Assembly (NCBI GenBank): GCA_016933835.1
Contig: JAFGAC010000106.1
Coordinates: 1 to 64,000 of the forward strand
Origin: Clostridiales bacterium
GTDB taxonomy: Bacteria > Bacillota > Clostridia > Peptostreptococcales > Acidaminobacteraceae
Direction of reading: 5' to 3'
Length of the DNA: 64,000 bases
The notes under the pieces are model-generated. The model was not told the DNA's origin. It did no database searches and worked only from the letters and a program-made list of their open reading frames with translations. Both the position numbers and the translations under genes were made by a program. This document shows, piece after piece, positions 1-64,000 of this stretch (position 1 is its first letter; every line of letters begins with the position of its first letter).

Positions 1-384
1 GTTTTAACGAAAGTAGTAGGAGCCAGTGGTATTCACTATACTTTGGCATATGCATTTGGAAGAACATTTGGTGTATTTATTGGTGGCAAGATAGATGAAC
101 GCTTGGCACTCGGAATTATCGAAGTAGATTTATTTTTAAGTAATCAATTTAAAATGGTGACAATTGCAGAAAGACTTAGAAAAGAAGGGTATACTGTTAA
201 TAACTTTTTAGCAAGAGGAGTTAATGGTGACATAAGACATAAGGTTGAAGTAGTAATGAAAAGAAAAGAATTTAAAATTTTCAGAAAAATTTTGGAAGAG
301 TATGATGTGAATAATCCAACTCTCAAAATAAAAAATATTAGCAAGATTGAAGGTAAAATTACGACTACTAGCTTGCAGAACTGA
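1..384 (+). CDS. UPF0316 (DUF5698/DUF2179) membrane protein, C-terminal part
   Basis: The reading frame is open from the first base, so the gene is cut by the window edge and its true start lies upstream. The visible 127 codons begin inside a membrane segment (GASGIHYTLAYAFGR, then GVFIGGKIDERLALG) and run into a soluble DUF2179-like domain with LRKEGYTVNNFLARG and VVMKRKEF. This arrangement matches the UPF0316/YebE-type family: two to three helices plus a cytoplasmic DUF2179 domain. Function is unknown in the family; a ligand-sensing role for DUF2179 has been suggested from its resemblance to PII-like folds. A strong hairpin follows directly. Confidence 0.75.
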   Translation, partial: VLTKVVGASGIHYTLAYAFGRTFGVFIGGKIDERLALGIIEVDLFLSNQFKMVTIAERLRKEGYTVNNFLARGVNGDIRHKVEVVMKRKEFKIFRKILEEYDVNNPTLKIKNISKIEGKITTTSLQN

Positions 385-399
385 AAAATGAACAAGAAA

Positions 400-431
400 A
401 ATTAAAAACTCTTTTTAAAGAGTTTTTAATT
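400..431 (+). terminator. Bidirectional terminator after UPF0316 gene
   Basis: A near-perfect 15-bp palindrome (AATTAAAAACTCTTT, two-base gap, AAAGAGTTTTTAATT) starts 16 bases after the stop codon and ends in a T-rich run. Confidence 0.75.
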
Positions 432-484
432 TTATCAAATAATAAAAAATATACAAAAAATATACAAAAGGAGTTTTGGATATA

Positions 485-679
485 ATGAGTGGAACTAATC
501 GAAGCAATATTAAAGCAGGATTGAAAGTAAATATTGTACAAAAGCAAGACCAGTCTTCGGGTAAATTGACTGAAGGCGTGGTACAGAGAATTCTTACAAA
601 TTCTGCAAATCATCCACATGGCATTAAAGTAAAGCTAGAAAGCGGCGTCGTTGGAAGAGTAAAAGAAATAGTTGGATGA
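485..679 (+). CDS. ywbE: YwbE family protein (DUF2196)
   Basis: A 64-residue protein matching the YwbE family, including the diagnostic stretches KQDQSSGKLTEG, ILTNSANHPHGIKV and VGRVKEI. The family is small, cytoplasmic and of unknown function; the beta-rich sequence suggests an SH3-like or KOW-like fold. I chose ATG 485 because the AAAGGAG site (467-473) lies at workable distance; a TTG at 476 would leave only two bases. The stop overlaps the start of the next gene by eight bases, so the two are translationally coupled. Confidence 0.85.
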   Translation: MSGTNRSNIKAGLKVNIVQKQDQSSGKLTEGVVQRILTNSANHPHGIKVKLESGVVGRVKEIVG

Positions 680-1364
680 TTTTAAATGTAAGATATGTGG
701 TTCAGAAACGGAAGAGATAAACTATGAGCAATTTGATATAAAATATCATTATTGCAGAAAATGTGAATTTATTTCAAAGGATAATAGATCAATCATTTCC
801 GCTGAGGAAGAATTGAAAATATACGAAACACATGTCAATTCGATTGATGATAGACGCTATGTAGATTATTTTAAAAAATTTATTGATGATGCAATCATGC
901 CATTTTGCGGTGAAGGTAAATATGGACTTGATTTTGGAAGTGGTCCATCTCCAGTTTTAGCGATGATTCTTGAAAGGGATTATGGCTATTCAATGAATAT
1001 TTATGATATATTTTATGCGACTGCTAAAATATATCATGGGAAGAAATATGATTTGATTACATCGACTGAAGTCGTAGAACATCTAGAAAATCCTATAAAA
1101 TATTTTTCCTTGTTTAGTGAATTGATGGATTGCAATACGCTTTTAGTTATTATGACGCAGTTTCATCCTGTTGAAGAGGAAAAACTTTTTAAATGGCATT
1201 ATATGAGAGATATGAGCCATATATCTTTTTATACATCTAAAACAATGTCTTATATAAGTGATAAAATTGGATTAGAAATGGTTTTTACTGATCATATACG
1301 ATATACGTCATTTAGATTGAAAAGAAGAATAGAATCTTCTCACAAGAAAAGCGATAAAAATTAA
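672..1364 (+). CDS. Zinc-ribbon class I SAM-dependent methyltransferase
   Basis: 230 residues. The N-terminus carries two CxxC pairs (CKIC at about 6-9 and CRKC at about 29-32) that form a likely zinc ribbon, followed by a Rossmann methyltransferase core with motif I LDFGSGPSP near residue 93 and an acidic-loop STEVVEHLENP segment typical of Methyltransf_23/11 proteins. TTG 672 is the first possible start after an in-frame stop and overlaps ywbE. The substrate is not known; zinc-ribbon methyltransferases of this layout often act on RNA or small molecules. The stop codon lies inside the terminator hairpin. Confidence 0.75.
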   Translation: MDDFKCKICGSETEEINYEQFDIKYHYCRKCEFISKDNRSIISAEEELKIYETHVNSIDDRRYVDYFKKFIDDAIMPFCGEGKYGLDFGSGPSPVLAMILERDYGYSMNIYDIFYATAKIYHGKKYDLITSTEVVEHLENPIKYFSLFSELMDCNTLLVIMTQFHPVEEEKLFKWHYMRDMSHISFYTSKTMSYISDKIGLEMVFTDHIRYTSFRLKRRIESSHKKSDKN

Positions 1365-1390
1365 AGTATAACTTTAGTTTTTATCGCTTT
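1349..1390 (+). terminator. Terminator overlapping the methyltransferase stop
   Basis: A 12-bp stem AAAGCGATAAAA / TTTTATCGCTTT encloses a second small hairpin (TAAAGT/ACTTTA). It is probably bidirectional and also serves the convergent asparaginase gene. Confidence 0.75.
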
Positions 1391-1441
1391 TGTCATTGAA
1401 AAAGTTAAAGAATATGTAAATAATTATTCAAACAGTTAAAT

Positions 1442-2425
1442 TTAATAGATTCCCATCTCAAATATTTCTTTTATTGTCTTGTAGTCTTCTGTTTTTGCCA
1501 GTGAAAGCATGAGTTTTATTCTCGCTTTTTGACCATTGAGATTGCCCGCGAAAATAACCCCGCGATTTCTTAAATCCTTACCGGCACCTTCATAACCGTA
1601 AGAGTCCAGTACTCTACCCATAGGGCATCTTGAGACTAAAACAATTTTCACATCTTTTGAAAGTGCATAATCAACACCATCAAGCATGGTTGGTGGAATA
1701 TTTCCTCTTCCCATGGCTTCAATAACGATTCCTTTAGCGCCATGGTCTACAGCATAGCGAAGAAAACCTGAATCGAGACCGACGACAGCTTTAATCAATG
1801 AAACATTTTCTTCAATCGAATTGACATCAATATAGTCATGACGAGTCATATCTCTGTAGAAAATGACCTCATCATTGTCAACAACTCCTAAAGGTCCGAA
1901 TTCAAGAGATCTGAAAGTGTTCAATGAAAGGGTATGAGATTTTGTCACTTCGCTAGCTGCATTTACTTCATTATTGAGAACGACAAGACACCCTTTGCCT
2001 CTTGCGTTATCTGATGCTGCAGTTGCAATTGCAGAAGCAATATTGCTCGGGCCGTCAAATCCCAATTCCGATGCACTTCTCATGGCGGCAACCATTACAA
2101 TAGGCTTGTCGGTGATAACATTTAAATCAATTAAAAATGCGGTTTCTTCTAATGAATCGGTACCGTGGGTTACTACAACACCCGTTATGTCATCTCTTGC
2201 AACAAGTTCCTTGATTAAGTTGGATAATTCCATAATTTTGGCAGGTGTCATATGAGGTCCTGGCAAGCGAGAAAAGTTGATGATTTCGATTGCGGACATT
2301 TTATCAAGATTTGTTACCATCGACATGATTTCTTCACTTGATAGAGCAGGTATGGCTGCAGCAAGTCTTGGATCGACTTTCATAGAAATGGTTCCACCGG
2401 TAAATACTATAGCGACTTTTTTCAT
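1442..2425 (-). CDS. L-asparaginase (type I-like, cytoplasmic)
   Basis: 327 residues; hydrolyses asparagine to aspartate and ammonia. The first catalytic threonine lies in FTGGTIS close to the N-terminus, and the second block VVTHGTDSLEETAFLI holds the T-D pair of the family. There is no signal peptide once the ATG preceded by GGAGGGAATC is used; an upstream in-frame ATG (2476) would add 17 residues without a ribosome site. It is divergent from the cysteine desulfurase gene. The C-terminal domain (GKDLRNRGVIFAGNLNGQKA) matches bacterial asparaginases of 320-340 residues. Confidence 0.92.
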   Translation of the reverse strand: MKKVAIVFTGGTISMKVDPRLAAAIPALSSEEIMSMVTNLDKMSAIEIINFSRLPGPHMTPAKIMELSNLIKELVARDDITGVVVTHGTDSLEETAFLIDLNVITDKPIVMVAAMRSASELGFDGPSNIASAIATAASDNARGKGCLVVLNNEVNAASEVTKSHTLSLNTFRSLEFGPLGVVDNDEVIFYRDMTRHDYIDVNSIEENVSLIKAVVGLDSGFLRYAVDHGAKGIVIEAMGRGNIPPTMLDGVDYALSKDVKIVLVSRCPMGRVLDSYGYEGAGKDLRNRGVIFAGNLNGQKARIKLMLSLAKTEDYKTIKEIFEMGIY

Positions 2426-2478
2426 GATTCCCTCCGAAGTTTTATTTGCATAATTATTATAATATAAAATGTTCATTC

Positions 2479-2507
2479 TTTACATTAATTTTTACTTAAT
2501 ATAAAAT
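2479..2507 (+). promoter_or_regulatory. Sigma-A type promoter for the desulfurase-thiI operon
   Basis: TTTACA (2479-2484), a 17-base spacer and TAAAAT (2502-2507), 27 bases before the start codon. Confidence 0.5.
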
Positions 2508-2533
2508 GGAATGTGCGAATAGGAGATGATTAA

Positions 2534-3682
2534 ATGATTTATTTTGACAACAGCTCAACGACAATGCCAAAAAAAGAAGTGCAAGAAGCAATAAATGAAT
2601 ATGCCTTGACATTGTATGGAAATCCCTCTTCGCTTCATCGATTGGGCATTGATTCCGAAAAGATGATTTTATTGGCGAAACGTGAAATTTCTGAAATAAT
2701 CAACAGTGATTCAAATGAAATCATTTTTACTTCAGGAGGAACCGAATCTAATAATTTAGCAGTAATTGGAACAGCCATGAGAAATAAAAATAACGGGATG
2801 CATCTTGTAACAACAGAGTTTGAACATGCATCAATATTAAATGCATTTAAGTATTTAGAGAATCAGGGATTTGAAATCACATATATTAAACCTGATAAAG
2901 ATGGGATTGTAAATCTGGAAAATGTAAAAAAAGCAATTAGAGAAGACACCATTCTTGTGAGCATCATGCATGTCAACAATGAGATTGGATCAATTCAGGA
3001 TATTGATGAAATAGGGAACTATATTAAAAAAATAAAAAAAGAAATCTATTTTCATGTTGATGCTGTGCAATCTTTTGGAAAGTTGAAAATTGATGTCAAA
3101 CAAGCTAAGATTGATTTGTTGTCAATTAGCGCACATAAAATACATGGTTATAAAGGAATTGGCGCTCTTTATATAAGAAAAAACACTAGAATAAATCCGT
3201 TGTTTTTTGGAGGGCAACAGGAAAAAGGCATACGACCTGGCACAGAAAATTTATTGGGGATAATATCTTTTCTAAAAGCGGCGCAGTTGGTTAAAAAAGA
3301 TCAAAAGACTAATTTTGATGAAGTGAAAAAAATTAAAGAAATAATGGTTGAGGGTATAAAAACTATTGAAAATATTAAATTTAATGCCTTGAACAATAGC
3401 ATACCGTATATCTTGAATGTTTCATTCAAGGGATTGAAAGGTGAAGTATTACTTCACGCGCTTGAGCAAAGAGGTTTATTTGTTTCGACAGGTTCAGCCT
3501 GCAATTCAAAAAAGAAAATTCACTCACATGTTTTAGAAGCTATAGAGCTAGAGGAAAAGTATCTTGATGGTACAATACGTTTTAGTTTCTCATCTTTGAA
3601 TACTGAAGACGAGGCAAATCGTGCTGTTGCAATAATACATGAGAGCATGAGTTTTTTAAATCGAATCATGAGAAGGAGCTAA
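2534..3682 (+). CDS. Cysteine desulfurase (NifS/IscS family)
   Basis: 382 residues; a PLP enzyme that takes sulfur from cysteine as an enzyme-bound persulfide. The PLP lysine is K202 in SAHKIHGYKG, the PLP-stacking histidine region is TEFEHAS, and the sulfur-accepting cysteine is C323 in STGSACNSKKK. Its stop overlaps thiI by one base (three with the alternative thiI start), so it is very likely the dedicated sulfur donor for ThiI in tRNA 4-thiouridine formation, comparable to the NifZ-ThiI pair of Bacillus. The AGGAG site at 2521-2525 supports ATG 2534. Length is normal. Confidence 0.93.
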   Translation: MIYFDNSSTTMPKKEVQEAINEYALTLYGNPSSLHRLGIDSEKMILLAKREISEIINSDSNEIIFTSGGTESNNLAVIGTAMRNKNNGMHLVTTEFEHASILNAFKYLENQGFEITYIKPDKDGIVNLENVKKAIREDTILVSIMHVNNEIGSIQDIDEIGNYIKKIKKEIYFHVDAVQSFGKLKIDVKQAKIDLLSISAHKIHGYKGIGALYIRKNTRINPLFFGGQQEKGIRPGTENLLGIISFLKAAQLVKKDQKTNFDEVKKIKEIMVEGIKTIENIKFNALNNSIPYILNVSFKGLKGEVLLHALEQRGLFVSTGSACNSKKKIHSHVLEAIELEEKYLDGTIRFSFSSLNTEDEANRAVAIIHESMSFLNRIMRRS

Positions 3683-3684
3683 TG

Positions 3685-4878
3685 ATGTTAGAAAAAGTAA
3701 TTATTGTAAAATATGGTGAAATTGGTTTAAAAGGAAAAAATAGATATTTTTTTGAAAATACACTGATAGCAAACATCAAGAAAAAGTTGAAAGACTATGA
3801 TATTAAAATATTAAAGACACACGGACGAATTTATGTTGAAAATGTGGATGAAAATATTGACTCGATCATACCTTTACTTCAGGAAGTATTTGGAATTGTG
3901 GCTTTAAGTATTGGGGTAAAAGCACCTCTGGATCTTGAGATAGGTGGTCAAGTAGCTATTGACCTTATGAAAGAAGTGGTTCATGATCAAGTCAAGACAT
4001 TCAAAGTTGAAACACGAAGAAGCAATAAAGGGTTTCCTTATAAATCACCTGAGATTTCAAGTGAAATAGGTGGAATGATTCTTGAAAATTTAGATAATTT
4101 GAAAGTAGACGTTCATAATCCTGAAATTGTTGTCACTGTAGAAGTTAGAGACTTGATCTATATTTATGTTGTTTCAATTCCTGGAATTGGTGGAATGCCT
4201 TATAAAACAGCTTCAAAAGCGGTACTGTTACTATCGGGTGGCATTGATTCGCCTGTAGCTGGTTATTTGATGGCTAGAAGAGGTGTGGAGATTGAAGCTG
4301 TTCATTTTCACAGTTTTCCGTTTACATCAGAGAGAGCACAGGAAAAAGTGATTGAGCTTGCAAGAAGAATGGCCAAATACACTGGTCATATTAGAATTCA
4401 CAGTATCAATATATTGGAAATTCAAACTGAAACTAATCAAAAATGTCCTCTGCCTCAATCCACAATTTTATCGCGTAGATTTATGATGAGATTGGCTGAA
4501 AAAGTTGCTAAGGAAATTGGTGCAAGATCCTTGATTACTGGAGAAAGCATTGGTCAAGTGGCTTCTCAAACCATGGAGAGCTTGGCCGTTACAAATGCAA
4601 CAGTTCAAATGCCAGTTTTTAGACCATTGATTGCAATGGATAAAATAGATATTATAAAAATCGCACAGTCTATTGATACATTTGAAACGTCAATTTTACC
4701 ATATGAAGATTGCTGCACGGTATTTTTACCAGAAAAGGTAGTGACAAGACCAGAATTGGCCGACATTGAAGCTTCGGAAGCTTTAGTAGATGTTTATGCC
4801 CTAGTAGAGAAAGCATTTGCTACGAGAGAAATCATCGGAGTGAAGTATGAGGGAACTGTATGGCGACAAGAAAAATAG
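3685..4878 (+). CDS. thiI: tRNA 4-thiouridine synthetase ThiI (rhodanese-less)
   Basis: 397 residues. An N-terminal ferredoxin-like/THUMP region (about 1-165) binds tRNA and is followed by the adenylating PP-loop domain with the pyrophosphatase motif SGGIDSP at about 184-190. The protein ends after the AANH domain, without the C-terminal rhodanese domain of enterobacterial ThiI, as in Bacillus; the desulfurase encoded upstream should hand over sulfur directly. CPLPQ and DCCTVF cysteines are conserved in the family. I prefer the second of two adjacent ATGs because AAGGAG (3673-3678) is then six bases away. It overlaps the next gene by 19 bases. Confidence 0.95.
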   Translation: MLEKVIIVKYGEIGLKGKNRYFFENTLIANIKKKLKDYDIKILKTHGRIYVENVDENIDSIIPLLQEVFGIVALSIGVKAPLDLEIGGQVAIDLMKEVVHDQVKTFKVETRRSNKGFPYKSPEISSEIGGMILENLDNLKVDVHNPEIVVTVEVRDLIYIYVVSIPGIGGMPYKTASKAVLLLSGGIDSPVAGYLMARRGVEIEAVHFHSFPFTSERAQEKVIELARRMAKYTGHIRIHSINILEIQTETNQKCPLPQSTILSRRFMMRLAEKVAKEIGARSLITGESIGQVASQTMESLAVTNATVQMPVFRPLIAMDKIDIIKIAQSIDTFETSILPYEDCCTVFLPEKVVTRPELADIEASEALVDVYALVEKAFATREIIGVKYEGTVWRQEK

Positions 4879-5252
4879 AAATGAATTTCAGTAATACTTT
4901 TGAAGGCGAAATGATTGCACCTAAGGGAACGGTAAAAATAGGTGTTGAAGAAGGGACAATAGAACCGTATGATCTGTTGTTTGGTTCACTTGGTTCATGT
5001 GTTTATTCAACATTTTTGGATATTGTAAATAAAAAGAAAGCTGTGTTTGATCACGCTGAAGTGATTGTCACAGGAGAAAAAAGAAAAGAAGTGCCAACAA
5101 CTCTTAAATGGTGTAAAGTTGAATTTGTCATTTATGGCTCGACAGATGAAAAAGGATTGACCAAGGCTGGAGAATTGGCGGCAAAATACTGCTCAATCTA
5201 TACAACATTAGCACATGTGGCTGAAATGTCATTGGAAGTTACTTTTAAATAA
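4860..5252 (+). CDS. OsmC/Ohr family protein
   Basis: 130 residues with the OsmC fold. Two conserved cysteines are visible, in GSLGSCVYSTF (near 47) and AKYCSIYTTL (near 108), which is the pattern of thiol-dependent peroxide-reducing OsmC/Ohr relatives. It starts inside thiI (19-base overlap), so it is translationally coupled to sulfur-transfer genes; a link between persulfide chemistry and peroxide or persulfide detoxification is an inference from position only. It is followed by a very strong terminator. Confidence 0.85.
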   Translation: MATRKIEMNFSNTFEGEMIAPKGTVKIGVEEGTIEPYDLLFGSLGSCVYSTFLDIVNKKKAVFDHAEVIVTGEKRKEVPTTLKWCKVEFVIYGSTDEKGLTKAGELAAKYCSIYTTLAHVAEMSLEVTFK

Positions 5253-5295
5253 AAAATACCGGATACTCTCCTTATTAAGAGTATCCGGTATTTTT
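5252..5295 (+). terminator. Strong bidirectional terminator between OsmC and PBP genes
   Basis: An 18-bp perfect stem (5252-5269 with 5278-5295, core TACCGGATACTCT) with an eight-base loop; A-run and T-run on the two sides let it work for both convergent genes. Confidence 0.92.
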
Positions 5296-5296
5296 A

Positions 5297-8200
5297 TTAG
5301 TTTTCTGGAATTGTTTCTGTTTCGTCAATTGCAGGTTCTTCAACTGGTATGACATAATCTGGTTTGTCTATGGAATCGATGTAATATTGATCTTGCTTGA
5401 TGATTGTTCCATTAATAAGTTGAATTGATAAATCTTTGTTGATTCGTGATGCAAATGGCAGTAATAGTTTATTGCCGTCTGTCAATGTTATATAGATGGG
5501 TTCTTTTACATAAACCGTACCATCTGGGAAAATAGTGAATTTTGGTGAGTTTACGAATTCATCATCCATTATATTGTAAATATTGAAAGTGTGAAGTTGA
5601 CATACTACTGTTGGCAACACATATTCCTGGTCTCTGATGATGATTGGGTTGAGATTTCTATCTAAATGATTTTCAGGAATATAGGGTACCTGTCTTTGAA
5701 TAAATACTTTTTCAACTACTTGAGCAGGTGGACAATTTTCATTTGCAAGCTGATTTGTTTCGGTATCTATTTTAGCGATTATATGAACATCATCAAAGCT
5801 TGTCGGCTGAGTTCCGGGTAAAAATAATTCAGTTACAACTGTTGATCCTCTTGGATCCAAATAAGATAGTTCTGTTGGCAATTTTCCTGATTGATTGTCA
5901 ATTTTTACATCCAAAATACCATCAGGCCTAATAAAGTTTGCATCAGGTAAACCCTCATGCAAAGCGCTCATGAGTCTACTCCAGAACAGAGCAGCAACTT
6001 TACTTCCTTGGTCCATAGGTACATTTATGTCATTTCCGAACCAGACAGCACCTGCATAGTATGGTGTATAGCCTACAAACCATGCGTCATATTTATTGGA
6101 AGTTGTTCCTGTTTTACCTGCTACAGTTATACCAGAGTTGTTGGGACTGATTGCAGCGGAACTCGATAATCCTCTTGTAACACCGGTTCTCATCATATCT
6201 TGTACTATATAAGCTACTTGTGAATCTACAACTTTATTTTTTTCTGGATTTTTTTCCAGCACAATATTTCCTTTTGAATCGAGTACTTTTGCATAAGTGA
6301 TAGTCTCTGTATGAACGCCACCGTTTGCAATTGTTCCATAGGCTTCAGTCATTTGGATAGGTGAAATTCCATCACTCATACCACCTAGTGCCATGGCGGA
6401 TAAGTTGACATCGTTAATTCTTCCACTTTCGACAACTGAAGTAATACCCATATCTTTTAAATATTCAATTGAATTTAAAGGTCCAATGTCGTTGGCGATA
6501 ATGGCAGAAACAACATTCAATGATTGTTCGATACCATCTCTGACAGTCATGAGCCCCCAATATTTTGGAGTGCTCTGGTTTAGTGTACCGGTTTCATACC
6601 AGTTGAGAGGCCATCTGACTGATGGATCTGTTCCCAGATAAGTTGGTATATCATCTACAACTGTTCCGGCGGTCCATCTTCTTGAATCAATTGCAGGCAA
6701 GTAAACAGCTAAAGGTTTAATTGAAGAACCAGGTTGTCTAGGCTCAACTGCACGATTGTATATTTTTTGTCCTGTGATATTTCTGCCGCCAACCATAGCG
6801 CGCAATTCTCCAGTAGTGTAATCAGTGAGAACAAAAGCTGATTGTGGCTGAATGATTCCTTTTTCATCAATGCTGTAATTACCTTGGTGAATCAATAAAT
6901 CTCCATTATCATTGATTGACAAGAAATCACTTGATTCAATGAAATCTTTGGAAATCACTAAATTTTTATTTTCGTCAAAAGATTTATACTCGTGAGGTAT
7001 CCGAACATCTCTACCGGTATAGATGAATATGCTTGGCAAGTTGTAACTTGCCATTTTATTGTTTGCAACAACCCCGGCTTCAATCTGTTCAAGTGATAAT
7101 GATTCAGTTCTGCCAGAATTGGTAGTAATTGATTGATCTTCTTCATCGTATGTGAAAGTGTTCTTTATATATACGTCGATATTTGATAAATTGTTATTCT
7201 CATCAAATCGAGATGCGAAAAAGAATCTGTTGTTTTTGAGCAGTATGATATTTCCATTGGTATCGATTTTATATTCATCTTTAGGAACTACTAGATTTTG
7301 ATTTTCATCGACCATATTCTGATATTTATAAAGGACGATATTTCTATCTTCACTGATAATGTTCTTATTGTTGTCCATAAAGACAGTGACGCGTGGAAAA
7401 TCCTCATAGTTGTTGAAAAGTCCCATTTTATTCAAAGCTTCTTTTAAAATGACAATGCTAGGATCAGTCATTCCTTTTCTCAACATTTGATCAGGTATAT
7501 TTTCTTCTGTGACAGCACCTAATTCCAATAGTTTTGACCAAGTTCCAGGACCAACGACTCCATCTACTTGAATAGCATATCTACTTTGAAAATTTCTTAC
7601 TGACGAGACAGTGGAATCTCCAAAATAATCTGAAAAATCTTTTTGATTGTAAATAGTTTCTACTATTTTCTGTAATCTTAAATCCATTGTCGAATAAATT
7701 TTAAAACCATTGTTGTAGAGGTATTGAGTTGCTTCTTCCTGAGTATAATCAAAGGCATCCATCAAGTCGTTTATGACATCTGTTTTAACCATATCAGAGA
7801 AATACGAAGAAATTTCAGTGTCCTTTACTTTACCGGGATGTATTTTTTCGTAAATATTGACAGCTTGCGCTGTTTCATAATCTGAATCACTCAATACACC
7901 GTTTTCATGCAGTACACGAATTACAGTAAGATATCTGTCGTGACTGGATTCGTTGAATACTATTGTATACGTAGAATCAGTATCGTCAATAATGATATTG
8001 TCTTCTGTCACATCTTTTTTTAACAAGGTTTTCATTGGAGAGTATGCAGTAGGGCTTTTTGGAATCCCTGCCAGAATAGCACTCTCAATGATATCTAAAT
8101 CACTGGCGTTCTTGGAAAAATAAATTTCGGCAGCTGCTTGAACCCCGTTGGCGCCTGAGCCCAAATAAATTGTATTCAGGTAAGATTCAAGAATTTGCTC

Positions 8201-8719
8201 TTTGCTCAGATGTCGTTCCATCAATATAGTGTAATAAGCTTCCTTGACTTTACGGTCCAAAGAACGTTCTGTCATTGTATCTGTGAGATACAGATTTCTT
8301 GCTGCCTGTTGCGTAATTGTCGAGGTACCACTTATTCTGGAATCGGATGTGACCGAATCCCAAACAGCACCTAAAAGGCGAATATAATTGAATCCGGAAT
8401 GCTCCCAAAATGTTTTATCTTCAACAGCAACATAGGCATCTACAAGATAAGATGACATTTCATCATATTTAATGACTGTCCTGTATCCACCGATTTGAAG
8501 CTTTTCAATCAGCTCTCCATTTACATCCAATAATTCTGCATTTTCTGTCCATAGTTCAGCAAAGCGTGTCGGATCAATAACAGGTGCTTCATCAACGATA
8601 TTTTTCACAATATAAAAAACTGCACCGGCTCCAATCAAACCGCCAAGAATAATCGTTATAATAATTATATTTAAAATAACCCCTAATTTACTTCGTTTTT
8701 TTTCATTTTTTTTAGCCAT
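5297..8719 (-). CDS. Class A penicillin-binding protein (PBP1A type) with inserted peptidoglycan-binding domain
   Basis: 1140 residues; makes glycan strands and cross-links them outside the membrane. One signal-anchor helix (about 13-37) is followed by a GT51 transglycosylase domain (catalytic E100 in VEDKTFWEHSG; STITQQAARNLYL) and a transpeptidase with S665xxK668, S733xN and K869TGTT. Between them is a PG_binding_1-like segment (about 365-400, DGVVGPGTW) and about 230 residues of short beta repeats of the type DENxNLV and DNNKNII. A 160-residue tail follows the transpeptidase. Typical PBP1A proteins have 700-900 residues. GGAGG precedes the ATG. Confidence 0.95.
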   Translation of the reverse strand: MAKKNEKKRSKLGVILNIIIITIILGGLIGAGAVFYIVKNIVDEAPVIDPTRFAELWTENAELLDVNGELIEKLQIGGYRTVIKYDEMSSYLVDAYVAVEDKTFWEHSGFNYIRLLGAVWDSVTSDSRISGTSTITQQAARNLYLTDTMTERSLDRKVKEAYYTILMERHLSKEQILESYLNTIYLGSGANGVQAAAEIYFSKNASDLDIIESAILAGIPKSPTAYSPMKTLLKKDVTEDNIIIDDTDSTYTIVFNESSHDRYLTVIRVLHENGVLSDSDYETAQAVNIYEKIHPGKVKDTEISSYFSDMVKTDVINDLMDAFDYTQEEATQYLYNNGFKIYSTMDLRLQKIVETIYNQKDFSDYFGDSTVSSVRNFQSRYAIQVDGVVGPGTWSKLLELGAVTEENIPDQMLRKGMTDPSIVILKEALNKMGLFNNYEDFPRVTVFMDNNKNIISEDRNIVLYKYQNMVDENQNLVVPKDEYKIDTNGNIILLKNNRFFFASRFDENNNLSNIDVYIKNTFTYDEEDQSITTNSGRTESLSLEQIEAGVVANNKMASYNLPSIFIYTGRDVRIPHEYKSFDENKNLVISKDFIESSDFLSINDNGDLLIHQGNYSIDEKGIIQPQSAFVLTDYTTGELRAMVGGRNITGQKIYNRAVEPRQPGSSIKPLAVYLPAIDSRRWTAGTVVDDIPTYLGTDPSVRWPLNWYETGTLNQSTPKYWGLMTVRDGIEQSLNVVSAIIANDIGPLNSIEYLKDMGITSVVESGRINDVNLSAMALGGMSDGISPIQMTEAYGTIANGGVHTETITYAKVLDSKGNIVLEKNPEKNKVVDSQVAYIVQDMMRTGVTRGLSSSAAISPNNSGITVAGKTGTTSNKYDAWFVGYTPYYAGAVWFGNDINVPMDQGSKVAALFWSRLMSALHEGLPDANFIRPDGILDVKIDNQSGKLPTELSYLDPRGSTVVTELFLPGTQPTSFDDVHIIAKIDTETNQLANENCPPAQVVEKVFIQRQVPYIPENHLDRNLNPIIIRDQEYVLPTVVCQLHTFNIYNIMDDEFVNSPKFTIFPDGTVYVKEPIYITLTDGNKLLLPFASRINKDLSIQLINGTIIKQDQYYIDSIDKPDYVIPVEEPAIDETETIPEN

Positions 8720-8752
8720 AAAAAGCCTCCTAAAAATTTATCACTGATGATA

Positions 8753-8758
8753 ATTATA
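8753..8758 (-). promoter_or_regulatory. Extended -10 box for the PBP gene
   Basis: On the minus strand the sequence reads TGGTATAAT, an extended -10 element, about 35 bases before the start codon. No good -35 box is seen. Confidence 0.45.
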
Positions 8759-8776
8759 CCACACAAATATAATTTT

Positions 8777-8807
8777 TTGTACGACAATACTTTCAGTCTG
8801 TTATAAT
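8777..8807 (+). promoter_or_regulatory. Promoter for hflX
   Basis: TTGTAC (8777-8782), a long 19-base spacer and an extended -10 box TGTTATAAT ending at 8807, 30 bases before the hflX start. Confidence 0.5.
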
Positions 8808-8837
8808 GATGTTATAAAAAAGAGGGTGTGAATACGT

Positions 8838-10109
8838 ATGGAATTATTTAATAATGAAGTTGCTGAAAATATTGAACAAAAGGCAATTCTTGTAGGAATC
8901 AGTTTTGGCAGAGATGATATTGAAAATTCGATGGAAGAGCTTAAAAATCTAGCTGAAGCTGCTGGAGCAACTGTTCTTGACCAACTTATGCAAAATAGAG
9001 ATAAAGTAGATGCAACTTTTTATATAGGAAAAGGTAAAGTCGAAGAAATAAAAAACGTCGCTGAGTTTCATGGTGCAAATTTGATTATATTCAATGATGA
9101 ACTATCCGGTGCACAGATTAGAAATCTTGAAAGTGCTATTGAAATGAAAGTAATTGACCGAACGGCTCTTATTTTGGATATATTTGCTTTAAGGGCAAAT
9201 TCGAGAGTTGCTAAATTGCAAGTAGAACTTGCTCAACTTAAATACAGATTGCCGAGATTGACTGGATTAGGGAAATCTCTGTCGAGACTTGCGGGAGGAA
9301 TCGGCACAAGAGGACCTGGGGAGCAAAAACTGGAGCTTGACAGAAGGAAGATATACAAAAGAGTTTCAGATATTCAGAGCCTTTTAAGAGAAGCAGAAAA
9401 AGACAGAGAAACTCAGAAGGTGCAGCGAAAAAAACATCAGATGCCCATGGTAGCTTTGGTTGGCTATACAAACTCTGGAAAATCGACGTTAATGAATCAG
9501 ATTTTAGAAAAATATGAATCTGAAGGAACTCAAGTTTTTACAAAAAATATGCTTTTTGCTACATTGGATACAAGTGTAAGAAAGATAACTTTAGATAAAA
9601 ACAGAATATTTTTGCTCTCTGATACGGTTGGATTTGTAAGTAAATTGCCTCACAGCTTGATTGAAGCTTTTAAATCTACTTTGGAAGAAGTGGTAGATGC
9701 AGATGTATTAGTGCATATTGTTGATAGTGTGAACGAAAAGTATGAACATCAGATAGAAGTTACAAATAATGTATTGAAAGAAATAGGTGTCGTGGACAAG
9801 AAAAGCATTTATGTATTCAATAAAATAGATTTACTTAAAAATGAGATATATACAAAGTATTCCTATATTCCGATTTCTGCTAAAAATGACATTGGGATTG
9901 ATCGGTTAATTGATGAAATATCTCAACTGGTATTTACAGATTTAAAAAAAGCGACTTTTGTGATTCCTTATAATGAAGGTGCGATATTGAATGAAATTAT
10001 GAATCACTGTGAGACTATGGAAATGAAACATACAAATGACGGAACCGAGATAACTGTAGTCGCAGATATAATAATCAGAGGAAAGTATCAGAAATATATA
10101 AAATTATAG
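8838..10109 (+). CDS. hflX: GTPase HflX, ribosome-splitting factor
   Basis: 423 residues. The N-terminal HflX subdomain (about 1-200, with YIGKGKVEEI and a glycine-rich GGIGTRGPGEQKLELDRR linker) precedes a TRAFAC GTPase domain: G1 GYTNSGKST (209-217), G3 DTVGFV (262-267) and G4 NKID (328-331). HflX binds the 50S subunit and rescues stalled or hibernating ribosomes under stress. GAGGGTG lies eight bases before the ATG. It begins a run of closely spaced housekeeping genes that continues to nadE. Confidence 0.96.
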   Translation: MELFNNEVAENIEQKAILVGISFGRDDIENSMEELKNLAEAAGATVLDQLMQNRDKVDATFYIGKGKVEEIKNVAEFHGANLIIFNDELSGAQIRNLESAIEMKVIDRTALILDIFALRANSRVAKLQVELAQLKYRLPRLTGLGKSLSRLAGGIGTRGPGEQKLELDRRKIYKRVSDIQSLLREAEKDRETQKVQRKKHQMPMVALVGYTNSGKSTLMNQILEKYESEGTQVFTKNMLFATLDTSVRKITLDKNRIFLLSDTVGFVSKLPHSLIEAFKSTLEEVVDADVLVHIVDSVNEKYEHQIEVTNNVLKEIGVVDKKSIYVFNKIDLLKNEIYTKYSYIPISAKNDIGIDRLIDEISQLVFTDLKKATFVIPYNEGAILNEIMNHCETMEMKHTNDGTEITVVADIIIRGKYQKYIKL

Positions 10110-10120
10110 AGGTGTAATAA

Positions 10121-10783
10121 GTGTCTTATCGTTCAGTATTAAATTATTCAGAAACAGAGTATATTGTAGAAAAATCAAGATTCATTACTTATGTTAAGCC
10201 TGTTGATTCTGAAGAAGAAGCACAAAATTTCATTGAAGAAATAAAAAAGAAAAATTGGAATGCCAATCATAATGTACCTGTTTACATTATTGGAGAAAAT
10301 ATGGCGGTTCAAAAATTCAGTGATGATGGAGAGCCTTCAGGAACTGCTGGATATCCTGTTTTGGAAATGCTCCGAAAAGAAAATATAATCAATCTTGTTA
10401 TTGTAATTACACGTTATTTTGGAGGTGTCAAACTTGGGAAAGGCGGTTTGATACGGGCTTATACACAAAGTGCAAAAATAGGAATTGAAGCATCCAACAC
10501 CATAGAATATCGTGAAATGAATAAATTTCAACTGACGTATGCGTATAATTATCACGGAAAAATAGAAAATTATATCAGCAGTAGAATTGAAATCTTCGAT
10601 ATGAACTCTGAATTTTTAGAACAAGTCACAAAAGAAATTTTGATGCCTGTTGAAAATAAATTATTTTTTGATGAGTTGATTGAAATAACAGGAAATCAAA
10701 TTGAGATCAAAAAAACAGCAACAGCGGATTATTCTATATTAAATGGAAAGATAGTGGGTGTAAAAAATGAGAAATATGATTAA
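10121..10783 (+). CDS. YigZ/IMPACT family protein (UPF0029)
   Basis: 220 residues. The N-terminal UPF0029/IMPACT domain shows the family signature FSDDGEPSGTAGYPVLEML and ITRYFGGVKLGKGGL; the C-terminal half is the DUF1949 ferredoxin-like domain. The GTG start at 10121 is supported by AGAGGTG just upstream. Eukaryotic IMPACT modulates Gcn2; the bacterial role is not settled. It sits 11 bases after hflX and overlaps the next gene by 17 bases. Confidence 0.92.
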   Translation: MSYRSVLNYSETEYIVEKSRFITYVKPVDSEEEAQNFIEEIKKKNWNANHNVPVYIIGENMAVQKFSDDGEPSGTAGYPVLEMLRKENIINLVIVITRYFGGVKLGKGGLIRAYTQSAKIGIEASNTIEYREMNKFQLTYAYNYHGKIENYISSRIEIFDMNSEFLEQVTKEILMPVENKLFFDELIEITGNQIEIKKTATADYSILNGKIVGVKNEKYD

Positions 10784-11156
10784 TGAAATGTTGAATAAAA
10801 AGAAATGGGCGGTAGTGGGTGCAACAAAAAATGAAACGAAATTTGGGTATCAAATTTTCATGATGCTTAAGGATTACGGTTATGAAGTTTATCCTGTCAA
10901 TCCCATGTATGATGAAATTGAAGGCGAAAAATGCTACCCGTCTGTTAAAGATCTGCCTGTTATTGTGGATTGTGTGGATATTGTTATTCCACCAGATAAA
11001 AGTATTTTAACAATTGATGATGTAAAGGCATCTGGGATTGAGAATATTTGGTTTCAGCTTAATACCTTCAATGATGAAGTGATTAAAAAATCAAATGATT
11101 CTAAATTGAATACAGTGTATCACCATTGTATCATGGTGGAATTAAGAAATAGATAA
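10767..11156 (+). CDS. CoA-binding domain protein (YccU-like)
   Basis: 129 residues of a single Rossmann CoA_binding_2 domain: WAVVGATKNETKFGYQIF as nucleotide-binding loop, then YEVYPVNPMYDEIEG and DIVIPPDKS. This matches the stand-alone YccU-type proteins related to the CoA-binding part of succinyl-CoA synthetases. Its role is unknown. The start overlaps the preceding gene by 17 bases. Confidence 0.85.
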   Translation: MRNMINEMLNKKKWAVVGATKNETKFGYQIFMMLKDYGYEVYPVNPMYDEIEGEKCYPSVKDLPVIVDCVDIVIPPDKSILTIDDVKASGIENIWFQLNTFNDEVIKKSNDSKLNTVYHHCIMVELRNR

Positions 11157-11170
11157 AGGAGTTGATTTTA

Positions 11171-11905
11171 ATGGATATTGAAATGAAGATAGAGAAGACA
11201 GTAGAATGGTTGAGAAATAAAGTAAATGAAGCGGGAGCAAAAGGATTAATTGTCGGGTTATCTGGTGGGATTGACTCTTCAGTAGTGGCATTTCTAATAA
11301 AAAAAGCTTTTCCAGAAAATTCATTAGGCATCATCATGCCGATACATTCGCAGTTAGTCGATCAAAATGATGCAGAAAGTTTGGCAAAGGTAGTAGATAT
11401 AGATTATCACATTGTAGATTTATCTCAAGATCACCTCAATATTAAAGAAAAAGTACTTTCAAAATTAAAAGGCGATGTCAATGATAGAGGATCCGATTCC
11501 AACTTAAGAGCACGACTTAGGATGAGTACACTGTATACTTTCGCTAATGCATTGAATTATTTAGTTGTTGGAACTGATAATGCAGCTGAAGTTTTAACGG
11601 GTTATTTTACTAAATATGGTGATGGTGGCGTGGATATACTTCCCATTGCCCATTTAACAAAAAGAGAAGTCTATGAGTGGGGAAAATACTTGGGTGTTCC
11701 AAAATCAATTTTAGATCGTGCACCTTCTGCAGGACTTTGGGAAGGCCAAACTGATGAAGATGAAATGGGTGTTACATATAAGGCGATAGATGATTATATT
11801 GAAGGTAAGGAAATATCTGAAAAAGATAGAAAAGTCATTGAAAGGCTCTTTAATCAATCAAAGCATAAAAGAGAAATGCCACCTGCACCACCTAAATATC
11901 AATAA
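11171..11905 (+). CDS. nadE: NH3-dependent NAD+ synthetase
   Basis: 244 residues; amidates nicotinic acid adenine dinucleotide using ATP and ammonia. The PP-loop SGGIDSS is at about 31-37, and TDNAAEVLTGYFTKYGDGG and PSAGLWEGQTDEDEMG are the deamido-NAD and ATP contact regions. There is no glutaminase domain, so free ammonia is used. ATG 11171 is favoured: AAAGGAG (11155-11161) lies nine bases upstream, while a TTG at 11162 touches the site. Confidence 0.95.
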   Translation: MDIEMKIEKTVEWLRNKVNEAGAKGLIVGLSGGIDSSVVAFLIKKAFPENSLGIIMPIHSQLVDQNDAESLAKVVDIDYHIVDLSQDHLNIKEKVLSKLKGDVNDRGSDSNLRARLRMSTLYTFANALNYLVVGTDNAAEVLTGYFTKYGDGGVDILPIAHLTKREVYEWGKYLGVPKSILDRAPSAGLWEGQTDEDEMGVTYKAIDDYIEGKEISEKDRKVIERLFNQSKHKREMPPAPPKYQ

Positions 11906-11914
11906 AACCTTTGT

Positions 11915-11943
11915 CGAAAGAGTGGAAGCTCTTTCGGTTTTTA
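11915..11943 (+). terminator. Terminator after nadE
   Basis: CGAAAGAG / CTCTTTCG stem with a six-base loop followed by GGTTTTT. Confidence 0.85.
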
Positions 11944-11981
11944 TGAAATTTTCTACAGAAAAGATTGGTTTTGAGAATATA

Positions 11982-12010
11982 TTGATAAACCCTTTGCCCT
12001 GTGCTAAACT
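11982..12010 (+). promoter_or_regulatory. Promoter for yebC
   Basis: TTGATA (11982-11987), a 17-base spacer and TAAACT (12005-12010), 31 bases before the start codon. Confidence 0.6.
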
Positions 12011-12041
12011 ACATAAGTAAATATTATCAAGGAGTGAAGTA

Positions 12042-12764
12042 ATGGGAAGAATAGGAACAATTATAAATAGAAAAGGTAAGCAAGACGCAAAAAAAGCTAA
12101 AATATTCACTAAAATGGCAAGAGTAATCATGGTGGCTGCTAAAGAAGGTGGCAGTGATCCTGAATATAATCCAACACTGAAAACAGCTATTGAAAAAGCA
12201 AAAGCTTCGAATATGCCGAATGACAATATTGACAGAGCAGTTAAAAAAGGTGCTGGTGAAATTGAGGGCATGATTTTTGAAGAAATGACTTATGAAGGTT
12301 ATGGTCCTAGTGGTATAGCGGTATTAGCGGAAATACTGACTGACAATAAAAATAGAACTGCAGCTGATGTCAGAAGTTATTTTTCAAAATGCAAAGGCAA
12401 TTTAGGTGCTAATGGCTGTGTGTCTTTCATGTTTGATAGAAAAGGTGTACTTGTCATTGATAAAATTGAAGGAATGGATCCTGAAGAAATTGAAATGGCA
12501 ATCATTGAAGCAGGTGCTGAAGATTTATCTATTGAAGAGGACCATTTTGAAGTCTATACTTCAGTCGAAGAATTTGGTGCTGTTCGCGATGCACTTTCAG
12601 AAGCTGGATTTGAATTCAGCATGGCAGAACTCAGGTACTTGCCTCAAACGATGGTGACTTTGACAGATGAAGATGATATAAAAAATATGAACAAGCTGAT
12701 TGATCTATTAGAAGATCATGATGATGTGCAAAACATTTATCATAACTGGGAAGAAATAGAATAA
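12042..12764 (+). CDS. yebC: YebC/PmpR family protein
   Basis: 240 residues of the three-domain YebC family (TACO1-like). Visible signatures are [18 protein letters not shown] near the N-terminus, [14 protein letters not shown] and [19 protein letters not shown]. Members were described as transcription regulators and more recently as ribosome-associated factors that ease translation of proline stretches. AAGGAG is well placed before the ATG. The gene is monocistronic, with its own promoter and terminator. Confidence 0.93.
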
Positions 12765-12780
12765 CATTTAGAATAACTTG

Positions 12781-12808
12781 CCTCCAATTACAATTTGGAG
12801 GTTTTTTT
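12781..12808 (+). terminator. Terminator after yebC
   Basis: CCTCCAA / TTGGAGG stem followed by seven T residues. Confidence 0.88.
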
Positions 12809-12901
12809 GTTTTTATTATTTGGTAATTTAATACATAATTGAATAATAATAATAATTTATACAAATAAAGAAGGAAATCACAAACATTTGAAGAAATACT
12901 G

Positions 12902-12948
12902 TATTGTACTTATTTTTGTACAATATATAGACATTCAATTTGTTGAAT
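12902..12948 (+). promoter_or_regulatory. Two inverted repeats upstream of the nucleobase permease
   Basis: TATTGTAC-8-GTACAATA (12902-12925) and ATTCAA-4-TTGAAT (12933-12948) lie just before the permease ribosome site. They look like operator half-sites rather than a terminator because no T-run follows. The regulator is unknown. No purine riboswitch core was recognised here. Confidence 0.4.
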
Positions 12949-12964
12949 GAGGAGGATGATTAAT

Positions 12965-14296
12965 TTGGAGAAGGAAAGTTTGGTGTATAGTATTGATGGA
13001 AGACCCCCTTTAAATGTTGCTGTTCCACTTGGTTTTCAACATGTTTTGGCAATGTTTGCAGGAAATGTGACACCTCTGATCATTGTTGCCAATGTACTGG
13101 GTTTGGATTTGGCTGACAGAACATTCTTGATACAAGCAGCTATGTTCATTGCCGGGATTGTTACATTGATTCAGCTTTATCCTATTGGGCCGGTTGGTTC
13201 AAGATTACCAGTAGTAATGGGTACAAGTTTTGGATTTTTGCCTACGTGTATAGCGATAGGGAGTAAATACGGGTTGGCTGGTATATTGGGAGCTTCCTTT
13301 GTAGGTGGATTGTTTGAAGTGTTTCTAGGTGCGTTCTTGAAACCACTTAGAAAGTTTTTTCCTCCAGCTGTTACAGGAACAGTCCTGTTGTCCATCGGAT
13401 TGTCATTGCTGCCGACAGGTATCAAGTATTTTGCAGGTGGTGTTGGAGCACCAGATTTTGGGTCTTATTCAAATTTATTATTGGGAACCATTGTATTGAC
13501 AACTATTTTATTTTTCAAACAATTCACAAAAGGAATTTCAAGTATGTCGTCAATTCTTATAGGGTTAGTGGTAGGGTATCTTGTTGCCATACCAATGGGA
13601 AAAGTCAGCTTTGAAGCAGTTGGGGCTGCGGGTTGGTTTTCTTTTCCAACACCGCTTAAATTTGGAATGGTTTTTAAATTTGATGCTATCATAGCGATGA
13701 TTTTGATGTACGTTGTTACAGCTGTTGAAACAGTAGGGGATATTTCAGGAATTACTATTGGAGGAGCAGGTAGAGAGGCAACTGACAAAGAATTGTCTGG
13801 TGGTGTCATGGCTGATGGATTGGGCAGTTCAATCGCAGCAGTGTTTGGCGTTTTGCCTAACACTTCATATTCACAAAATGTAGGCATCGTTGCTTTGACA
13901 GGAATCATGAATAGATTTGTCGTTGCTGTTGGGGCGTTATTTTTAATCATTGCAGGATTATTTCCGAAAGTTGGAGCGATTGTCGCAATTATGCCTCAAA
14001 GTGTTTTGGGAGGAGCTGCAATTGTCATGTTTTCAATGATTGCGGTCAGTGGTATCAATCTGATTACTTTAGATGAACTTAAAGGTCGAAACAGTATCAT
14101 AGTAGCTGTAGCACTTGGTTTAGGTTTTGGTCTTGGTTCGGTACCAGAAGCTCTTGTAAGTTTACCAGAAAACTTGAAATTGATTTTCGGTGGATCTGGA
14201 ATAGTCATTACAGGTTTATTGGCAGTATTTTTGAATGTTGTTTTGCCAAAAGAAGAAGTTGATGATGAAACGGATAAGGAATTTAAAATCTCTTGA
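12965..14296 (+). CDS. NCS2 nucleobase:cation symporter (xanthine/uracil permease family)
   Basis: 443 residues from the TTG start, with 12-14 hydrophobic segments. The NCS2/NAT signature appears as NTSYSQNVGIVALTGIMNR; a Q-N-x-G motif is more usual in purine (xanthine or urate) than in uracil carriers, so purine uptake is my inference. GGAGG at 12951-12955 fits TTG 12965; the ATG at 12947 lies upstream of that site and the ATG at 12956 touches it. The protein imports bases with H+ or Na+. A hairpin terminator follows. Confidence 0.88.
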   Translation: MEKESLVYSIDGRPPLNVAVPLGFQHVLAMFAGNVTPLIIVANVLGLDLADRTFLIQAAMFIAGIVTLIQLYPIGPVGSRLPVVMGTSFGFLPTCIAIGSKYGLAGILGASFVGGLFEVFLGAFLKPLRKFFPPAVTGTVLLSIGLSLLPTGIKYFAGGVGAPDFGSYSNLLLGTIVLTTILFFKQFTKGISSMSSILIGLVVGYLVAIPMGKVSFEAVGAAGWFSFPTPLKFGMVFKFDAIIAMILMYVVTAVETVGDISGITIGGAGREATDKELSGGVMADGLGSSIAAVFGVLPNTSYSQNVGIVALTGIMNRFVVAVGALFLIIAGLFPKVGAIVAIMPQSVLGGAAIVMFSMIAVSGINLITLDELKGRNSIIVAVALGLGFGLGSVPEALVSLPENLKLIFGGSGIVITGLLAVFLNVVLPKEEVDDETDKEFKIS

Positions 14297-14342
14297 AGGA
14301 CTTTAAAACAAGTATAGATGCAATACCAATGTAAAATTAGAC

Positions 14343-14387
14343 ACTCCTCTATGTAAATAATTATTTAATACATAAAGGAGTTTTTTG
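14343..14387 (+). terminator. Terminator after permease
   Basis: ACTCCT-x-TATGTA pairs with TACATA-x-AGGAGT, then six T residues. Confidence 0.8.
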
Positions 14388-14490
14388 CATTATATACAAA
14401 TGATTTTTCTGAAGGTTTTCATATTGAATTAATTGTAAATTAAAGGTAGACTGGCTATGTGAAATAAAAATAATAATAGGAGTGGAATGC

Positions 14491-16500
14491 TTGAATATAT
14501 ATATGGTCATATTTTTTGCTGTTTCATTAAACTATCTGTTTATTGGAATCAATGTATTTTCAAAGGATTATTACAGTATTAAAAATAGAATTTTCTTCAA
14601 TATGGCTTTTGCACTTTTTGCTTGGGCTGGAATCTATGCAATGATGTTTTTGATAACTGATCCTATAATGGCTGCTTTCACAAGAAAATTGACTGTTTTC
14701 ACATGGGGAATTTTTTATACTGTCTTGTTTCAATTTATTCTGTTGATTTCAAATCAAGAGGGATTTATAAGGAAGAAACCATATTTAGGACATTTTCTTC
14801 TATATTCCCCTTCGCTAATGAATATCTATCTTTATTTCTTCAACCCAGTTTCTGCAGATGAATTGAATTTTACTTCTCGTGGATGGGTTTATGTCAATGC
14901 AATTGAAAGAGGATTTATATGGGATAATTATTTTTATGTCTACTATATGACTTTTACTGTATTGAGTTTAGTGTTTGCATATCGCTGGAGAAAAAACACG
15001 GTCGTAAAACGTGAAAAGAAACAAGCGAATATCGTTTTAGCTACAATATCCATTGCATTGTTGTTTGGAACGATTTTTGAGATTGTTTTACCTATAAATG
15101 GTGTTTTTTCCTTACCTGGTGTGACCACGATAATAGCGCTTATACCCTTCTACGGAATGTGGTATGCCAGTGAAAAACTGGGGTTGATAAGTTTCAAACC
15201 TGAAAAATTGTCAGTTGATGTGCTGCAAATGATGAGTGAAGGAATTATCTTGGAAAACAATAATGGGGACATTGAAATGATCAATTCAGGCGCGCGAGAA
15301 ATTTTAGGTTATGACAACAATGATAATATTGAACATATTTCAAATATATTAATTGGAAATAGTATGGATTTAAACGAAATTAGCGCCATCGACGCAAGAG
15401 AAATTCAGTTGATGAATAAACAGGGCAACAGAATTGATGTGTTGATATCTACTATGCCGCTTTATGACAGCATAGGAGAAAAATACGGGAGTTTGAATAT
15501 TTTTCAAGATATTTCAAACCTCAAAGAAGCACAAGTTAATTTGATGAAAATGAATGAAACGCTAGAAATCAAAGTTTTTGAAAGAACGGAAAGTCTCATT
15601 AAAAGTAACCGTCAGTTGCTCAGTGAGGTAAAAGAAAGAAAAATTGCAGAATATAATGTCAGAAAAATGGCTTATTATGATAGCTTGACAGATCTACCCA
15701 ATCAACGTTATTTTAGCCAAAGGATTGAAGAAGCAATAAAAAATGCTGATAGCAACAGCAGTCAATTTGCAGTCCTGTTTATTGATCTGGACTTGTTCAA
15801 GAGAATCAATGACGCCATGGGACACTCAAAAGGTGATGAACTGTTGATCATTGTCGCTAATCGATTGAAAAATTTAATGAGACAAGGTGATTTTGTTGCT
15901 AGAAGTGGGGGAGACGAATTTCTCGTCATTATCGAAAATTTAAACAATAGAGAAGAATTGGAATTGATTTTGGATAGATTGTTAGATATTTTCAAAGAAC
16001 CATTCATCATTGATAACCATGAATTCAATGTCACTTGCAGTGTGGGTGCATCGATTTATCCGGACCATGAAAACAATATGGAAGAATTGGTCAAATTTGC
16101 AGATATCGCCATGTATGAAGCAAAGGGAAGAGGACGAAATTTTTCAGTCATCTTTAATAATGATATGAAAGAAGGTTTGTTGCAGGAGCTGAATCTGACT
16201 AATGATTTATACAATGCAGTAAAAAATAATGAATTGGAACTATATTATCAACCTCAAGTTGATTCAAATGACAATAGTATAATAGGTGTTGAAGCGCTGA
16301 TAAGATGGCATCATCCTAAATTGGGAATGATTCCGCCACTTTCTTTTATTCCAATGGCTGAAAAAACAGGATTGATATTGGAAATTGGAGAATGGGTCAT
16401 AAAAACAGCTATCGATCAGAAAAAAAGAATGGAAAGAAAAAAACATCTTGAATGTGCCGATATCCGTCAATCTTTCAGTCAGCCAGTTTGTCAACAATAA
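14491..16500 (+). CDS. Membrane GGDEF/EAL cyclic-di-GMP protein, interrupted in EAL domain
   Basis: The N-terminus holds about seven hydrophobic segments (residues 1-230, similar to 7TM histidine-kinase sensor regions), then a PAS domain, a short coiled coil, a GGDEF domain with intact SGGDEF (GGDEF at 473-477) and the first part of an EAL domain (E601AL in GVEALIRWHHP). The frame then runs out after QKKRMERKKHL, at an A-rich stretch, and stops at 16500; the rest of EAL continues in another frame from about 16439. The diguanylate cyclase half should be functional. TTG 14491 is preferred because AGGAG (14478-14482) overlaps the alternative GTG 14482. Confidence 0.85.
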   Translation: MNIYMVIFFAVSLNYLFIGINVFSKDYYSIKNRIFFNMAFALFAWAGIYAMMFLITDPIMAAFTRKLTVFTWGIFYTVLFQFILLISNQEGFIRKKPYLGHFLLYSPSLMNIYLYFFNPVSADELNFTSRGWVYVNAIERGFIWDNYFYVYYMTFTVLSLVFAYRWRKNTVVKREKKQANIVLATISIALLFGTIFEIVLPINGVFSLPGVTTIIALIPFYGMWYASEKLGLISFKPEKLSVDVLQMMSEGIILENNNGDIEMINSGAREILGYDNNDNIEHISNILIGNSMDLNEISAIDAREIQLMNKQGNRIDVLISTMPLYDSIGEKYGSLNIFQDISNLKEAQVNLMKMNETLEIKVFERTESLIKSNRQLLSEVKERKIAEYNVRKMAYYDSLTDLPNQRYFSQRIEEAIKNADSNSSQFAVLFIDLDLFKRINDAMGHSKGDELLIIVANRLKNLMRQGDFVARSGGDEFLVIIENLNNREELELILDRLLDIFKEPFIIDNHEFNVTCSVGASIYPDHENNMEELVKFADIAMYEAKGRGRNFSVIFNNDMKEGLLQELNLTNDLYNAVKNNELELYYQPQVDSNDNSIIGVEALIRWHHPKLGMIPPLSFIPMAEKTGLILEIGEWVIKTAIDQKKRMERKKHLECADIRQSFSQPVCQQ

Positions 16501-16963
16501 AATTGTGAAATATGTAAAAGAGGGACTTGAATATGCGAGATTATCTGCAAAGGATATTGAGTTCGAAGTAACGGAAAATATCATGATGCAGGAGAGAAAG
16601 CATTCTCTTGAAATTTTACAGGAACTGAAAAAAATGGGGTTCAAGATATCCATAGATGATTTTGGTGTTGAATATTCATCGCTTAAATATATAAAGATGA
16701 TGCCGATTGATAAGATAAAAATTGATAAATCTTTTGTTGATGGAATTGGGAATTGTAAAAAGGATGAAGCGATCATTAAATCGATTTTATCACTTGCGAA
16801 AAATTTGGAGTTATCTGTTGTAGCAGAAGGAATAGAAATTGATTCTCAAATGAATTTTTTAAAAGAAAATATGTGCAACCACATACAAGGGTATTATTAT
16901 TTTAGACCTATGCCAGCCAAAGAATTGGAGATATTGATTGAAAATAAAGAATGGATTCATTGA
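16439..16963 (+). pseudogene. EAL domain remainder in shifted frame
   Basis: This frame carries the rest of the EAL phosphodiesterase domain: NVPISVNLSVSQF, FEVTEN, IDDFGVEYSSLKYI, KIDKSFV and VVAEGIE, all expected metal and catalytic blocks in the right order and spacing. It joins the upstream protein if one base is removed from either of two seven-A runs (16420-16426 or 16437-16443). It could be translated alone from TTG 16448, but there is no ribosome site. Genuine mutation, sequence error or transcript slippage are all possible. Confidence 0.8.
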
Positions 16964-16989
16964 CCTTCAACTTGTTTGAAGGTTTTGTT
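16964..16989 (+). terminator. Terminator after the GGDEF/EAL gene
   Basis: CCTTCAA / TTGAAGG stem with a short loop, followed by TTTTGTTT. Confidence 0.75.
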
Positions 16990-17003
16990 TATTGTGGTAA
17001 AAT
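16976..17003 (+). promoter_or_regulatory. Promoter of the sigma-54 activator gene
   Basis: TTGAAG (16976-16981, inside the preceding terminator arm), a 16-base spacer and extended -10 TGGTAAAAT (TAAAAT 16998-17003). Confidence 0.5.
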
Positions 17004-17007
17004 AGAT

Positions 17008-17022
17008 GTATCAATATGATAC
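17008..17022 (+). promoter_or_regulatory. Palindromic operator over the activator's start site
   Basis: GTATCA-ATA-TGATAC is a perfect 6-bp inverted repeat placed five bases downstream of the -10 box, so it should cover the transcription start. Fourteen bases (17006-17019) recur at 19095-19108. A bound activator here would repress its own gene, a common arrangement for bacterial enhancer-binding proteins. Confidence 0.6.
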
Positions 17023-17036
17023 AGAAGGAGGGAAAT

Positions 17037-19016
17037 ATGTCGTCAAAAAAATTACTGGAAAACAACGAAATAATGATTAGTGTTTGGAATGAATATATAG
17101 AAAATAGTCATTTAATGAAAGAAAAGATGCGCGGAATAATTTCTGAAAGTTGGATATTGAGCAAGGAAAAGAATGTTGATCCGTTTGCGCAAACGATATA
17201 TGAAGAACTTTCAAAAGAAAAAATGAAAGAGTTTTGTAAAAACTTTAAAGATATTTTAAAAATATCAAAACCCTTCATGGATGCGATATACAATACTGTA
17301 GGTGAAGACGGCATGGTAGTGCGATTGACAAATTCAGACGGTTATGTGATCGAGTGTTTTGGTGATGAAAATGAAATGGATGAGGAGTCGAGACATTTCT
17401 TCTATAAAGGAAAAAATATTAAAGAAGAATTTATAGGAACAAATGCGATTGGGCTGGCTCTTAGAAAGCAAATGCCAGTTCAGGTATTGGGTGCAGAACA
17501 CTATAGGAAGAAATACCATGGTCTTACAACTTCAGCTGCGCCTATAAGAGGAATTGATGGAAAAATCATAGCAGTGCTGAGTATGTCGGGAAGCTATGAT
17601 CTGGTCCATCCTCATACGCTTGGCATGGTCATGGCGAGTGCTTTGGCAATAGAGAGAGAAATGAAATTGATAAAAACAAATGAGAGTCTCTATAGAGCCA
17701 ATATTCATCATGAAGCGGTCATGAAATCTATAAGAGAAGGAATTGTCACGATTGATCCAAATGGCATAATAACAGATGTCAATTATTTTACCGGTGAATT
17801 TTTAAAAAGGAGTCAAAAAGAATTAATTGGAAAACATATCGAAACAGTAATAGCGGGTGATAATTTAAAGAATATATTTCTTGATGATGGAAGTTCAGAA
17901 GAATTTGAAATGCAATTTAAAAGGAAAAGTGGATCCAAAAAAAATGTCATTGTAAATGCAATACCAATTCTTAATGAAAAAGGAAAATTGGATGAGTATT
18001 TGATTACCTTTAGAGAATCAAAAAAAGTTTACTCTCAAGCCAATAAAATATTTGGATCCAAGGCGATATATCATTTTGATGATATTATTGGGGATAGCAA
18101 TGAGATTGAAGAGTCAAAGAGAATTGCGAATCTTGTTGCCAATTCAGAAGCGACGGTGCTTCTTCACGGTGAGAGTGGAACGGGTAAGGAGCTTTTTGCA
18201 CAGAGTATTCATAACGCTTCAAGGAGAACAGAAAATTCCTTTGTGTTCATCAATTGCGGTGCGATTCCGAGAGATCTTGTAGCGAGTGAATTGTTCGGAT
18301 ATGAAGAGGGTGCTTTTACAGGAGCACGAAAGGGTGGCAACCCAGGCAAATTTGAATTGGCGGATGGTGGAACGCTTTTTTTGGATGAAATTGGAGATAT
18401 GCCTTTGGATACACAGGCTAATCTGCTTCGTGTGCTTGAAACAAAAGAAGTTGTCAGAGTGGGTGGGCACGAGGTAATGCCAGTGAATGTTCGTGTAATA
18501 GCTGCAACCCATAAAGATTTGAAAGAGGAAGTGAGAAGAGGTAATTTTAGAGAAGATTTATATTATCGATTAAATGTAATGCCGATTCATACACCTTCAC
18601 TTAGAGAGAGAAAAGAAGATATCAGAGAACTGATCAATCAATTTTATAAACAGTTTTCAACACAAAAGAGCAATAAGATTTTAATTGATGAAAATTTTTA
18701 TAAAGTGATGACTGAGTATCATTGGCCGGGAAATGTAAGAGAACTTCAAAATGTGATGCAGATGGTTTGTAATCTGGTAAAAGAAGGAGACAAACTCTCG
18801 AATGAACATCTACCTCAATATATGAAGGAACAATTGAATGTTGAAAATTCTGAAGAAGTCCATATTGTAAAGCCGCTATATCTTTTGGAAAAAGAAGCAC
18901 TCATAAAGGCTCTAAAAATATCAGAGTATAATCTAGTGCAAGCGGCAAAGCTTCTTGAAATTGGCAGGAGCACATTATATAGAAAAATTGAAAAATATAA
19001 AATTGAAATTAGATAG
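17037..19016 (+). CDS. Sigma-54-dependent transcriptional activator (GAF-PAS-AAA+-Fis)
   Basis: 659 residues. The N-terminal part (RGIISESWILSKEKNVDPF, then GTNAIGLALRKQMPVQVLGAEHY) is a GAF-like sensor similar to AcoR-type regulators; a PAS domain spans about 230-320; the AAA+ domain has Walker A GESGTGKE (378-385) and the sigma-54 contact loop GAFTGA (425-430); a Fis-type helix-turn-helix ends the protein (NLVQAAKLLEIGRSTLYRKI). GGAGG stands five bases before ATG 17037. No receiver domain is present, so a ligand or redox signal is likely. The neighbouring Mrp operon bears a matching -24/-12 promoter. Confidence 0.93.
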   Translation: MSSKKLLENNEIMISVWNEYIENSHLMKEKMRGIISESWILSKEKNVDPFAQTIYEELSKEKMKEFCKNFKDILKISKPFMDAIYNTVGEDGMVVRLTNSDGYVIECFGDENEMDEESRHFFYKGKNIKEEFIGTNAIGLALRKQMPVQVLGAEHYRKKYHGLTTSAAPIRGIDGKIIAVLSMSGSYDLVHPHTLGMVMASALAIEREMKLIKTNESLYRANIHHEAVMKSIREGIVTIDPNGIITDVNYFTGEFLKRSQKELIGKHIETVIAGDNLKNIFLDDGSSEEFEMQFKRKSGSKKNVIVNAIPILNEKGKLDEYLITFRESKKVYSQANKIFGSKAIYHFDDIIGDSNEIEESKRIANLVANSEATVLLHGESGTGKELFAQSIHNASRRTENSFVFINCGAIPRDLVASELFGYEEGAFTGARKGGNPGKFELADGGTLFLDEIGDMPLDTQANLLRVLETKEVVRVGGHEVMPVNVRVIAATHKDLKEEVRRGNFREDLYYRLNVMPIHTPSLRERKEDIRELINQFYKQFSTQKSNKILIDENFYKVMTEYHWPGNVRELQNVMQMVCNLVKEGDKLSNEHLPQYMKEQLNVENSEEVHIVKPLYLLEKEALIKALKISEYNLVQAAKLLEIGRSTLYRKIEKYKIEIR

Positions 19017-19030
19017 AAAATCACTTAAAT

Positions 19031-19076
19031 AATGCATCATTATGAAACAATTGTTTCGTAATGGTGCATTATTTTA
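19031..19076 (+). terminator. Long perfect hairpin after the activator gene
   Basis: Two 20-base arms (19031-19050 and 19051-19070) pair completely if G-U pairs are allowed, followed by a weak ATTTTAT run. The centre GAAACAATTGTTTC is itself a palindrome, so a protein-binding role is also possible. Confidence 0.65.
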
Positions 19077-19096
19077 TATAATATAATAAAGTATAT

Positions 19097-19111
19097 GTAT
19101 CAATATGAATC
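19097..19111 (+). promoter_or_regulatory. Putative upstream activating site for the Mrp operon
   Basis: GTATCAATATGAATC repeats the left 12 bases of the operator at 17008-17022 and shares a 14-base identity with it (19095-19108). Its centre is about 136 bp upstream of the -24 element, a typical distance for an enhancer-binding protein. Confidence 0.6.
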
Positions 19112-19238
19112 ATTATCGTTTTCATCTCAAGAAAATAGACGGTCGATACAATAAAAACAAATTTAATAAGTGAGTTTAAAAAAAGAATTATAGGTTATTG
19201 CAAGGTTTAAAAGGTATATAATTATAAATAGCATATAG

Positions 19239-19254
19239 TGGCATGGAAATTGCT
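19239..19254 (+). promoter_or_regulatory. Sigma-54 (-24/-12) promoter of the Mrp operon
   Basis: TGGCATGGAAATTGCT matches the sigma-54 consensus (TGGCAC, five bases, TTGCW) with one change, and the GG and GC dinucleotides (19240-19241 and 19252-19253) have the exact 10-base gap. Transcription would start near 19265, leaving a very short leader before the TTG at 19278. Confidence 0.8.
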
Positions 19255-19277
19255 TTAATATATGGAGAGGTGAGAAA

Positions 19278-19754
19278 TTGAAAAAATACATAGTTGTGAG
19301 TATACTTGCGATATTTTTTATTTTATTTACTGAGAAAATTTCATTGATTAATATTATTCTTGCTGTGATTGTTTCTAGTTTGGTTTATTCAATCAATCAT
19401 TATGAATTGAAAGAGTTGAAACTATTCCGATTGAAGATGATACCACTGTGGTTTAAATATATTCTGATTTTGATAAAAGAGATATTTGTTGCAAATATGC
19501 AAGTAGCCAAGATAGCACTCAGCAAAAATATGAGAATTGATCCAATTATTATTGTATATGAAAGCTCTCTAAAAGGGGATTTTTTACTGACTATATTGGC
19601 GAACTCAATTACTTTGACACCGGGAACAATGTCTGTTGACTTAGTTGAGAATATTTTTTCGATACATTGTTTAAATGGATATTATGCTGATAATTTAAAA
19701 GAAAATATTTTTGAAAAAATATTACTTCAGATAGAAGGTGTTTTGCATGAATGA
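19278..19754 (+). CDS. mrpE: Na+/H+ antiporter subunit E (MrpE/MnhE)
   Basis: 158 residues with two N-terminal hydrophobic segments and the family block ANSITLTPGTMSVDL near residue 110. MrpE is needed for assembly of the Mrp complex in the cytoplasmic membrane. The TTG start follows GAGAGGTGAG. It is the first gene of nine overlapping or nearly overlapping genes in the order E-F-G-(MbhD-like)-(MbhE-like)-B-C-D-D-D, the order of mbhA to mbhH in archaeal membrane hydrogenases. Confidence 0.92.
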   Translation: MKKYIVVSILAIFFILFTEKISLINIILAVIVSSLVYSINHYELKELKLFRLKMIPLWFKYILILIKEIFVANMQVAKIALSKNMRIDPIIIVYESSLKGDFLLTILANSITLTPGTMSVDLVENIFSIHCLNGYYADNLKENIFEKILLQIEGVLHE

Positions 19755-20025
19755 TTTTTTATTGGGGTCAGCAATATTTCTTTCAATTGCAGTTTTGTTT
19801 TCAATGTTCCGTGTTGTAAAAGGGCCTTCTAATGGAGATCGAATTATTGGAATCAACGTTATCGGTACAAAGACAATGGTTATTATGGCTATTATCTCAA
19901 GTGTGCTAAAAGAACAATATTTTTTAGATGTTGTATTGGTATATGCATTGATCAGTTTTATAGCATCATTCATAGTATCACGTGAAATTTATGAAAATAG
20001 TAATGGAGATGATTTAAATGAGTAA
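19747..20025 (+). CDS. mrpF: Na+/H+ antiporter subunit F (MrpF/MnhF)
   Basis: 92 residues, three hydrophobic segments, with the family sequence RVVKGPSNGDRIIGINVIGTK. AAGGTG (19735-19740) supports ATG 19747, which overlaps mrpE by eight bases. Equivalent to MbhB. It contributes to the ion-translocating membrane arm. Confidence 0.92.
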   Translation: MNDFLLGSAIFLSIAVLFSMFRVVKGPSNGDRIIGINVIGTKTMVIMAIISSVLKEQYFLDVVLVYALISFIASFIVSREIYENSNGDDLNE

Positions 20026-20323
20026 TCTTTTAGTGATTGTATTTATTTCATTAGGTATGTTTTTCTTCTTTGTCGGAACGATAGGAATTCTAAGATTTCC
20101 TGATGCGCTTACACGAGCTCATAGTGCTGCAAAAGCAGACACTTTGGGTGCTTTGCTGAGCTTAACTGGATTGGTGATTTATAACGGATTTGACATTTCC
20201 AATATAAAAATTCTGATGGTAATTATTTTCCTATGGACTACTAATCCGACTGCAACGCATATTATAGCAAGATCTATCATTAATGAGAAGAAGACAGCAG
20301 GTGAATCGAATGACATTGTTTAA
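20018..20323 (+). CDS. mrpG: Na+/H+ antiporter subunit G (MrpG/MnhG)
   Basis: 101 residues with three hydrophobic segments and the PhaG/MnhG signature GILRFPDALTRAHSAAKADTLG, followed by LWTTNPTATHIIARS. Overlaps mrpF by eight bases. Equivalent to MbhC. Confidence 0.93.
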   Translation: MSNLLVIVFISLGMFFFFVGTIGILRFPDALTRAHSAAKADTLGALLSLTGLVIYNGFDISNIKILMVIIFLWTTNPTATHIIARSIINEKKTAGESNDIV

Positions 20324-20549
20324 TGTGATATTGATAGCAATAATGATCATAGGTGCAATTGCATCGGTAATGGTTAAAAATATATTGAGTTCGGTTATTA
20401 TATTTATGGTTTATTCACTGATGATGGCCATTGTATGGCAGCAGTTGAATGCCCCAGATATGGCAATTACTGAAGCGAGTGTCGGTGCAGGAGTCACGAC
20501 CATATTATTTGTATTGGCATTGAGAAAAATGAGGATGATAAAAAAATGA
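20310..20549 (+). CDS. MrpA C-terminal-like subunit (DUF4040, MbhD type)
   Basis: 79 residues, three hydrophobic segments, containing WQQLNAPDMAITEASVGAG, the hallmark of the DUF4040 part of MrpA and of MbhD. In most Mrp operons this domain is fused to the large MrpA protein; here it is a separate gene as in Mbh complexes. ATG 20310 is preferred over an in-frame ATG at 20283 because AGGTGA lies nearby and the extra residues are charged. Overlaps mrpG by 14 bases. Confidence 0.88.
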   Translation: MTLFNVILIAIMIIGAIASVMVKNILSSVIIFMVYSLMMAIVWQQLNAPDMAITEASVGAGVTTILFVLALRKMRMIKK

Positions 20550-20833
20550 AAAAACTATTTGCGGTTATGATAACAGTAGTATTTATTGGATTCTTGTTGA
20601 TTGGCATTTCAGAAATGCCTCCGTTTGGATATGAAGATAACCCTGCAAACAATGAAGTCGCGAACCGTTATATTGAAGGAAGCATTGATGATACCGGAGC
20701 GATAAATGTTGTATCTGCCATGATATTGGATTACAGAGCATTTGATACTTACGTAGAGGCGTCAGTTATCTTTACAGCATTGATTGTTGTAATGGCTGTT
20801 TTAAAAGAAGGAGGAATCAAATTTGAAGACTAA
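20546..20833 (+). CDS. MrpA C-terminal-like subunit (MbhE type)
   Basis: 95 residues with a hydrophobic N-terminus, an extracytoplasmic loop (GYEDNPANNEVANRYIEG) and a second helix after ILDYRAFDTYVEASVIFTA. The RAFDTxxEA segment is typical of the end of MrpA and of MbhE. Start and previous stop overlap as ATGA, so translation is coupled. Confidence 0.85.
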   Translation: MKKLFAVMITVVFIGFLLIGISEMPPFGYEDNPANNEVANRYIEGSIDDTGAINVVSAMILDYRAFDTYVEASVIFTALIVVMAVLKEGGIKFED

Positions 20834-21260
20834 AATAATTGAAAATATAGTTAAAATATTAATTCCATTGATTCAGGTATTTGGAATCTACGTCATTCTT
20901 TTTGGACACATTTCACCAGGCGGAGGATTTGCCGGAGGAAGTATTTTAGGCTCAAGCATCATTTTATTCAGATTTGTGTACGGAAGTGAGCACACTGATA
21001 AAAAGTATCCTTACAAGTATTTGATGAGAACAGTTTCAATTGCTTTGATAATGTACGGAAGTTTGAAAGGAATGCTGTTCATATTGGATCACTTTGGAAT
21101 TGATAAAATTATTCCTGTTGGTGTTCCCAATACTTTCTTAAGTGGAGGTAGCATTATTCCACTCAATATTATGATTGGTCTTGTTGTCACAATCACTTTT
21201 TATTTTATAGCAATCTTGTTTGAAGAAGGAGAGCTTGAATATGAACATGCTAGCGAATAA
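20823..21260 (+). CDS. mrpB: Na+/H+ antiporter subunit B (MrpB/MnhB)
   Basis: 145 residues with four hydrophobic segments and the signature FGHISPGGGFAGGSILGSSIIL. Equivalent to MbhF. The TTG at 20823 follows AAGGAGG and overlaps the previous gene by 11 bases. Confidence 0.93.
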   Translation: MKTKIIENIVKILIPLIQVFGIYVILFGHISPGGGFAGGSILGSSIILFRFVYGSEHTDKKYPYKYLMRTVSIALIMYGSLKGMLFILDHFGIDKIIPVGVPNTFLSGGSIIPLNIMIGLVVTITFYFIAILFEEGELEYEHASE

Positions 21261-21603
21261 TTATCTTGAAGTAGGTGCAATTATTCTCTTTGGAATAGGA
21301 TTTATGATTTTACTGCTCCATAATAATTTGATCAAAAAAATTATCGGCATGAATATCATGGATACATCGGTATTTCTTTTATTCATTACAATAGGCTATA
21401 TAAAAGGAAAAGAAGCTCCTATTATTGTAGGTGGGAAATTGAATACAATCGGATATGTCAATCCAATTCCGGCAGGACTGATGTTGACTGGAATTGTTGT
21501 AGCAGTAAGTGTTACAGGTTTTATGCTGGCACTGACAATCAAACTCTATGAAAAGTATGGAACAATAGAGCTTGATGAAATACTAAAGATGAGGAGTGAG
21601 TAA
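21241..21603 (+). CDS. mrpC: Na+/H+ antiporter subunit C (MrpC/MnhC, NuoK-like)
   Basis: 120 residues, three membrane helices, NuoK-like. NLIKKIIGMNIMDTSVFL and NPIPAGLMLTGIVV are the family blocks. GAAGGAGAG eight bases upstream supports ATG 21241, which overlaps mrpB by 20 bases. Confidence 0.92.
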   Translation: MNMLANNYLEVGAIILFGIGFMILLLHNNLIKKIIGMNIMDTSVFLLFITIGYIKGKEAPIIVGGKLNTIGYVNPIPAGLMLTGIVVAVSVTGFMLALTIKLYEKYGTIELDEILKMRSE

Positions 21604-21605
21604 AA

Positions 21606-23090
21606 ATGAGTCAATTGATTCAATTGTTTCCCTTGCTTTCAATATTGATTTTACTTATTTTTGGTGCATTTTTAACGCCACTGCTCAAGAGAAAGAAAAT
21701 CATTTTGAAATTACATATTGCAATAAACAGCTTGGTTACAGCATTAAGTTTTATAACACTTTTTTATGTTGCGAAATTCGGACCGTTTGTATTTCAAATA
21801 GGACATTATCCGGCGCCTTTTGGGATCGTGTTCAAAATCGGCCCAATTGAAAGCAGCATTGGGTTGATGTTTTCATTTGTCATGACGATGGTAATGTGGT
21901 ACTCGATTTTCAGCTTGGAAAAAGAAATAAAGGAGAAAAGAGTTTCATTTTTTTATATTCTTAACTCCCTGTTGTTAGCTTCTTTGCTGGGAATTGTGTA
22001 TACATCCGATATTTTTAACGGATATGTGTTTTTAGAAGTAAGTACTTTAGCTGCTTGCGGTATTATAATTGTAAAGGATAAAAAAGAAAATATAAAAGCG
22101 GCAATAAAATATTTATTGTTGAGCAGTCTTGGTTCAGGATTGGTATTAATGGGAATTGCATTTATCTATTCTATTTCAGGCCATCTAAATATGACTTATA
22201 TTCACGGAGAGATAATTGCTGCAGCTTCTGATAAAACAAATTTACTTTTAATCAGTCTTATTTTATTCACTATTGGACTGGGCATAAAAAGTGCAATGTT
22301 TCCTATGCATGTTTGGTTGCCGGATGCGCATACCAACGCTCCTAGCCCATCTAGTGCAATTCTTTCCAGTTTAGTGATTAAAGCACCAGTCGTGTTTTTA
22401 ATTAAAATATATTATCTTGTATATGGGATAGAATTTATTTCTAATTCTAATGTTTTTGAACTTCTTCTGATATTCGGCGGATTTGGCATGATTATGGGTT
22501 CGCTTTTTGCTAGAAGACAAAAGATATTAAAAAGGTTGATTGCCTATTCAAGCGTTGCTCAGATGGGATATATATTTTTAGGGATAGGTCTTGGAAATGA
22601 ATTGGGACTAACAATTGCAATCTATCATATGATTGCCCATGGATTGACAAAATCTTCACTTTTCTTATCTGCGGGTTCATTCATCGAGCAGACAGGTTTC
22701 AAAAATATAGAAGATTTTAAAGGAATAGGAAAAGAAATGCCTGTAACACTCGGGATATTTACTTTGAGTGCATTATCTTTAATAGGAATACCTGTTTTAC
22801 CGGGATTTATAAGTAAATGGAATTTAGCATTGGCATCGATAGAAAGTGGCAAAATCTATTTGCTGGCGATAATATTGATCAGCAGTTTATTGAATGCTGT
22901 CTATTATTTTCCTATTATAATCAATGGCTATTTCGGAGAAGACAATCTTGATGGAAAAGTGTTCAGATCTAAAAGTAAGCCTATAAAAGAACTGATACCG
23001 GTCATAATATTATCTCTGGTAATGGTAGCTGTAGGTTTTTTATCGGGTTCAGTCATCAATTTTATTAAAAGTGGCATTTCTATAATGTAA
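21606..23090 (+). CDS. mrpD: Na+/H+ antiporter subunit D (MrpD/NuoN-like), copy 1
   Basis: 494 residues with about 14 helices, member of the proton-conducting NuoL/M/N group. The ion-path blocks GLGIKSAMFPMHVWLPDAHTNAPSP (lysine in helix 7, then the conserved HxWLPDAH loop) and the second lysine block RLIAYSSVAQMGYIFLGIG are intact. Equivalent to MbhH by position. Confidence 0.93.
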   Translation: MSQLIQLFPLLSILILLIFGAFLTPLLKRKKIILKLHIAINSLVTALSFITLFYVAKFGPFVFQIGHYPAPFGIVFKIGPIESSIGLMFSFVMTMVMWYSIFSLEKEIKEKRVSFFYILNSLLLASLLGIVYTSDIFNGYVFLEVSTLAACGIIIVKDKKENIKAAIKYLLLSSLGSGLVLMGIAFIYSISGHLNMTYIHGEIIAAASDKTNLLLISLILFTIGLGIKSAMFPMHVWLPDAHTNAPSPSSAILSSLVIKAPVVFLIKIYYLVYGIEFISNSNVFELLLIFGGFGMIMGSLFARRQKILKRLIAYSSVAQMGYIFLGIGLGNELGLTIAIYHMIAHGLTKSSLFLSAGSFIEQTGFKNIEDFKGIGKEMPVTLGIFTLSALSLIGIPVLPGFISKWNLALASIESGKIYLLAIILISSLLNAVYYFPIIINGYFGEDNLDGKVFRSKSKPIKELIPVIILSLVMVAVGFLSGSVINFIKSGISIM

Positions 23091-23107
23091 GAATTGGAGT
23101 TGGAAAT

Positions 23108-24565
23108 TTGAATAATCTACTTATTTTATTGCCTTTGATGATACCGATTTTTGGCAGTCTATCAATGGCATTTTCAAAAATAATTAAAGATAAATATATG
23201 AAGCCTGCAGCGGTACTGATAGTAATTGTAAATTTTTTCTCAATATTTTTAATTAATAATCAGGTGAATATTGAAGTGCTTCATATCATAAAGATGAATG
23301 AATTTATTGATATATATTTTCGTGTTGACCAACTCGGGAAATTATTCAGTTATATGGCGGGTTCTTTATGGATCATCACAAGTTTTTATTCTCTGGAATA
23401 CATGAAGCATGAGGGTAAAGAGAGACGGTATTTTACCTTTTTTATTCTTACTTTAGGTATTGTCATGGGAATTTCGTATTCAGGCAATTTATTTACATTG
23501 TATATTTATTATGAATTGTTGACTTTAAGCACTTTTCCACTAGTCATACATGCAGATTCATCTGAAGCACTTCAGATAGGGAAAAAATACATTATATACT
23601 CATTTGTCGGAGCTACTTTCATTATATTGGGAATGATGATTCTTTTCAGTATTACAGGTAATTTGAATTTTACCGGAGGTGGAATAAGCGATATTGTACT
23701 ATATCCTGATAAAACATTATTGCTAATAAGCTTTTTATCCATGTTTATAGGTTTTGGTGTAAAGGCGGCGATGGTTCCTTTTCATTCATGGCTTCCTGCT
23801 GCAATGGTCGCACCGACTCCTGTGAGTGCACTGTTGCACGCGGTAGCAGTTGTGAAATCAGGTATATTTGCCTTGTTAAGGACCACGTATTATATCTTTG
23901 GTCCTGTTTTGGTAAAAGAACTCAATGGTGATAAATTTTTAATTCCACTAGTCATTGCAACAATTATAATGGGTTCAATGATTGCTCTTCATCAGGAGAA
24001 CCTCAAAAAAAGATTGGCATATTCAACAATTTCACAATTGGGATATATAATATTAGGAATCTTGATGCTCAATCCTGAAGGCTTGATAGGTGCTATTTTG
24101 CATATGATTAATCACGCAGTCATAAAAATCACTCTGTTTTTTGTTGTTGGGTCAATTACATATATGACAGGTAAAAAATATATTAATGAAATTCATGGGT
24201 TAGGTAAAAAAATGCAAAAAACATTTTTAGTCTTTACAGTTGCGGCTATTTCTCTTGTTGGAATACCTCCCACCAATGGATTTGTAAGCAAATGGATGCT
24301 TGGGATAGGTGCCATGGATGCAGGACAGGTTTTATATATAATAATTCTATTGTTTAGCGCATTTTTAACAGCTGCATATTTGTTTCCAATTGCTGTTGAA
24401 GGATTTTTTAAAAAAGAGGAAATCATGACGGAAGAAGGAAATATGGACCCGCCTAAAATGATGATGGTTCCAATGGTTGTACTTGCAATAACAATTATAT
24501 TTTTAGGGCTTTTTCCAAACGGACTTATTAGATTTATAGAAGTTATTGTGCAAGATGTTTTTTAG
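23108..24565 (+). CDS. MrpD-like antiporter subunit, copy 2
   Basis: 485 residues and about 14 helices. It keeps GFGVKAAMVPFHSWLPAAMVAPTPVSALLHAVAVVKSG-type signature residues (lysine and HxWLP loop; broken here for length) and the LAYSTISQLGYIILG block, so it is a full proton-channel paralogue rather than a remnant. The PTPVSALLHA stretch is closer to NuoM/L than copy 1. TTG 23108 follows a GGAG site. Confidence 0.9.
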   Translation: MNNLLILLPLMIPIFGSLSMAFSKIIKDKYMKPAAVLIVIVNFFSIFLINNQVNIEVLHIIKMNEFIDIYFRVDQLGKLFSYMAGSLWIITSFYSLEYMKHEGKERRYFTFFILTLGIVMGISYSGNLFTLYIYYELLTLSTFPLVIHADSSEALQIGKKYIIYSFVGATFIILGMMILFSITGNLNFTGGGISDIVLYPDKTLLLISFLSMFIGFGVKAAMVPFHSWLPAAMVAPTPVSALLHAVAVVKSGIFALLRTTYYIFGPVLVKELNGDKFLIPLVIATIIMGSMIALHQENLKKRLAYSTISQLGYIILGILMLNPEGLIGAILHMINHAVIKITLFFVVGSITYMTGKKYINEIHGLGKKMQKTFLVFTVAAISLVGIPPTNGFVSKWMLGIGAMDAGQVLYIIILLFSAFLTAAYLFPIAVEGFFKKEEIMTEEGNMDPPKMMMVPMVVLAITIIFLGLFPNGLIRFIEVIVQDVF

Positions 24566-24577
24566 GAGGAAATGATA

Positions 24578-26620
24578 ATGAACCAGTTGACAATTATTTT
24601 ATCTATTCCCTTTATATCGGCAGGAATGAGTTATTTACTGGGAAGCTATAATGAAAAAATTAGAGATGCATTTAATGTAATCGTGACAGCTATTGTATTT
24701 TTACTTATTATTTCTCTTTATCCAAAAGTTTCTGCAACAACAATGGAATATTCTATTTCTGATATTATGGGAACTGGACTTCATTTAAAAATGGATAGCT
24801 TCAGGTACGCGTTGGTTTTTATTTCAGGATTGGGTTGGTTTCTTGGAACGATGTTCTCAACACAGTATATTACGCGCTATAAAAACAGAAATAGATATTA
24901 TTTGTTTTTCATGCTCACCTATGGGTTTACTCTGGGTGTTTTCATGGCAGATAATTTATTGAACCTTTTTACTTTTTTTGAGGGGATGTCTCTTACATCT
25001 TATGCACTTGTTATTCATGACGAGGATAATTATTCTCATGATGCCGGCATTTCATATTTGTCTATGTCTCTAGCGGGTGGGCTTATCCTGCTGATGGGAA
25101 TTTTCCTGGTTTTTGATTATACAAAAACTTTGGAAATAGGTGAGATTGGTAAAACGATACAACTGTTAACTCAAGTAAAACAATATATAATAGCGGGACT
25201 ATTTATAATTGGCTTTGGAATTAAGGCAAGTATGTTTCCTTTGCATACATGGCTTCCAAAAGCGTACGCATCTGCACCAGCACCTGCGACAGCAATTTTG
25301 AGTGCAATTTTACTGAAAACAGGATTATTTGGGGTAATAATTACATTGGTGGAAATTTTAAATGCCAACTTAGCTGTTTCTTATGTTGTATTTATCATAG
25401 GATTGATCAATATCATGCTAGGTGGGATTATGGCTATCATGCAAAGAAATATCAAAAGAATCATTGCCTATTCGAGCATGAGTCAAACAGGATTTATGTT
25501 GCTAGGTATTGGAATGATAGGTATATTGGGTGATGATGGTGGTTTTGCATTAATTGCAACACTTCTTTATATGGTGAATCATGCCGTATTCAAATTATTG
25601 CTTTTTATGGCAGCAGGTATCATATACATGTATTTCAAAGAAATGAGTTTGAATAAAATATGGGGATTCGGGAAGCATAAAATCTTATTGAAAGGATTGT
25701 TTTTAGTTGGAATATTAGGCATCATAGGATTTCCTGGATTCAACGGGTTTACGTCTAAAACCCTTATCCATGAAGCGATTCTTGAAGCTCAACATCTTAC
25801 TCATTATTTTATTTTCGAAATTGCAGAGTTGATATTCTATTTAGGTGGAGCGCTCACTGTCGCATACATGCTAAAGTTATTCATAGCAGTATTTGTAAAA
25901 GAAAACAAAGAATTTCAGGGGCAATATAAACTCAAGTTCAGAAAAAGAGCATTATTGCCATTATTTATTTTGGCAAGCATTATTATTTTCATTGGTCTAT
26001 TCCCTGTTTATTTTATTGGATTGCTGAGTGGTACTGGCCAAATGTTCAACTACACTTTACCTTTGGAGTGGTCGTTTTTCACACGGGAATCATTGATGTC
26101 AAGCTTTTTGACAATGAGCTTCGGTATAATGATTTATACATTGATAGTTCAAAACCATTTAGTCATAAAAATGGAAAATCAGATGATTTATGTAAATCCA
26201 TCATATAAATGGTTTAGTTTAGAAGATAATTTATATAAGCCTATTATAAAAAGTGTATTCAAAACACTTTCAGATATTTTTAAATACTTGGATGGTTGGC
26301 TTTTAAGTACAGCTAGATTGGCAATAAAAGCAGGGAGTGCCATAGGTAGTTTTGATGTTAAAGTCTTGCCTAAACTTGAATGGGACCGTTATACGATTGA
26401 TTTGGAGCCTAATAAGATTAGAGAGAATATAAAAGAGAAAGTAACCGAATCAAAAGAGACAATTCAAAATTCTGTCAGTGATAAATTCAATGGTGAGAGT
26501 TTAAAAATGAAAGATATAATTGAAAGCTATAAAATTAAGTTGAGTGGAATTACCTTTTCAATATTTTTGTTGGGAATTGTTATTGTATTGAGTTATATTT
26601 TTATTTTTATTAAAAAGTAA
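24578..26620 (+). CDS. MrpA/MrpD-like large antiporter subunit, copy 3
   Basis: 680 residues: about 14 helices with GFGIKASMFPLHTWLPKAY and IIAYSSMSQTGFMLLGIG, then an amphipathic 150-residue tail and a last helix at the C-terminus (ITFSIFLLGIVIVLSY). The tail recalls the lateral helix extension of NuoL/HyfB-like subunits, which holds neighbouring channel subunits together. AGGAGG eight bases upstream supports the second ATG. It closes the operon, followed by a terminator. No hydrogenase or other redox subunit is encoded next to it. Confidence 0.87.
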   Translation: MNQLTIILSIPFISAGMSYLLGSYNEKIRDAFNVIVTAIVFLLIISLYPKVSATTMEYSISDIMGTGLHLKMDSFRYALVFISGLGWFLGTMFSTQYITRYKNRNRYYLFFMLTYGFTLGVFMADNLLNLFTFFEGMSLTSYALVIHDEDNYSHDAGISYLSMSLAGGLILLMGIFLVFDYTKTLEIGEIGKTIQLLTQVKQYIIAGLFIIGFGIKASMFPLHTWLPKAYASAPAPATAILSAILLKTGLFGVIITLVEILNANLAVSYVVFIIGLINIMLGGIMAIMQRNIKRIIAYSSMSQTGFMLLGIGMIGILGDDGGFALIATLLYMVNHAVFKLLLFMAAGIIYMYFKEMSLNKIWGFGKHKILLKGLFLVGILGIIGFPGFNGFTSKTLIHEAILEAQHLTHYFIFEIAELIFYLGGALTVAYMLKLFIAVFVKENKEFQGQYKLKFRKRALLPLFILASIIIFIGLFPVYFIGLLSGTGQMFNYTLPLEWSFFTRESLMSSFLTMSFGIMIYTLIVQNHLVIKMENQMIYVNPSYKWFSLEDNLYKPIIKSVFKTLSDIFKYLDGWLLSTARLAIKAGSAIGSFDVKVLPKLEWDRYTIDLEPNKIRENIKEKVTESKETIQNSVSDKFNGESLKMKDIIESYKIKLSGITFSIFLLGIVIVLSYIFIFIKK

Positions 26621-26646
26621 AATACACCTGCATAGGTGTATTTTTT
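26621..26646 (+). terminator. Terminator of the Mrp operon
   Basis: AATACACCT / AGGTGTATT stem with a GCAT loop followed by six T residues. Confidence 0.93.
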
Positions 26647-26692
26647 GCGTTAATTTGATAAAATATAGGTAGAGATCAAGGAGGAAGTAATT

Positions 26693-27340
26693 ATGAAAAA
26701 ACTAGTTTCAATAATTTTAATTGCTATCATTGTTTTAGCTGGATGCCAAAAAACAATAGATTATATTGAGACAGATTTGGACATAGTTTCAAGAAGAGTG
26801 CTCGATGATAACTCTGAAGTACTATATAGAAGTGACGACTTTGGAAGCGAAAATTTGATTACGATTATAGTTGACGGCAAAGAAAAAATAATTGAAGGCA
26901 AGATGCCATCACCTCCAGTTATCAATACTTCAATGGATAAATTTGCCTTCATTGATGAACTTGAATGGGAAGTGCTTGGAAATGTATGGGTCTATGATAC
27001 ATCCGATAAAAGTTTAAAAATGATTGTTGACTATAAAAATTATAAAGAGCTTACATCCAAGGTGCTCTTATGGTACGATGAGGATGTTCTTTTGATAATT
27101 ATGGGATACCCCTATGGGACGGTTACAGTCGGTGGAAGCTTATATGGTTATTCAATGGAGCAGGAGAAATTGTTTTTATTGAAGGAACCTTTAAAGAATC
27201 AGGAGATTAAATCCTTGGAAAAAGAAGATAATGAAATCGTGTTGGAAATTGCAGAATTTGATGAAAATTACATGAATTATACGATAAATAAAGAAAAATT
27301 CAAGCTTGAAGATTGGAGTCAATATCAAGAGATGAACTAA
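26693..27340 (+). CDS. Lipoprotein, DUF4652-like
   Basis: 215 residues with a lipoprotein signal peptide ending in the lipobox LAGC (cysteine near residue 18), so it should be anchored on the outer face of the membrane. The segments EWEVLGNVWVYD and MGYPYGTVTVGGSLYGY resemble the DUF4652 family, which has no known function and looks like a small beta-propeller-type or TolB-like fold. AAGGAGG precedes the ATG. It begins a group of four small genes without terminators between them. Confidence 0.75.
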   Translation: MKKLVSIILIAIIVLAGCQKTIDYIETDLDIVSRRVLDDNSEVLYRSDDFGSENLITIIVDGKEKIIEGKMPSPPVINTSMDKFAFIDELEWEVLGNVWVYDTSDKSLKMIVDYKNYKELTSKVLLWYDEDVLLIIMGYPYGTVTVGGSLYGYSMEQEKLFLLKEPLKNQEIKSLEKEDNEIVLEIAEFDENYMNYTINKEKFKLEDWSQYQEMN

Positions 27341-27372
27341 AAAACTGATAATAAAAGAATTGGGGAATATTT

Positions 27373-27867
27373 TTGAAAGATATAAAACATGATATAGTGA
27401 TAGTAATATTGACACTCGTTTATTTGCTGATTCTTATGAAAGCTATTGTTTTGAAACATGCAGCATTTGGCATTTTTTACGAAGAACTAGTCCACTCAAG
27501 TATTTGGCATTTATTGCCAAGACCCTATGGACAATTCAATTTTGTTCCTTTTGATACGATAAAACTTTATATGAACAATTATCATCTGCTGTCAAGAAAT
27601 ATAGTCATTGGGAATTTGATTGGAAATGTTGGATTGTTTGTACCGATAGGAATGTTGTTGAAAAGCTTTAAAAGTATAAAGATAAGCAATTTAAATGTCA
27701 TATTATTAGGTCTTTTACTCAGTATTACATTGGAAATTCTACAATATATTTCTGGGCTGGGAATTGCAGATGTTGATGATTTGATATTGAATGTATCAGG
27801 AGTTGTTTTAGGGATTGTCATTGTAAATATTTTTACGAAGAATCATTTGAAAAATCAAGATAAATAA
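27373..27867 (+). CDS. VanZ-like membrane protein
   Basis: 164 residues with four or five hydrophobic segments. NFVPFDTIKLY, NLIGNVGLFVPIGMLL and LEILQYISGLGIADVDDLILNVSG are the recognisable VanZ-family blocks (the N-x-x-F-x-P and D-x-x-D-x-x-x-N-x-x-G motifs). VanZ relatives alter resistance to glycopeptides and lipopeptides, probably by changing surface access to the cell envelope. TTG 27373 has only a weak ribosome site. Confidence 0.85.
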   Translation: MKDIKHDIVIVILTLVYLLILMKAIVLKHAAFGIFYEELVHSSIWHLLPRPYGQFNFVPFDTIKLYMNNYHLLSRNIVIGNLIGNVGLFVPIGMLLKSFKSIKISNLNVILLGLLLSITLEILQYISGLGIADVDDLILNVSGVVLGIVIVNIFTKNHLKNQDK

Positions 27868-27914
27868 AAGGTGATGAACAGAAATTGAACGGCTGATTTT
27901 AAGGAGATGGATTT

Positions 27915-28583
27915 ATGAATAAAGGATGGACAATAGCTTTTACTGTTATTTTGATAATAGTTGCATCAATTGGTTCAGCTTATCTGATGCGTTCGGTAGG
28001 AGAACTATCAATAGAAATTGATGAATTGAAAATGATTTTGAATAATCAAAATGATTCAGTTGAAAATCAGATTGAAATTATTGCAAAATTAGAAGAAGAC
28101 AATAAAAATTTGATTGCGAACATGGAATTGTTATTGAGTGATAATATTCAATTGAATGAAAAAATGGATTTTCTGAAAGAAAAATTCATCGAACTTCCTG
28201 GTGTGGTCAATAAATTCGGAGTCATTGAAAAAATGACCGTTGGAAATGGTAGGATTCAATTTGAAATTGATCAAAAACAATGGTTGACGGGAGAAGAAGG
28301 AATGAGATACTTGATAGAGACATATGATCTAGAAATCTCACAAGCGGCTGATTTGATGCCGAACGGTTACTATATAAAAGACATTCCAGATGATGGAAAA
28401 GTTTATGAATTGACAAAAGAGGCTATAATAAAAATTATAAGTGAAAATGTGCTTGTAGACAGTGACTTGGCCTCATTGATTGAACATGTAAAAAGCAATG
28501 ACGAGGTAAATAATTACCCACTCTTTGATTTTTATGTCATAGAAAACAATACAGTTGAAGTCACAGAGAAATATATTCCTTAA
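27915..28583 (+). CDS. Membrane-anchored coiled-coil protein of unknown function
   Basis: 222 residues: one N-terminal helix (about 6-26), a heptad-rich coiled coil (about 30-95, many E/L/N) and a 125-residue soluble domain with no motif that I recognise. The topology suggests an extracytoplasmic coiled coil and domain. AAGGAG precedes the ATG. It lies 12 bases before the GNAT gene. Confidence 0.7.
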   Translation: MNKGWTIAFTVILIIVASIGSAYLMRSVGELSIEIDELKMILNNQNDSVENQIEIIAKLEEDNKNLIANMELLLSDNIQLNEKMDFLKEKFIELPGVVNKFGVIEKMTVGNGRIQFEIDQKQWLTGEEGMRYLIETYDLEISQAADLMPNGYYIKDIPDDGKVYELTKEAIIKIISENVLVDSDLASLIEHVKSNDEVNNYPLFDFYVIENNTVEVTEKYIP

Positions 28584-28594
28584 GGAGATTTGTG

Positions 28595-29455
28595 ATGCAT
28601 GAAATTAAAGCAAGCAATCAGTTGAATCAACAAACCATAAAGGATATTTATCATGTTGTTGATAAATGCAATCAACATGACAAAACACGCGGCAAAGTAA
28701 AAATTGACGACAGTATTAATTATTATCCCGAAATGAAATCTTTATTTCTTCTTTATGAGGATAATCAGCTTGTAAGTTTTATGAAATTATTCAGCGTTTT
28801 TCCATCTACAGTTGAAATTTCAGGATATACTTTGCCAGAATTTAGAGGCAGAGGGTATTTCAAAATTTTGAGAGAAAAGGTTATTGAGGAATCGATAAAA
28901 TACAATTATAAGAAAATTACTTTTGTTATTGATTCAGCTTCAATTGAGGGACTGGAGTGGACACGGAAAAAATCGCTTCTATATGAAAATACTGAAGTGA
29001 CGATGAAACTGGCCAATTATTCAAAAAATTTAAGCGGTGATCTTGAGGGAAAACTTATTTTATGTGAATTTGACTCCCTAGATGAAATGCTTTCACTTAA
29101 TAATCAGATTTTTACAATGGAAGCTGACAGCGCATACAAGTATTTGAAAAAAGTTATTGAATATCCAAATAAAGAATTGTATTTCTTGAAAGAAAGTGGC
29201 TTGAACGTGGGGATGGGTGGTATTTATTACACAAATGACACTGCTGTTCTTTTTGGCATTGGAATATTAAAAGAACATAGGAAAAAGGGATACAGCAAAA
29301 AAATAGTATCAGCACTTATAGAGAAAGCTAAAGCGCATCATTATTCTGATATTGAACTAGAAGTAGATCAAGATAATTTAACTGCATACAGCCTCTATAA
29401 AAACATCGGATTTATAGAAACGTCTTCAATGTGTTATTTTAGTGAGTCAATATAA
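28595..29455 (+). CDS. Double-GNAT N-acetyltransferase
   Basis: 286 residues forming two GNAT folds in tandem. The first has TLPEFRGRGYFKILREKV; the second has LKEHRKKGYSKKIVSALIEKA, both of the acetyl-CoA-binding R/Q-x-x-G-x-G/A type. It ends LYKNIGFIETSSMCYF, which is close to the end of the double-GNAT protein at 58052-58975, so the two are paralogues. AAGGAG is seven bases before ATG 28595 and only four from a GTG at 28592. The substrate is unknown. Confidence 0.85.
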   Translation: MHEIKASNQLNQQTIKDIYHVVDKCNQHDKTRGKVKIDDSINYYPEMKSLFLLYEDNQLVSFMKLFSVFPSTVEISGYTLPEFRGRGYFKILREKVIEESIKYNYKKITFVIDSASIEGLEWTRKKSLLYENTEVTMKLANYSKNLSGDLEGKLILCEFDSLDEMLSLNNQIFTMEADSAYKYLKKVIEYPNKELYFLKESGLNVGMGGIYYTNDTAVLFGIGILKEHRKKGYSKKIVSALIEKAKAHHYSDIELEVDQDNLTAYSLYKNIGFIETSSMCYFSESI

Positions 29456-29620
29456 AAATAGGTGATTAATGAGCAATCTTTGTTATTTTAAATAAATGGC
29501 ATAGGTTGTTTTTTTATTATACAAATTTAATTTGATAATGATTTAAAATAAGAAATACACAAATGAAAACACGAACTATAATCTTGTTTATTCCTCATAT
29601 GTTTATTTGTATATGTTTCT

Positions 29621-29640
29621 TTTGATAAGGATTTATCAAA
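29621..29640 (+). promoter_or_regulatory. Inverted repeat, possible operator of the liv operon
   Basis: TTTGATAA-GGAT-TTATCAAA, perfect over eight bases, about 85 bp upstream of the -35 box. No T-run follows, so a protein site is more likely than a terminator. Confidence 0.4.
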
Positions 29641-29724
29641 GTGTTGGCAAATGAAGGTTCTTGAATATTATTGACGTTTTAATCGAAAAAAAATATTTAT
29701 ATGTGCAAATTAGACATATATATA

Positions 29725-29752
29725 TTGATTTTATAGAAGTTGGTGGTATTAT
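29725..29752 (+). promoter_or_regulatory. Candidate promoter of the liv operon
   Basis: TTGATT (29725-29730), 16 bases, TATTAT (29747-29752); an overlapping TATAAT at 29750-29755 gives a 19-base spacer. Confidence 0.45.
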
Positions 29753-29811
29753 AATTATAAATGTTAAAAAAATGTAACAAGGTTACAAAAAAAATTATAA
29801 GGGGGATATCT

Positions 29812-30978
29812 ATGAAAAAGATATCATTATTGTTAGTGCTTGTACTTGTATTATCAATTGCATTAACTGCATGCAGCAGTTCATCAAACGATGTGGCAGT
29901 TGAAGAACCAACTCAAGAAGTTGTTAAATTTGGTGTATTTGAGCCATTAACTGGTGCAAATGCTGCTGGTGGAGCAATGGAAATTGAAGGTATTGAACTT
30001 GCTCAAGAATTATATCCAGAAGTTTTGGGTATGCCTATTGAATTAGTTGTTGTTGACAACAAGTCAGACAAAGTTGAAGCTGCAAATGCTGCAACAAAAT
30101 TAGTTGACCAAGATAAAGTAAACGCAGTTATTGGTTCTTGGGGTTCTTCACTTTCTATGGCGGCAGGTCCAATTGTAATGGATGCTGGCATTCCTGCAGT
30201 AGGAACATCTTGTACTAACCCATTAGTGACATTAGGAAATGATTTTTACTTCAGAGTTACATTTATCGACTCTTTCCAAGGTGTTGTAATGGCAAATTAT
30301 GCATATGAAGTATTAGGCGCTTCAAAAGTTGCTATCGTTCAAGAAATTTCAAATGACTATTCTGTTGGATTAGTGAAATTCTTTACTGATGAATTTATAA
30401 AATTGACTGGTGATGCAGATTCTATCGTTTATGTTGCTAACTACAATACAGGCGACCAAGATTTTACTGCACAACTTACAAATATCAAATCGATGAATCC
30501 AGATGCAATCTTTGCTCCTGGTAATTACAGTGAATCTGCAATGTTGATAAAACAAGCTAAAGAATTGGATATTACTACTCCTTTCTTAGGCGCAGATACT
30601 TGGGAAACTCCTGAATTTATAGAAATCGGTGGAGAAGCTGTCAATGGTACTGTATTCTCAACATTCTTTGATTCACAAGTTCCTTTAACACCTGAATCTG
30701 AAGTATTCTTAGATGCTTATAGAGCAAAATTCAACAAAGAACCAGCATCAGTTACTGCTTTAGCATATGATGCTTATATCTTATTGGTAAATGCTATTGA
30801 AAGAGCTGGTAGTGCAGATCCTGCGGCTATTAGAGATGCATTGGCTGAAACAACTGGATTTGACGGAGCAGCTGGTGTTATTGCTTTGGATGCCAACGGA
30901 GATGCTGTTAAGAATGCAGTTATCAAAACAATTGAAAACGGTGAATTTACTTACTTAACTACAATTGCACCTAAGTAA
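29812..30978 (+). CDS. Branched-chain amino-acid ABC transporter substrate-binding lipoprotein
   Basis: 388 residues. A signal peptide ends in lipobox LTAC (C21), then a periplasmic-binding-protein type I (Peripla_BP_6/LivJ) fold: VKFGVFEPLTGANAAGG near the N-terminus, VIGSWGSSLSMAAGP and NPDAIFAPGNYSESAMLIKQAKELD. Its codon usage is more regular than its neighbours, as expected for a highly expressed protein. ATG 29812 is supported by AAGGGGG; an upstream ATG (29761) would add 17 charged residues. A leaky-looking terminator separates it from the permease genes. Confidence 0.94.
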   Translation: MKKISLLLVLVLVLSIALTACSSSSNDVAVEEPTQEVVKFGVFEPLTGANAAGGAMEIEGIELAQELYPEVLGMPIELVVVDNKSDKVEAANAATKLVDQDKVNAVIGSWGSSLSMAAGPIVMDAGIPAVGTSCTNPLVTLGNDFYFRVTFIDSFQGVVMANYAYEVLGASKVAIVQEISNDYSVGLVKFFTDEFIKLTGDADSIVYVANYNTGDQDFTAQLTNIKSMNPDAIFAPGNYSESAMLIKQAKELDITTPFLGADTWETPEFIEIGGEAVNGTVFSTFFDSQVPLTPESEVFLDAYRAKFNKEPASVTALAYDAYILLVNAIERAGSADPAAIRDALAETTGFDGAAGVIALDANGDAVKNAVIKTIENGEFTYLTTIAPK

Positions 30979-30990
30979 TAATACTGAATG

Positions 30991-31028
30991 AAAAGAGTTG
31001 TGCAGATTGTTTGATCTGCACTCTTTTT
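30991..31028 (+). terminator. Intra-operon terminator between binding protein and livH
   Basis: AAAAGAG and TGCAGAT pair with ATCTGCA and CTCTTTT around a small TTG bulge, then a T-run. Partial read-through would give more binding protein than membrane parts. Confidence 0.75.
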
Positions 31029-31050
31029 TGATTATTTTGGAGGAACAAAT

Positions 31051-31944
31051 ATGTCACTAGAAACTTTTTTTCAACATTTAAGTAACGGTCTTGCACTGGG
31101 AAGCTTATATGCGCTAATTGCAATAGGTTATACAATGGTATATGGAATTCTCAGATTGATCAATTTTGCGCATGGCGATATTTTTATGATTTCCACGTAT
31201 ATTGTATTTTATGGCGTAACCATGTTCCTAATGCCTTGGTGGGTGGCTTTTGTCGTAGCTATTCTATTGACAGGAATCTTCGGAATATTGGTGGAGAGAG
31301 TGGCTTATAGACCATTGAGAGATTCTCCAAGAATATCAGTAATGATATCTGCTATTGGTGCTTCTTTTTTAATTGAGAATCTTGCTATTGTAATATTTGG
31401 TGGACGACCAAAAGCATTTCCAATACCTGATTATTTCAATCAAGTAGCACATTTCAATACAATATCAATTCCCTTTGCCAACTTTTTTATTCCTATAGTT
31501 ACATTGACATCATTAGTTATTTTATTGTTTATTGTCAACAAAACAAAAACTGGAATGGCGATGCGTGCGGTATCCAAAGATTATGAAGCAGCGCGTTTAA
31601 TGGGAATCAATGTAGACAATATTATTTCCATCACTTTTGGTATAGGTTCCATGCTAGCAGCTATCGGCGGTATTTTATGGGGTATAAAATATCCGAATTT
31701 GATCCCGCTTCTAGGAATAATGCCTGGACTTAAGGCTTTTATTGCAGCAGTTATAGGTGGAATCGGAGATATCAAAGGCGCTGTTATTGGTGGATTTTTA
31801 TTGGGAATGTCTGAAATCATGATTATTGCATTCCTGCCTTCATTGACAGGATACAGAGATGCCTTCGCATTTATCCTGCTAATAGCTATTTTACTCTTTA
31901 AACCTTCTGGATTAATGGGTCAAAATGTAACGGAGAAGGTGTAA
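31051..31944 (+). CDS. livH: Branched-chain amino-acid ABC permease LivH
   Basis: 297 residues with about eight helices. GLALGSLYALIAIGYTMVYGI at the start (first residues given only), LINFAHGDIFM and AAVIGGIGDIKGAVIGG are the LivH signatures. It forms the transmembrane pore with LivM. GGAGG precedes ATG 31051. Confidence 0.95.
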   Translation: MSLETFFQHLSNGLALGSLYALIAIGYTMVYGILRLINFAHGDIFMISTYIVFYGVTMFLMPWWVAFVVAILLTGIFGILVERVAYRPLRDSPRISVMISAIGASFLIENLAIVIFGGRPKAFPIPDYFNQVAHFNTISIPFANFFIPIVTLTSLVILLFIVNKTKTGMAMRAVSKDYEAARLMGINVDNIISITFGIGSMLAAIGGILWGIKYPNLIPLLGIMPGLKAFIAAVIGGIGDIKGAVIGGFLLGMSEIMIIAFLPSLTGYRDAFAFILLIAILLFKPSGLMGQNVTEKV

Positions 31945-31945
31945 T

Positions 31946-32989
31946 ATGTTTAATAAGAAGAATTTATATAGAATGGGGCTTATACTCCTAACAGTGATTG
32001 TGCTAGCTATATTGAATAGTGTTTTAGGAAAATATCAAGTCAGAATTTTGAATTTAGCAGGGATATATATTGTATTAGGATTAAGTTTGAATTTAATTAA
32101 TGGATTTACAGGGCTTTTTTCTCTTGGGCATGCTGGATTTATGGCTATAGGTGCGTATACAAGTGCTTTATTGACAATGTCTGCAGTACAAAAACAAGCT
32201 AATTTCTTTGTCCAACCTATTGTTCCTTGGCTTGCGAATATTGAATTGGGATTTTTACCGGCAATGATGATTGGTGGAATAGTATCAGCAATTATTGGAG
32301 CATTGCTTGCAGCTCCGATTTTAAGACTTAAAGATGATTATTTAGCAATTGCTACATTAGGTTTTGGAGAAATAATTCGTGTTATTTTTACAAATACACA
32401 AAGTTTGACAAACGGTGCATTAGGTTTAAAAGGACTAACGAGATTTACAAATGTCCCTTATAGCTGGGGTATTGCTCTCCTTACGATTATTTTCATGTTT
32501 TCACTTAGAAGAAGCAGTTATGGAAAAGCTTTTATGGCCATTAGAGAAGATGAAATAGCAGCAGAGGCAATGGGGATTGATTTGTTCAAACATAAATTAT
32601 TGGCATTTACAATAGGATCTTTTTTTGCAGGAGTTGGAGGCGCGTTGTTAGCTCATTTGATGGGAACCATCGATCCTCTGATGTTCAGATTCCTGATGAC
32701 TTTTAATATCCTATTGATTGTTGTTCTTGGAGGAATAGGGAGTATTTCAGGTACTGTTATTTCTGCAATTATAGTGACAGTATCAATGGAAGCACTTAGA
32801 TTCCTTGACAGTGCAATAAATCTTGGATTTGTAGTAATACCGAGTGTGCCTGGAATGAGAATGGTATTGTTCTCAATGCTTCTAATGTTGGTCATCTTGT
32901 TCTATCAGCATGGTCTGATGGGACGAGACGAGATTACACTTGATACTTTAGGCGGATTTTTTGGTAAATTCAAGAAGAAGGAGGCCTAA
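31946..32989 (+). CDS. livM: Branched-chain amino-acid ABC permease LivM
   Basis: 347 residues, eight to ten helices. LNLINGFTGLFSLGHAGFM and the cytoplasmic coupling segment AIREDEIAAEAMGIDLFKHKLLAF identify LivM. It starts one base after livH ends. Confidence 0.95.
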   Translation: MFNKKNLYRMGLILLTVIVLAILNSVLGKYQVRILNLAGIYIVLGLSLNLINGFTGLFSLGHAGFMAIGAYTSALLTMSAVQKQANFFVQPIVPWLANIELGFLPAMMIGGIVSAIIGALLAAPILRLKDDYLAIATLGFGEIIRVIFTNTQSLTNGALGLKGLTRFTNVPYSWGIALLTIIFMFSLRRSSYGKAFMAIREDEIAAEAMGIDLFKHKLLAFTIGSFFAGVGGALLAHLMGTIDPLMFRFLMTFNILLIVVLGGIGSISGTVISAIIVTVSMEALRFLDSAINLGFVVIPSVPGMRMVLFSMLLMLVILFYQHGLMGRDEITLDTLGGFFGKFKKKEA

Positions 32990-32992
32990 TAA

Positions 32993-33757
32993 ATGACTAT
33001 TTTGAGAACTGACCATATTACTATGAAATTTGGCGGACTGACTGCCGTTTCTGATTTAAATCTTGAAATACCTGAAAATGGCATTGTTGGCCTGATTGGA
33101 CCAAATGGTGCGGGGAAAACAACTGTTTTCAATATGATTACAGGTGTATATGCGCCAACTACGGGAAATATTGTTTTTGATAAAAAAGATATTACAGGGA
33201 TAAAGTCTCACTTGATTACAAAAAGTGGTATAGCAAGAACTTTTCAAAATATCAGATTGTTCAAAGATTTGACGGTGCTTGACAACGTAATGATTGCAAA
33301 TCACTTGAGATTGAAATCAAATATCATTTCTTCTGTTTTGAGAACGCCTGACTATAGGGCAAAAGAAGATCATATTTTAAAAAAATCACTTCTATTGCTT
33401 GAAGAGGTTGGTCTTATTGAATATAAGGATGATAAAGCAAGTTCATTGCCTTATGGAAAACAAAGAAAACTTGAAATTGCACGTGCATTGGCTACTGAAC
33501 CGAAATTACTGCTTTTAGATGAGCCAGCTGCGGGTATGAATCCACAAGAATCCATAGAATTGATGGAGTTTGTAAAGGAAATACGTGGCAAGTTCGATCT
33601 TTCAATTTTGATGATTGAACATCACATGCAGGTAATTATGGGTGTTTGTGAAAAAATATATGTGTTGGATTATGGTGTTAACATAGCCGAAGGAAACCCA
33701 TATGAAATTCAAAACAATCCAAAAGTTATCGAAGCGTATTTAGGGGTGGACGAATGA
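32993..33757 (+). CDS. livG: Branched-chain amino-acid ABC ATPase LivG
   Basis: 254 residues. Walker A GPNGAGKTT, Q-loop ARTFQNIRLF and Walker B LLLLDEPAAGMNP are present. The signature motif is LPYGKQRKLEIARAL, that is YGKQR instead of LSGGQ, which is normal for LivG. Overlaps livF by four bases. Confidence 0.95.
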   Translation: MTILRTDHITMKFGGLTAVSDLNLEIPENGIVGLIGPNGAGKTTVFNMITGVYAPTTGNIVFDKKDITGIKSHLITKSGIARTFQNIRLFKDLTVLDNVMIANHLRLKSNIISSVLRTPDYRAKEDHILKKSLLLLEEVGLIEYKDDKASSLPYGKQRKLEIARALATEPKLLLLDEPAAGMNPQESIELMEFVKEIRGKFDLSILMIEHHMQVIMGVCEKIYVLDYGVNIAEGNPYEIQNNPKVIEAYLGVDE

Positions 33758-34458
33758 TTAAAATTACTGATTTACACGTTTATTATGGCGGAATTCACGC
33801 TATCAAAGGAATTTCATTAGAAGTTCCAAAGGGCAAGATTGTCAGTTTGATTGGTGCAAATGGCGCTGGAAAAAGCACGACTTTGCGAGCAATCATGAAA
33901 CTTGAGAAACCAAAAGAAGGAACGATATCTTATAGAGATCAAGATATCACTTTTGAAAAAACTCAGAAACTTGTAAAAAATGGCTTGGTTTTAGTTCCTG
34001 AAGGAAGACGGGTTTTTACAAATTTGACAGTTGAAGAAAATTTGATTCTGGGTGCATATGCACGAAAAGATTCAGATGAAGTTCATAAAGATTTGGAATG
34101 GGTCTATGAGTTGTTTCCTAGACTTAAAGAAAGAAGAAAGCAAAAGGCAGGAACAATGTCTGGTGGAGAGCAGCAAATGCTTGCAGTTGGCCGTGCTCTT
34201 ATGAGCAAGCCGGAAGTCTTGTTGATGGATGAACCTTCATTGGGATTGGCACCGCTAATAGTAAAAGATATATTCAATATCATAAGAAAAATAAACTCAT
34301 TGGGTGTGACAATACTATTGATTGAACAGAATGCAAAAGTAGCCCTCGAGATTTCAGATTATGGTTATGTAATGGAAACGGGAAATATCGTTCTTGAAGG
34401 AAAAGGAAAAGATCTTCTTGAAGATGAAAATGTAAAAAAAGCCTATTTAGGCGCTTAA
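33754..34458 (+). CDS. livF: Branched-chain amino-acid ABC ATPase LivF
   Basis: 234 residues. Walker A GANGAGKSTT, signature MSGGEQQMLAVGRAL, Walker B VLLMDEPSLGLAP and the LivF block LVPEGRRVFTNLTVEENL are intact. Pairs with LivG to energise import of branched-chain amino acids or related amides. Confidence 0.95.
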   Translation: MIKITDLHVYYGGIHAIKGISLEVPKGKIVSLIGANGAGKSTTLRAIMKLEKPKEGTISYRDQDITFEKTQKLVKNGLVLVPEGRRVFTNLTVEENLILGAYARKDSDEVHKDLEWVYELFPRLKERRKQKAGTMSGGEQQMLAVGRALMSKPEVLLMDEPSLGLAPLIVKDIFNIIRKINSLGVTILLIEQNAKVALEISDYGYVMETGNIVLEGKGKDLLEDENVKKAYLGA

Positions 34459-34462
34459 ATGA

Positions 34463-34485
34463 AACTCAGCGAAAGCTGAGTTTTA
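34463..34485 (+). terminator. Terminator of the liv operon
   Basis: AACTCAGC-GAAA-GCTGAGTT, a GNRA-tetraloop hairpin, followed by a T-rich tail. Confidence 0.9.
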
Positions 34486-34534
34486 TTTCTTATTGAGGGT
34501 AAAAATCTTATTACATAGGATTTGGAGGAATAAA

Positions 34535-35185
34535 ATGGATTTTAAAGAATTTAAGCAACATGCAAAGAGCAAATTAAGTGATCATTGGCCGATATTGATT
34601 GTAATCACCATAATTGTATTGATTGTATCAGGGATGGGAGACAATTCAGCACGTCAATTTTCAAATGGTTTTGCAGTTGATTATGGCAAAAGTGCAGGAT
34701 CCTTGCTTTCTTTGATATTATCAGGACCCTTAGCGCTTGGAACCGCAAATTTCTATCTCAGGTTAGTTAATAAAAACGAGGCAAAAATCGAACGTTTTTT
34801 TGATGGCTTCAAAAATTTTCTTAATGCATTCGTTTTGCATGTCATGACGACGGTCTTTATATTACTTTGGACATTGCTGCTGATTGTACCTGGAATCATT
34901 GCTGCAATCAATTATTCGATGGCATTTTTGATCATGAGTGAAAATGAAGATATTTCGCCTATGGATGCCATAGAGAAAAGCAAGATGCTGATGAAAAATC
35001 ACAAAATGGAATATTTTTCATTTATTTTAAGTTTTTTTGGATGGGTTATTATAGGAATACTCACTTTTGGATTGGGGTTTTTATATTTGTATCCGTACTT
35101 TTATGCGTCGAAAATTTATTTTTATCGTTCAATAAAAGGTGAAACAGAAGACTATGAATACATTTTGGAAAGCAAAAAGCCTTAG
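34535..35185 (+). CDS. DUF975 integral membrane protein
   Basis: 216 residues, four or five helices. The blocks GPLALGTANFYLRL, DGFKNFLNAFVLHVM and MDAIEKSKMLMKNHKMEYF are typical of DUF975 proteins of Firmicutes, whose function is unknown. GGAGG before ATG 34535 excludes an upstream in-frame start. The stop lies inside a bidirectional terminator. Confidence 0.85.
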   Translation: MDFKEFKQHAKSKLSDHWPILIVITIIVLIVSGMGDNSARQFSNGFAVDYGKSAGSLLSLILSGPLALGTANFYLRLVNKNEAKIERFFDGFKNFLNAFVLHVMTTVFILLWTLLLIVPGIIAAINYSMAFLIMSENEDISPMDAIEKSKMLMKNHKMEYFSFILSFFGWVIIGILTFGLGFLYLYPYFYASKIYFYRSIKGETEDYEYILESKKP

Positions 35186-35202
35186 AAATTTTCTAAGGCT
35201 TT
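35176..35202 (+). terminator. Bidirectional terminator between DUF975 and GNAT genes
   Basis: AAAGCCTTAGAA / TTCTAAGGCTTT, 12-bp stem with a three-base loop; it overlaps the stop codons of both convergent genes. Confidence 0.85.
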
Positions 35203-35713
35203 AATTGATTTCAAGTCCAATCATATAAGCATCATAGAATTTGCCATTGATGAAAAATTCTCTTGTAATTGTTCCTTCAATGACAAATCCTTTTTTTTTA
35301 TAAAGGTGGATGGCCGAAGTATTATCAACTCTTACTTTCAAATTGATTTTACGTATGATTTCTGATTCCTTTGCCCAGTTGATAAAATAATCAAGCAATA
35401 GATTGCCAATACCTTTATTCCAATAATCACGTGAGACACTTATGCCAAATTCACCTATATGCTGTATTCTGGGTCTTTTCCCACCTGAAAAATTTAAACT
35501 TCCCACTATTTCACCCTTAATTTCTGCAATGAGATAAATCGCATTGCCAGTTTTCAAAATATCTCCAAGGAATGCTTTTTCATCCATGTTAGACATCGTA
35601 AATTCACCTTCTCCAAAAGTGAGATTGTCAGACTCTCCAGCTATTTTTTTTATGTATTCAATTAATTTTTCAGAATCTTCGACATGTGCATTTCGAATTA
35701 TTAGATTATTCAT
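35201..35713 (-). CDS. GNAT family N-acetyltransferase
   Basis: 170 residues, single GNAT domain. The acetyl-CoA loop is VSRDYWNKGIGNLLLDYF; VDNTSAIHLYKKKGFVIEGTITREF is typical of RimJ/RimL-like and small-molecule acetyltransferases. The start is set by AAGAAGG eight bases before the ATG at 35713; 11 extra upstream residues are not supported. Confidence 0.9.
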   Translation of the reverse strand: MNNLIIRNAHVEDSEKLIEYIKKIAGESDNLTFGEGEFTMSNMDEKAFLGDILKTGNAIYLIAEIKGEIVGSLNFSGGKRPRIQHIGEFGISVSRDYWNKGIGNLLLDYFINWAKESEIIRKINLKVRVDNTSAIHLYKKKGFVIEGTITREFFINGKFYDAYMIGLEIN

Positions 35714-35775
35714 TATATATACCTTCTTTAACTTAATTGATTTCATTATATATGAAATTTATCTGCATATAAATA

Positions 35776-35799
35776 AAAACCCCTCCGAAGAAGGGTTTT
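35776..35799 (-). terminator. Terminator of the trxR operon (minus strand)
   Basis: On the minus strand AAAACCC-TTCTTCGGA-GGGGTTTTT followed by A/T-rich sequence, directly after the two-CxxC gene. Confidence 0.75.
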
Positions 35800-35810
35800 A
35801 TATATTTTGA

Positions 35811-36452
35811 CTATAAGCTTTCGATTGTGCTTAAGAATTCTTCCAATGGTTGATTTCCTACTAAATCAGCACCATCATTGAAGATGATCTTAGGAACGCC
35901 ACTTACATTGAATTTGTTTGATAACTCACCAAATGTGTTTGCTTCAACCATTTCAGCATTTACCAATGGATTCAATAACGCAATTTTATGTGCTTTAGCA
36001 ACTGCTCCTGGGCAGTGAGGACAAGATAAAGTAACAAATACTTTGATATTGACTGGCTTGTCGATGCCTTCAATTCTTGCAATCAATTCTGCAGGCAATT
36101 CTTCTCCAGCACCAGATACTTCTAAAACGCCAGTTATGAATGAGTTGATTTCATGTCCAGCAGGGATGCCATAATATTTAATACCTAGATCTTTGTTATT
36201 CTCATCCAATAATACTATTGCAGGTGTGTATTCAACATTTAATTCAGCAGCTTTTTCAGCATCAGCATTCATATCATAAACTGTCAAAGTAAGTTTATCA
36301 CTTAATTCTGCCATTTCTTCCATGTAACCTTTTGTGTCTTCACAAGATTCACAATCGCTTTCTTGTACGAATACTGCGATGTTCACGTTTTTCTTCATTG
36401 GTTCAAAAATTTCTGTAATTTGTTTTCTGATATCATCATTTAAAAATGCCAT
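35811..36452 (-). CDS. Two-thioredoxin-fold protein disulfide oxidoreductase (AhpF N-domain/PDO-like)
   Basis: 213 residues folding as two thioredoxin units. The first has C34ESC37 and cis-proline YTPAIV; the second has SC144PHC147PGAV and GVPKII. The second unit aligns by eye with the active N-terminal domain of AhpF (SCHNCP type), while having a CxxC in both units recalls archaeal PDO proteins. It lies 20 bases after the thioredoxin reductase gene, so the pair would act as NAD(P)H-flavoprotein-disulfide relay, in effect a split AhpF. No AhpC gene is adjacent; the final acceptor is unknown. Confidence 0.88.
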   Translation of the reverse strand: MAFLNDDIRKQITEIFEPMKKNVNIAVFVQESDCESCEDTKGYMEEMAELSDKLTLTVYDMNADAEKAAELNVEYTPAIVLLDENNKDLGIKYYGIPAGHEINSFITGVLEVSGAGEELPAELIARIEGIDKPVNIKVFVTLSCPHCPGAVAKAHKIALLNPLVNAEMVEANTFGELSNKFNVSGVPKIIFNDGADLVGNQPLEEFLSTIESL

Positions 36453-36472
36453 GATATATTCCTCCTAGAATT

Positions 36473-37447
36473 TTATTTTAATTTATTAATATAATCATTC
36501 GCACTGAGTGCAGCTTTTGCGCCCTCAGCAGCTGAAATTATAATTTGTTTGTATGCAACATCTGTGATGTCACCCGCTGCGTAGATACCTTCTACATTGG
36601 TTTCAGCCTTGTTGTTTACAATGATTTCTTTCTTGTCATTCAAAGCAAGCAAGTTTTCAAATATTTCACTTTTTGGAAGATATCCGATTTCGACGAATAA
36701 TCCATCTGCTTTGATTTCGATTTCTTTGTTTGATTTTTTGTCTAAGGCTACAATATGTGTCATCAACATTTCACCAAAAATTTCTTTAATCTGTGTTTGA
36801 AGATAAACTTCAACGTTTTTCAATCCATAAAGTTTGTCTACTAAAATTTTGTCCGCTCTAAAATCACTTCTATGCACCAACATGACTTTATTTGCAATTT
36901 TTGCCAGATCTATAGCCGCTTCTACTGCTGAATTTCCGCCACCTGTTACGATGACATCCCTCTCTGCAAATAAAGGACCATCACAAATAGCACAGTAGGC
37001 AACACCTCTACCCAAATATTCTTTTTCACCAGGAACATTCAACATTCTTGGCTTGCTACCTGTCGAAACAATGATTGTTTTTGCCTTGTAAGTTTTGCCG
37101 TTTGATGCAATAATTTCTTTAACTTCATTATTGATGACTTCTTTTACAAGTACATCTGAAGTGATCGGCACTTTGTATTCTTTGACATGCTCTTCAAACT
37201 TATGCATCAGTTCTTCACCTGTCAAATATTTATAGCCCAAATAATTTTCAACTGAAGAAGTATCAAGAACTTGTCCACCGATACGATCAGCTATGATTCC
37301 TACATTAAGTCCTTTTCTTTTTGCATATAGCGCTGCGTTGAGTCCGGCTGGTCCACCACCGATAATAATTGTATCGTATATTGTATTGGTATCCAGTTTA
37401 TTCGACATTTCTTCAGCACTGAAACTTAAACTAAAATCTAATCCCAT
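36473..37447 (-). CDS. trxB: Thioredoxin reductase-like flavoprotein (AhpF C-domain type)
   Basis: 324 residues. FAD site IIGGGPAGLNAALYAKR (about 28-44), redox pair C152AIC155DGPLF, NAD(P)H site VTGGGNSAVEAAIDLAK and C-terminal AAGDITDVAYKQIIISAAEGAKAA. DRIGGQVLDTSSVENYLG is closer to AhpF than to classical TrxB. An N-terminal extension of about 20 residues precedes the FAD domain. AGGTG six bases before the ATG. It is preceded by the RAYT-like gene (13-base gap) and followed by the two-CxxC gene. Confidence 0.93.
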   Translation of the reverse strand: MGLDFSLSFSAEEMSNKLDTNTIYDTIIIGGGPAGLNAALYAKRKGLNVGIIADRIGGQVLDTSSVENYLGYKYLTGEELMHKFEEHVKEYKVPITSDVLVKEVINNEVKEIIASNGKTYKAKTIIVSTGSKPRMLNVPGEKEYLGRGVAYCAICDGPLFAERDVIVTGGGNSAVEAAIDLAKIANKVMLVHRSDFRADKILVDKLYGLKNVEVYLQTQIKEIFGEMLMTHIVALDKKSNKEIEIKADGLFVEIGYLPKSEIFENLLALNDKKEIIVNNKAETNVEGIYAAGDITDVAYKQIIISAAEGAKAALSANDYINKLK

Positions 37448-37460
37448 TTATTACACCTCA

Positions 37461-38201
37461 TCATTCTTTATTGCGATTAACTATTTTACACACTGCAGAC
37501 TCACTAAGTCCACCAAATAAATGACCGATTTCTTTCAACGAAAGGGTGGTCATTTTGCGAAAATTCAATAATTCTTGATTCCTGATATTTTTATTTGAAA
37601 GAAATTGATCAATGGTTACCTCATATTTCTTTGCAAGCGTTTCAATGACTGCCTTGCCTTGCTCAAAATCATGGATGCAGTTTTCTGTATTTTTACATGA
37701 AACATTGATTTTCATGCAGAATTCATCAGTAAATTGATCCCTGATCAGAATTCTTTCTTGAGGACTATTTGGCGGTGTAAAGTAAATTTCAAAATCAATC
37801 AAATTTTCAGTTTTATTAAAGCCATATTCACAACAATTTTTATGTTTATGCAAATTGCTGATGATTTCCTCTAAATGCTCAGGAGATTTAATCAAAGTAC
37901 TTTTATATCTTTCATTAAATATTTTTCCCTGATTTTTAATATGGTAAGCGTAACTGATGTTGATAGATTTCATTATTTTTGAAATATCACTCCCATTGTC
38001 ATAGATAATGAGTTTGTATTTCCTATCATCTGCCAGACAGTAGCCATAGATTTTAAAATTGAACTGATTTTTTTTATCTTTAAGTATATTGATAAATTCT
38101 TCTCTGTCCAATTCGTCTTCAAATATTTTTTTATCTGGAATACAGGATTGAATTATTAAATATGTGCCAAAAGGTATTTTTTCTCTTGCCTTACGAGGCA
38201 T
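37461..38201 (-). CDS. RAYT (Y1 transposase)-derived protein lacking the HUH motif, with DnaA-like C-terminal helix-turn-helix
   Basis: 246 residues. The fold order is that of REP-associated tyrosine transposases: an N-terminal beta segment, YGYCLADDRKYKLII where active relatives have YCLMPNHVHLL, a YAYHIKNQGKIFNERYKST block (candidate catalytic tyrosine 86), and a C-terminal DnaA_C-like helix-turn-helix (LSLKEIGHLFGGLSESAV). Both HUH histidines are replaced (DDRKYK), so metal-dependent nicking should be lost. Eight cysteines (20, 55, 123, 124, 162, 169, 175, 238) are unusual. AGAGGTG six bases before ATG 38201. It lies 13 bases before trxB, probably in the same transcript. Confidence 0.75.
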   Translation of the reverse strand: MPRKAREKIPFGTYLIIQSCIPDKKIFEDELDREEFINILKDKKNQFNFKIYGYCLADDRKYKLIIYDNGSDISKIMKSINISYAYHIKNQGKIFNERYKSTLIKSPEHLEEIISNLHKHKNCCEYGFNKTENLIDFEIYFTPPNSPQERILIRDQFTDEFCMKINVSCKNTENCIHDFEQGKAVIETLAKKYEVTIDQFLSNKNIRNQELLNFRKMTTLSLKEIGHLFGGLSESAVCKIVNRNKE

Positions 38202-38220
38202 TTCCATCACCTCTGTTATT

Positions 38221-38249
38221 AAAGTAATATAAAAAGGAACTTTTGTCAA
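38221..38249 (-). promoter_or_regulatory. Candidate promoter within a REP-like sequence upstream of the RAYT-derived gene
   Basis: Minus strand: TTGACA (38244-38249), 17-base spacer, TACTTT (38221-38226). The -35 region lies in GGGACGGTACTTGACAAAAG (minus strand), which from memory resembles GGGACGG...CTTTTGACA repeats common near RAYT genes in Firmicutes. So this can be a transposon end that doubles as promoter. Confidence 0.4.
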
Positions 38250-38260
38250 GTACCGTCCCT

Positions 38261-40831
38261 CTATTTTTTTTCAAAAGCAAGATATTTTATCAATTTATAG
38301 ATTTCTATTATTAGCAGTGGAATAAAGCTGAATATGAAGACAATTGCAAATTGGCTTGGATTAAGCATGGTAACTTTAAAAATCTTTTGAGTGAATGGAA
38401 ATACTAAGATAAAAAATTGCAGCAATGATGAAATAGCAATTGCTAAAAGAGAATATTTATTTGTGAACAAACCTTTGACAAATATGATAGATTTATCGGA
38501 TCTCACATTGATAGAATGAATCAACTGTGAAAATGAGATGGTTAAGAAGGTCATAGTCCTTGCAACGGTCAAATCAAATTGCAAACCATATATAAAGACA
38601 ACAAAAGAAATAAAACCTATTATGAGACCTTCTATGCCGATTTTGTAGATTAATCCATCAGAAAAAATGCTTTCGCTTTTACTCCTTGGAGGATGGTCAA
38701 GCAAGTCTGAATCTTTTGCTTCCACGCCAAGTGCCAATGCAGGAAAACTGTCAGTAATCAAGTTTACCCAGAGAATTTGAACTGGCAACAGTGGAATAGG
38801 GAGATTGAATAGGATGGCAAGCAAGAGCAAAATAATTTCTCCCATATTGCATGACAAAAGATAGTGGATCGCTTTCTTGATATTTGAATAGATAGCTCTG
38901 CCTTCTTCAATTGCTGTCACTATGGTTGAAAAATTATCGTCCATAAGAACAATCGAAGCGGCATTTCTTGAAACATCAGTACCGACTTTGCCCATGGCAA
39001 CTCCAATTTCAGCCATTCGAAGAGCAGGTGCATCATTGACTCCATCACCCGTCATAGCGACAACTTGATTTTTGCTTTGCCATGCCTTTACAATACGAAC
39101 CTTGTGCTCAGGAGCAACTCGTGCATAAACACTAAAAGACTCAATATTCTTGTAAAACACATCATCACTCATAAGATTGAGTTCTGAGCCGGTGATTACT
39201 TTTTCTCCTGTATTCAGTATGCCTAATTTTTCAGCAATCGCAGTAGCAGTCAATTGATGGTCACCTGTTATCATGATAGGGCGAATACCTGCCAGTTTGC
39301 ATTTCTTGATGGCTTCATAGACTTCTTCACGTGGAGGGTCCATCATGGCAATCAAACCGATAAAAATCATACCTTCCTCAATAACTGTAAAAGATAAGTC
39401 TGATGGCATTTTTGAATGGTATTTTTTTGAGATGGCAAGCACTCTCAGAGCTTTAGAAGCAAACAATGCATTTTGTTCAAAAAGCACTTTTTTATATTCG
39501 TCAGTAAGAGATTGCTGCATGCCATCAGCAATCATAAAGTCACATCTTTTGATGATTTCATCAAGGGCACCTTTGGTATAGCTGATAAAGACATTCTCAA
39601 GGTGATGAATAGTGCTCATCATCTTTCTTTCAGAATCAAAAGGGAGACTTGCCATTCTCAACTGAGCTGAGTTGACTGTTTTTTTATCATAGCCTTTAGA
39701 AATGCCAAATTGTATCAGTGCAATCTCAGTAGGGTCGCCGATCTTATCAGTCGCATCATTGCATAGCACGCTGCCAAGAAGCAATTCATCCATTGCAGAA
39801 GTATCAAAAGTAAACACATCCTGAACAATCATTTTATTTTGTGTCAGTGTACCAGTTTTGTCAGAGCAAATGACAGAACTGCTCCCTAGAGTTTCAACTG
39901 CAGGCAATTTTTTTACGACCGCATTTTCCTGTGACAATCTTTGAACGCCAAGTGAGAGAACGATAGTGACAATGGCAGGTAGACCTTCAGGAATTGCGGC
40001 TACAGATAAACTGACAGCAGTAAAAAACATTTCGAAAATATCTCTGCCTTGAATAATTCCAAGTCCGAATATGATAGCACTTATGAGTAGAACAACCATT
40101 CCAAGTATTTTTCCTATTTCAGCCAATTTCACCTGAAGTGGCGTTGCTTCATTTTTTTCTTCTGTCATCAAACTGGCAATTTTACCGAGTTCAGTATGCA
40201 TTCCAATGGCTGTGACGACAAATTTTCCAATACCATACGATACAGTTGTACCGGAGAAGACACAATTGAATTTATCTCCTAATGGAATATCTGATTTTAA
40301 TATTACATCAGTATTTTTATCAACAGGGAGAGATTCACCTGTGAGGGTAGATTCTTCAATTTTTAAACTTTGGGCCTCAATCAAACGACCATCTGCAGGA
40401 ATAGAATTACCTGCCTCAATAATCACAATATCCCCAGGGACTATGTACTTTGTGTCAATCTCAAGTTTTTCACCATCCCTCATGACCATGCATTTGGGAG
40501 CTGTAAGGGATTGCAGAGAGGCTATTGAACCTTCTGCCTTGATTTCCTGATAAGTACTGATGAGGGCATTTAGAATAATAATGGACAAAATAATGAACGC
40601 ATCAGTTTTCTCGCCGATTGCGTAAGAAACTGCTGATGCGATCAATAATACTATGATCATAAATTCTTTAAAATTGAGAAAAAATCTTATAAAAACCGAT
40701 TTTTTTTTTCTTTTGTCAAGTTGGTTCATTCCGTATTTTTCCTGATAATCAGAAACTTGAGAATGAGTCAATCCATTTTCTACATCAGTGTTGTGCAGAT
40801 GAAGTGTTTCATTGATTCCAAGTGTATGCAT
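38261..40831 (-). CDS. P-type Ca2+-transporting ATPase (P2 type)
   Basis: 856 residues. Actuator motif TGES (164-167), transport-site helix 4 VAAIPEGLPA (PEGLP at 281-285), phosphorylation site CSDKTGTLT (D324), hinge TGDGVNDAPAL and ten predicted helices. The PEGLP motif and length indicate the SERCA/PMCA-like calcium group, with export of Ca2+ (or Mn2+) as the likely job. AAGGAG precedes the ATG. It begins nine bases after the MscS gene ends on the same strand, so the two are co-transcribed. Confidence 0.93.
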   Translation of the reverse strand: MHTLGINETLHLHNTDVENGLTHSQVSDYQEKYGMNQLDKRKKKSVFIRFFLNFKEFMIIVLLIASAVSYAIGEKTDAFIILSIIILNALISTYQEIKAEGSIASLQSLTAPKCMVMRDGEKLEIDTKYIVPGDIVIIEAGNSIPADGRLIEAQSLKIEESTLTGESLPVDKNTDVILKSDIPLGDKFNCVFSGTTVSYGIGKFVVTAIGMHTELGKIASLMTEEKNEATPLQVKLAEIGKILGMVVLLISAIIFGLGIIQGRDIFEMFFTAVSLSVAAIPEGLPAIVTIVLSLGVQRLSQENAVVKKLPAVETLGSSSVICSDKTGTLTQNKMIVQDVFTFDTSAMDELLLGSVLCNDATDKIGDPTEIALIQFGISKGYDKKTVNSAQLRMASLPFDSERKMMSTIHHLENVFISYTKGALDEIIKRCDFMIADGMQQSLTDEYKKVLFEQNALFASKALRVLAISKKYHSKMPSDLSFTVIEEGMIFIGLIAMMDPPREEVYEAIKKCKLAGIRPIMITGDHQLTATAIAEKLGILNTGEKVITGSELNLMSDDVFYKNIESFSVYARVAPEHKVRIVKAWQSKNQVVAMTGDGVNDAPALRMAEIGVAMGKVGTDVSRNAASIVLMDDNFSTIVTAIEEGRAIYSNIKKAIHYLLSCNMGEIILLLLAILFNLPIPLLPVQILWVNLITDSFPALALGVEAKDSDLLDHPPRSKSESIFSDGLIYKIGIEGLIIGFISFVVFIYGLQFDLTVARTMTFLTISFSQLIHSINVRSDKSIIFVKGLFTNKYSLLAIAISSLLQFFILVFPFTQKIFKVTMLNPSQFAIVFIFSFIPLLIIEIYKLIKYLAFEKK

Positions 40832-40840
40832 AAATTCTCC

Positions 40841-41701
40841 TTATTTTACAACGCGCATGGTTTTATATGCGAGTTCGATACTGGGTTCTCTGGAAAAAGA
40901 ATCTAAAATCTCTTCCCAAAGTTTTTCGGAAGTGGATCTCCTATGCCTTGGGTCAATCAAATATCTTAAACTCAATAATACACCATCTGATTTGACATCC
41001 AAGTAGACGATAGGTGTCAGATTATTATAAAAAATCATGAATTTTCTGGAGGCTTCTTTTAGATTTTTTTCTGCATCTTTGCTTAAATAAGAGGCATGAA
41101 CCGCTGCAATTCTATTCATAATATCTTTGGCTTTTTTCCAGTCACTCTCAAAAGTGATCAACACTTCAATTTCATTCCAGATATGGCTGAACCCTTTAGT
41201 ATAATTGGCCATGGGATCAGTGAAAATTTTGCTGTTTGGAATATGTATGATCCGACCGGTGCTCTGGTCAGCATGAACCCAATTTCCGATTTCCATCAAG
41301 GTGAACTGAAAAAGCCGTTGATCGATGACATCACCGGATATACCAGAAATCTCAATGCGGTCGCCAACGATAAATGGTTTTCTCAAGACAATGAAAAGAA
41401 ATGCCGCAATGTTGGCAATAAGATCCTTCAAAGCGATGGCTATACCGGCAGACAACAGACCAAAGTATGTAGAAAGGCTAGGCATTCCTTCAGACCAAAT
41501 AATGAAAGTGACAATCATTAATATAACGGTATAGCCATAGGTTATTCCTTTTTTTGTTTTATAGTAACGCTGTACATCATCAATTCTATTATGCAGGAAT
41601 TTCAGAAGGTACTTGTAAATGAAAAAAGTCACTATAACGGTTATGGCTGAGTAAATTATTTTCATAGTAAGTGGATTGTTTATATCTAGCAAATCACTCA
41701 T
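40841..41701 (-). CDS. Small-conductance mechanosensitive channel (MscS family)
   Basis: 286 residues. Two N-terminal helices, the pore helix GLLSAGIAIALKDLIANIAAFLFI region and the beta domain start KPFIVGDRIEISGISGDV match MscS. It opens under membrane tension to release solutes. ATG 41701 is used because AAGGAGG is six bases away; an ATG at 41707 touches the site. Co-transcribed with the calcium ATPase. Confidence 0.92.
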   Translation of the reverse strand: MSDLLDINNPLTMKIIYSAITVIVTFFIYKYLLKFLHNRIDDVQRYYKTKKGITYGYTVILMIVTFIIWSEGMPSLSTYFGLLSAGIAIALKDLIANIAAFLFIVLRKPFIVGDRIEISGISGDVIDQRLFQFTLMEIGNWVHADQSTGRIIHIPNSKIFTDPMANYTKGFSHIWNEIEVLITFESDWKKAKDIMNRIAAVHASYLSKDAEKNLKEASRKFMIFYNNLTPIVYLDVKSDGVLLSLRYLIDPRHRRSTSEKLWEEILDSFSREPSIELAYKTMRVVK

Positions 41702-41724
41702 AGACATCCTCCTTCGTGCTATAT

Positions 41725-42093
41725 TTATCCATTATATCTTTCGACAAACTCAAATCTCTCATTATTGATACCTTTAAAGAAAATAATTCTTGAACTTCCA
41801 ACAATTCTAGGTTCTCCAATAATTTCTATCCTATGTTCATTGAGCATTTTAATTTTTTTATCAAGGGATTCAACTTTAAAAGCCAAATGATCGATAGGAC
41901 CAGGATAATTGCGTTCTTCATTGCTGCTTTTATAGATCAGTTCAATATGAGTGCCGCCGGCATCTAAAAAAACAAGTCTCATTTCAGGATACTCATATTC
42001 TTTTACAATTTTGCAATCTAGTAGATCAGTGTAAAATTTTATTGATTTTTCCATGTCACGTACATATATACCTATATGGCCAAATTTATTCAT
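41725..42093 (-). CDS. VOC family (glyoxalase/bleomycin-resistance fold) protein
   Basis: 122 residues of two beta-alpha-beta-beta-beta modules. HIGIYVRDMEKSIKFYTDLLDC opens module one (histidine metal ligand), THIELIY supplies the glutamate, IDHLAFKVESLDKKI opens module two and RFEFVERY the final glutamate. The four-ligand pattern H/E/H/E is that of glyoxalase I and methylmalonyl-CoA epimerase relatives; the substrate is not predictable. GGAG before ATG 42093 excludes 12 upstream residues. Confidence 0.88.
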   Translation of the reverse strand: MNKFGHIGIYVRDMEKSIKFYTDLLDCKIVKEYEYPEMRLVFLDAGGTHIELIYKSSNEERNYPGPIDHLAFKVESLDKKIKMLNEHRIEIIGEPRIVGSSRIIFFKGINNERFEFVERYNG

Positions 42094-42187
42094 TAAAATC
42101 ACTCCATTTCTTGTCTTTATTCTACACAAAAATGTATAATAAAAAAAGAAGATATTTTATTACGGAGTTGACGGATATGAAAAAAAA

Positions 42188-42583
42188 TTGATTCTCACGG
42201 AAGTTGCTTTAATGTTGTTCATTACTTTAGCATTGATTGGCTATAAGGCAAAATTGGATAAAGAAAACCGTCAAGAAACATTGGAAGAACTTGCCATAAC
42301 AATCTCTGAAAGTGTTTATCTCGGGCAAAGAAATAATATTGAAAATATTTCAACCGAGACAGCACTTGCTGAAATTGATATGTCGATGGAAAAAGTTAAA
42401 GGCATAAACATAAAAAGTGTTCAATTACAATCTTACAGTGATGAATACAAAAAAGAAAAAAGTGTCACAGTGGTATCAAAAATTATTGAAAATCCATTCA
42501 AGACTTCAATTTTTCATAGAATGAAATTTGTAGAATTAGATAATGTATGGATTTTGTATGATTTTACCGCTGAATCCAATTAA
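42188..42583 (+). CDS. Small secreted or membrane-anchored protein with disturbed start
   Basis: 131 residues from TTG 42188: one hydrophobic helix (LTEVALMLFITLALIGY) then a 110-residue domain of unknown family. The TTG has no ribosome site. An ATG at 42177 does (GGAG nine bases upstream), but reads MKKN-stop because the following A-run has eight A residues; with nine it would give MKKKLILTEVALML..., a normal signal peptide. So the gene start is probably ATG 42177 in a version with one more A. Homologues not recognised. Confidence 0.6.
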   Translation: MILTEVALMLFITLALIGYKAKLDKENRQETLEELAITISESVYLGQRNNIENISTETALAEIDMSMEKVKGINIKSVQLQSYSDEYKKEKSVTVVSKIIENPFKTSIFHRMKFVELDNVWILYDFTAESN

Positions 42584-42630
42584 ATTTTATAAAAATTAGT
42601 AGAAAAATATTATTCAAGGAGGAATTAATT

Positions 42631-43650
42631 ATGAATTTTAAAGAGGCTAGAGAAAATGTACGTAAAATTGAAGGATTTTCATGTCGTGCCTGCAAGGAAT
42701 GTAACGGGGTTGTATGTCGAGGTGAAATACCTGGCGTAGGCGGTAAAGGCACTGGCTCTGGGTTTATTAGAAATTATAATAAAGTACAGGAAATTCTATT
42801 GAATATGGATACTTTATATACACCTGAGAAAGTGGATACTTCAATAGAACTTTTCGGGAAAACATTCAATTTGCCGATATTTGCGGCACCTATTGGAGGA
42901 CTTTTTACGATTTATGGGGATAAATTAACAGACTATGAATATTCAAAACATATATTGGAAGGATGTAAATTAGGTGGCGGTGCAGGATTTTTAGGCGACG
43001 GTATCAAAGAAGAACATTTTGAAGGCCCGATGAGTGCTTTGAAAGATGTCAGTGGATGGGGAGTACCGACAATCAAACCTTGGGAAAATGAAGAGATTTT
43101 TCATAAACTTGACCGTGCAGAGGAAGAAGGTGCTATGGCTATAGCTATGGATGTCGATGCTGCAGGGCTTTCAATTTTAGCTGCAGCAGGAAAGCCTGTG
43201 AGTCCTAAATCAGAAGCAGATTTGAAGGCTTATGTCGCACATACTGATATACCTTTTATCGTCAAGGGAATCATGACCGTACAAGGCGCACTTAAAGCTT
43301 TGGAAGCTGGAGCTTACGGTATAGTTGTATCAAATCATGGTGGAAGAGTATTGGATCACACACCTTCAACAGTTGAAGTTCTGCCTGAAATTGCAGCAGC
43401 AGTCAAAGGAAAAATGAAAATATTCATCGATGGCGGCATCAGAAGCGGTTATGATGTACTCAAGGTATTGGCTCTTGGAGCTGATGCAGTACTTATAGGT
43501 AGACCATATGCTGTTGCAGCATATGGTGGTGGAACTGAAGCAGTGAAATCATATACAGAACAGTTGGGAGCAGAACTAAAGGATGCCATGATTATGACGG
43601 GTTGCTTGAAATTAAGTGATATTAATGAAAGTAAAATATATGTGAAATAA
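42631..43650 (+). CDS. FMN-dependent alpha-hydroxy-acid oxidizing protein with N-terminal cysteine cluster
   Basis: 339 residues, TIM-barrel flavoprotein of the lactate dehydrogenase/lactate oxidase family. The catalytic histidine and substrate arginine lie in SNHGGRVLDHTPSTVEVLP, and the FMN phosphate site is FIDGGIRSGYDVLKVLALGADAVLIGRP (split here: DGGIRSG and GADAVLIGRP). Before the barrel is a cysteine cluster C18xxC21xxC24xxxxC29, which might bind Fe-S or zinc. The barrel differs from classical enzymes in the middle (IYGDKLTDYEYSKH). A physiological substrate such as lactate is only a guess. Confidence 0.87.
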   Translation: MNFKEARENVRKIEGFSCRACKECNGVVCRGEIPGVGGKGTGSGFIRNYNKVQEILLNMDTLYTPEKVDTSIELFGKTFNLPIFAAPIGGLFTIYGDKLTDYEYSKHILEGCKLGGGAGFLGDGIKEEHFEGPMSALKDVSGWGVPTIKPWENEEIFHKLDRAEEEGAMAIAMDVDAAGLSILAAAGKPVSPKSEADLKAYVAHTDIPFIVKGIMTVQGALKALEAGAYGIVVSNHGGRVLDHTPSTVEVLPEIAAAVKGKMKIFIDGGIRSGYDVLKVLALGADAVLIGRPYAVAAYGGGTEAVKSYTEQLGAELKDAMIMTGCLKLSDINESKIYVK

Positions 43651-43670
43651 AGGCTTTATAGCCTTTATTT
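43649..43670 (+). terminator. Terminator after the hydroxyacid oxidase gene
   Basis: AAAGGC / GCCTTT stem with a six-base loop, followed by ATTTTG. Confidence 0.65.
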
Positions 43671-43693
43671 TGTATATTTTCAAGGAGGAAGTT

Positions 43694-45415
43694 ATGAATA
43701 GTTCAAATTTGTTGAATCTTTTGGATTATAATGAATTCATTATTGAAAAAAAAGAGCAACTAAAAAAAGAATTTCATTTTGACAATATGTATCTTTATTT
43801 GAAAAACACGTTCAAGAACCAAGAAATATATTCATTTTGCACTGTAGAAGATAAATCTGAAAGCGCAGAAATCAATCGCTGCATAATGAATTTCAACAGC
43901 AAAGAAAAAATGGATGTGGATGAGGAATATAAATTCGAAAATTTTACTTTTAAATTAGTTGATGATTCGGAGAATTTTGTTTTTGAAAAATCTAAATTTG
44001 AAATCTATATAGAATTGAATAATTATTCAAAATATAGAGAAGCACCATTTGGTTTTGTAGTTTTTTCATTTACAAAAGATAAAAAACATCATGATATAAA
44101 GTCGCTGATTAAAGAAAATTCCCAGTTGGAGATATTTTTAAAAGAATTGGTTGTATTTAAATATCAATTGTTGTCCTACTGTAAAATTTATGAGTCCATT
44201 GATCAATTCACTGAAATATTGAAATTGAAATATCATTACATGCCATACCATATGAGCAATGTTGCAAATTTGGCGATTGAAATGTCTAATAAGCTCAATC
44301 TTGATTCATATAGTGTTTTAAATTTATATTTTGCTTCAATCATACATGACGTAGGTAAAATATATATTTCAGATGATATCTTAAATAAACCTGATAAACT
44401 TACAAATGAAGAATTCGATGTGGTTAAAACTCATTCGGAATTGAGCTGCACAATTGCAAAAACGATTTTTTGTGGAACGGATGATTTAGTAGATGTTCCA
44501 TTGTTTGTCAGGCATCATCATGAGAGATTTGACGGAAGAGGATACCCTGATGGTCTTGTGAAAGATGAAATTCCTTTTTTGAGTCAAATTATAGGGATAT
44601 GTGATGCTGTTGATGCTATGAGATCAAATAAGCCTTATGCGGGTGCAGGGAGTTTTGAAGAGATTGTAAAAGAGTTGAAAAAATGTTCCGGGTCACAGTT
44701 CAATCCAAAATTGGTTGACGTGATGATTGATGTATTAATGGAAGTCTACGATAATAAATATTATCTCGACATAGAAAAATTGAAATATATTCCAAATACA
44801 TCTTTGAATTTTATTGATAAAAAAACAAATACACATCATTCAGTAATGGGAACTTTCAATTTTATTGTCGGAAAAGCAAAATTCATAATCAAAAACAAAG
44901 AAATAATGGACAGCATAAAATCAATAGAAAAGTTATCAGAGGCTAAAATAAGCTATATCTATATGGATAACCTTTATGAATATCATGTTGATATTAATGC
45001 GATTGAAGATGATGAAATTTCTCTGTCCAATTTGATTAAAATACCAGGAGATCAATTGTTTTCAGTAAATTGGGTTGTAAAAGGAAATTTGATGATTGAA
45101 ATGAAGACTATTCCTATTATGATTTTCAGAATTGGCGCAAAAGGATTGGCATTTAAAATGGATTCAGCAATCGGTTCTCAAATTTTAAAATATAATGTAA
45201 GCGAAGGCAAAGTTCAATTCAAACTTGAATTGGAAGGCATGGTGGATATATATAAATTGGAAGTTAAAATTATCAGATATTATTTGTTCAATAATGATTA
45301 TCGCTTTGTTTTGGAGTATGTAAATATTCCAGAGAAGGATCGAGACACATTATTTAAATACCTGTTTAGAAAACAGATAAAAGAAAAAATGATAACTCAA
45401 AAAGGTCACAGCTAA
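43694..45415 (+). CDS. HD-GYP cyclic-di-GMP phosphodiesterase with PilZ-like C-terminus
   Basis: 573 residues. The HD-GYP domain has H218D219VGKIYISDDILNKP, then HHHERFDGRGYPDG (GYP at 283-285); all metal-binding and GYP residues are intact, so hydrolysis of c-di-GMP is expected. The N-terminal 165 residues are of unknown type, possibly GAF-like. The C-terminal 190 residues resemble YcgR-N plus PilZ folds (ending YVNIPEKDRDTLFKYLFRKQ), but the RxxxR and DxSxxG c-di-GMP motifs are not clear. AAGGAGG six bases before ATG 43694. Confidence 0.88.
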   Translation: MNSSNLLNLLDYNEFIIEKKEQLKKEFHFDNMYLYLKNTFKNQEIYSFCTVEDKSESAEINRCIMNFNSKEKMDVDEEYKFENFTFKLVDDSENFVFEKSKFEIYIELNNYSKYREAPFGFVVFSFTKDKKHHDIKSLIKENSQLEIFLKELVVFKYQLLSYCKIYESIDQFTEILKLKYHYMPYHMSNVANLAIEMSNKLNLDSYSVLNLYFASIIHDVGKIYISDDILNKPDKLTNEEFDVVKTHSELSCTIAKTIFCGTDDLVDVPLFVRHHHERFDGRGYPDGLVKDEIPFLSQIIGICDAVDAMRSNKPYAGAGSFEEIVKELKKCSGSQFNPKLVDVMIDVLMEVYDNKYYLDIEKLKYIPNTSLNFIDKKTNTHHSVMGTFNFIVGKAKFIIKNKEIMDSIKSIEKLSEAKISYIYMDNLYEYHVDINAIEDDEISLSNLIKIPGDQLFSVNWVVKGNLMIEMKTIPIMIFRIGAKGLAFKMDSAIGSQILKYNVSEGKVQFKLELEGMVDIYKLEVKIIRYYLFNNDYRFVLEYVNIPEKDRDTLFKYLFRKQIKEKMITQKGHS

Positions 45416-45434
45416 GTAATTGTGATCTTTTTTT
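45401..45434 (+). terminator. Terminator after the HD-GYP gene
   Basis: AAAGGTCACA / TGTGATCTTT stem (one G-U pair) with a ten-base loop containing the stop codon, then a T-run. Confidence 0.8.
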
Positions 45435-45577
45435 ATGGATATTTTGTATGGTTCGATGAAAACAACAATGACGTATATGATTCAGGAGAGAAAGTTGCCT
45501 CAGAAATAGTGGTTAAGTTGTTGCATGGAAATGAAATAATGGCTTCAATAAAGACAACCCCTTGTACAAAAGATTAA
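45434..45577 (+). pseudogene. Fossil fragment of an SdrD_B-type surface adhesin repeat
   Basis: The frame TAT 45434 to TAA 45577 has no start codon or ribosome site, but encodes YGYFVWFDENNNDVYDSGEK followed by a VVKLL strand and ASIKTT. This matches the SdrD_B/Cna-B-like repeat pattern G-x-V-W-x-D-x-N-x-N-x-x-x-D-x-G-E with its calcium-binding loop. Only about one third to one half of a repeat remains. It is enclosed between the terminators of the HD-GYP gene and YaiI, so it is not transcribed by design. It probably remains from a deleted large cell-wall protein gene. Confidence 0.65.
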
Positions 45578-45602
45578 GAATCTTTTAGTATCAAGAGGTT
45601 GT
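45554..45602 (-). terminator. Terminator of the YaiI gene (minus strand)
   Basis: ACAACCTCTTG pairs with CAAGGGGTTGT on the minus strand around an inner AAAAGATT/AATCTTTT hairpin; the gene's stop is in the stem. Confidence 0.75.
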
Positions 45603-46046
45603 TATTTGCTTTGTTATTTTTTCAATCAATGATTCAAAGTTTTCTGTGAATATTTTGTTGTCAGAATGTTTTCTTTTCTTTATGTGGGAATAGATTTTAT
45701 GTTTTCTTCTCATGTTTTCATTGAAATGTCTCTGATTTAGTAGTTGATCAATATTATCTTGTGTGATATACATTCCGTTTTGGGTAATGACATGAGAACC
45801 TTTCGACAAGGCCATGGCAGCCAGTCCATAATCCTGAGTAATTATGATATCATTCTTGTCTGAATGGTTTACGATATAGAAATCGGCACTGTCCCGAGAT
45901 ATATCTACAGTCACGACTTCAGCATAATCACTTGATATATTATGGGCATAATTTTTTACAATGACTGCTTCAATTCTCTTTTCTTTTGCAATGGCAACTG
46001 CTGTTTCAACAACAGGACAACCATCCGCATCTATAAATAATTTCAT
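45591..46046 (-). CDS. YaiI/YqxD family protein (UPF0178, DUF188)
   Basis: 151 residues. The N-terminal IDADGCPVVETAV and the later ITQDYGLAAMALSKGSHVI are the diagnostic UPF0178 motifs; aspartates in both suggest a PIN-like nuclease fold. The biochemical function is unknown. AGGTGATGAA precedes the ATG. It is divergent from the following methyltransferase. Confidence 0.92.
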   Translation of the reverse strand: MKLFIDADGCPVVETAVAIAKEKRIEAVIVKNYAHNISSDYAEVVTVDISRDSADFYIVNHSDKNDIIITQDYGLAAMALSKGSHVITQNGMYITQDNIDQLLNQRHFNENMRRKHKIYSHIKKRKHSDNKIFTENFESLIEKITKQITTS

Positions 46047-46135
46047 TTCATCACCTAATTCATTATAGCAAATTTGATGGAAGATTAAAGGGTTTGCTGA
46101 TATACTTATAAAAAACTCGTAAGGAGAATGGTATT

Positions 46136-46735
46136 ATGGATTTTGCATCTTTAGGTTATGATGCTTTTATGTATTATTTTGAAAAAAGAGGACTAGAGAA
46201 ATTGAGAAGTGAATTGTTAAGCGGAGTCAATGGCAATGTTTTAGAGCTTGGTCCGGGAACAGGCATCAACTTGCAGTACTATAATAGAAATATAATTGAA
46301 TCATTGACATATATCGATATAAAATTCAAGCCAAGCCTTGAAGAAAAAGCAAAGAAAATATGTCCATCTGTTACGCTTATTCAAGGGGATGCAGAGAAAC
46401 TGCCATTTGCTGATAAAACTTTTGACAGTGTTGTTTTTACGTTGGTTTTTTGTAGTGTCATCAATCCAAGAATAGGTCTTGAAGAAGTTAAAAGAGTTTT
46501 AAAAGATGATGGTAAAATTTATTTCATGGAGCATGTTGAACCTCACAAAGGATGGATGAAACCAGTTTTCAATAAAATCAATCCAGCTTGGCATTCTTTT
46601 TCCGGAGGATGCAATCTAAACAGAAATACATTTACTGAATTTGAAAAAGCTGGAATTGAAGCTGTTTTGATTGGCAAAAAATTCAATGATATTTTTATAG
46701 CAGGCGTTGGAATTAAAAAAATGTCACGTGATTGA
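46136..46735 (+). CDS. Class I SAM-dependent methyltransferase (UbiE-like)
   Basis: 199 residues. SAM site VLELGPGTGINLQYY (about 37-51), acidic residue in YIDIKFKPSLEEKA, motif II QGDAEKLPFADKTFDSVV, and YFMEHVEPH. This is the Methyltransf_11 type seen in UbiE and in human METTL7-like proteins. The start follows AAGGAGAATGGT. The substrate is unknown. Confidence 0.88.
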   Translation: MDFASLGYDAFMYYFEKRGLEKLRSELLSGVNGNVLELGPGTGINLQYYNRNIIESLTYIDIKFKPSLEEKAKKICPSVTLIQGDAEKLPFADKTFDSVVFTLVFCSVINPRIGLEEVKRVLKDDGKIYFMEHVEPHKGWMKPVFNKINPAWHSFSGGCNLNRNTFTEFEKAGIEAVLIGKKFNDIFIAGVGIKKMSRD

Positions 46736-46784
46736 CATAATGGACTGATATTATTAAAGAAAAAGATTTGAAAGAAGGACAAAA

Positions 46785-47642
46785 ATGGAACTACTTATAA
46801 ATGTAGTGTTGGCATGGTCAGCGGTGATACTGGTCGTTTTATTATCAATTATATGGATTCTAAGAATTTACATTAAAAAAAAGGCTATAAAAAATCGAAA
46901 AAAATTTATTTATAGAGTTAATCGTATTTTGAGGAAAAATCATAAATCAATAGGAATTTCAATGGTTTTAGTTGGGATTTTACATGGTGTTTTTTCCAGC
47001 TATGATATTTTGAGTTTTAATCTTGGAACATTGCTGTCTGTTATGACAATATTACTAGGATTGACATTTTATTTAAGGAAAAAATTTCCAGTCGAAAGAA
47101 TATGGATGAAAATTCATCGGCTACTAGTTGTTGCAGTCGTGATTTTAATACCAATGCATATTGTTGAGGTAGGCGGTGTGGTAGGATTTGACAGGTTGCT
47201 AGCTGAATTCACTGAAACTGAAATTGTGTATGATGATATGACGGGCAATATTTATCAAGATGGTGTTTATACAGGTGTTGGTCGCGGGTATAGGGATGGG
47301 TTGACAGTTGAAGTAACGCTCAGCAACAATTTGATTGAAGATATTCAAATTGTTTCTCATAATGAGAGAGGATATGAGTATTATATGCCTGCATTTGATC
47401 AAGTGCCTGAAGAAATAATCGACAGCCAAAGTTTGAACGTAGATGTTGTTTCAGGTTCGACCTATTCATCAAGAGGAATCATTCAAGGTGTATGTGATGC
47501 TTTAACAACAGCTTTAGTATCTGGTGAAGTTCTAAAGGACACACCTATCGTCACAACAGAAGAAGAACATACCGGCGGTGGAAATGGTACTGGCAACGGG
47601 AAAGGAAAGAATAGAATAAATGAAGAGGAAACTGATAATTGA
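46785..47642 (+). CDS. Membrane haem-b domain fused to flavinylated FMN-binding domain
   Basis: 285 residues. The first 130 form four or five helices with two histidine pairs of identical spacing, H53/H67 and H111/H125, the H-x13-H pattern of ferric-reductase/NOX-like two-haem membrane cytochromes. Residues about 155-250 form an FMN_bind (NqrC/RnfG-type) domain, with D220VVSGST226, matching the motif in which ApbE attaches FMN to threonine. A GN-rich tail follows. Predicted role: electron transfer from the membrane to an extracytoplasmic flavin. No ApbE gene is in this window. Overlaps the next gene by 23 bases. Confidence 0.82.
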   Translation: MELLINVVLAWSAVILVVLLSIIWILRIYIKKKAIKNRKKFIYRVNRILRKNHKSIGISMVLVGILHGVFSSYDILSFNLGTLLSVMTILLGLTFYLRKKFPVERIWMKIHRLLVVAVVILIPMHIVEVGGVVGFDRLLAEFTETEIVYDDMTGNIYQDGVYTGVGRGYRDGLTVEVTLSNNLIEDIQIVSHNERGYEYYMPAFDQVPEEIIDSQSLNVDVVSGSTYSSRGIIQGVCDALTTALVSGEVLKDTPIVTTEEEHTGGGNGTGNGKGKNRINEEETDN

Positions 47643-48330
47643 TGATCTTGAAAGAGATGTCGATATTCAATGGAAGAATATAAAGAATATCATACTGAAG
47701 ATAAAAGATGATGGGACGATTGTAATAAGTGCGCCGAAAGGCGTACTTATTCAAAGAATCAATCTTTTCTTGGAAGAACATATCGAATGGATTGAAAATA
47801 GAATCAGTGTCATAGAGCGGAATAAAAAAAAGAAATGGCAGCTTGAGAATGGTGGAACTATAAGGATTTTAGGAATAGATTATAAAGTCAATATTTTTGC
47901 ATCTGATGAAAATTTTATAAAATTGAATATGAATCAATTCGATATTTATACAAAGAAATCAGAAAATCTGGACTATAGTATGAAAATAGTAGATAAGTGG
48001 ATTAGAAATGAGTCGGCTAAAGTGTTTCAAGAATCATTTGAGAGCACTATACAAAACATGATTTCATACAAAAAATACAAGATTGATATAAAGCCTAGGA
48101 AAATGTCAAAGAGGTGGGGAACTTGCTATCCGCAAAAGGCAGTTATTCATCTTAATAGCAAGTTGTTTCATGCGCCGAAAGAATTGATCGATTATGTAGT
48201 CATTCATGAAATCATTCATTTAAAGGTGCCAAACCATTCTGAAAAGTTCTACAGTGAAATGGAAATTTACTGTGAAAATTGGAAAGAAAAAAGAAAAAAA
48301 TTAAATTCTGAATATTATGGTTATTTGTAA
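47620..48330 (+). CDS. YgjP-type M48 family metallopeptidase (DUF45)
   Basis: 236 residues. Zinc site HEIIHLKVPNHSEKFY (HExxH plus third histidine) and the family block KRWGTCYPQKAVIHLNSKL match YgjP/DUF45 proteins, which are SprT-like metalloproteases often linked to restriction or stress loci. It starts inside the preceding gene; coupling suggests co-expression, without a known link in function. Confidence 0.88.
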   Translation: MKRKLIIDDLERDVDIQWKNIKNIILKIKDDGTIVISAPKGVLIQRINLFLEEHIEWIENRISVIERNKKKKWQLENGGTIRILGIDYKVNIFASDENFIKLNMNQFDIYTKKSENLDYSMKIVDKWIRNESAKVFQESFESTIQNMISYKKYKIDIKPRKMSKRWGTCYPQKAVIHLNSKLFHAPKELIDYVVIHEIIHLKVPNHSEKFYSEMEIYCENWKEKRKKLNSEYYGYL

Positions 48331-48352
48331 AAGACAATATTTGTCTTTTGTT
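48329..48352 (+). terminator. Terminator after the YgjP-type gene
   Basis: AAAAGACAA / TTGTCTTTT stem with a TAT loop and following T-rich stretch. Confidence 0.8.
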
Positions 48353-48447
48353 TTTTTGTGATTTGAGATATCATTAAGATAATAACTGTCAATAAATATT
48401 AGTTAATGATAATAAATATCAAAAAAATATGTTAAATGGAGGATTTT

Positions 48448-49839
48448 ATGCAAAAATATGATTTAATTGTGATAGGAATGGGACCGGCTGGAATGACAAT
48501 TTCCGGGATGGCTTCACATATGGGAATGAAGGTTCTAGGCATTGATGCACACAAAGTTGGTGGAGAATGCTTGAACAATGGGTGCATACCAAGTAAGTCT
48601 TTATTGAAAGCGGCATCTTTGAAAGAAGCTGCTTCACATTTAGAAAATTTCGGATTGAAACTTAATGGAGATATTGAAGTTGATAGTCCGATGCAAGTAG
48701 TGCAAAAGCAGTTGGAAATGCTGACTGGACCAAGTTTGCTTGAAAAATTCAATCTTGTGGATTTAGTCATAAAAAAAGGATTTGCAAAATTCTTAGATGA
48801 GCATTCTATTGAAGTCAATGGTGAAAGATACACGGCTGACCTCATCTTCATCGCAACGGGAACAAAACCTTTTATTCCACCGATACCTGGTATAAATGAC
48901 GTGCCGATACTTACTAACTTGAATATGTTTCAATTGGAAAACATACCTAAACAATTGTCTATCATAGGTGGCGGTGCAATTGGAACTGAAATGGCACAAG
49001 CCTTTTCAAGACTTGGAAGTGAGGTTGTTTTGGTTCAAATGGATCCCCATTTGATTCCTGCAGGTGATAAAGAAGCTGCTGAAGTATTAGAAGACAGCTT
49101 TAGAAAAGAAGGAATTCAGGTATTCAATTCAACTGCGATATCGAAAGTAGAGCAAATAGATGGAAAAATTATTATGCATACAGATAAAGGTTCATTTGAA
49201 TCAGATAAACTCTTAGTTGCGACTGGAAGACAACCTGTATTAGAGCCATTAGCTCTTGAAAATGCGGGAATAGAATATACAAAAAAGGGTATTGTTGTGG
49301 ATGAATTCAATCGGACAAACAAGAAAAATATTTATGCAATCGGAGATTGCAATGGTCAGTGGTTGCTTTCACATGCAGCGATGCATCAAGCAATGGTTTC
49401 TTTGATGCAGGCGCTTAGCGGGAAAGAAGACGCAAAATACAATCGTTCAAATTTCCCAGTGCCATGGTCAGTATTCACTTCACCGGAGGTTGCACAAGTA
49501 GGAATGACTGAAAAGCAGATTAAGGAAAAAGGCATTGCCTATATGGTTGTCAAAGAGAATTACAATACTTATGCTAGGGCGATTACTGACGGTGCGACTG
49601 AAGGCTTTGTGAAAGTACTGACAGATTCTAAAGGTACTATTTATGGCGTTACCATTGTCGGAGAAGTAGCAAGTGAGTTGATCCAGGAGTGGACAATGGC
49701 TATTCAGAATCAACTTACTATGTTCAATGTATTAATGATGCAGCATTCATTTCCTACAATTTCACTGTTGAACAAGACAGTTGCTGAGAAGTGGATGATG
49801 ATGATGGCAAAAATGGGTGATATTAGAAATTTATTATAA
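48448..49839 (+). CDS. Dihydrolipoamide dehydrogenase/MerA-family NAD(P)-disulfide oxidoreductase
   Basis: 463 residues. FAD site VIGMGPAGMTISGMA, redox pair GGECLNNGCIPSKSLL, NAD(P) site IIGGGAIGTEMAQAFSRLG, second FAD site IYAIGDCN and C-terminal dimer domain with MMQHSFPTISLLNKTVAEKW. The last block lacks the HPxxxE form of true lipoamide dehydrogenases, so it belongs with MerA-like or unassigned members. GGAGG five bases before ATG 48448 fixes the start. Monocistronic, framed by terminators. Confidence 0.9.
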   Translation: MQKYDLIVIGMGPAGMTISGMASHMGMKVLGIDAHKVGGECLNNGCIPSKSLLKAASLKEAASHLENFGLKLNGDIEVDSPMQVVQKQLEMLTGPSLLEKFNLVDLVIKKGFAKFLDEHSIEVNGERYTADLIFIATGTKPFIPPIPGINDVPILTNLNMFQLENIPKQLSIIGGGAIGTEMAQAFSRLGSEVVLVQMDPHLIPAGDKEAAEVLEDSFRKEGIQVFNSTAISKVEQIDGKIIMHTDKGSFESDKLLVATGRQPVLEPLALENAGIEYTKKGIVVDEFNRTNKKNIYAIGDCNGQWLLSHAAMHQAMVSLMQALSGKEDAKYNRSNFPVPWSVFTSPEVAQVGMTEKQIKEKGIAYMVVKENYNTYARAITDGATEGFVKVLTDSKGTIYGVTIVGEVASELIQEWTMAIQNQLTMFNVLMMQHSFPTISLLNKTVAEKWMMMMAKMGDIRNLL

Positions 49840-49847
49840 AATTAATC

Positions 49848-49884
49848 AAAAAAGATATTGGTAATGTAAATCAATATCTTTTTT
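49848..49884 (+). terminator. Terminator after the disulfide oxidoreductase gene
   Basis: AAAAAAGATATTG / CAATATCTTTTTT, 13-bp stem, 11-base loop. Confidence 0.88.
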
Positions 49885-49951
49885 ATATTTTAATTTATTT
49901 AAAAAGGATATTTAAGCTAGTTGTTGAATAAGAAGTGAGGGGGAGTTTTTA

Positions 49952-50875
49952 ATGGAAAATTTTAAACATATTTTTGGACCAGTTCCTTCTCGCAGATTGG
50001 GTTTGTCTCTTGGAATCAGTCCGATACCTGAAGGATATTGTAATTATTCATGTATTTATTGTCAATTGGGACGAACCGACAATATGACGAATACAAGGCA
50101 ATATTTTTATAAAGTATCTGAGATAATTGATGAATTTAAAATTTGGCTTGATACTGGAAAAAAAGTAGATGTAATAACTATTGTAGGAGAAGGGGAACCT
50201 ACTTTATTCCGAAATTTAGGACAATTGATTAGAGAGATAAAAAAATTGACTAAAATTCCTGTCGCTGTAATTACAAATGGCGGATTGCTTTATGAAGAAG
50301 AAGTACGAGAAGATTTAAGTTATGCTGATATCGTATTGCCTTCTTTTGATGCATCCAATAAAGAAGATTTTGTAAAAATAAACAGACCCTATGGGAAATT
50401 GGACTGCTTCAAAGTATTGAATGGATTGAAAATATTTTCTGAAGTTTATCAAGGGCAGCTTTGGATAGAAACAATGCTGATTAAAGATTATAATGATTCG
50501 GATGAAAAATTGTTTAGTTTAAAAAGAATTCTGGATGAAATCAAATATGACCGATTATTTATAAATACACCAGTGAGACCACCTGCAGAAAAATATGTTG
50601 AAGAGCCCACAAATAAAGCTATTGAAAGGGCTGTGGAAATATTGGGAGGAACAGCAATCAATCATCTTGCTTCAAATGGATTTTCAAGTGATATAAAGGA
50701 TGATTACGAAGCGATCAAGAGCATTATAAAAAGGCATCCCATGAATCAATATGAGATCAAATCTTTTTTAGAATCAAGAGATTGTGAAGAAATAGCAAAA
50801 ATTCAAGATAGGTTGAAAAATGATGAAGAAGTAACCTCGATTCAATATAAAGGCTATATAACTTACAGAATTTAA
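49952..50875 (+). CDS. Radical SAM protein (COG0731 type)
   Basis: 307 residues. The cluster-binding motif is CNYSCIYCQLG (CxxxCxxC), preceded by GPVPSRRLGLSLGISPIPEG, a signature of the COG0731 group related to wybutosine enzyme TYW1. GEGEPTLF is the SAM-binding glycine region. The C-terminal 90 residues may form a small winged helix (HPMNQYEIKSFLESRDCEE). Reaction unknown. GGGGGAG precedes the ATG. Confidence 0.9.
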   Translation: MENFKHIFGPVPSRRLGLSLGISPIPEGYCNYSCIYCQLGRTDNMTNTRQYFYKVSEIIDEFKIWLDTGKKVDVITIVGEGEPTLFRNLGQLIREIKKLTKIPVAVITNGGLLYEEEVREDLSYADIVLPSFDASNKEDFVKINRPYGKLDCFKVLNGLKIFSEVYQGQLWIETMLIKDYNDSDEKLFSLKRILDEIKYDRLFINTPVRPPAEKYVEEPTNKAIERAVEILGGTAINHLASNGFSSDIKDDYEAIKSIIKRHPMNQYEIKSFLESRDCEEIAKIQDRLKNDEEVTSIQYKGYITYRI

Positions 50876-50906
50876 AAGATTACCTTTGGTGTAGTCTTTT
50901 TTTTTT
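50874..50906 (+). terminator. Terminator after the radical SAM gene
   Basis: AAAAGATTAC / GTAGTCTTTT stem with one T-G pair, followed by a run of T. Confidence 0.75.
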
Positions 50907-51057
50907 GAATAAAATTAAAAACGCAATCCCCTTCTATAATTTAAATTTAGGAGGGGTTAGTTTTTATCAGCGAATAATCGCTGATGTATGTTTTTTGTCA
51001 ATAGAATATGATATAATTAAACAAGAACAATAGTTTGTACTTAGAGGTGTTAAGTTA

Positions 51058-51845
51058 ATGAAAGTCATAAAAACCGTTAGGCATAAAATTTCATCCCTTT
51101 CAGATATTTTAATGAATACGCTTCGCATCTACCGTGATGCGTTAGGTCTCATTATTAATGTTGTTAACGAGGAATGGGAAGAAATTCTAAAACTAAACAC
51201 TTCAAAAGAACGTTTTAATTTTGTAGAGAAGCTAATTCATGCTACAAAAGATAATCCTTCACTTAAATACGAAGATTTTGACATTATGTTCTATAAATTC
51301 CCCGCTTATTTTAGAAGAGGTGCCAAAGCAGAGGCAATCGGTATCGTTTCAAGTTATCGCTCAAATCTGCAAAATCACGAAAACAAGAAATTTTATCTCC
51401 ATGTTCCCTATGAGAAAAATGTTCCACTTAAAGACAGAAAACTAAAGGAAATGACGATTGTTGCTGTAGACCTTGGGTTAACCCATAGTGCGGTCTGCTC
51501 TTTGATGAAATCCGATGGCACTGTCACGGATCGATTGTTTATCAATCAGTAGAAAAAGACCAATTATTTCATCGTCTCGGTAGGCTTAAAAAAGCACAAA
51601 AGAAGTCTGGGATTAACAGTAAAAATATCTTTACAAATCATTGGCGGAAAATCAATAACCTTCAAAAGCAGATTGTTAATGACACTGCTAGTCAAATCAT
51701 TATGTTTGCCGAGAAAAACGATGCTGATGTCATTGCCTTTGAGCATCTCGGCAAATTCAAGATGCCAAAAGGTCAAAGCCCCTGGACTGTTCGATTTCGC
51801 CAGAAAATGCAGTACTGGGCGAAATCCAAGATTCAACACCTCTGA
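51058..51845 (+). pseudogene. TnpB (OrfB) pseudogene, RNA-guided nuclease family
   Basis: An intact family member has about 370-420 residues; this has about 260 codons in two frames. The first frame (51058-51552) has an N-terminal TnpB segment (ending KAEAIGIVSSYRSNLQNH), a jump to the RuvC-I block VAVDLGLTHSAVCS and a stop. The second frame continues SVEKDQLFHRLGRLKKAQKKSG and the RuvC-II block IAFEHLGKFKMPKG, ending at TGA 51843-51845. The RuvC-III aspartate and zinc finger are missing. So there is one single-base shift, one internal deletion and loss of the C-terminal part. Confidence 0.8.
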
Positions 51846-51846
51846 A

Positions 51847-52046
51847 AAGAAGTGGTATCAAGCTGCGGCGAAAGTTCCAGAGCTTGAGCTCAGGACCCAA
51901 TGCATTAATTAGCCTCGCTAAAGCTATATAGGGTTTACGACTCTGTTCTGCGCAGCAAGCGCTGTATTTATGACAGAGAGTCTAACTGTTAAAGCAGTTA
52001 GAAGCACCTTCTAAAGTTGTGAAGCAATTTAGGAGGTGAGGTTCAC
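51847..52046 (+). ncRNA. Possible omega-RNA region at the right end of the TnpB element
   Basis: About 200 bases between the TnpB remnant and the right end are non-coding but structured: GACTCTGT/ACAGAG-A-GTC (51939-51982), TAACTG/CAGTTA (51983-52000) and the 11-bp right-end hairpin (52005-52038). In TnpB systems the scaffold RNA is made from exactly this place. Higher G+C than its surroundings. Expression cannot be judged from sequence. Confidence 0.4.
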
Positions 52047-52086
52047 TATGGTACAATGATTTATACAATGAATCTGGAGAGATGAA

Positions 52087-53229
52087 ATGAATAAAACAAC
52101 TAAAATGATGATAAGTATGCGATTAATTTATTCTATATTTAAAAGTTTTATATTTATTTTTGTGAATATTTATTTGTGGAAATCAGGAAATAATTTCCAA
52201 TCAGTAGCTGTGTTCAATATTTTCAATTATTTGGGTGCTACTGTTTCGTTTTATCTGGCAAATTTGATTGCTTTAAAAAACATGCGATTCAATTATATTA
52301 TTTCGTCAATGTGTTTTTTATTTGTTTTTGGGTTGACAGCAGTATTGGGAGATTCAATATCTCAGTATGCATTGCTTATAGGACTTTTAGGTGGTTTTGG
52401 AGATGGTTTTTTCTTCTTCAATTTAAACACATTTCAAGCTGACGAACTGGATAAATATGAGATGGACCGATTCATGAGTATAATTGGTGGAATGAATAAG
52501 GCGAGCACGATTATAACACCCATAGTTTCAGGTATAATCATTGAGCAATTTGGATTTATATTTATGATATATATACTTTTAGCATTAATTATCATTCAAT
52601 TTGTGATATCCATTAAAATGCCAAATAAAAAAATCAAAAGCATGGGAAAGATAAGAATAAAAGAGTCTTTTGGAAACAGAGCATACCGTAAAATAGTATG
52701 GACGAATTTGCTGCAAACACCTTATAGTCAATTTTCAATCATGGCGAATAGTGTTTTTCTTTACAGTCTGTGGACGAGTGAATTGGTTATAGGATTTTTA
52801 AACGCATTGTTTTCAGTGGTTTCAATATTCATGTTTTTCTTCTATCGCATGATGCTCAAGAAAATAGAAAGAAAGAGACTGATGTTGGTGGGTGCATTAT
52901 CTAGTTCATTAGTATTGTTGCTATTAATCAAACCGACATTGACGACTTTTATAATTTTTGGAATTACTTTATCGTTGGGAAGTGCATTTTTCTCAACACC
53001 ACTTGTCGGTATTCAATTGGGAACAGCGAAAATATATTCGGATAATGAAAGTGAAATGCTTGGAAATTTGATTTTACGGGTTATTCTTCTCAATATTGGT
53101 AGGATTGGATTTTTCATACTGGCATATTTCTTCTATCAAGATTTCACATCTCCAATATTTATTGTTTTTTTAATATATAATTTTTTTGGCCCATTGCTTT
53201 CATATCAGTTGGCAAATAATGAAATTTGA
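52087..53229 (+). CDS. MFS-type transporter
   Basis: 380 residues with 11-12 helices and the loop pattern of the major facilitator superfamily (GLLGGFGDGFFFFNLNTFQADE between helices 4 and 5, RKIVWTNLLQTPYSQF before helix 7). Similar Firmicute proteins of this size are unassigned efflux carriers. GGAGAG precedes the ATG. It is followed 14 bases later by the MATE gene, so a joint transcript is likely. Confidence 0.82.
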   Translation: MNKTTKMMISMRLIYSIFKSFIFIFVNIYLWKSGNNFQSVAVFNIFNYLGATVSFYLANLIALKNMRFNYIISSMCFLFVFGLTAVLGDSISQYALLIGLLGGFGDGFFFFNLNTFQADELDKYEMDRFMSIIGGMNKASTIITPIVSGIIIEQFGFIFMIYILLALIIIQFVISIKMPNKKIKSMGKIRIKESFGNRAYRKIVWTNLLQTPYSQFSIMANSVFLYSLWTSELVIGFLNALFSVVSIFMFFFYRMMLKKIERKRLMLVGALSSSLVLLLLIKPTLTTFIIFGITLSLGSAFFSTPLVGIQLGTAKIYSDNESEMLGNLILRVILLNIGRIGFFILAYFFYQDFTSPIFIVFLIYNFFGPLLSYQLANNEI

Positions 53230-53243
53230 TAAGGAGAATGTAA

Positions 53244-54581
53244 ATGAGGAATATTTCATTGACTGAAGGAAATGTAAGAAAAATATTGATTGATTTGACA
53301 GGTCCAATGATTTTCGGCATGCTTGGACTCATCATTTTCAATTTGGTGGATACATTTTATGTCAGTATTCTAGGAACTGAAGAACTTGCTGCATTGTCAT
53401 TCACATATCCAGTAGTCCTGATTCTCAACAGTATTTCACTTGGTATTGGAATGGGCACAGCATCAGTTGTTTCAAGAGCTGCAGGAGAAAAAAACGTCGA
53501 AAAAATCAGACAATATGCAACAGACAGTTTAAGTCTGGGTGTTATAATTGTCTTTATATTTATGATTGTCGGATTGAACACTATCGAGCCTGTTTTTAAA
53601 TTGCTGGGAGCAAATGAAACGGTTATGCCTATTATTATTTCTTATATGAGGATTTGGTATATTGGAACGATGTTTGTTGTAATTCCAATGATAGGAAATA
53701 ATTCAATACGTGCTCTTGGTGATACGAAAATACCTAGTATTATTATGATGGTAGCTGCAGTTGTCAATACGATTCTAGATCCGATTTTAATCTTTGGATG
53801 GGGACCGTTCCCAAGACTTGAAGTGCCAGGAGCGGCCATAGCGACCGTTTTTTCACGTATGATCACATTTAGCGTGGCTATTTATGTACTGGGCTACAGA
53901 GATAAAATAATATCTTTCAAAGGCATGAGTAAAAATTCTGTTTTTGAATCATGGAAAAAAATTCTCTATATAGGTGCACCAAATGCATTGGTAAAAATGA
54001 TTCAGCCACTGGGTGTTGGCATGATAACAAGATTATTGGCGAGCATCAGCATTGAAGCAGTCGCAGGATTTGGAATTGCTGCAAAAGTAGAAAGGTTTGC
54101 CATTATAATAATAGGAGCACTTTCTGTAGTAATGGTTCCTTTTATAGGACAAAATTACGGTGGAAAGTTCTATGATAGAATAAAAGAAAGTTTGAAGAAT
54201 AGTTACTATATATCATTTGCTTCATCTATATTTGTATATGCAGTACTGCTTGTTTTTTCCAATTTAATTGCTGGAGTATTCAGTGACAACTTAGAAGTTA
54301 TCAATGTTTTTAACTCATACATTAAAGTGGTTCCTTTATTCTACGGATTCTATGGCATTCAGCTGATAGGCAATTCATTTTTCAATGCTATCAATAAGCC
54401 ATTTGAAGCAACAATGATTACTGCACTTCAGATGTTTATTATCTTTGTTCCTCTGAGTTTGCTTCTTGCAAACATTTTAGGATATTTAGGCATCTTTGTT
54501 TCGTTGGGAATTTCATTTATGTTGGCAGGCATCGTTGCTTTTCTGTTGATGAACAAAAAATTAAAAGAGTGGTACAAATGA
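53244..54581 (+). CDS. MATE family multidrug efflux transporter
   Basis: 445 residues, 12 helices in two homologous halves. Family blocks are PMIFGMLGLIIFNLVDTFYV, GIGMGTASVVSRAAGE and NSFFNAINKPFEATMI. MATE carriers export cationic drugs using Na+ or H+ gradients. AAGGAG before the ATG. Its stop overlaps the MOSC start as ATGA. Confidence 0.93.
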   Translation: MRNISLTEGNVRKILIDLTGPMIFGMLGLIIFNLVDTFYVSILGTEELAALSFTYPVVLILNSISLGIGMGTASVVSRAAGEKNVEKIRQYATDSLSLGVIIVFIFMIVGLNTIEPVFKLLGANETVMPIIISYMRIWYIGTMFVVIPMIGNNSIRALGDTKIPSIIMMVAAVVNTILDPILIFGWGPFPRLEVPGAAIATVFSRMITFSVAIYVLGYRDKIISFKGMSKNSVFESWKKILYIGAPNALVKMIQPLGVGMITRLLASISIEAVAGFGIAAKVERFAIIIIGALSVVMVPFIGQNYGGKFYDRIKESLKNSYYISFASSIFVYAVLLVFSNLIAGVFSDNLEVINVFNSYIKVVPLFYGFYGIQLIGNSFFNAINKPFEATMITALQMFIIFVPLSLLLANILGYLGIFVSLGISFMLAGIVAFLLMNKKLKEWYK

Positions 54582-55002
54582 CAAAAGTGGCATTTGTCAA
54601 TAGCAGTGAAAATCGAGGGGCAAATAAATGTCCCTTTGGTCAAGGATTTTTTAAAGAGGTATACCGCTTGGAAGGCGATGGATATAGAGCAAACTGGAAC
54701 AGACAAGTGAGTATATTTGATGTTTCAAGTCTCAATCAACTGAATCAAGAAGAAAGAAAAGCATGTGAAGCGACATACTCTGAAAATCTCACAACGGATG
54801 GGACAGTCATTCATAATTTGCCAATAGGAACACGACTTCAAATAAGGAAGCTGTGTTTTATGTGACTCAGATTGGAAAACCTTTTGAAAATGATTGAGCA
54901 ACTCATACACCAAGAGAAGTCATCATGCATGCAGAAGGTACTTTTGTTATTGTTGTCAAATCTGCAACTGTTAAAATTGATGATGATGTTAAGATATTAT
55001 AA
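54578..55002 (+). pseudogene. MOSC domain protein, broken by a frameshift and an in-frame TGA
   Basis: The first 92 codons give a normal MOSC N-terminal part (VAFVNSSENRGANK, NWNRQVSIFDVSSLNQL, YSENLTTDG, LPIGTRLQI). At about 54844-54848 one base is missing; the other frame continues EAVFYVTQIGKPFEND, meets TGA at 54895-54897, and goes on ATHTPREVIMHAEGTFVIVV to TAA 55000-55002. MOSC domains bind sulfur or molybdopterin-linked substrates. With two lesions it is most likely a pseudogene. Coupled to the MATE gene by ATGA. Confidence 0.75.
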
Positions 55003-55025
55003 TGCGTCTAAAAACGCATTTTTTT
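55001..55025 (+). terminator. Terminator after the MOSC pseudogene
   Basis: AATGCGT / ACGCATT stem, six-base loop, seven T residues. Confidence 0.9.
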
Positions 55026-55084
55026 ATGCTATTTAGTTGTTTTAATGGTATGATTACAAAGGAATAATTCTAAAGGATGATATT

Positions 55085-56272
55085 ATGGAAAATTGGAAAC
55101 GAAATTTATATATTTTATGGTTCACACAAATACTTTCAGTTATGAGTTTTGGTTTTGGGTTGCCTTTTCTGCCTTTTTACATTCAAGAATTGGGTGTTGT
55201 CGAACCTGCAAAAATTACCTTGTTCACAGGTATTTTAAGTACAGCACCTGCAATTACAATGGCGATCATGGCACCTGTATGGGGAATACTATCTGATCGA
55301 TATGGCAGAAAATTGATGATTATGAGGGCGATGTTTGCAGCAGTATTTGTTATCGGGGGAATGGGTTTTGTGAGCAATGTATACCAATTGGTAGCTCTTA
55401 GAACAGCGCAGGGCTTATTTACTGGAACGATAACAGCCGCAACGACTTTTGTTGCTTCAGATTCTCCAAAGGATAAATTGTCTTTTTCACTTGGATTCAT
55501 GTCATCATCAACTTTTATAGGATTTTCACTAGGGCCAGTTCTTGGCGGTTATTTTGCAGAAAGCATCGGCTATCGTTTTAGTTTTTATGCTGGAGCAGCG
55601 TTGATGTTGATTGGTTTCATACTTGTTACATTTTTAGTGAGAGAAGATAAAGAAAAGATTAAAATCAACAATGTGAATAAAGTAAAAGGCGGATATAAAA
55701 AAATATTTACACCATTAATACTGGGGCTGTTGATTGTACTCTTTTTATTGAGAGTGACGCGTTCGATTTTTTCACCTTATTTGCCACTGTTTATTCAAGA
55801 AATGTTGGATACCAGCATCGGCGCAGCAAAATTGACAGGGTACGCCAATGGTGTCGTCGGGTTTGCAACTGCTCTAGCAGGGCTTACAATTTCGAGAATG
55901 GGAGATCGTTTAAACAAATTGAACCTATCGATTGTTTTATTGTTATTCAGTATTGTTTTCGCAATCGGAATCAATTTCACAAAGACCTTGCCGCAATTTA
56001 TCATTGTCTATGGAATTCTATTCTTTTTTCTAGGGGGGCTCGAGCCGATTATCATTTCAACGACGGCGCAAAACACGCCAGATGCATTAAGGGGATCACT
56101 CTTCGGTTTTCAAGGGCTTGTAGGAAGTCTTGGATGGATGGTTTCACCTATGACCGGTGCTGTAATATCTATGCAATATGGCATTAAAAGTATTCTATGG
56201 GTGATTCCAGTCGTCATTGCAATCAACATGATTACTTTGGCAATTATTAAATCAAAAAAAATTGATTCATAA
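55085..56272 (+). CDS. MFS multidrug efflux transporter (DHA1 type)
   Basis: 395 residues with 12 helices. The MFS loop motif between helices 2 and 3 is WGILSDRYGRKLMIMRAM, and motif C in helix 5 is SLGPVLGGYFAES, which identifies the proton-driven drug:H+ antiporters (TetA/MdtG-like). AAAGGATG and an extended -10 box TGGTATGAT (about 55050) precede it. Confidence 0.9.
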   Translation: MENWKRNLYILWFTQILSVMSFGFGLPFLPFYIQELGVVEPAKITLFTGILSTAPAITMAIMAPVWGILSDRYGRKLMIMRAMFAAVFVIGGMGFVSNVYQLVALRTAQGLFTGTITAATTFVASDSPKDKLSFSLGFMSSSTFIGFSLGPVLGGYFAESIGYRFSFYAGAALMLIGFILVTFLVREDKEKIKINNVNKVKGGYKKIFTPLILGLLIVLFLLRVTRSIFSPYLPLFIQEMLDTSIGAAKLTGYANGVVGFATALAGLTISRMGDRLNKLNLSIVLLLFSIVFAIGINFTKTLPQFIIVYGILFFFLGGLEPIIISTTAQNTPDALRGSLFGFQGLVGSLGWMVSPMTGAVISMQYGIKSILWVIPVVIAINMITLAIIKSKKIDS

Positions 56273-56327
56273 ATATATTTACCAATATTTTTTGTGGGTA
56301 TCAAGTACAGACAAGGAGCGTGAATAA

Positions 56328-57041
56328 ATGAAAAGAATAATATTTATAATTGCATCTGCTGTTCTTATATTTTCAGGATGCACTGCTAATGATACTGTTG
56401 TAGAGGATATGGAAATTGTTATTGATGAACAGAATCTTGAGATTGATTCATTGAATGATGAAATAGATTATTTGAATGCTCTTAACAGTGCATTGAAGAA
56501 TGATTTACGTGAAGTCAGCGACATGCTTGACAGCAATCTCCAAAGCGACTTGATTAAAACTGCTTTTGATGTCATGAATCTTATAAACAATGAAGACTGG
56601 ATGAATCTTTCAGCTTTTATTCATCCGGATTCAGGTGTAAGAGTGAGTCCGTATCAATATGTCGATATCAATAATGATCAAGTTTTTTCACAAAATGATA
56701 TCTATAATATACTGGCGAGTTCAACAACATATAATTGGGGTTATTTTGATGGTTCAGGGGATTCAATCAATCTCAATTTTAAAGATTATTATCAGAGATT
56801 CATTTATGATCACGATTTTTACAATGCCCAGATCATAGGTAACAATTTGATTGTTTCAAATGGAAATACGATTAATAATATAGTGTCAACTTATGGAAAT
56901 GCATCATTTGTGGAATTCTATTTTCCAGGTTTTGACCCACAATATGAAGGCATGGATTGGAGAAGTTTGACACTTGTATTTGAAAATGTCAATGGAAACT
57001 GGTATCTGGTAGGAATCGTACATGGTGAATGGACAATATAA
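56328..57041 (+). CDS. Lipoprotein of unknown function with coiled-coil stalk
   Basis: 237 residues. Signal peptide with lipobox FSGC (cysteine near 18), an acidic coiled coil (about 25-70) and a C-terminal domain of about 165 residues with YVDINNDQVFSQNDI, WGYFDGSGDSINLNFKDYYQRFIYDHDF and FPGFDPQYEGMDWRSLTLVFE. The conserved look of the last block suggests a real family in Firmicutes, but I know no name. AAGGAG before the ATG. Confidence 0.72.
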   Translation: MKRIIFIIASAVLIFSGCTANDTVVEDMEIVIDEQNLEIDSLNDEIDYLNALNSALKNDLREVSDMLDSNLQSDLIKTAFDVMNLINNEDWMNLSAFIHPDSGVRVSPYQYVDINNDQVFSQNDIYNILASSTTYNWGYFDGSGDSINLNFKDYYQRFIYDHDFYNAQIIGNNLIVSNGNTINNIVSTYGNASFVEFYFPGFDPQYEGMDWRSLTLVFENVNGNWYLVGIVHGEWTI

Positions 57042-57066
57042 CCCGTTATTTATTAATGGGTTTTTA
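57040..57066 (+). terminator. Terminator after the lipoprotein gene
   Basis: AACCCGTTA / TAATGGGTT stem (one G-U) and T-run. Confidence 0.78.
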
Positions 57067-57116
57067 TTTTTTTTGTGATAAAATTATATCTATAGAAAGA
57101 GTGGGGAGATGAAGAA

Positions 57117-57998
57117 ATGTACAAAGTCAATCCTGTAAAGAAAGTGGCAGCTATTCATGATTTATCAGGGTTTGGAAGAGCCTCTTTAACAGCAATCATA
57201 CCTGTGTTATCTTCGATGGGTGTTCAGGTTTGTCCGATACCTACGGCAATTTTATCGACACATACAGGTGGTTTCAGTGATTTTACATATGTTGATCTTA
57301 CAGATACAATGGAGGATTATATAAAGCATTGGGAAAAGCTTGAATTGGAATTTGATTGTATCTACAGTGGATTTTTAGGATCCGTGAGGCAGATAGAAAT
57401 CGTATCAAATGCTATTGATATATTTTCAACTGAAAGCAACTTCATAGTTGTCGATCCTGTTATGGGTGATGATGGAAACTTGTATGCAACTATGAGTTTG
57501 GAAATGGTTGAATCTATGAAAAAACTAGTAAGTAAGGCAGATATTATAACGCCTAATTTCACTGAAGCAGCATATCTATTGAATAAGCCATATAATTTGG
57601 AAATTGAAGAGGAAGAAATTAAGATATGGCTTAGAGAGCTTTCATCGATGGGCCCTAAAATTGTTGTGTTGACGAGTGTGCCTCAATCTGAATCTGAAAA
57701 ATTGACAAGCGTCATTGCATATAATAAAGAAAATGATGTTTTTTGGAAAGTCAGCTGTACTTATATACCGGCCTCTTACCCAGGAACAGGAGATGCCTTT
57801 GCCAGTGTAGTTATAGGGAGCCTTTTGCAGGGAGACAGTTTGCCCATTTCACTTGAGAGGGGTGTTCAGTTCATCACTACAGCGATAAAAGCCAGTTATG
57901 GGTTTGACTATCCCAAGAGAGAGGGTGTTCTCCTAGAAAGAGTATTAGACTCTCTGAAGATGCCTGTCATGTCTAGTAGTTATGAATTGATGAAATAG
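57117..57998 (+). CDS. Pyridoxamine/pyridoxal kinase (PfkB/ThiD superfamily)
   Basis: 293 residues. HDLSGFGRASLTAIIPVLSSMG is the typical N-terminus of PdxY-like pyridoxamine kinases; PVMGDDGNLYATMS, DIITPNFTEAAYLL and the anion-hole/catalytic block YPGTGDAFASV (aspartate base) follow. It phosphorylates B6 vitamers with ATP, salvaging PLP. GGGGAG precedes ATG 57117, and an extended -10 box TGATAAAAT lies about 40 bases upstream. Confidence 0.9.
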   Translation: MYKVNPVKKVAAIHDLSGFGRASLTAIIPVLSSMGVQVCPIPTAILSTHTGGFSDFTYVDLTDTMEDYIKHWEKLELEFDCIYSGFLGSVRQIEIVSNAIDIFSTESNFIVVDPVMGDDGNLYATMSLEMVESMKKLVSKADIITPNFTEAAYLLNKPYNLEIEEEEIKIWLRELSSMGPKIVVLTSVPQSESEKLTSVIAYNKENDVFWKVSCTYIPASYPGTGDAFASVVIGSLLQGDSLPISLERGVQFITTAIKASYGFDYPKREGVLLERVLDSLKMPVMSSSYELMK

Positions 57999-58051
57999 GA
58001 TGTTTCAATAATATTCATGAAATAATAAATGTTATAGAATGAGGTGTTTGA

Positions 58052-58975
58052 TTGAAAAACATAGATGATCCATGGATCAAAATAAAGGAGAACAATGACA
58101 TTGATGATAAACATTCAATAGAAGAACTTCAAAACATTTGTATTCTTCATGACCATGCTGCATTCAAACTTGAATTGGATTACAAGTTTGAAGATTCAAA
58201 AGTTTCAATTAAAGAAAATAAAATGGATAATATGAATGAATGGATGTATTTCAATGGCAATCAGCTCATTGGCTATATGGGAATCATGCAATTTGGTGAT
58301 AATCATTCTCCGGTTGAAATCAACGGTATGGTTCATCCGGAATTTAGGAAGCAAGGTGTGTTTAAAAAGCTTTATTTCCTTGTGCGAGATGAATTGAAAA
58401 GAAGAAAAGTAAAAAGGATATTGTTGTTATGTGATAGAAAGTCCATTGCAGGGCAGGCATTCATGGCGTGGACAAATGCATTATATCTATTTTCAGAATA
58501 TGAAATGCACCTAGATAAAATGAAATTCATGGAAATGGAAAAACAAAATCAAGAAATTACATTAAGAAAAGCAAGCAATGCGGATGCTAAAGAAGTAGAC
58601 AGGCAAGATAAAATCTATTTTAACAGAGGAAATGAAGATGAGATCAGTACTGAAAATATGATGATGCCTGAAGAAGAAGAAAAAAGAGGAATGACTATTT
58701 ACCTTGCTGAAAAAGGAAATGAAATAGTAGGAAAAGTGCATATTCAATTTCTTTCCGGTATTGGAGGTATCTATGGGTTGGGTATTGTGCCTGAATATAG
58801 AGGGAAAGGCTATGGCCGTGCTGTCATTATGGGTGCTATCAATATCTTGATTGGTATGCAAGCAGATGAAATCATGCTTCAAGTCGAGGCCCGAAATGAA
58901 AAAGCACTGAATTTGTATAAGTCTTGTGGGTTCATTGAAACTTCGACAATGGATTATTTTCAAATAAACATATAA
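58052..58975 (+). CDS. Double-GNAT N-acetyltransferase, paralogue of 28595-29455
   Basis: 307 residues, two GNAT folds. First half: NGMVHPEFRKQGVFKKLYF; second half: VPEYRGKGYGRAVIMGAI and MLQVEARNEKALNLYKSCGF. The end IETSTMDYFQINI parallels IETSSMCYFSESI in the paralogue. The second acetyl-CoA loop (Y-R-G-K-G-Y-G) is better conserved than the first, so the first half may be a substrate-binding relic. TTG start after GAGGTG. Confidence 0.85.
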   Translation: MKNIDDPWIKIKENNDIDDKHSIEELQNICILHDHAAFKLELDYKFEDSKVSIKENKMDNMNEWMYFNGNQLIGYMGIMQFGDNHSPVEINGMVHPEFRKQGVFKKLYFLVRDELKRRKVKRILLLCDRKSIAGQAFMAWTNALYLFSEYEMHLDKMKFMEMEKQNQEITLRKASNADAKEVDRQDKIYFNRGNEDEISTENMMMPEEEEKRGMTIYLAEKGNEIVGKVHIQFLSGIGGIYGLGIVPEYRGKGYGRAVIMGAINILIGMQADEIMLQVEARNEKALNLYKSCGFIETSTMDYFQINI

Positions 58976-58980
58976 AGTTG

Positions 58981-59007
58981 AATCAGCTTGTGAAGGCTGA
59001 TTTTTTT
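58981..59007 (+). terminator. Terminator after the second double-GNAT gene
   Basis: AATCAGC / GCTGATT stem, eight-base loop, T-run. Confidence 0.88.
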
Positions 59008-59072
59008 ACGCCATAATTCTTACATAATAGGTACATATAATAAGATTAATCACATGAAAGGAGTGTTGGATA

Positions 59073-59252
59073 ATGTCATTATGGTTAATAGTAATTGGAG
59101 TAGTAGTGTACCTATATGTTTCTAACGGCAATACTAAATCAATTGTGCATCGAAATGAAAGTGAAGCACTAGAACAGTTGAAATTAAAATATGTTAATAA
59201 TGAGATTGATGATGAAACATTTATAAAGATGAAATCAGTTTTATATAAATAG
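59073..59252 (+). CDS. Small SHOCT-domain membrane protein (59 residues)
   Basis: One N-terminal helix (SLWLIVIGVVVYLYVS) and a C-terminal SHOCT motif (EALEQLKLKYVNNEIDDETFIKMKSVL, split: EALEQLKLKYVNNEID and DETFIKMKSVL). AAAGGAG eight or nine bases before the ATG makes it a convincing gene. SHOCT domains occur at ends of membrane proteins and are thought to aid oligomerisation. The next gene encodes a second SHOCT protein 14 bases later. Confidence 0.85.
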   Translation: MSLWLIVIGVVVYLYVSNGNTKSIVHRNESEALEQLKLKYVNNEIDDETFIKMKSVLYK

Positions 59253-59266
59253 AGGAGGATTATAAA

Positions 59267-59533
59267 ATGACAAGTGCACATTTAATAACAAGAGGCGGAG
59301 ACTTTTTTGAACCATCAATTAGATATTTCGGCGGTGCTTATTTCTGGATACCCCAATTGATTGGACTTGCAGTGCTGATTGGTGTTGTCGTACTGTTGGC
59401 AAGACATTTCAAAAAGACGCGTGATACTTACATTGAAAATCACAGTGAAGCAATAGAACTTTTGAAACTTAAGTTTGTTAATGGCGAAGTTGATGAAGTA
59501 GAATACAAAAAGAAACTTTCTTTATTAAAATAG
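59267..59533 (+). CDS. Small SHOCT-domain membrane protein (88 residues)
   Basis: N-terminal 30 residues with aromatic and glycine content (GGDFFEPSIRYFGGAYFWIP), one helix (LIGLAVLIGVVVLLA) and a SHOCT motif AIELLKLKFVNGEVDEVEYKKKLSLL. AGGAGG precedes the ATG. It follows the first SHOCT gene in one operon and ends in a terminator just before a two-component system. Confidence 0.85.
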   Translation: MTSAHLITRGGDFFEPSIRYFGGAYFWIPQLIGLAVLIGVVVLLARHFKKTRDTYIENHSEAIELLKLKFVNGEVDEVEYKKKLSLLK

Positions 59534-59556
59534 GCCAATATAATTGGCCTATTTTC
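59532..59556 (+). terminator. Terminator after the SHOCT pair
   Basis: AGGCCAAT-ATA-ATTGGCCT with following ATTTT; its right arm overlaps the -35 box of the next promoter. Confidence 0.82.
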
Positions 59557-59572
59557 CTTTTACAGATATAAT
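59544..59572 (+). promoter_or_regulatory. Promoter of the two-component system
   Basis: TTGGCC (59544-59549), a 17-base spacer, TATAAT (59567-59572). Confidence 0.6.
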
Positions 59573-59586
59573 AGCATAAAGGACGG

Positions 59587-60273
59587 ATGAAAATGGATTT
59601 TAAAATTCTCATAGTGGAAGATGAAAAAGAAATTAGAGAAATCATAGGGAAATATTTAATTAAAGAAGGATATAAAGTATTTAGCGCTTCAGATGGAATT
59701 GAAGGACTAAAAATATTTAATGAAGAGCAGCCCCATTTAGCAATACTTGATGTCATGATGCCTGGTATTTCAGGATTTGATGTTTTGAAAGAAATAAGAA
59801 GCTTGGGTGATATACCCGTGATTATGCTTACTGCAAAGCATCAAGAAGCAAATCGAATAGATGGATTTAGTTTAGGTGCTGATGACTATGTACCAAAACC
59901 ATTCAGTCCTAAAGAACTTGTCATGAGAGTAAGTGCTGTTTTAAAAAGAAGTTATAAAAGTTCAATAAATCACAGCTATATATCTTATGGACCCTTTAAA
60001 TTAGATAATGACAATCAAAAATTATTTAAAAATTCAGAAGAGATATTTCTGACATCAAAAGAATATCAGATTATGGAAGTTTTTTTAAATCATATAGGTA
60101 TTCTTTTAACTAGAGAGCAACTGATTGAAAAAGCTTTTGGCGAGTATTACGATGGCTTTGACAGAGCCATCGACAGTCAGATTAAAAAAATAAGACAAAA
60201 AATAGAAAAAGATAATAAAAATCCTGAATATTTGAAGACAAAATACGGTTCAGGTTATATATTTGGAGGTTGA
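59587..60273 (+). CDS. OmpR-family response regulator
   Basis: 228 residues (226 if the second ATG is used). Receiver domain with acidic pair E11D12 region VEDEKE, phospho-acceptor aspartate in LAILDVMMPG and K in DDYVPKPFSPKEL; the winged helix C-terminus has LTSKEYQIMEVF and the recognition helix FDRAIDSQIKKIRQKIE. It forms a pair with the kinase that overlaps its end. Confidence 0.93.
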   Translation: MKMDFKILIVEDEKEIREIIGKYLIKEGYKVFSASDGIEGLKIFNEEQPHLAILDVMMPGISGFDVLKEIRSLGDIPVIMLTAKHQEANRIDGFSLGADDYVPKPFSPKELVMRVSAVLKRSYKSSINHSYISYGPFKLDNDNQKLFKNSEEIFLTSKEYQIMEVFLNHIGILLTREQLIEKAFGEYYDGFDRAIDSQIKKIRQKIEKDNKNPEYLKTKYGSGYIFGG

Positions 60274-60275
60274 AA

Positions 60276-61613
60276 ATGACTTATAGAAAACACATGATCA
60301 TTGCCATAATATTAATTGTCTTCTTCTCTATTTTTTTTAATGCGATTGTTTCTGGGAGAACTCTTGATTTGTATTTTAAAGGATACGTAGAAGAACAGTA
60401 TCAAAAGACAATTGATGAAGTTATAGACTATTCAAAAAATATATTGGATGGGGACATTGATAATTTTATTCAGGCAAGTATAGAACTTCAAAATCATCTG
60501 GAAGAGATGATTGTAGGAATAAGCATATTTGATAAAAATCAGAATAATATCATATCTGTAAGTGAAGATAGAATGCTTTCACACCCAAATATGATGAACC
60601 GCTATGATTTCATTGAAGAACGATATTATGAAATCAATGGTGATGAAGGTTTGATGGGGTATGTTGTGGTCGAGCGAATAAAAGCATCAACTGATAGTGA
60701 GTCTGCAATGTTGTTTCAATTATTTCTGATTAGAACAATTGCTTTTTCAGGAATGATGACTTTAATTATTTCTATCATTGTTATCTTGGTTTTCAGTAAA
60801 AGATTGACAAAAGATTTATCTAATACAGCTTTGTTTGCAGAGAAAATTGACACAGATGAATTCTATAGGATAAAGAGATCTAAAATAAAGGAAGTGCAGA
60901 GCATCCAAAAGAGTTTAATCAACCTTTCTACAAAACTTAAGACAAAAGAGCAGATTAGAAAAGAGAAGGCTGATAAATTAGCTCATGAAGCAAAAACACC
61001 ATTGACCATTTTGAAATCTAATATGGAGGGTGTGCTGGATGATGTGATTGATGTGAATAAAAAAAGAGTTGAAATTTGGATAAATGAGGTCAATCGCCTA
61101 GCTGAATTAGTAGAAAACATAGCAAGTATTGTTGATTATCAAGAAGAAGCGATCAAACTTGATAAAAATAAGATCAGTGTTAATGAAATGATTGAGAAAA
61201 TATCAAAATCAATGGAGCTTCAATTTGAAAAAAAGAATATTTTATTTGAAATACAATTATTGAACGAGGATATTATAATTAACTCAGATGAAAATTTAAT
61301 AGCGCAAAGCATTTACAATCTATTGTCGAATGCCTTCAAATATTCATATGAGGATTCAGCGGTGATGCTAAAAGTAGAGAAATCAGACTCAGAAATAAAG
61401 TTCAATGTTATTGATGAAGGTATAGGTATCGACAAGAATGAGATTGAAAATATATTTGATGCTTATTTCAGAGGAAACAATCATGACAAGATAGATGGCA
61501 AAGGCATGGGATTAAACATTGTAAAAATGAATACTGAAGTATTGGGTGGAAGAGTTGAAGTCAAAAGCAATGATAATAAAGGAATGACTTTTACAATTGT
61601 TATACCTGTTTGA
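60276..61613 (+). CDS. Sensor histidine kinase
   Basis: 445 residues. Two helices (about 5-27 and 155-178) flank an extracytoplasmic sensor of about 125 residues of unknown type; then a HAMP-like segment, HisKA with H-box LAHEAKTPLTILKSN, and HATPase with N-box LLSNAFKYSYED, G1 DEGIGIDKNE and G2 GKGMGLNIVK. GGAGG seven bases before ATG 60276 fixes the start; a TTG at 60270 is closer than allowed. The partner regulator precedes it. Confidence 0.93.
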   Translation: MTYRKHMIIAIILIVFFSIFFNAIVSGRTLDLYFKGYVEEQYQKTIDEVIDYSKNILDGDIDNFIQASIELQNHLEEMIVGISIFDKNQNNIISVSEDRMLSHPNMMNRYDFIEERYYEINGDEGLMGYVVVERIKASTDSESAMLFQLFLIRTIAFSGMMTLIISIIVILVFSKRLTKDLSNTALFAEKIDTDEFYRIKRSKIKEVQSIQKSLINLSTKLKTKEQIRKEKADKLAHEAKTPLTILKSNMEGVLDDVIDVNKKRVEIWINEVNRLAELVENIASIVDYQEEAIKLDKNKISVNEMIEKISKSMELQFEKKNILFEIQLLNEDIIINSDENLIAQSIYNLLSNAFKYSYEDSAVMLKVEKSDSEIKFNVIDEGIGIDKNEIENIFDAYFRGNNHDKIDGKGMGLNIVKMNTEVLGGRVEVKSNDNKGMTFTIVIPV

Positions 61614-61629
61614 TAAGAATTACACTTAA

Positions 61630-61657
61630 AAATACAGCTTTTAAAGCTGTATTTTTT
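61630..61657 (+). terminator. Terminator of the two-component operon
   Basis: AAATACAGCTTT / AAAGCTGTATTT, 12-bp stem, one-base loop, T-run. Confidence 0.85.
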
Positions 61658-61704
61658 ATTGTATTAAGCTTTTGTTAATCTTTCTCAAAATTGAGGGCAT
61701 TCTA

Positions 61705-61733
61705 TTGACAGTGTAAAAATAAAGGCGTATATT
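61705..61733 (+). promoter_or_regulatory. Promoter of the ion-transporter operon
   Basis: Consensus TTGACA (61705-61710), exact 17-base spacer and TATATT (61728-61733), 32 bases before the first start codon. Confidence 0.72.
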
Positions 61734-61765
61734 TATTGAGGTTTGTAAAATTTGGAGGGGTGTAA

Positions 61766-62008
61766 ATGAGAATAGGTAGAGATAAGTTAGTCCTATTGAG
61801 TTTGATGATTTTTGTTGTCGGTGGATTTTTGTATTTTAATGTGACTGGAACTCAAATGAATTTTAATCAGCATACTGCTGAATTTATAGAGGAATCAAAT
61901 TTTTATGGAATCCAATTCAATATAGAAAATGAACCTATTAAAAACGAAACTAGATATAACAACGAGATGAAATTAGATTTTAAATTTTGGGGAGTTCCAC
62001 TGATTTAG
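61766..62008 (+). CDS. Small single-helix membrane protein of unknown function
   Basis: 80 residues: one N-terminal helix (LVLLSLMIFVVGGFLYF) and a hydrophilic outer part rich in N, F and E. GGAGGGG is well placed before the ATG. It is the first gene of an operon with an ArsB/NhaD-type carrier and a further unknown protein, so it may be an accessory subunit of the carrier. No family recognised. Confidence 0.7.
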   Translation: MRIGRDKLVLLSLMIFVVGGFLYFNVTGTQMNFNQHTAEFIEESNFYGIQFNIENEPIKNETRYNNEMKLDFKFWGVPLI

Positions 62009-62024
62009 AGAGGGAGATGTTAAA

Positions 62025-63296
62025 ATGCAAGAACATTTAATAGTAGGTGTTTCACTGTTTTCTTTGACATATTTGTTGATTGTGTCAGAAAAAGTCAATA
62101 GAACAGCAATCGCATTATTTGGCGCCATATTAATGTTGATTTTCAATGTTGAAAAGCAAGAGGTTGCTTTTGGACATATTGACTTTAATACGATTGGTTT
62201 ATTGGTAGGCATGATGATTATGGTCAATGTCATGAAGAGAACAGGCATATTTGAGTACATGGCTATTAAAACTGCAAAAGTTTCCAAGGGAGATCCATGG
62301 AAAATTGTATTCTTATTTTCACTTTTGACAGGTGTTTCATCTGCCTTATTAGATAATGTAACAACAATCTTGCTTGTAGTGCCGGTAACGATTGTTATTG
62401 CGAATGCACTCGATCTTAATCCTATTCCTTTTCTAGTTCCAGAAGTCTTGATAGCGAATATTGGTGGTACAGCAACTTTGATTGGTGATCCACCCAATAT
62501 TATGATCGGAAGTGCGACTGGTTTAGGTTTTATGGATTTTTTGATTAATTTAGGTCCGATAGTAGTCGTTATAATTTTTGTTACACTTTATATACTGAAA
62601 AAAGTGTACGGCAGCCAATTGATTGCAAGTGATGAAAAACGTAAAAAGATATTGTCTATGAATGAGCATCTTGCGATTAAAGATAAATCTTTACTTATAA
62701 AAAGTTTGACTGTGTTGGGAATTACAATAATAGGATTTATGTTACATCAAAGTTTTCACTATGAATCGGCGACGGTTGCATTATTAGGAGGTTCATTCCT
62801 ATTATTGATCAGTAAAATTGATCCTGAAGAAATATTAATGGAAATCGAGTGGCCTACAATCTTTTTCTTTGCTTCACTGTTCATACTTGTAGGCGCTTTA
62901 GAAGATGTAGGTGCTATAGAATTTCTTGCAGGAAAAATGCTGCTGCTAACAAAAGGTAATCTGTTTTTCACAGTCATGTTTGTATTGTGGGGTTCAGCGA
63001 TCGCGTCAGCATTTTTGGACAACATTCCCTTTGTAGCTACAATGATTCCTCTTATTAAAAGTCTAGCGGTTCTTTCAGCAATCAACATTACACCATTGTG
63101 GTGGGCTCTTGCCTTAGGAGCTTGTCTAGGAGGCAATGGAACATTGATTGGTGCTTCTGCAAATGTTATAGTAAGTGGTATGTTGAAAAAACAAGGATAT
63201 GAGCTTAGCTTTGGAGAATATATGAAAGTCGGGTTTCCTGTAATGCTTGTTTCAATAGTATTATCATCAGTATATATGATAGTATTTTACTTATAA
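62025..63296 (+). CDS. ArsB/NhaD-type ion transporter (IT superfamily)
   Basis: 423 residues, 11-12 helices. Twin hairpin blocks SALLDNVTTILLVVPVTI with IGGTATLIGDPPNIMIG, and ASAFLDNIPFVATMIPL with GGNGTLIGASANVIVSG, are the two inverted-repeat substrate sites of the ArsB/NhaD/P-protein (SLC13-like) carriers. Na+/H+ exchange or anion export are both possible; I cannot tell which. It ends 13 bases before the last gene of the operon. Confidence 0.9.
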   Translation: MQEHLIVGVSLFSLTYLLIVSEKVNRTAIALFGAILMLIFNVEKQEVAFGHIDFNTIGLLVGMMIMVNVMKRTGIFEYMAIKTAKVSKGDPWKIVFLFSLLTGVSSALLDNVTTILLVVPVTIVIANALDLNPIPFLVPEVLIANIGGTATLIGDPPNIMIGSATGLGFMDFLINLGPIVVVIIFVTLYILKKVYGSQLIASDEKRKKILSMNEHLAIKDKSLLIKSLTVLGITIIGFMLHQSFHYESATVALLGGSFLLLISKIDPEEILMEIEWPTIFFFASLFILVGALEDVGAIEFLAGKMLLLTKGNLFFTVMFVLWGSAIASAFLDNIPFVATMIPLIKSLAVLSAINITPLWWALALGACLGGNGTLIGASANVIVSGMLKKQGYELSFGEYMKVGFPVMLVSIVLSSVYMIVFYL

Positions 63297-63309
63297 GGAG
63301 GATTTACAT

Positions 63310-63789
63310 ATGAAAAAACTTGTAGATGCTGAAGTTGCAATTCAAACAATGAAGTTGAGGCAATTAGGTGCCAAAATAAGAGTAATAAATAGCAAAATGT
63401 GTTATGTTGTTTTTGATTTAGGTAGCTTTAAAGTAAAATATGCTTATAATGTCAATAAAGACGGCAACTATTTCTTAGAAAGAATAGCGCCTTATCCGCT
63501 TCCTTTAAGAGAGTTCGAGAATGAAGAAGGCGTTGTCAATATTATAGAAATAGATATAGAGCAATTTCAAAATGCTTTGAAAAGCCATAATATCAATTCT
63601 TTTATTGATATCAATCAAAAATTAAATAAAACTATAAGAAAATTTGAAGATTTATTTTTGTATTATAATGTCTCAGAAGAAAAAACCAGTAAAATATATA
63701 ACATGCTGAAAGAAATCAATGAAGAAATTGATTCAGCAAAAGCGGATTCTAAAAGATTGTATTTTAAAAAAGAACCTGAAAATTTATAA
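63310..63789 (+). CDS. Conserved-looking cytoplasmic protein of unknown function
   Basis: 159 residues without signal or membrane helix. The first half is beta-rich (VVFDLGSFKVKYAYNVNKDGNYF) and the second half is helical, possibly coiled (INQKLNKTIRKFEDLFLYY). GGAGG stands before the ATG. Its place after the ion transporter suggests a soluble accessory protein. No family recognised. Confidence 0.7.
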   Translation: MKKLVDAEVAIQTMKLRQLGAKIRVINSKMCYVVFDLGSFKVKYAYNVNKDGNYFLERIAPYPLPLREFENEEGVVNIIEIDIEQFQNALKSHNINSFIDINQKLNKTIRKFEDLFLYYNVSEEKTSKIYNMLKEINEEIDSAKADSKRLYFKKEPENL

Positions 63790-63797
63790 AATGATAC

Positions 63798-63825
63798 AAA
63801 AACAGAACTCTAGGGTTCTGTTTTT
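63798..63825 (+). terminator. Terminator of the ion-transporter operon
   Basis: AAAAACAGAAC-TCTAG-GGTTCTGTTTTT-like stem; nine or more pairs and a T-run. Confidence 0.88.
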
Positions 63826-63924
63826 ATATGCAAATTTGGTTTACATAATTAATAATAAGGGTATAAAAGATAAGTAAAAAATAAGGGCCGTTTACAAATA
63901 TTCAATGCTAGAGGGAGGTTTATT

Positions 63925-64000
63925 ATGATTAAAAAAGGGAGCATGGTAATTTTTGTTTTAGTCATTACACTAATTCTATACGGATGCGGTGGAACTGAAA
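63925..64000 (+). CDS. Lipoprotein, N-terminal fragment cut by window end
   Basis: ATG 63925 follows GAGGGAGG and opens a signal peptide (KKGSMVIFVLVITLILYGC) with lipobox LYGC. The frame stays open to the window edge, so only 25 residues are visible and the function is unknown. Confidence 0.75.
   Translation, partial: MIKKGSMVIFVLVITLILYGCGGTE

Follow-up and report, generated by a model that had tools for sequence, protein, structure and literature searches.

A catalytically defective tyrosine transposase and a fossil transposon end as candidate regulator and operator of a thioredoxin-reductase/PDO operon

Results

A HUH-less RAYT gene ahead of trxB and pdo

Three consecutive genes occupy the minus strand in part of the window (the whole 64,000-nt stretch of DNA that was analysed). 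The first, at 37461..38201, encodes a HUH-less protein derived from RAYT/TIRYT transposases, with 246 aa if translated from the ATG at 38201, or 248 aa if the ATG at 38207 is used; the gene is single-copy in its own genome. trxB (36473..37447) starts 13 nt past its stop codon and encodes a flavoprotein resembling thioredoxin reductase and the C-terminal half of AhpF, with a CAIC motif; the product matches Pfam Pyr_redox_2, and its best NCBIfam matches, TIGR03140 and TIGR01292, each score below their own cut-off. The next gene, pdo (35811..36452), encodes a protein disulfide oxidoreductase with CESC and CPHC motifs (TIGR02187, 250.5 bits against a cut-off of 185, E 1e-74), and an intrinsic-terminator-like hairpin lies 3′ of it (35776..35799, minus strand).

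On the same strand, the HUH-less gene is preceded by a ribosome-binding site, AGAGGTG (38208..38214), a −35 hexamer, TTGACA (38244..38249), and, at a spacing of 17 nt, a −10 hexamer, TACTTT (38221..38226), homologous to TATATT/TATACT in relatives. Because this −10 is weak, a generic sigma-70 consensus scan omits the window promoter. The original prediction had listed an open frame with a ribosome-binding site, a DDRKYK sequence, a DnaA-like helix-turn-helix (HTH), eight cysteines, TTGACA, the 13-nt gap to trxB and a two-CxxC gene, and all are present in the sequence. Its TTG start at 38249 has to be revised: this is the −35 hexamer itself, and the likely start is the ATG at 38201 (or 38207) behind AGAGGTG.

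The HUH-less protein scored 31.7 bits against Pfam PF01797 Y1_Tnp (E 1.9e-7, cut-off 23), indicating that the Y1_Tnp fold is present, and its C-terminus scored 27 bits against PF08299 Bac_DnaA_C (E 4.7e-6), below the gathering threshold of 31.5. The NCBIfam model REP_Tyr_transpos gave 25.8 bits, short of its cut-off of 80. In an AF2 model (pLDDT 82.8, pTM 0.62), residues 1–160 resemble the E. coli RAYT/TnpA_REP protein (PDB 4er8; PMC8266576), sharing its N-terminal fold with Z 12.1 over 134 residues. Residues 176–246 resemble DnaA domain IV (1j1v; Z 7.2, 24% identity over 67 residues); a Z below 8 is weak by itself, and the sub-cut-off Bac_DnaA_C match concurs. The HTH also weakly resembles region 4 of sigma factors (FliA, E 0.003). 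Among solved redox regulators we found no relative by sequence, with weak sigma-factor/HTH matches only, nor any in the fold lists, and a PHROGs comparison gave no useful match.

Both HUH histidines are substituted in this protein: DDRKYK (38013..38030, minus strand) replaces DNHVH, with R/K/Y/K in the N/H/V/H alignment columns. The catalytic tyrosine column (YIHNNP) holds an N in the window protein and a Y in 24/24 HUH-intact rows.

Loss of the catalytic residues among relatives

A family profile search of 394 genomes of the order, as in the rest of the survey many of them fragmentary MAGs, identified HUH-less members in 35. Wider samples, 391 genomes from the class and 398 from the phylum, were searched at E 1e-40 and added HUH-intact relatives only; this threshold may overlook divergent members, because a scan of GTDB contigs with an alignment query (a single-protein query gave nothing) detected HUH-less cassettes also in Erysipelotrichaceae. 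The GTDB contigs further placed such cassettes in Fusibacter, Acidaminobacter, Proteiniclasticum, Youngiibacter, Tindallia, Anoxynatronum, Schnuerera and Anaerotalea. After removal of duplicates, the non-redundant set comprised 66 HUH-less and 30 HUH-intact proteins, picked by protein similarity and not by neighbourhood, with HUH state assigned by motif and six HUH-intact rows with odd starts set by hand.

None of the 66 HUH-less proteins has H-x-H at the HUH position, and no tyrosine is among the residues listed for them, whereas both histidines and the tyrosine are present in 24/24 HUH-intact rows. In a tree of 35 HUH-less and 13 HUH-intact rows, loss of the HUH motif required a single change (support 100/100); a quick tree of 66 HUH-less and 24 HUH-intact rows that included Erysipelotrichaceae, with some long branches, again required one. 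Degeneration of the motif was uneven, since many HUH-less proteins retain one histidine: the second HUH column keeps it in about 30 of the 55 proteins from outside Erysipelotrichaceae, and 8 of the 11 from Erysipelotrichaceae retain a histidine near the first HUH position. The HUH-less homologues are full-length open frames, and close-relative pairs gave dN/dS values of ~0.04–0.2, with dS saturated for the window gene and its nearest relative. We conclude that the HUH-less genes form one clade, with a single ancestral loss, and are under purifying selection.

Linkage to trxB and pdo

HUH-less genes immediately precede trxB and/or pdo in 64 of 66 cases, as opposed to 0/30 HUH-intact relatives with a trxB or pdo neighbour. 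The order RAYT-trxB-pdo is found in 60/66, 58 by gene calling and two (L045 and L137) by tblastn, the gene picker having masked pdo. One locus has RAYT-trxB at a contig end (1/66), and three have RAYT-pdo or RAYT with a fused trxB-pdo (L179, L181 and L160; 3/66). In Clostridiaceae bacterium JG1575 (L187:282-1952) the HUH-less RAYT is fused in frame to TrxB, giving a protein of 556 aa. In Fusibacter sp. 3D3 (1/66), the HUH-less gene and trxB-pdo are separated by an IS: the break points, L040:5920-7344 and L200:3633-5057, carry identical genes for a 474-residue DDE transposase.

Among the 394 genomes, the HUH-less gene occurs in 35, a free-standing pdo in 36 and both in 34. The genome counted as having the gene without a free-standing pdo (G058) has it on a contig that ends in trxB; those with pdo alone are G011 and the 63%-complete G088, where a contig breaks off shortly before trxB. 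Distances between RAYT proteins are correlated with those between TrxB proteins (r 0.63, with 0/999 permutations giving a correlation as high) and with those between PDO proteins (r 0.68).

The gene, its catalytic defect, its linkage and the upstream site described below are conserved across many genera and, at the level of sequence, strongly support the predicted domestication and a local DNA-binding role. The comparative checks proposed with the original prediction agreed with it: in the alignment of RAYT relatives HUH loss and trxB linkage go together, two cysteines are confined to HUH-less proteins (see below), and dN/dS is low. Neither of the outcomes named as refuting it, unlinked decay with stops or an intact HUH at the trxB/pdo locus, was seen in this set.

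Two further features of the neighbourhood were noted. In L046-L050 and L080-L083, Fusibacter among them, the HUH-less gene has an ABC-transporter operon immediately upstream; in L049 this operon encodes a family-3 solute-binding protein, a permease and an ATPase. Genes for a DsbD/CcdA-like membrane protein and a thioredoxin-fold protein (identified for L051, 9122-10453) lie near the cassette in L051, L052 and L053.

Transposon ends at the operon promoter

Inverted repeats of the GGGGACGGTTCTTGA type flank the nearest HUH-intact relatives, mostly 50–75 bp upstream of the gene and, inverted, just downstream. A derived copy, GGGGACGGTACTTGA, lies upstream in 64/66 HUH-less cassettes, overlapping the −35 of the operon promoter. 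Because the HUH-intact relatives carry these TIR-like repeats at the matching upstream position, we concluded that the promoter site is the left transposon end. Allowing up to three mismatches, GGGACGGTACTTGA was found upstream of 64/66 HUH-less genes, most often 53–69 bp ahead of the start; among random windows from the same loci 3.7% match equally well, a figure inflated by windows holding real sites. The GGGAC and CTTGA blocks of the site carry 1.9–2.0 bits per base and the flanking columns mostly less than 0.5, and the −35/−10 spacing is 17 nt in 46 of the 64 HUH-less cassettes with a site. In those trxB-pdo operons without the HUH-less gene that were examined, the site was absent.

In the window, the putative operator, AGGGACGGTACTTGAC (38245..38260, minus strand), derived from the ancestral left terminal inverted repeat, overlaps the −35 hexamer. 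GGGACGGTACTTGAC matches exactly at 38245–38259, just beyond the segment described in the original prediction (35811–38249). The window site, AGGGACGG, departs from strict GGGGWSAS, the left end being present as a derived form and the right end absent, and a scan of the window genome at ≤1 mismatch found an operator-type site once.

The GGGAC block is nearly invariant, although the HUH-less proteins average only about 39% identity. Promoter function alone would conserve the −35 part of the site; the GGGAC block is not explained in this way. At base 9 of the 14-mer, A is found in 60/64 HUH-less and in 0/16 HUH-intact sites, and in the recognition helix several HUH-intact proteins have ES[RW]V where most HUH-less ones have ES[AST]V. 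The two changes seem to have occurred in step, which we treat as a lead only: they amount to one event on the tree.

The inverted right-hand copy, just after the gene, is kept in 38/66 HUH-less cassettes: in 33/42 with a gap to trxB of at least 20 nt and in 2/19 with a shorter gap, exact counts that hinge on the 3-mismatch rule. It has been lost in the subclade that contains the window. A mobile trxB cassette bounded by these repeats was rejected, since the right repeat sits between the gene and trxB, and a search after pdo in the window found no match to the repeat.

We scanned 20 genomes at ≤1 mismatch and found 33 sites: 18 upstream of the gene, 6 downstream of it and 9 others. The last number equals the 9 obtained with a reversed control pattern, and a wide regulon was therefore rejected. 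Among the 7 other sites whose context was examined, L215 is convincing as a promoter, L237 is an ambiguous intergenic match, and the remainder lie inside genes. The L215 site (1501-1514, minus strand; genome G024) forms a second operator-promoter, GGGGACGGAACTTGAC-17 nt-TATTAT; the gene 59 bp downstream of it belongs to the SBF family (sodium/bile acid symporters). In L126 and L130, shortly before position 4001, an additional inverted half-site, AAGTACCGTCCC, lies between −35 and −10 and forms a palindrome with the operator. The Erysipelotrichaceae cassettes (L165, L171-L192), which lie outside Clostridia, have a diverged site, GGGGACATTACTTGA, and the right end GGGGACACTACTTGA.

Cysteines and the shift of conservation

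The HTH core (37473..37592, minus strand) is the best-conserved part of the HUH-less family. Mean pairwise identity there is 0.58 in HUH-less versus 0.35 in HUH-intact proteins, as compared with 0.45 versus 0.55 in the Y1 domain and 0.18 versus 0.35 in the linker. By this measure, conservation has shifted from the Y1 domain to the HTH.

Of the eight cysteines in the window protein, Cys55 is ancestral. Cys124 (codon 37830..37832, minus strand) and Cys175 (37677..37679, minus strand) are shared by 89% and 80% of HUH-less proteins, respectively, and occur in 0% of HUH-intact ones, and a recognition-helix cysteine is found in 56% versus 8%; this homology is approximate because the linker alignment is loose. 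HUH-less proteins have 4–12 cysteines each, and CxxC occurs in 43/66. The gained Cys124 and Cys175 would be compatible with a thiol switch and equally with a metal site.

Discussion

We consider it likely that a TIR-associated tyrosine transposase was domesticated as an autoregulator of the thioredoxin-reductase/PDO operon, with the transposon end as its operator. The comparative sequence data indicate catalysis lost once, purifying selection, linkage to trxB-pdo, a conserved site and an origin of that site in a TIR; from these we infer DNA binding to the site, the sign of control, thiol sensing and resetting by TrxB/PDO. A TIRYT (RAYT/TnpA_REP subclass 2.1, combining Y1 with a DnaA-like HTH) would have inserted upstream of trxB-pdo in an ancestor of these Firmicutes and, on losing its HUH motif and tyrosine once, become a dedicated local regulator. 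Its HTH would bind the fossil left transposon end, GGGGACGGTACTTGA, over the −35 of the promoter for its own gene and trxB-pdo; the likeness of the HTH to sigma region 4 would be in keeping with a −35 lying inside the site. Bound protein would most likely block sigma at the −35 and so repress its own gene. Overlap of the site with the −35 permits activation as well, and of the two we lean towards repression by competition with sigma. Where a lineage retains the right end, protein bound there as well, between the gene and trxB, could contribute looping or act as a road-block. The gained conserved cysteines (Cys124, Cys175 and, frequently, a recognition-helix residue) may, when oxidised or metal-bound, change binding, and TrxB/PDO may restore the reduced form of the regulator. 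Against the reading as a whole stand the uneven degeneration of the HUH motif, the varying number and spacing of the cysteines and the weak −10 of the window promoter. Within the original prediction, redox sensing, and reduction by the TrxB/PDO under its possible control, stay conjectural; as the signal, we give thiol state a slight preference over metal.

Alternatively, the same domesticated autoregulator could bind Zn or Fe-S through its cysteines, for structure or for iron/oxygen sensing, perhaps as an activator. Most members have 3–4 clustered linker cysteines, often with CxxC, and control of either sign is compatible with where the site lies relative to the −35. However, cysteine spacing is strongly variable and a few members have only two linker cysteines, which would be unusual for a fixed metal site, and the genomic linkage is to disulfide enzymes. 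We regard this alternative as unlikely.

Less likely still, no regulation is left: the transposon end would be reused solely as the trxB-pdo promoter, and the HUH-less gene kept for another role, such as a TrxB/PDO partner or a hairpin-binding protein. The conserved −35 does sit inside the site, and the in-frame RAYT-TrxB fusion of L187 suggests physical partnership. Nevertheless, the GGGAC block 5′ of the −35 hardly varies despite protein divergence, the inverted right copy, useless to this promoter, is retained in more than half of the cassettes, and the HTH core is the best-conserved part of the protein. Chance decay of a transposase remnant in front of trxB, which the missing catalytic residues might suggest, was rejected as extremely improbable given loss in a single clade, the low dN/dS, the full-length frames and linkage in 65/66, the remaining case being explained by an IS.

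The favoured reading, an autoregulator acting at its own transposon end, can be set beside known systems. TIRYT/TIRtron elements (Di Nocera 2013, PMC3733652) and TnpA_REP subclass 2.1 (Quentin 2018, PMC6006769) combine Y1 with a C-terminal Bac_DnaA_C/HTH, and the flanking inverted repeats of TIRYT elements begin GGGGAC-like (PMC3733652, PMC6006769). The window family shares the Y1 and DnaA-like HTH, and its nearest HUH-intact relatives carry such repeats. It differs in lacking HUH and tyrosine, in being fixed at one locus before trxB-pdo, and in having the left repeat over the −35, with the right repeat lost in the window's subclade. E. coli RAYT (PMC8266576), in contrast, is catalytic (Y115), acts on REP hairpins and ends before any DnaA-like HTH. 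The C-terminal fold is like that of DnaA domain IV (1j1v), but the conserved site here is GGGGACGGTACTTGA-like and not the DnaA box TT[AT]TNCACA. Hosts have co-opted mobile-element regulators such as Ner/SfsB and antitoxins (Benler and Koonin 2022, PMC8987985), likewise reusing mobile-element DNA-binding proteins for host transcription. Those cases begin as element regulators, whereas a tyrosine transposase would be the origin here, its operator being the end of its own transposon; RAYT/TnpA is absent from the cases in that review (PMC8987985). TrxB/AhpF + PDO pairs, in which a TrxB-like flavoprotein lies beside a TIGR02187 PDO as in the window, have no regulator of the HUH-less RAYT type recorded in the open-access papers searched, where we also found no precedent for a HUH-less RAYT regulator or for trxB with RAYT. 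What appears to be new is the persistence, in derived form, of the terminal repeat of HUH-intact relatives at the −35 of the HUH-less gene-trxB-pdo promoter.

More broadly, though with somewhat less confidence, we suggest a transcription-factor family of Clostridia and Erysipelotrichaceae that derives from a catalytically dead Y1 transposase, has a transposon end turned operator, and controls a thioredoxin-reductase/PDO operon by thiol or metal state. If true, one could trace how a tyrosine transposase turned into a transcription factor while its terminal repeat turned into the operator, and compare both with HUH-intact sister elements in which the repeat is still present. A candidate regulator would also be named for a thioredoxin-reductase/PDO system of anaerobes. 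An earlier survey excluded sequences without HUH/Y as suggested non-functional (Quentin et al., PMC6006769); HUH-less RAYT genes of this kind can be under strong selection.
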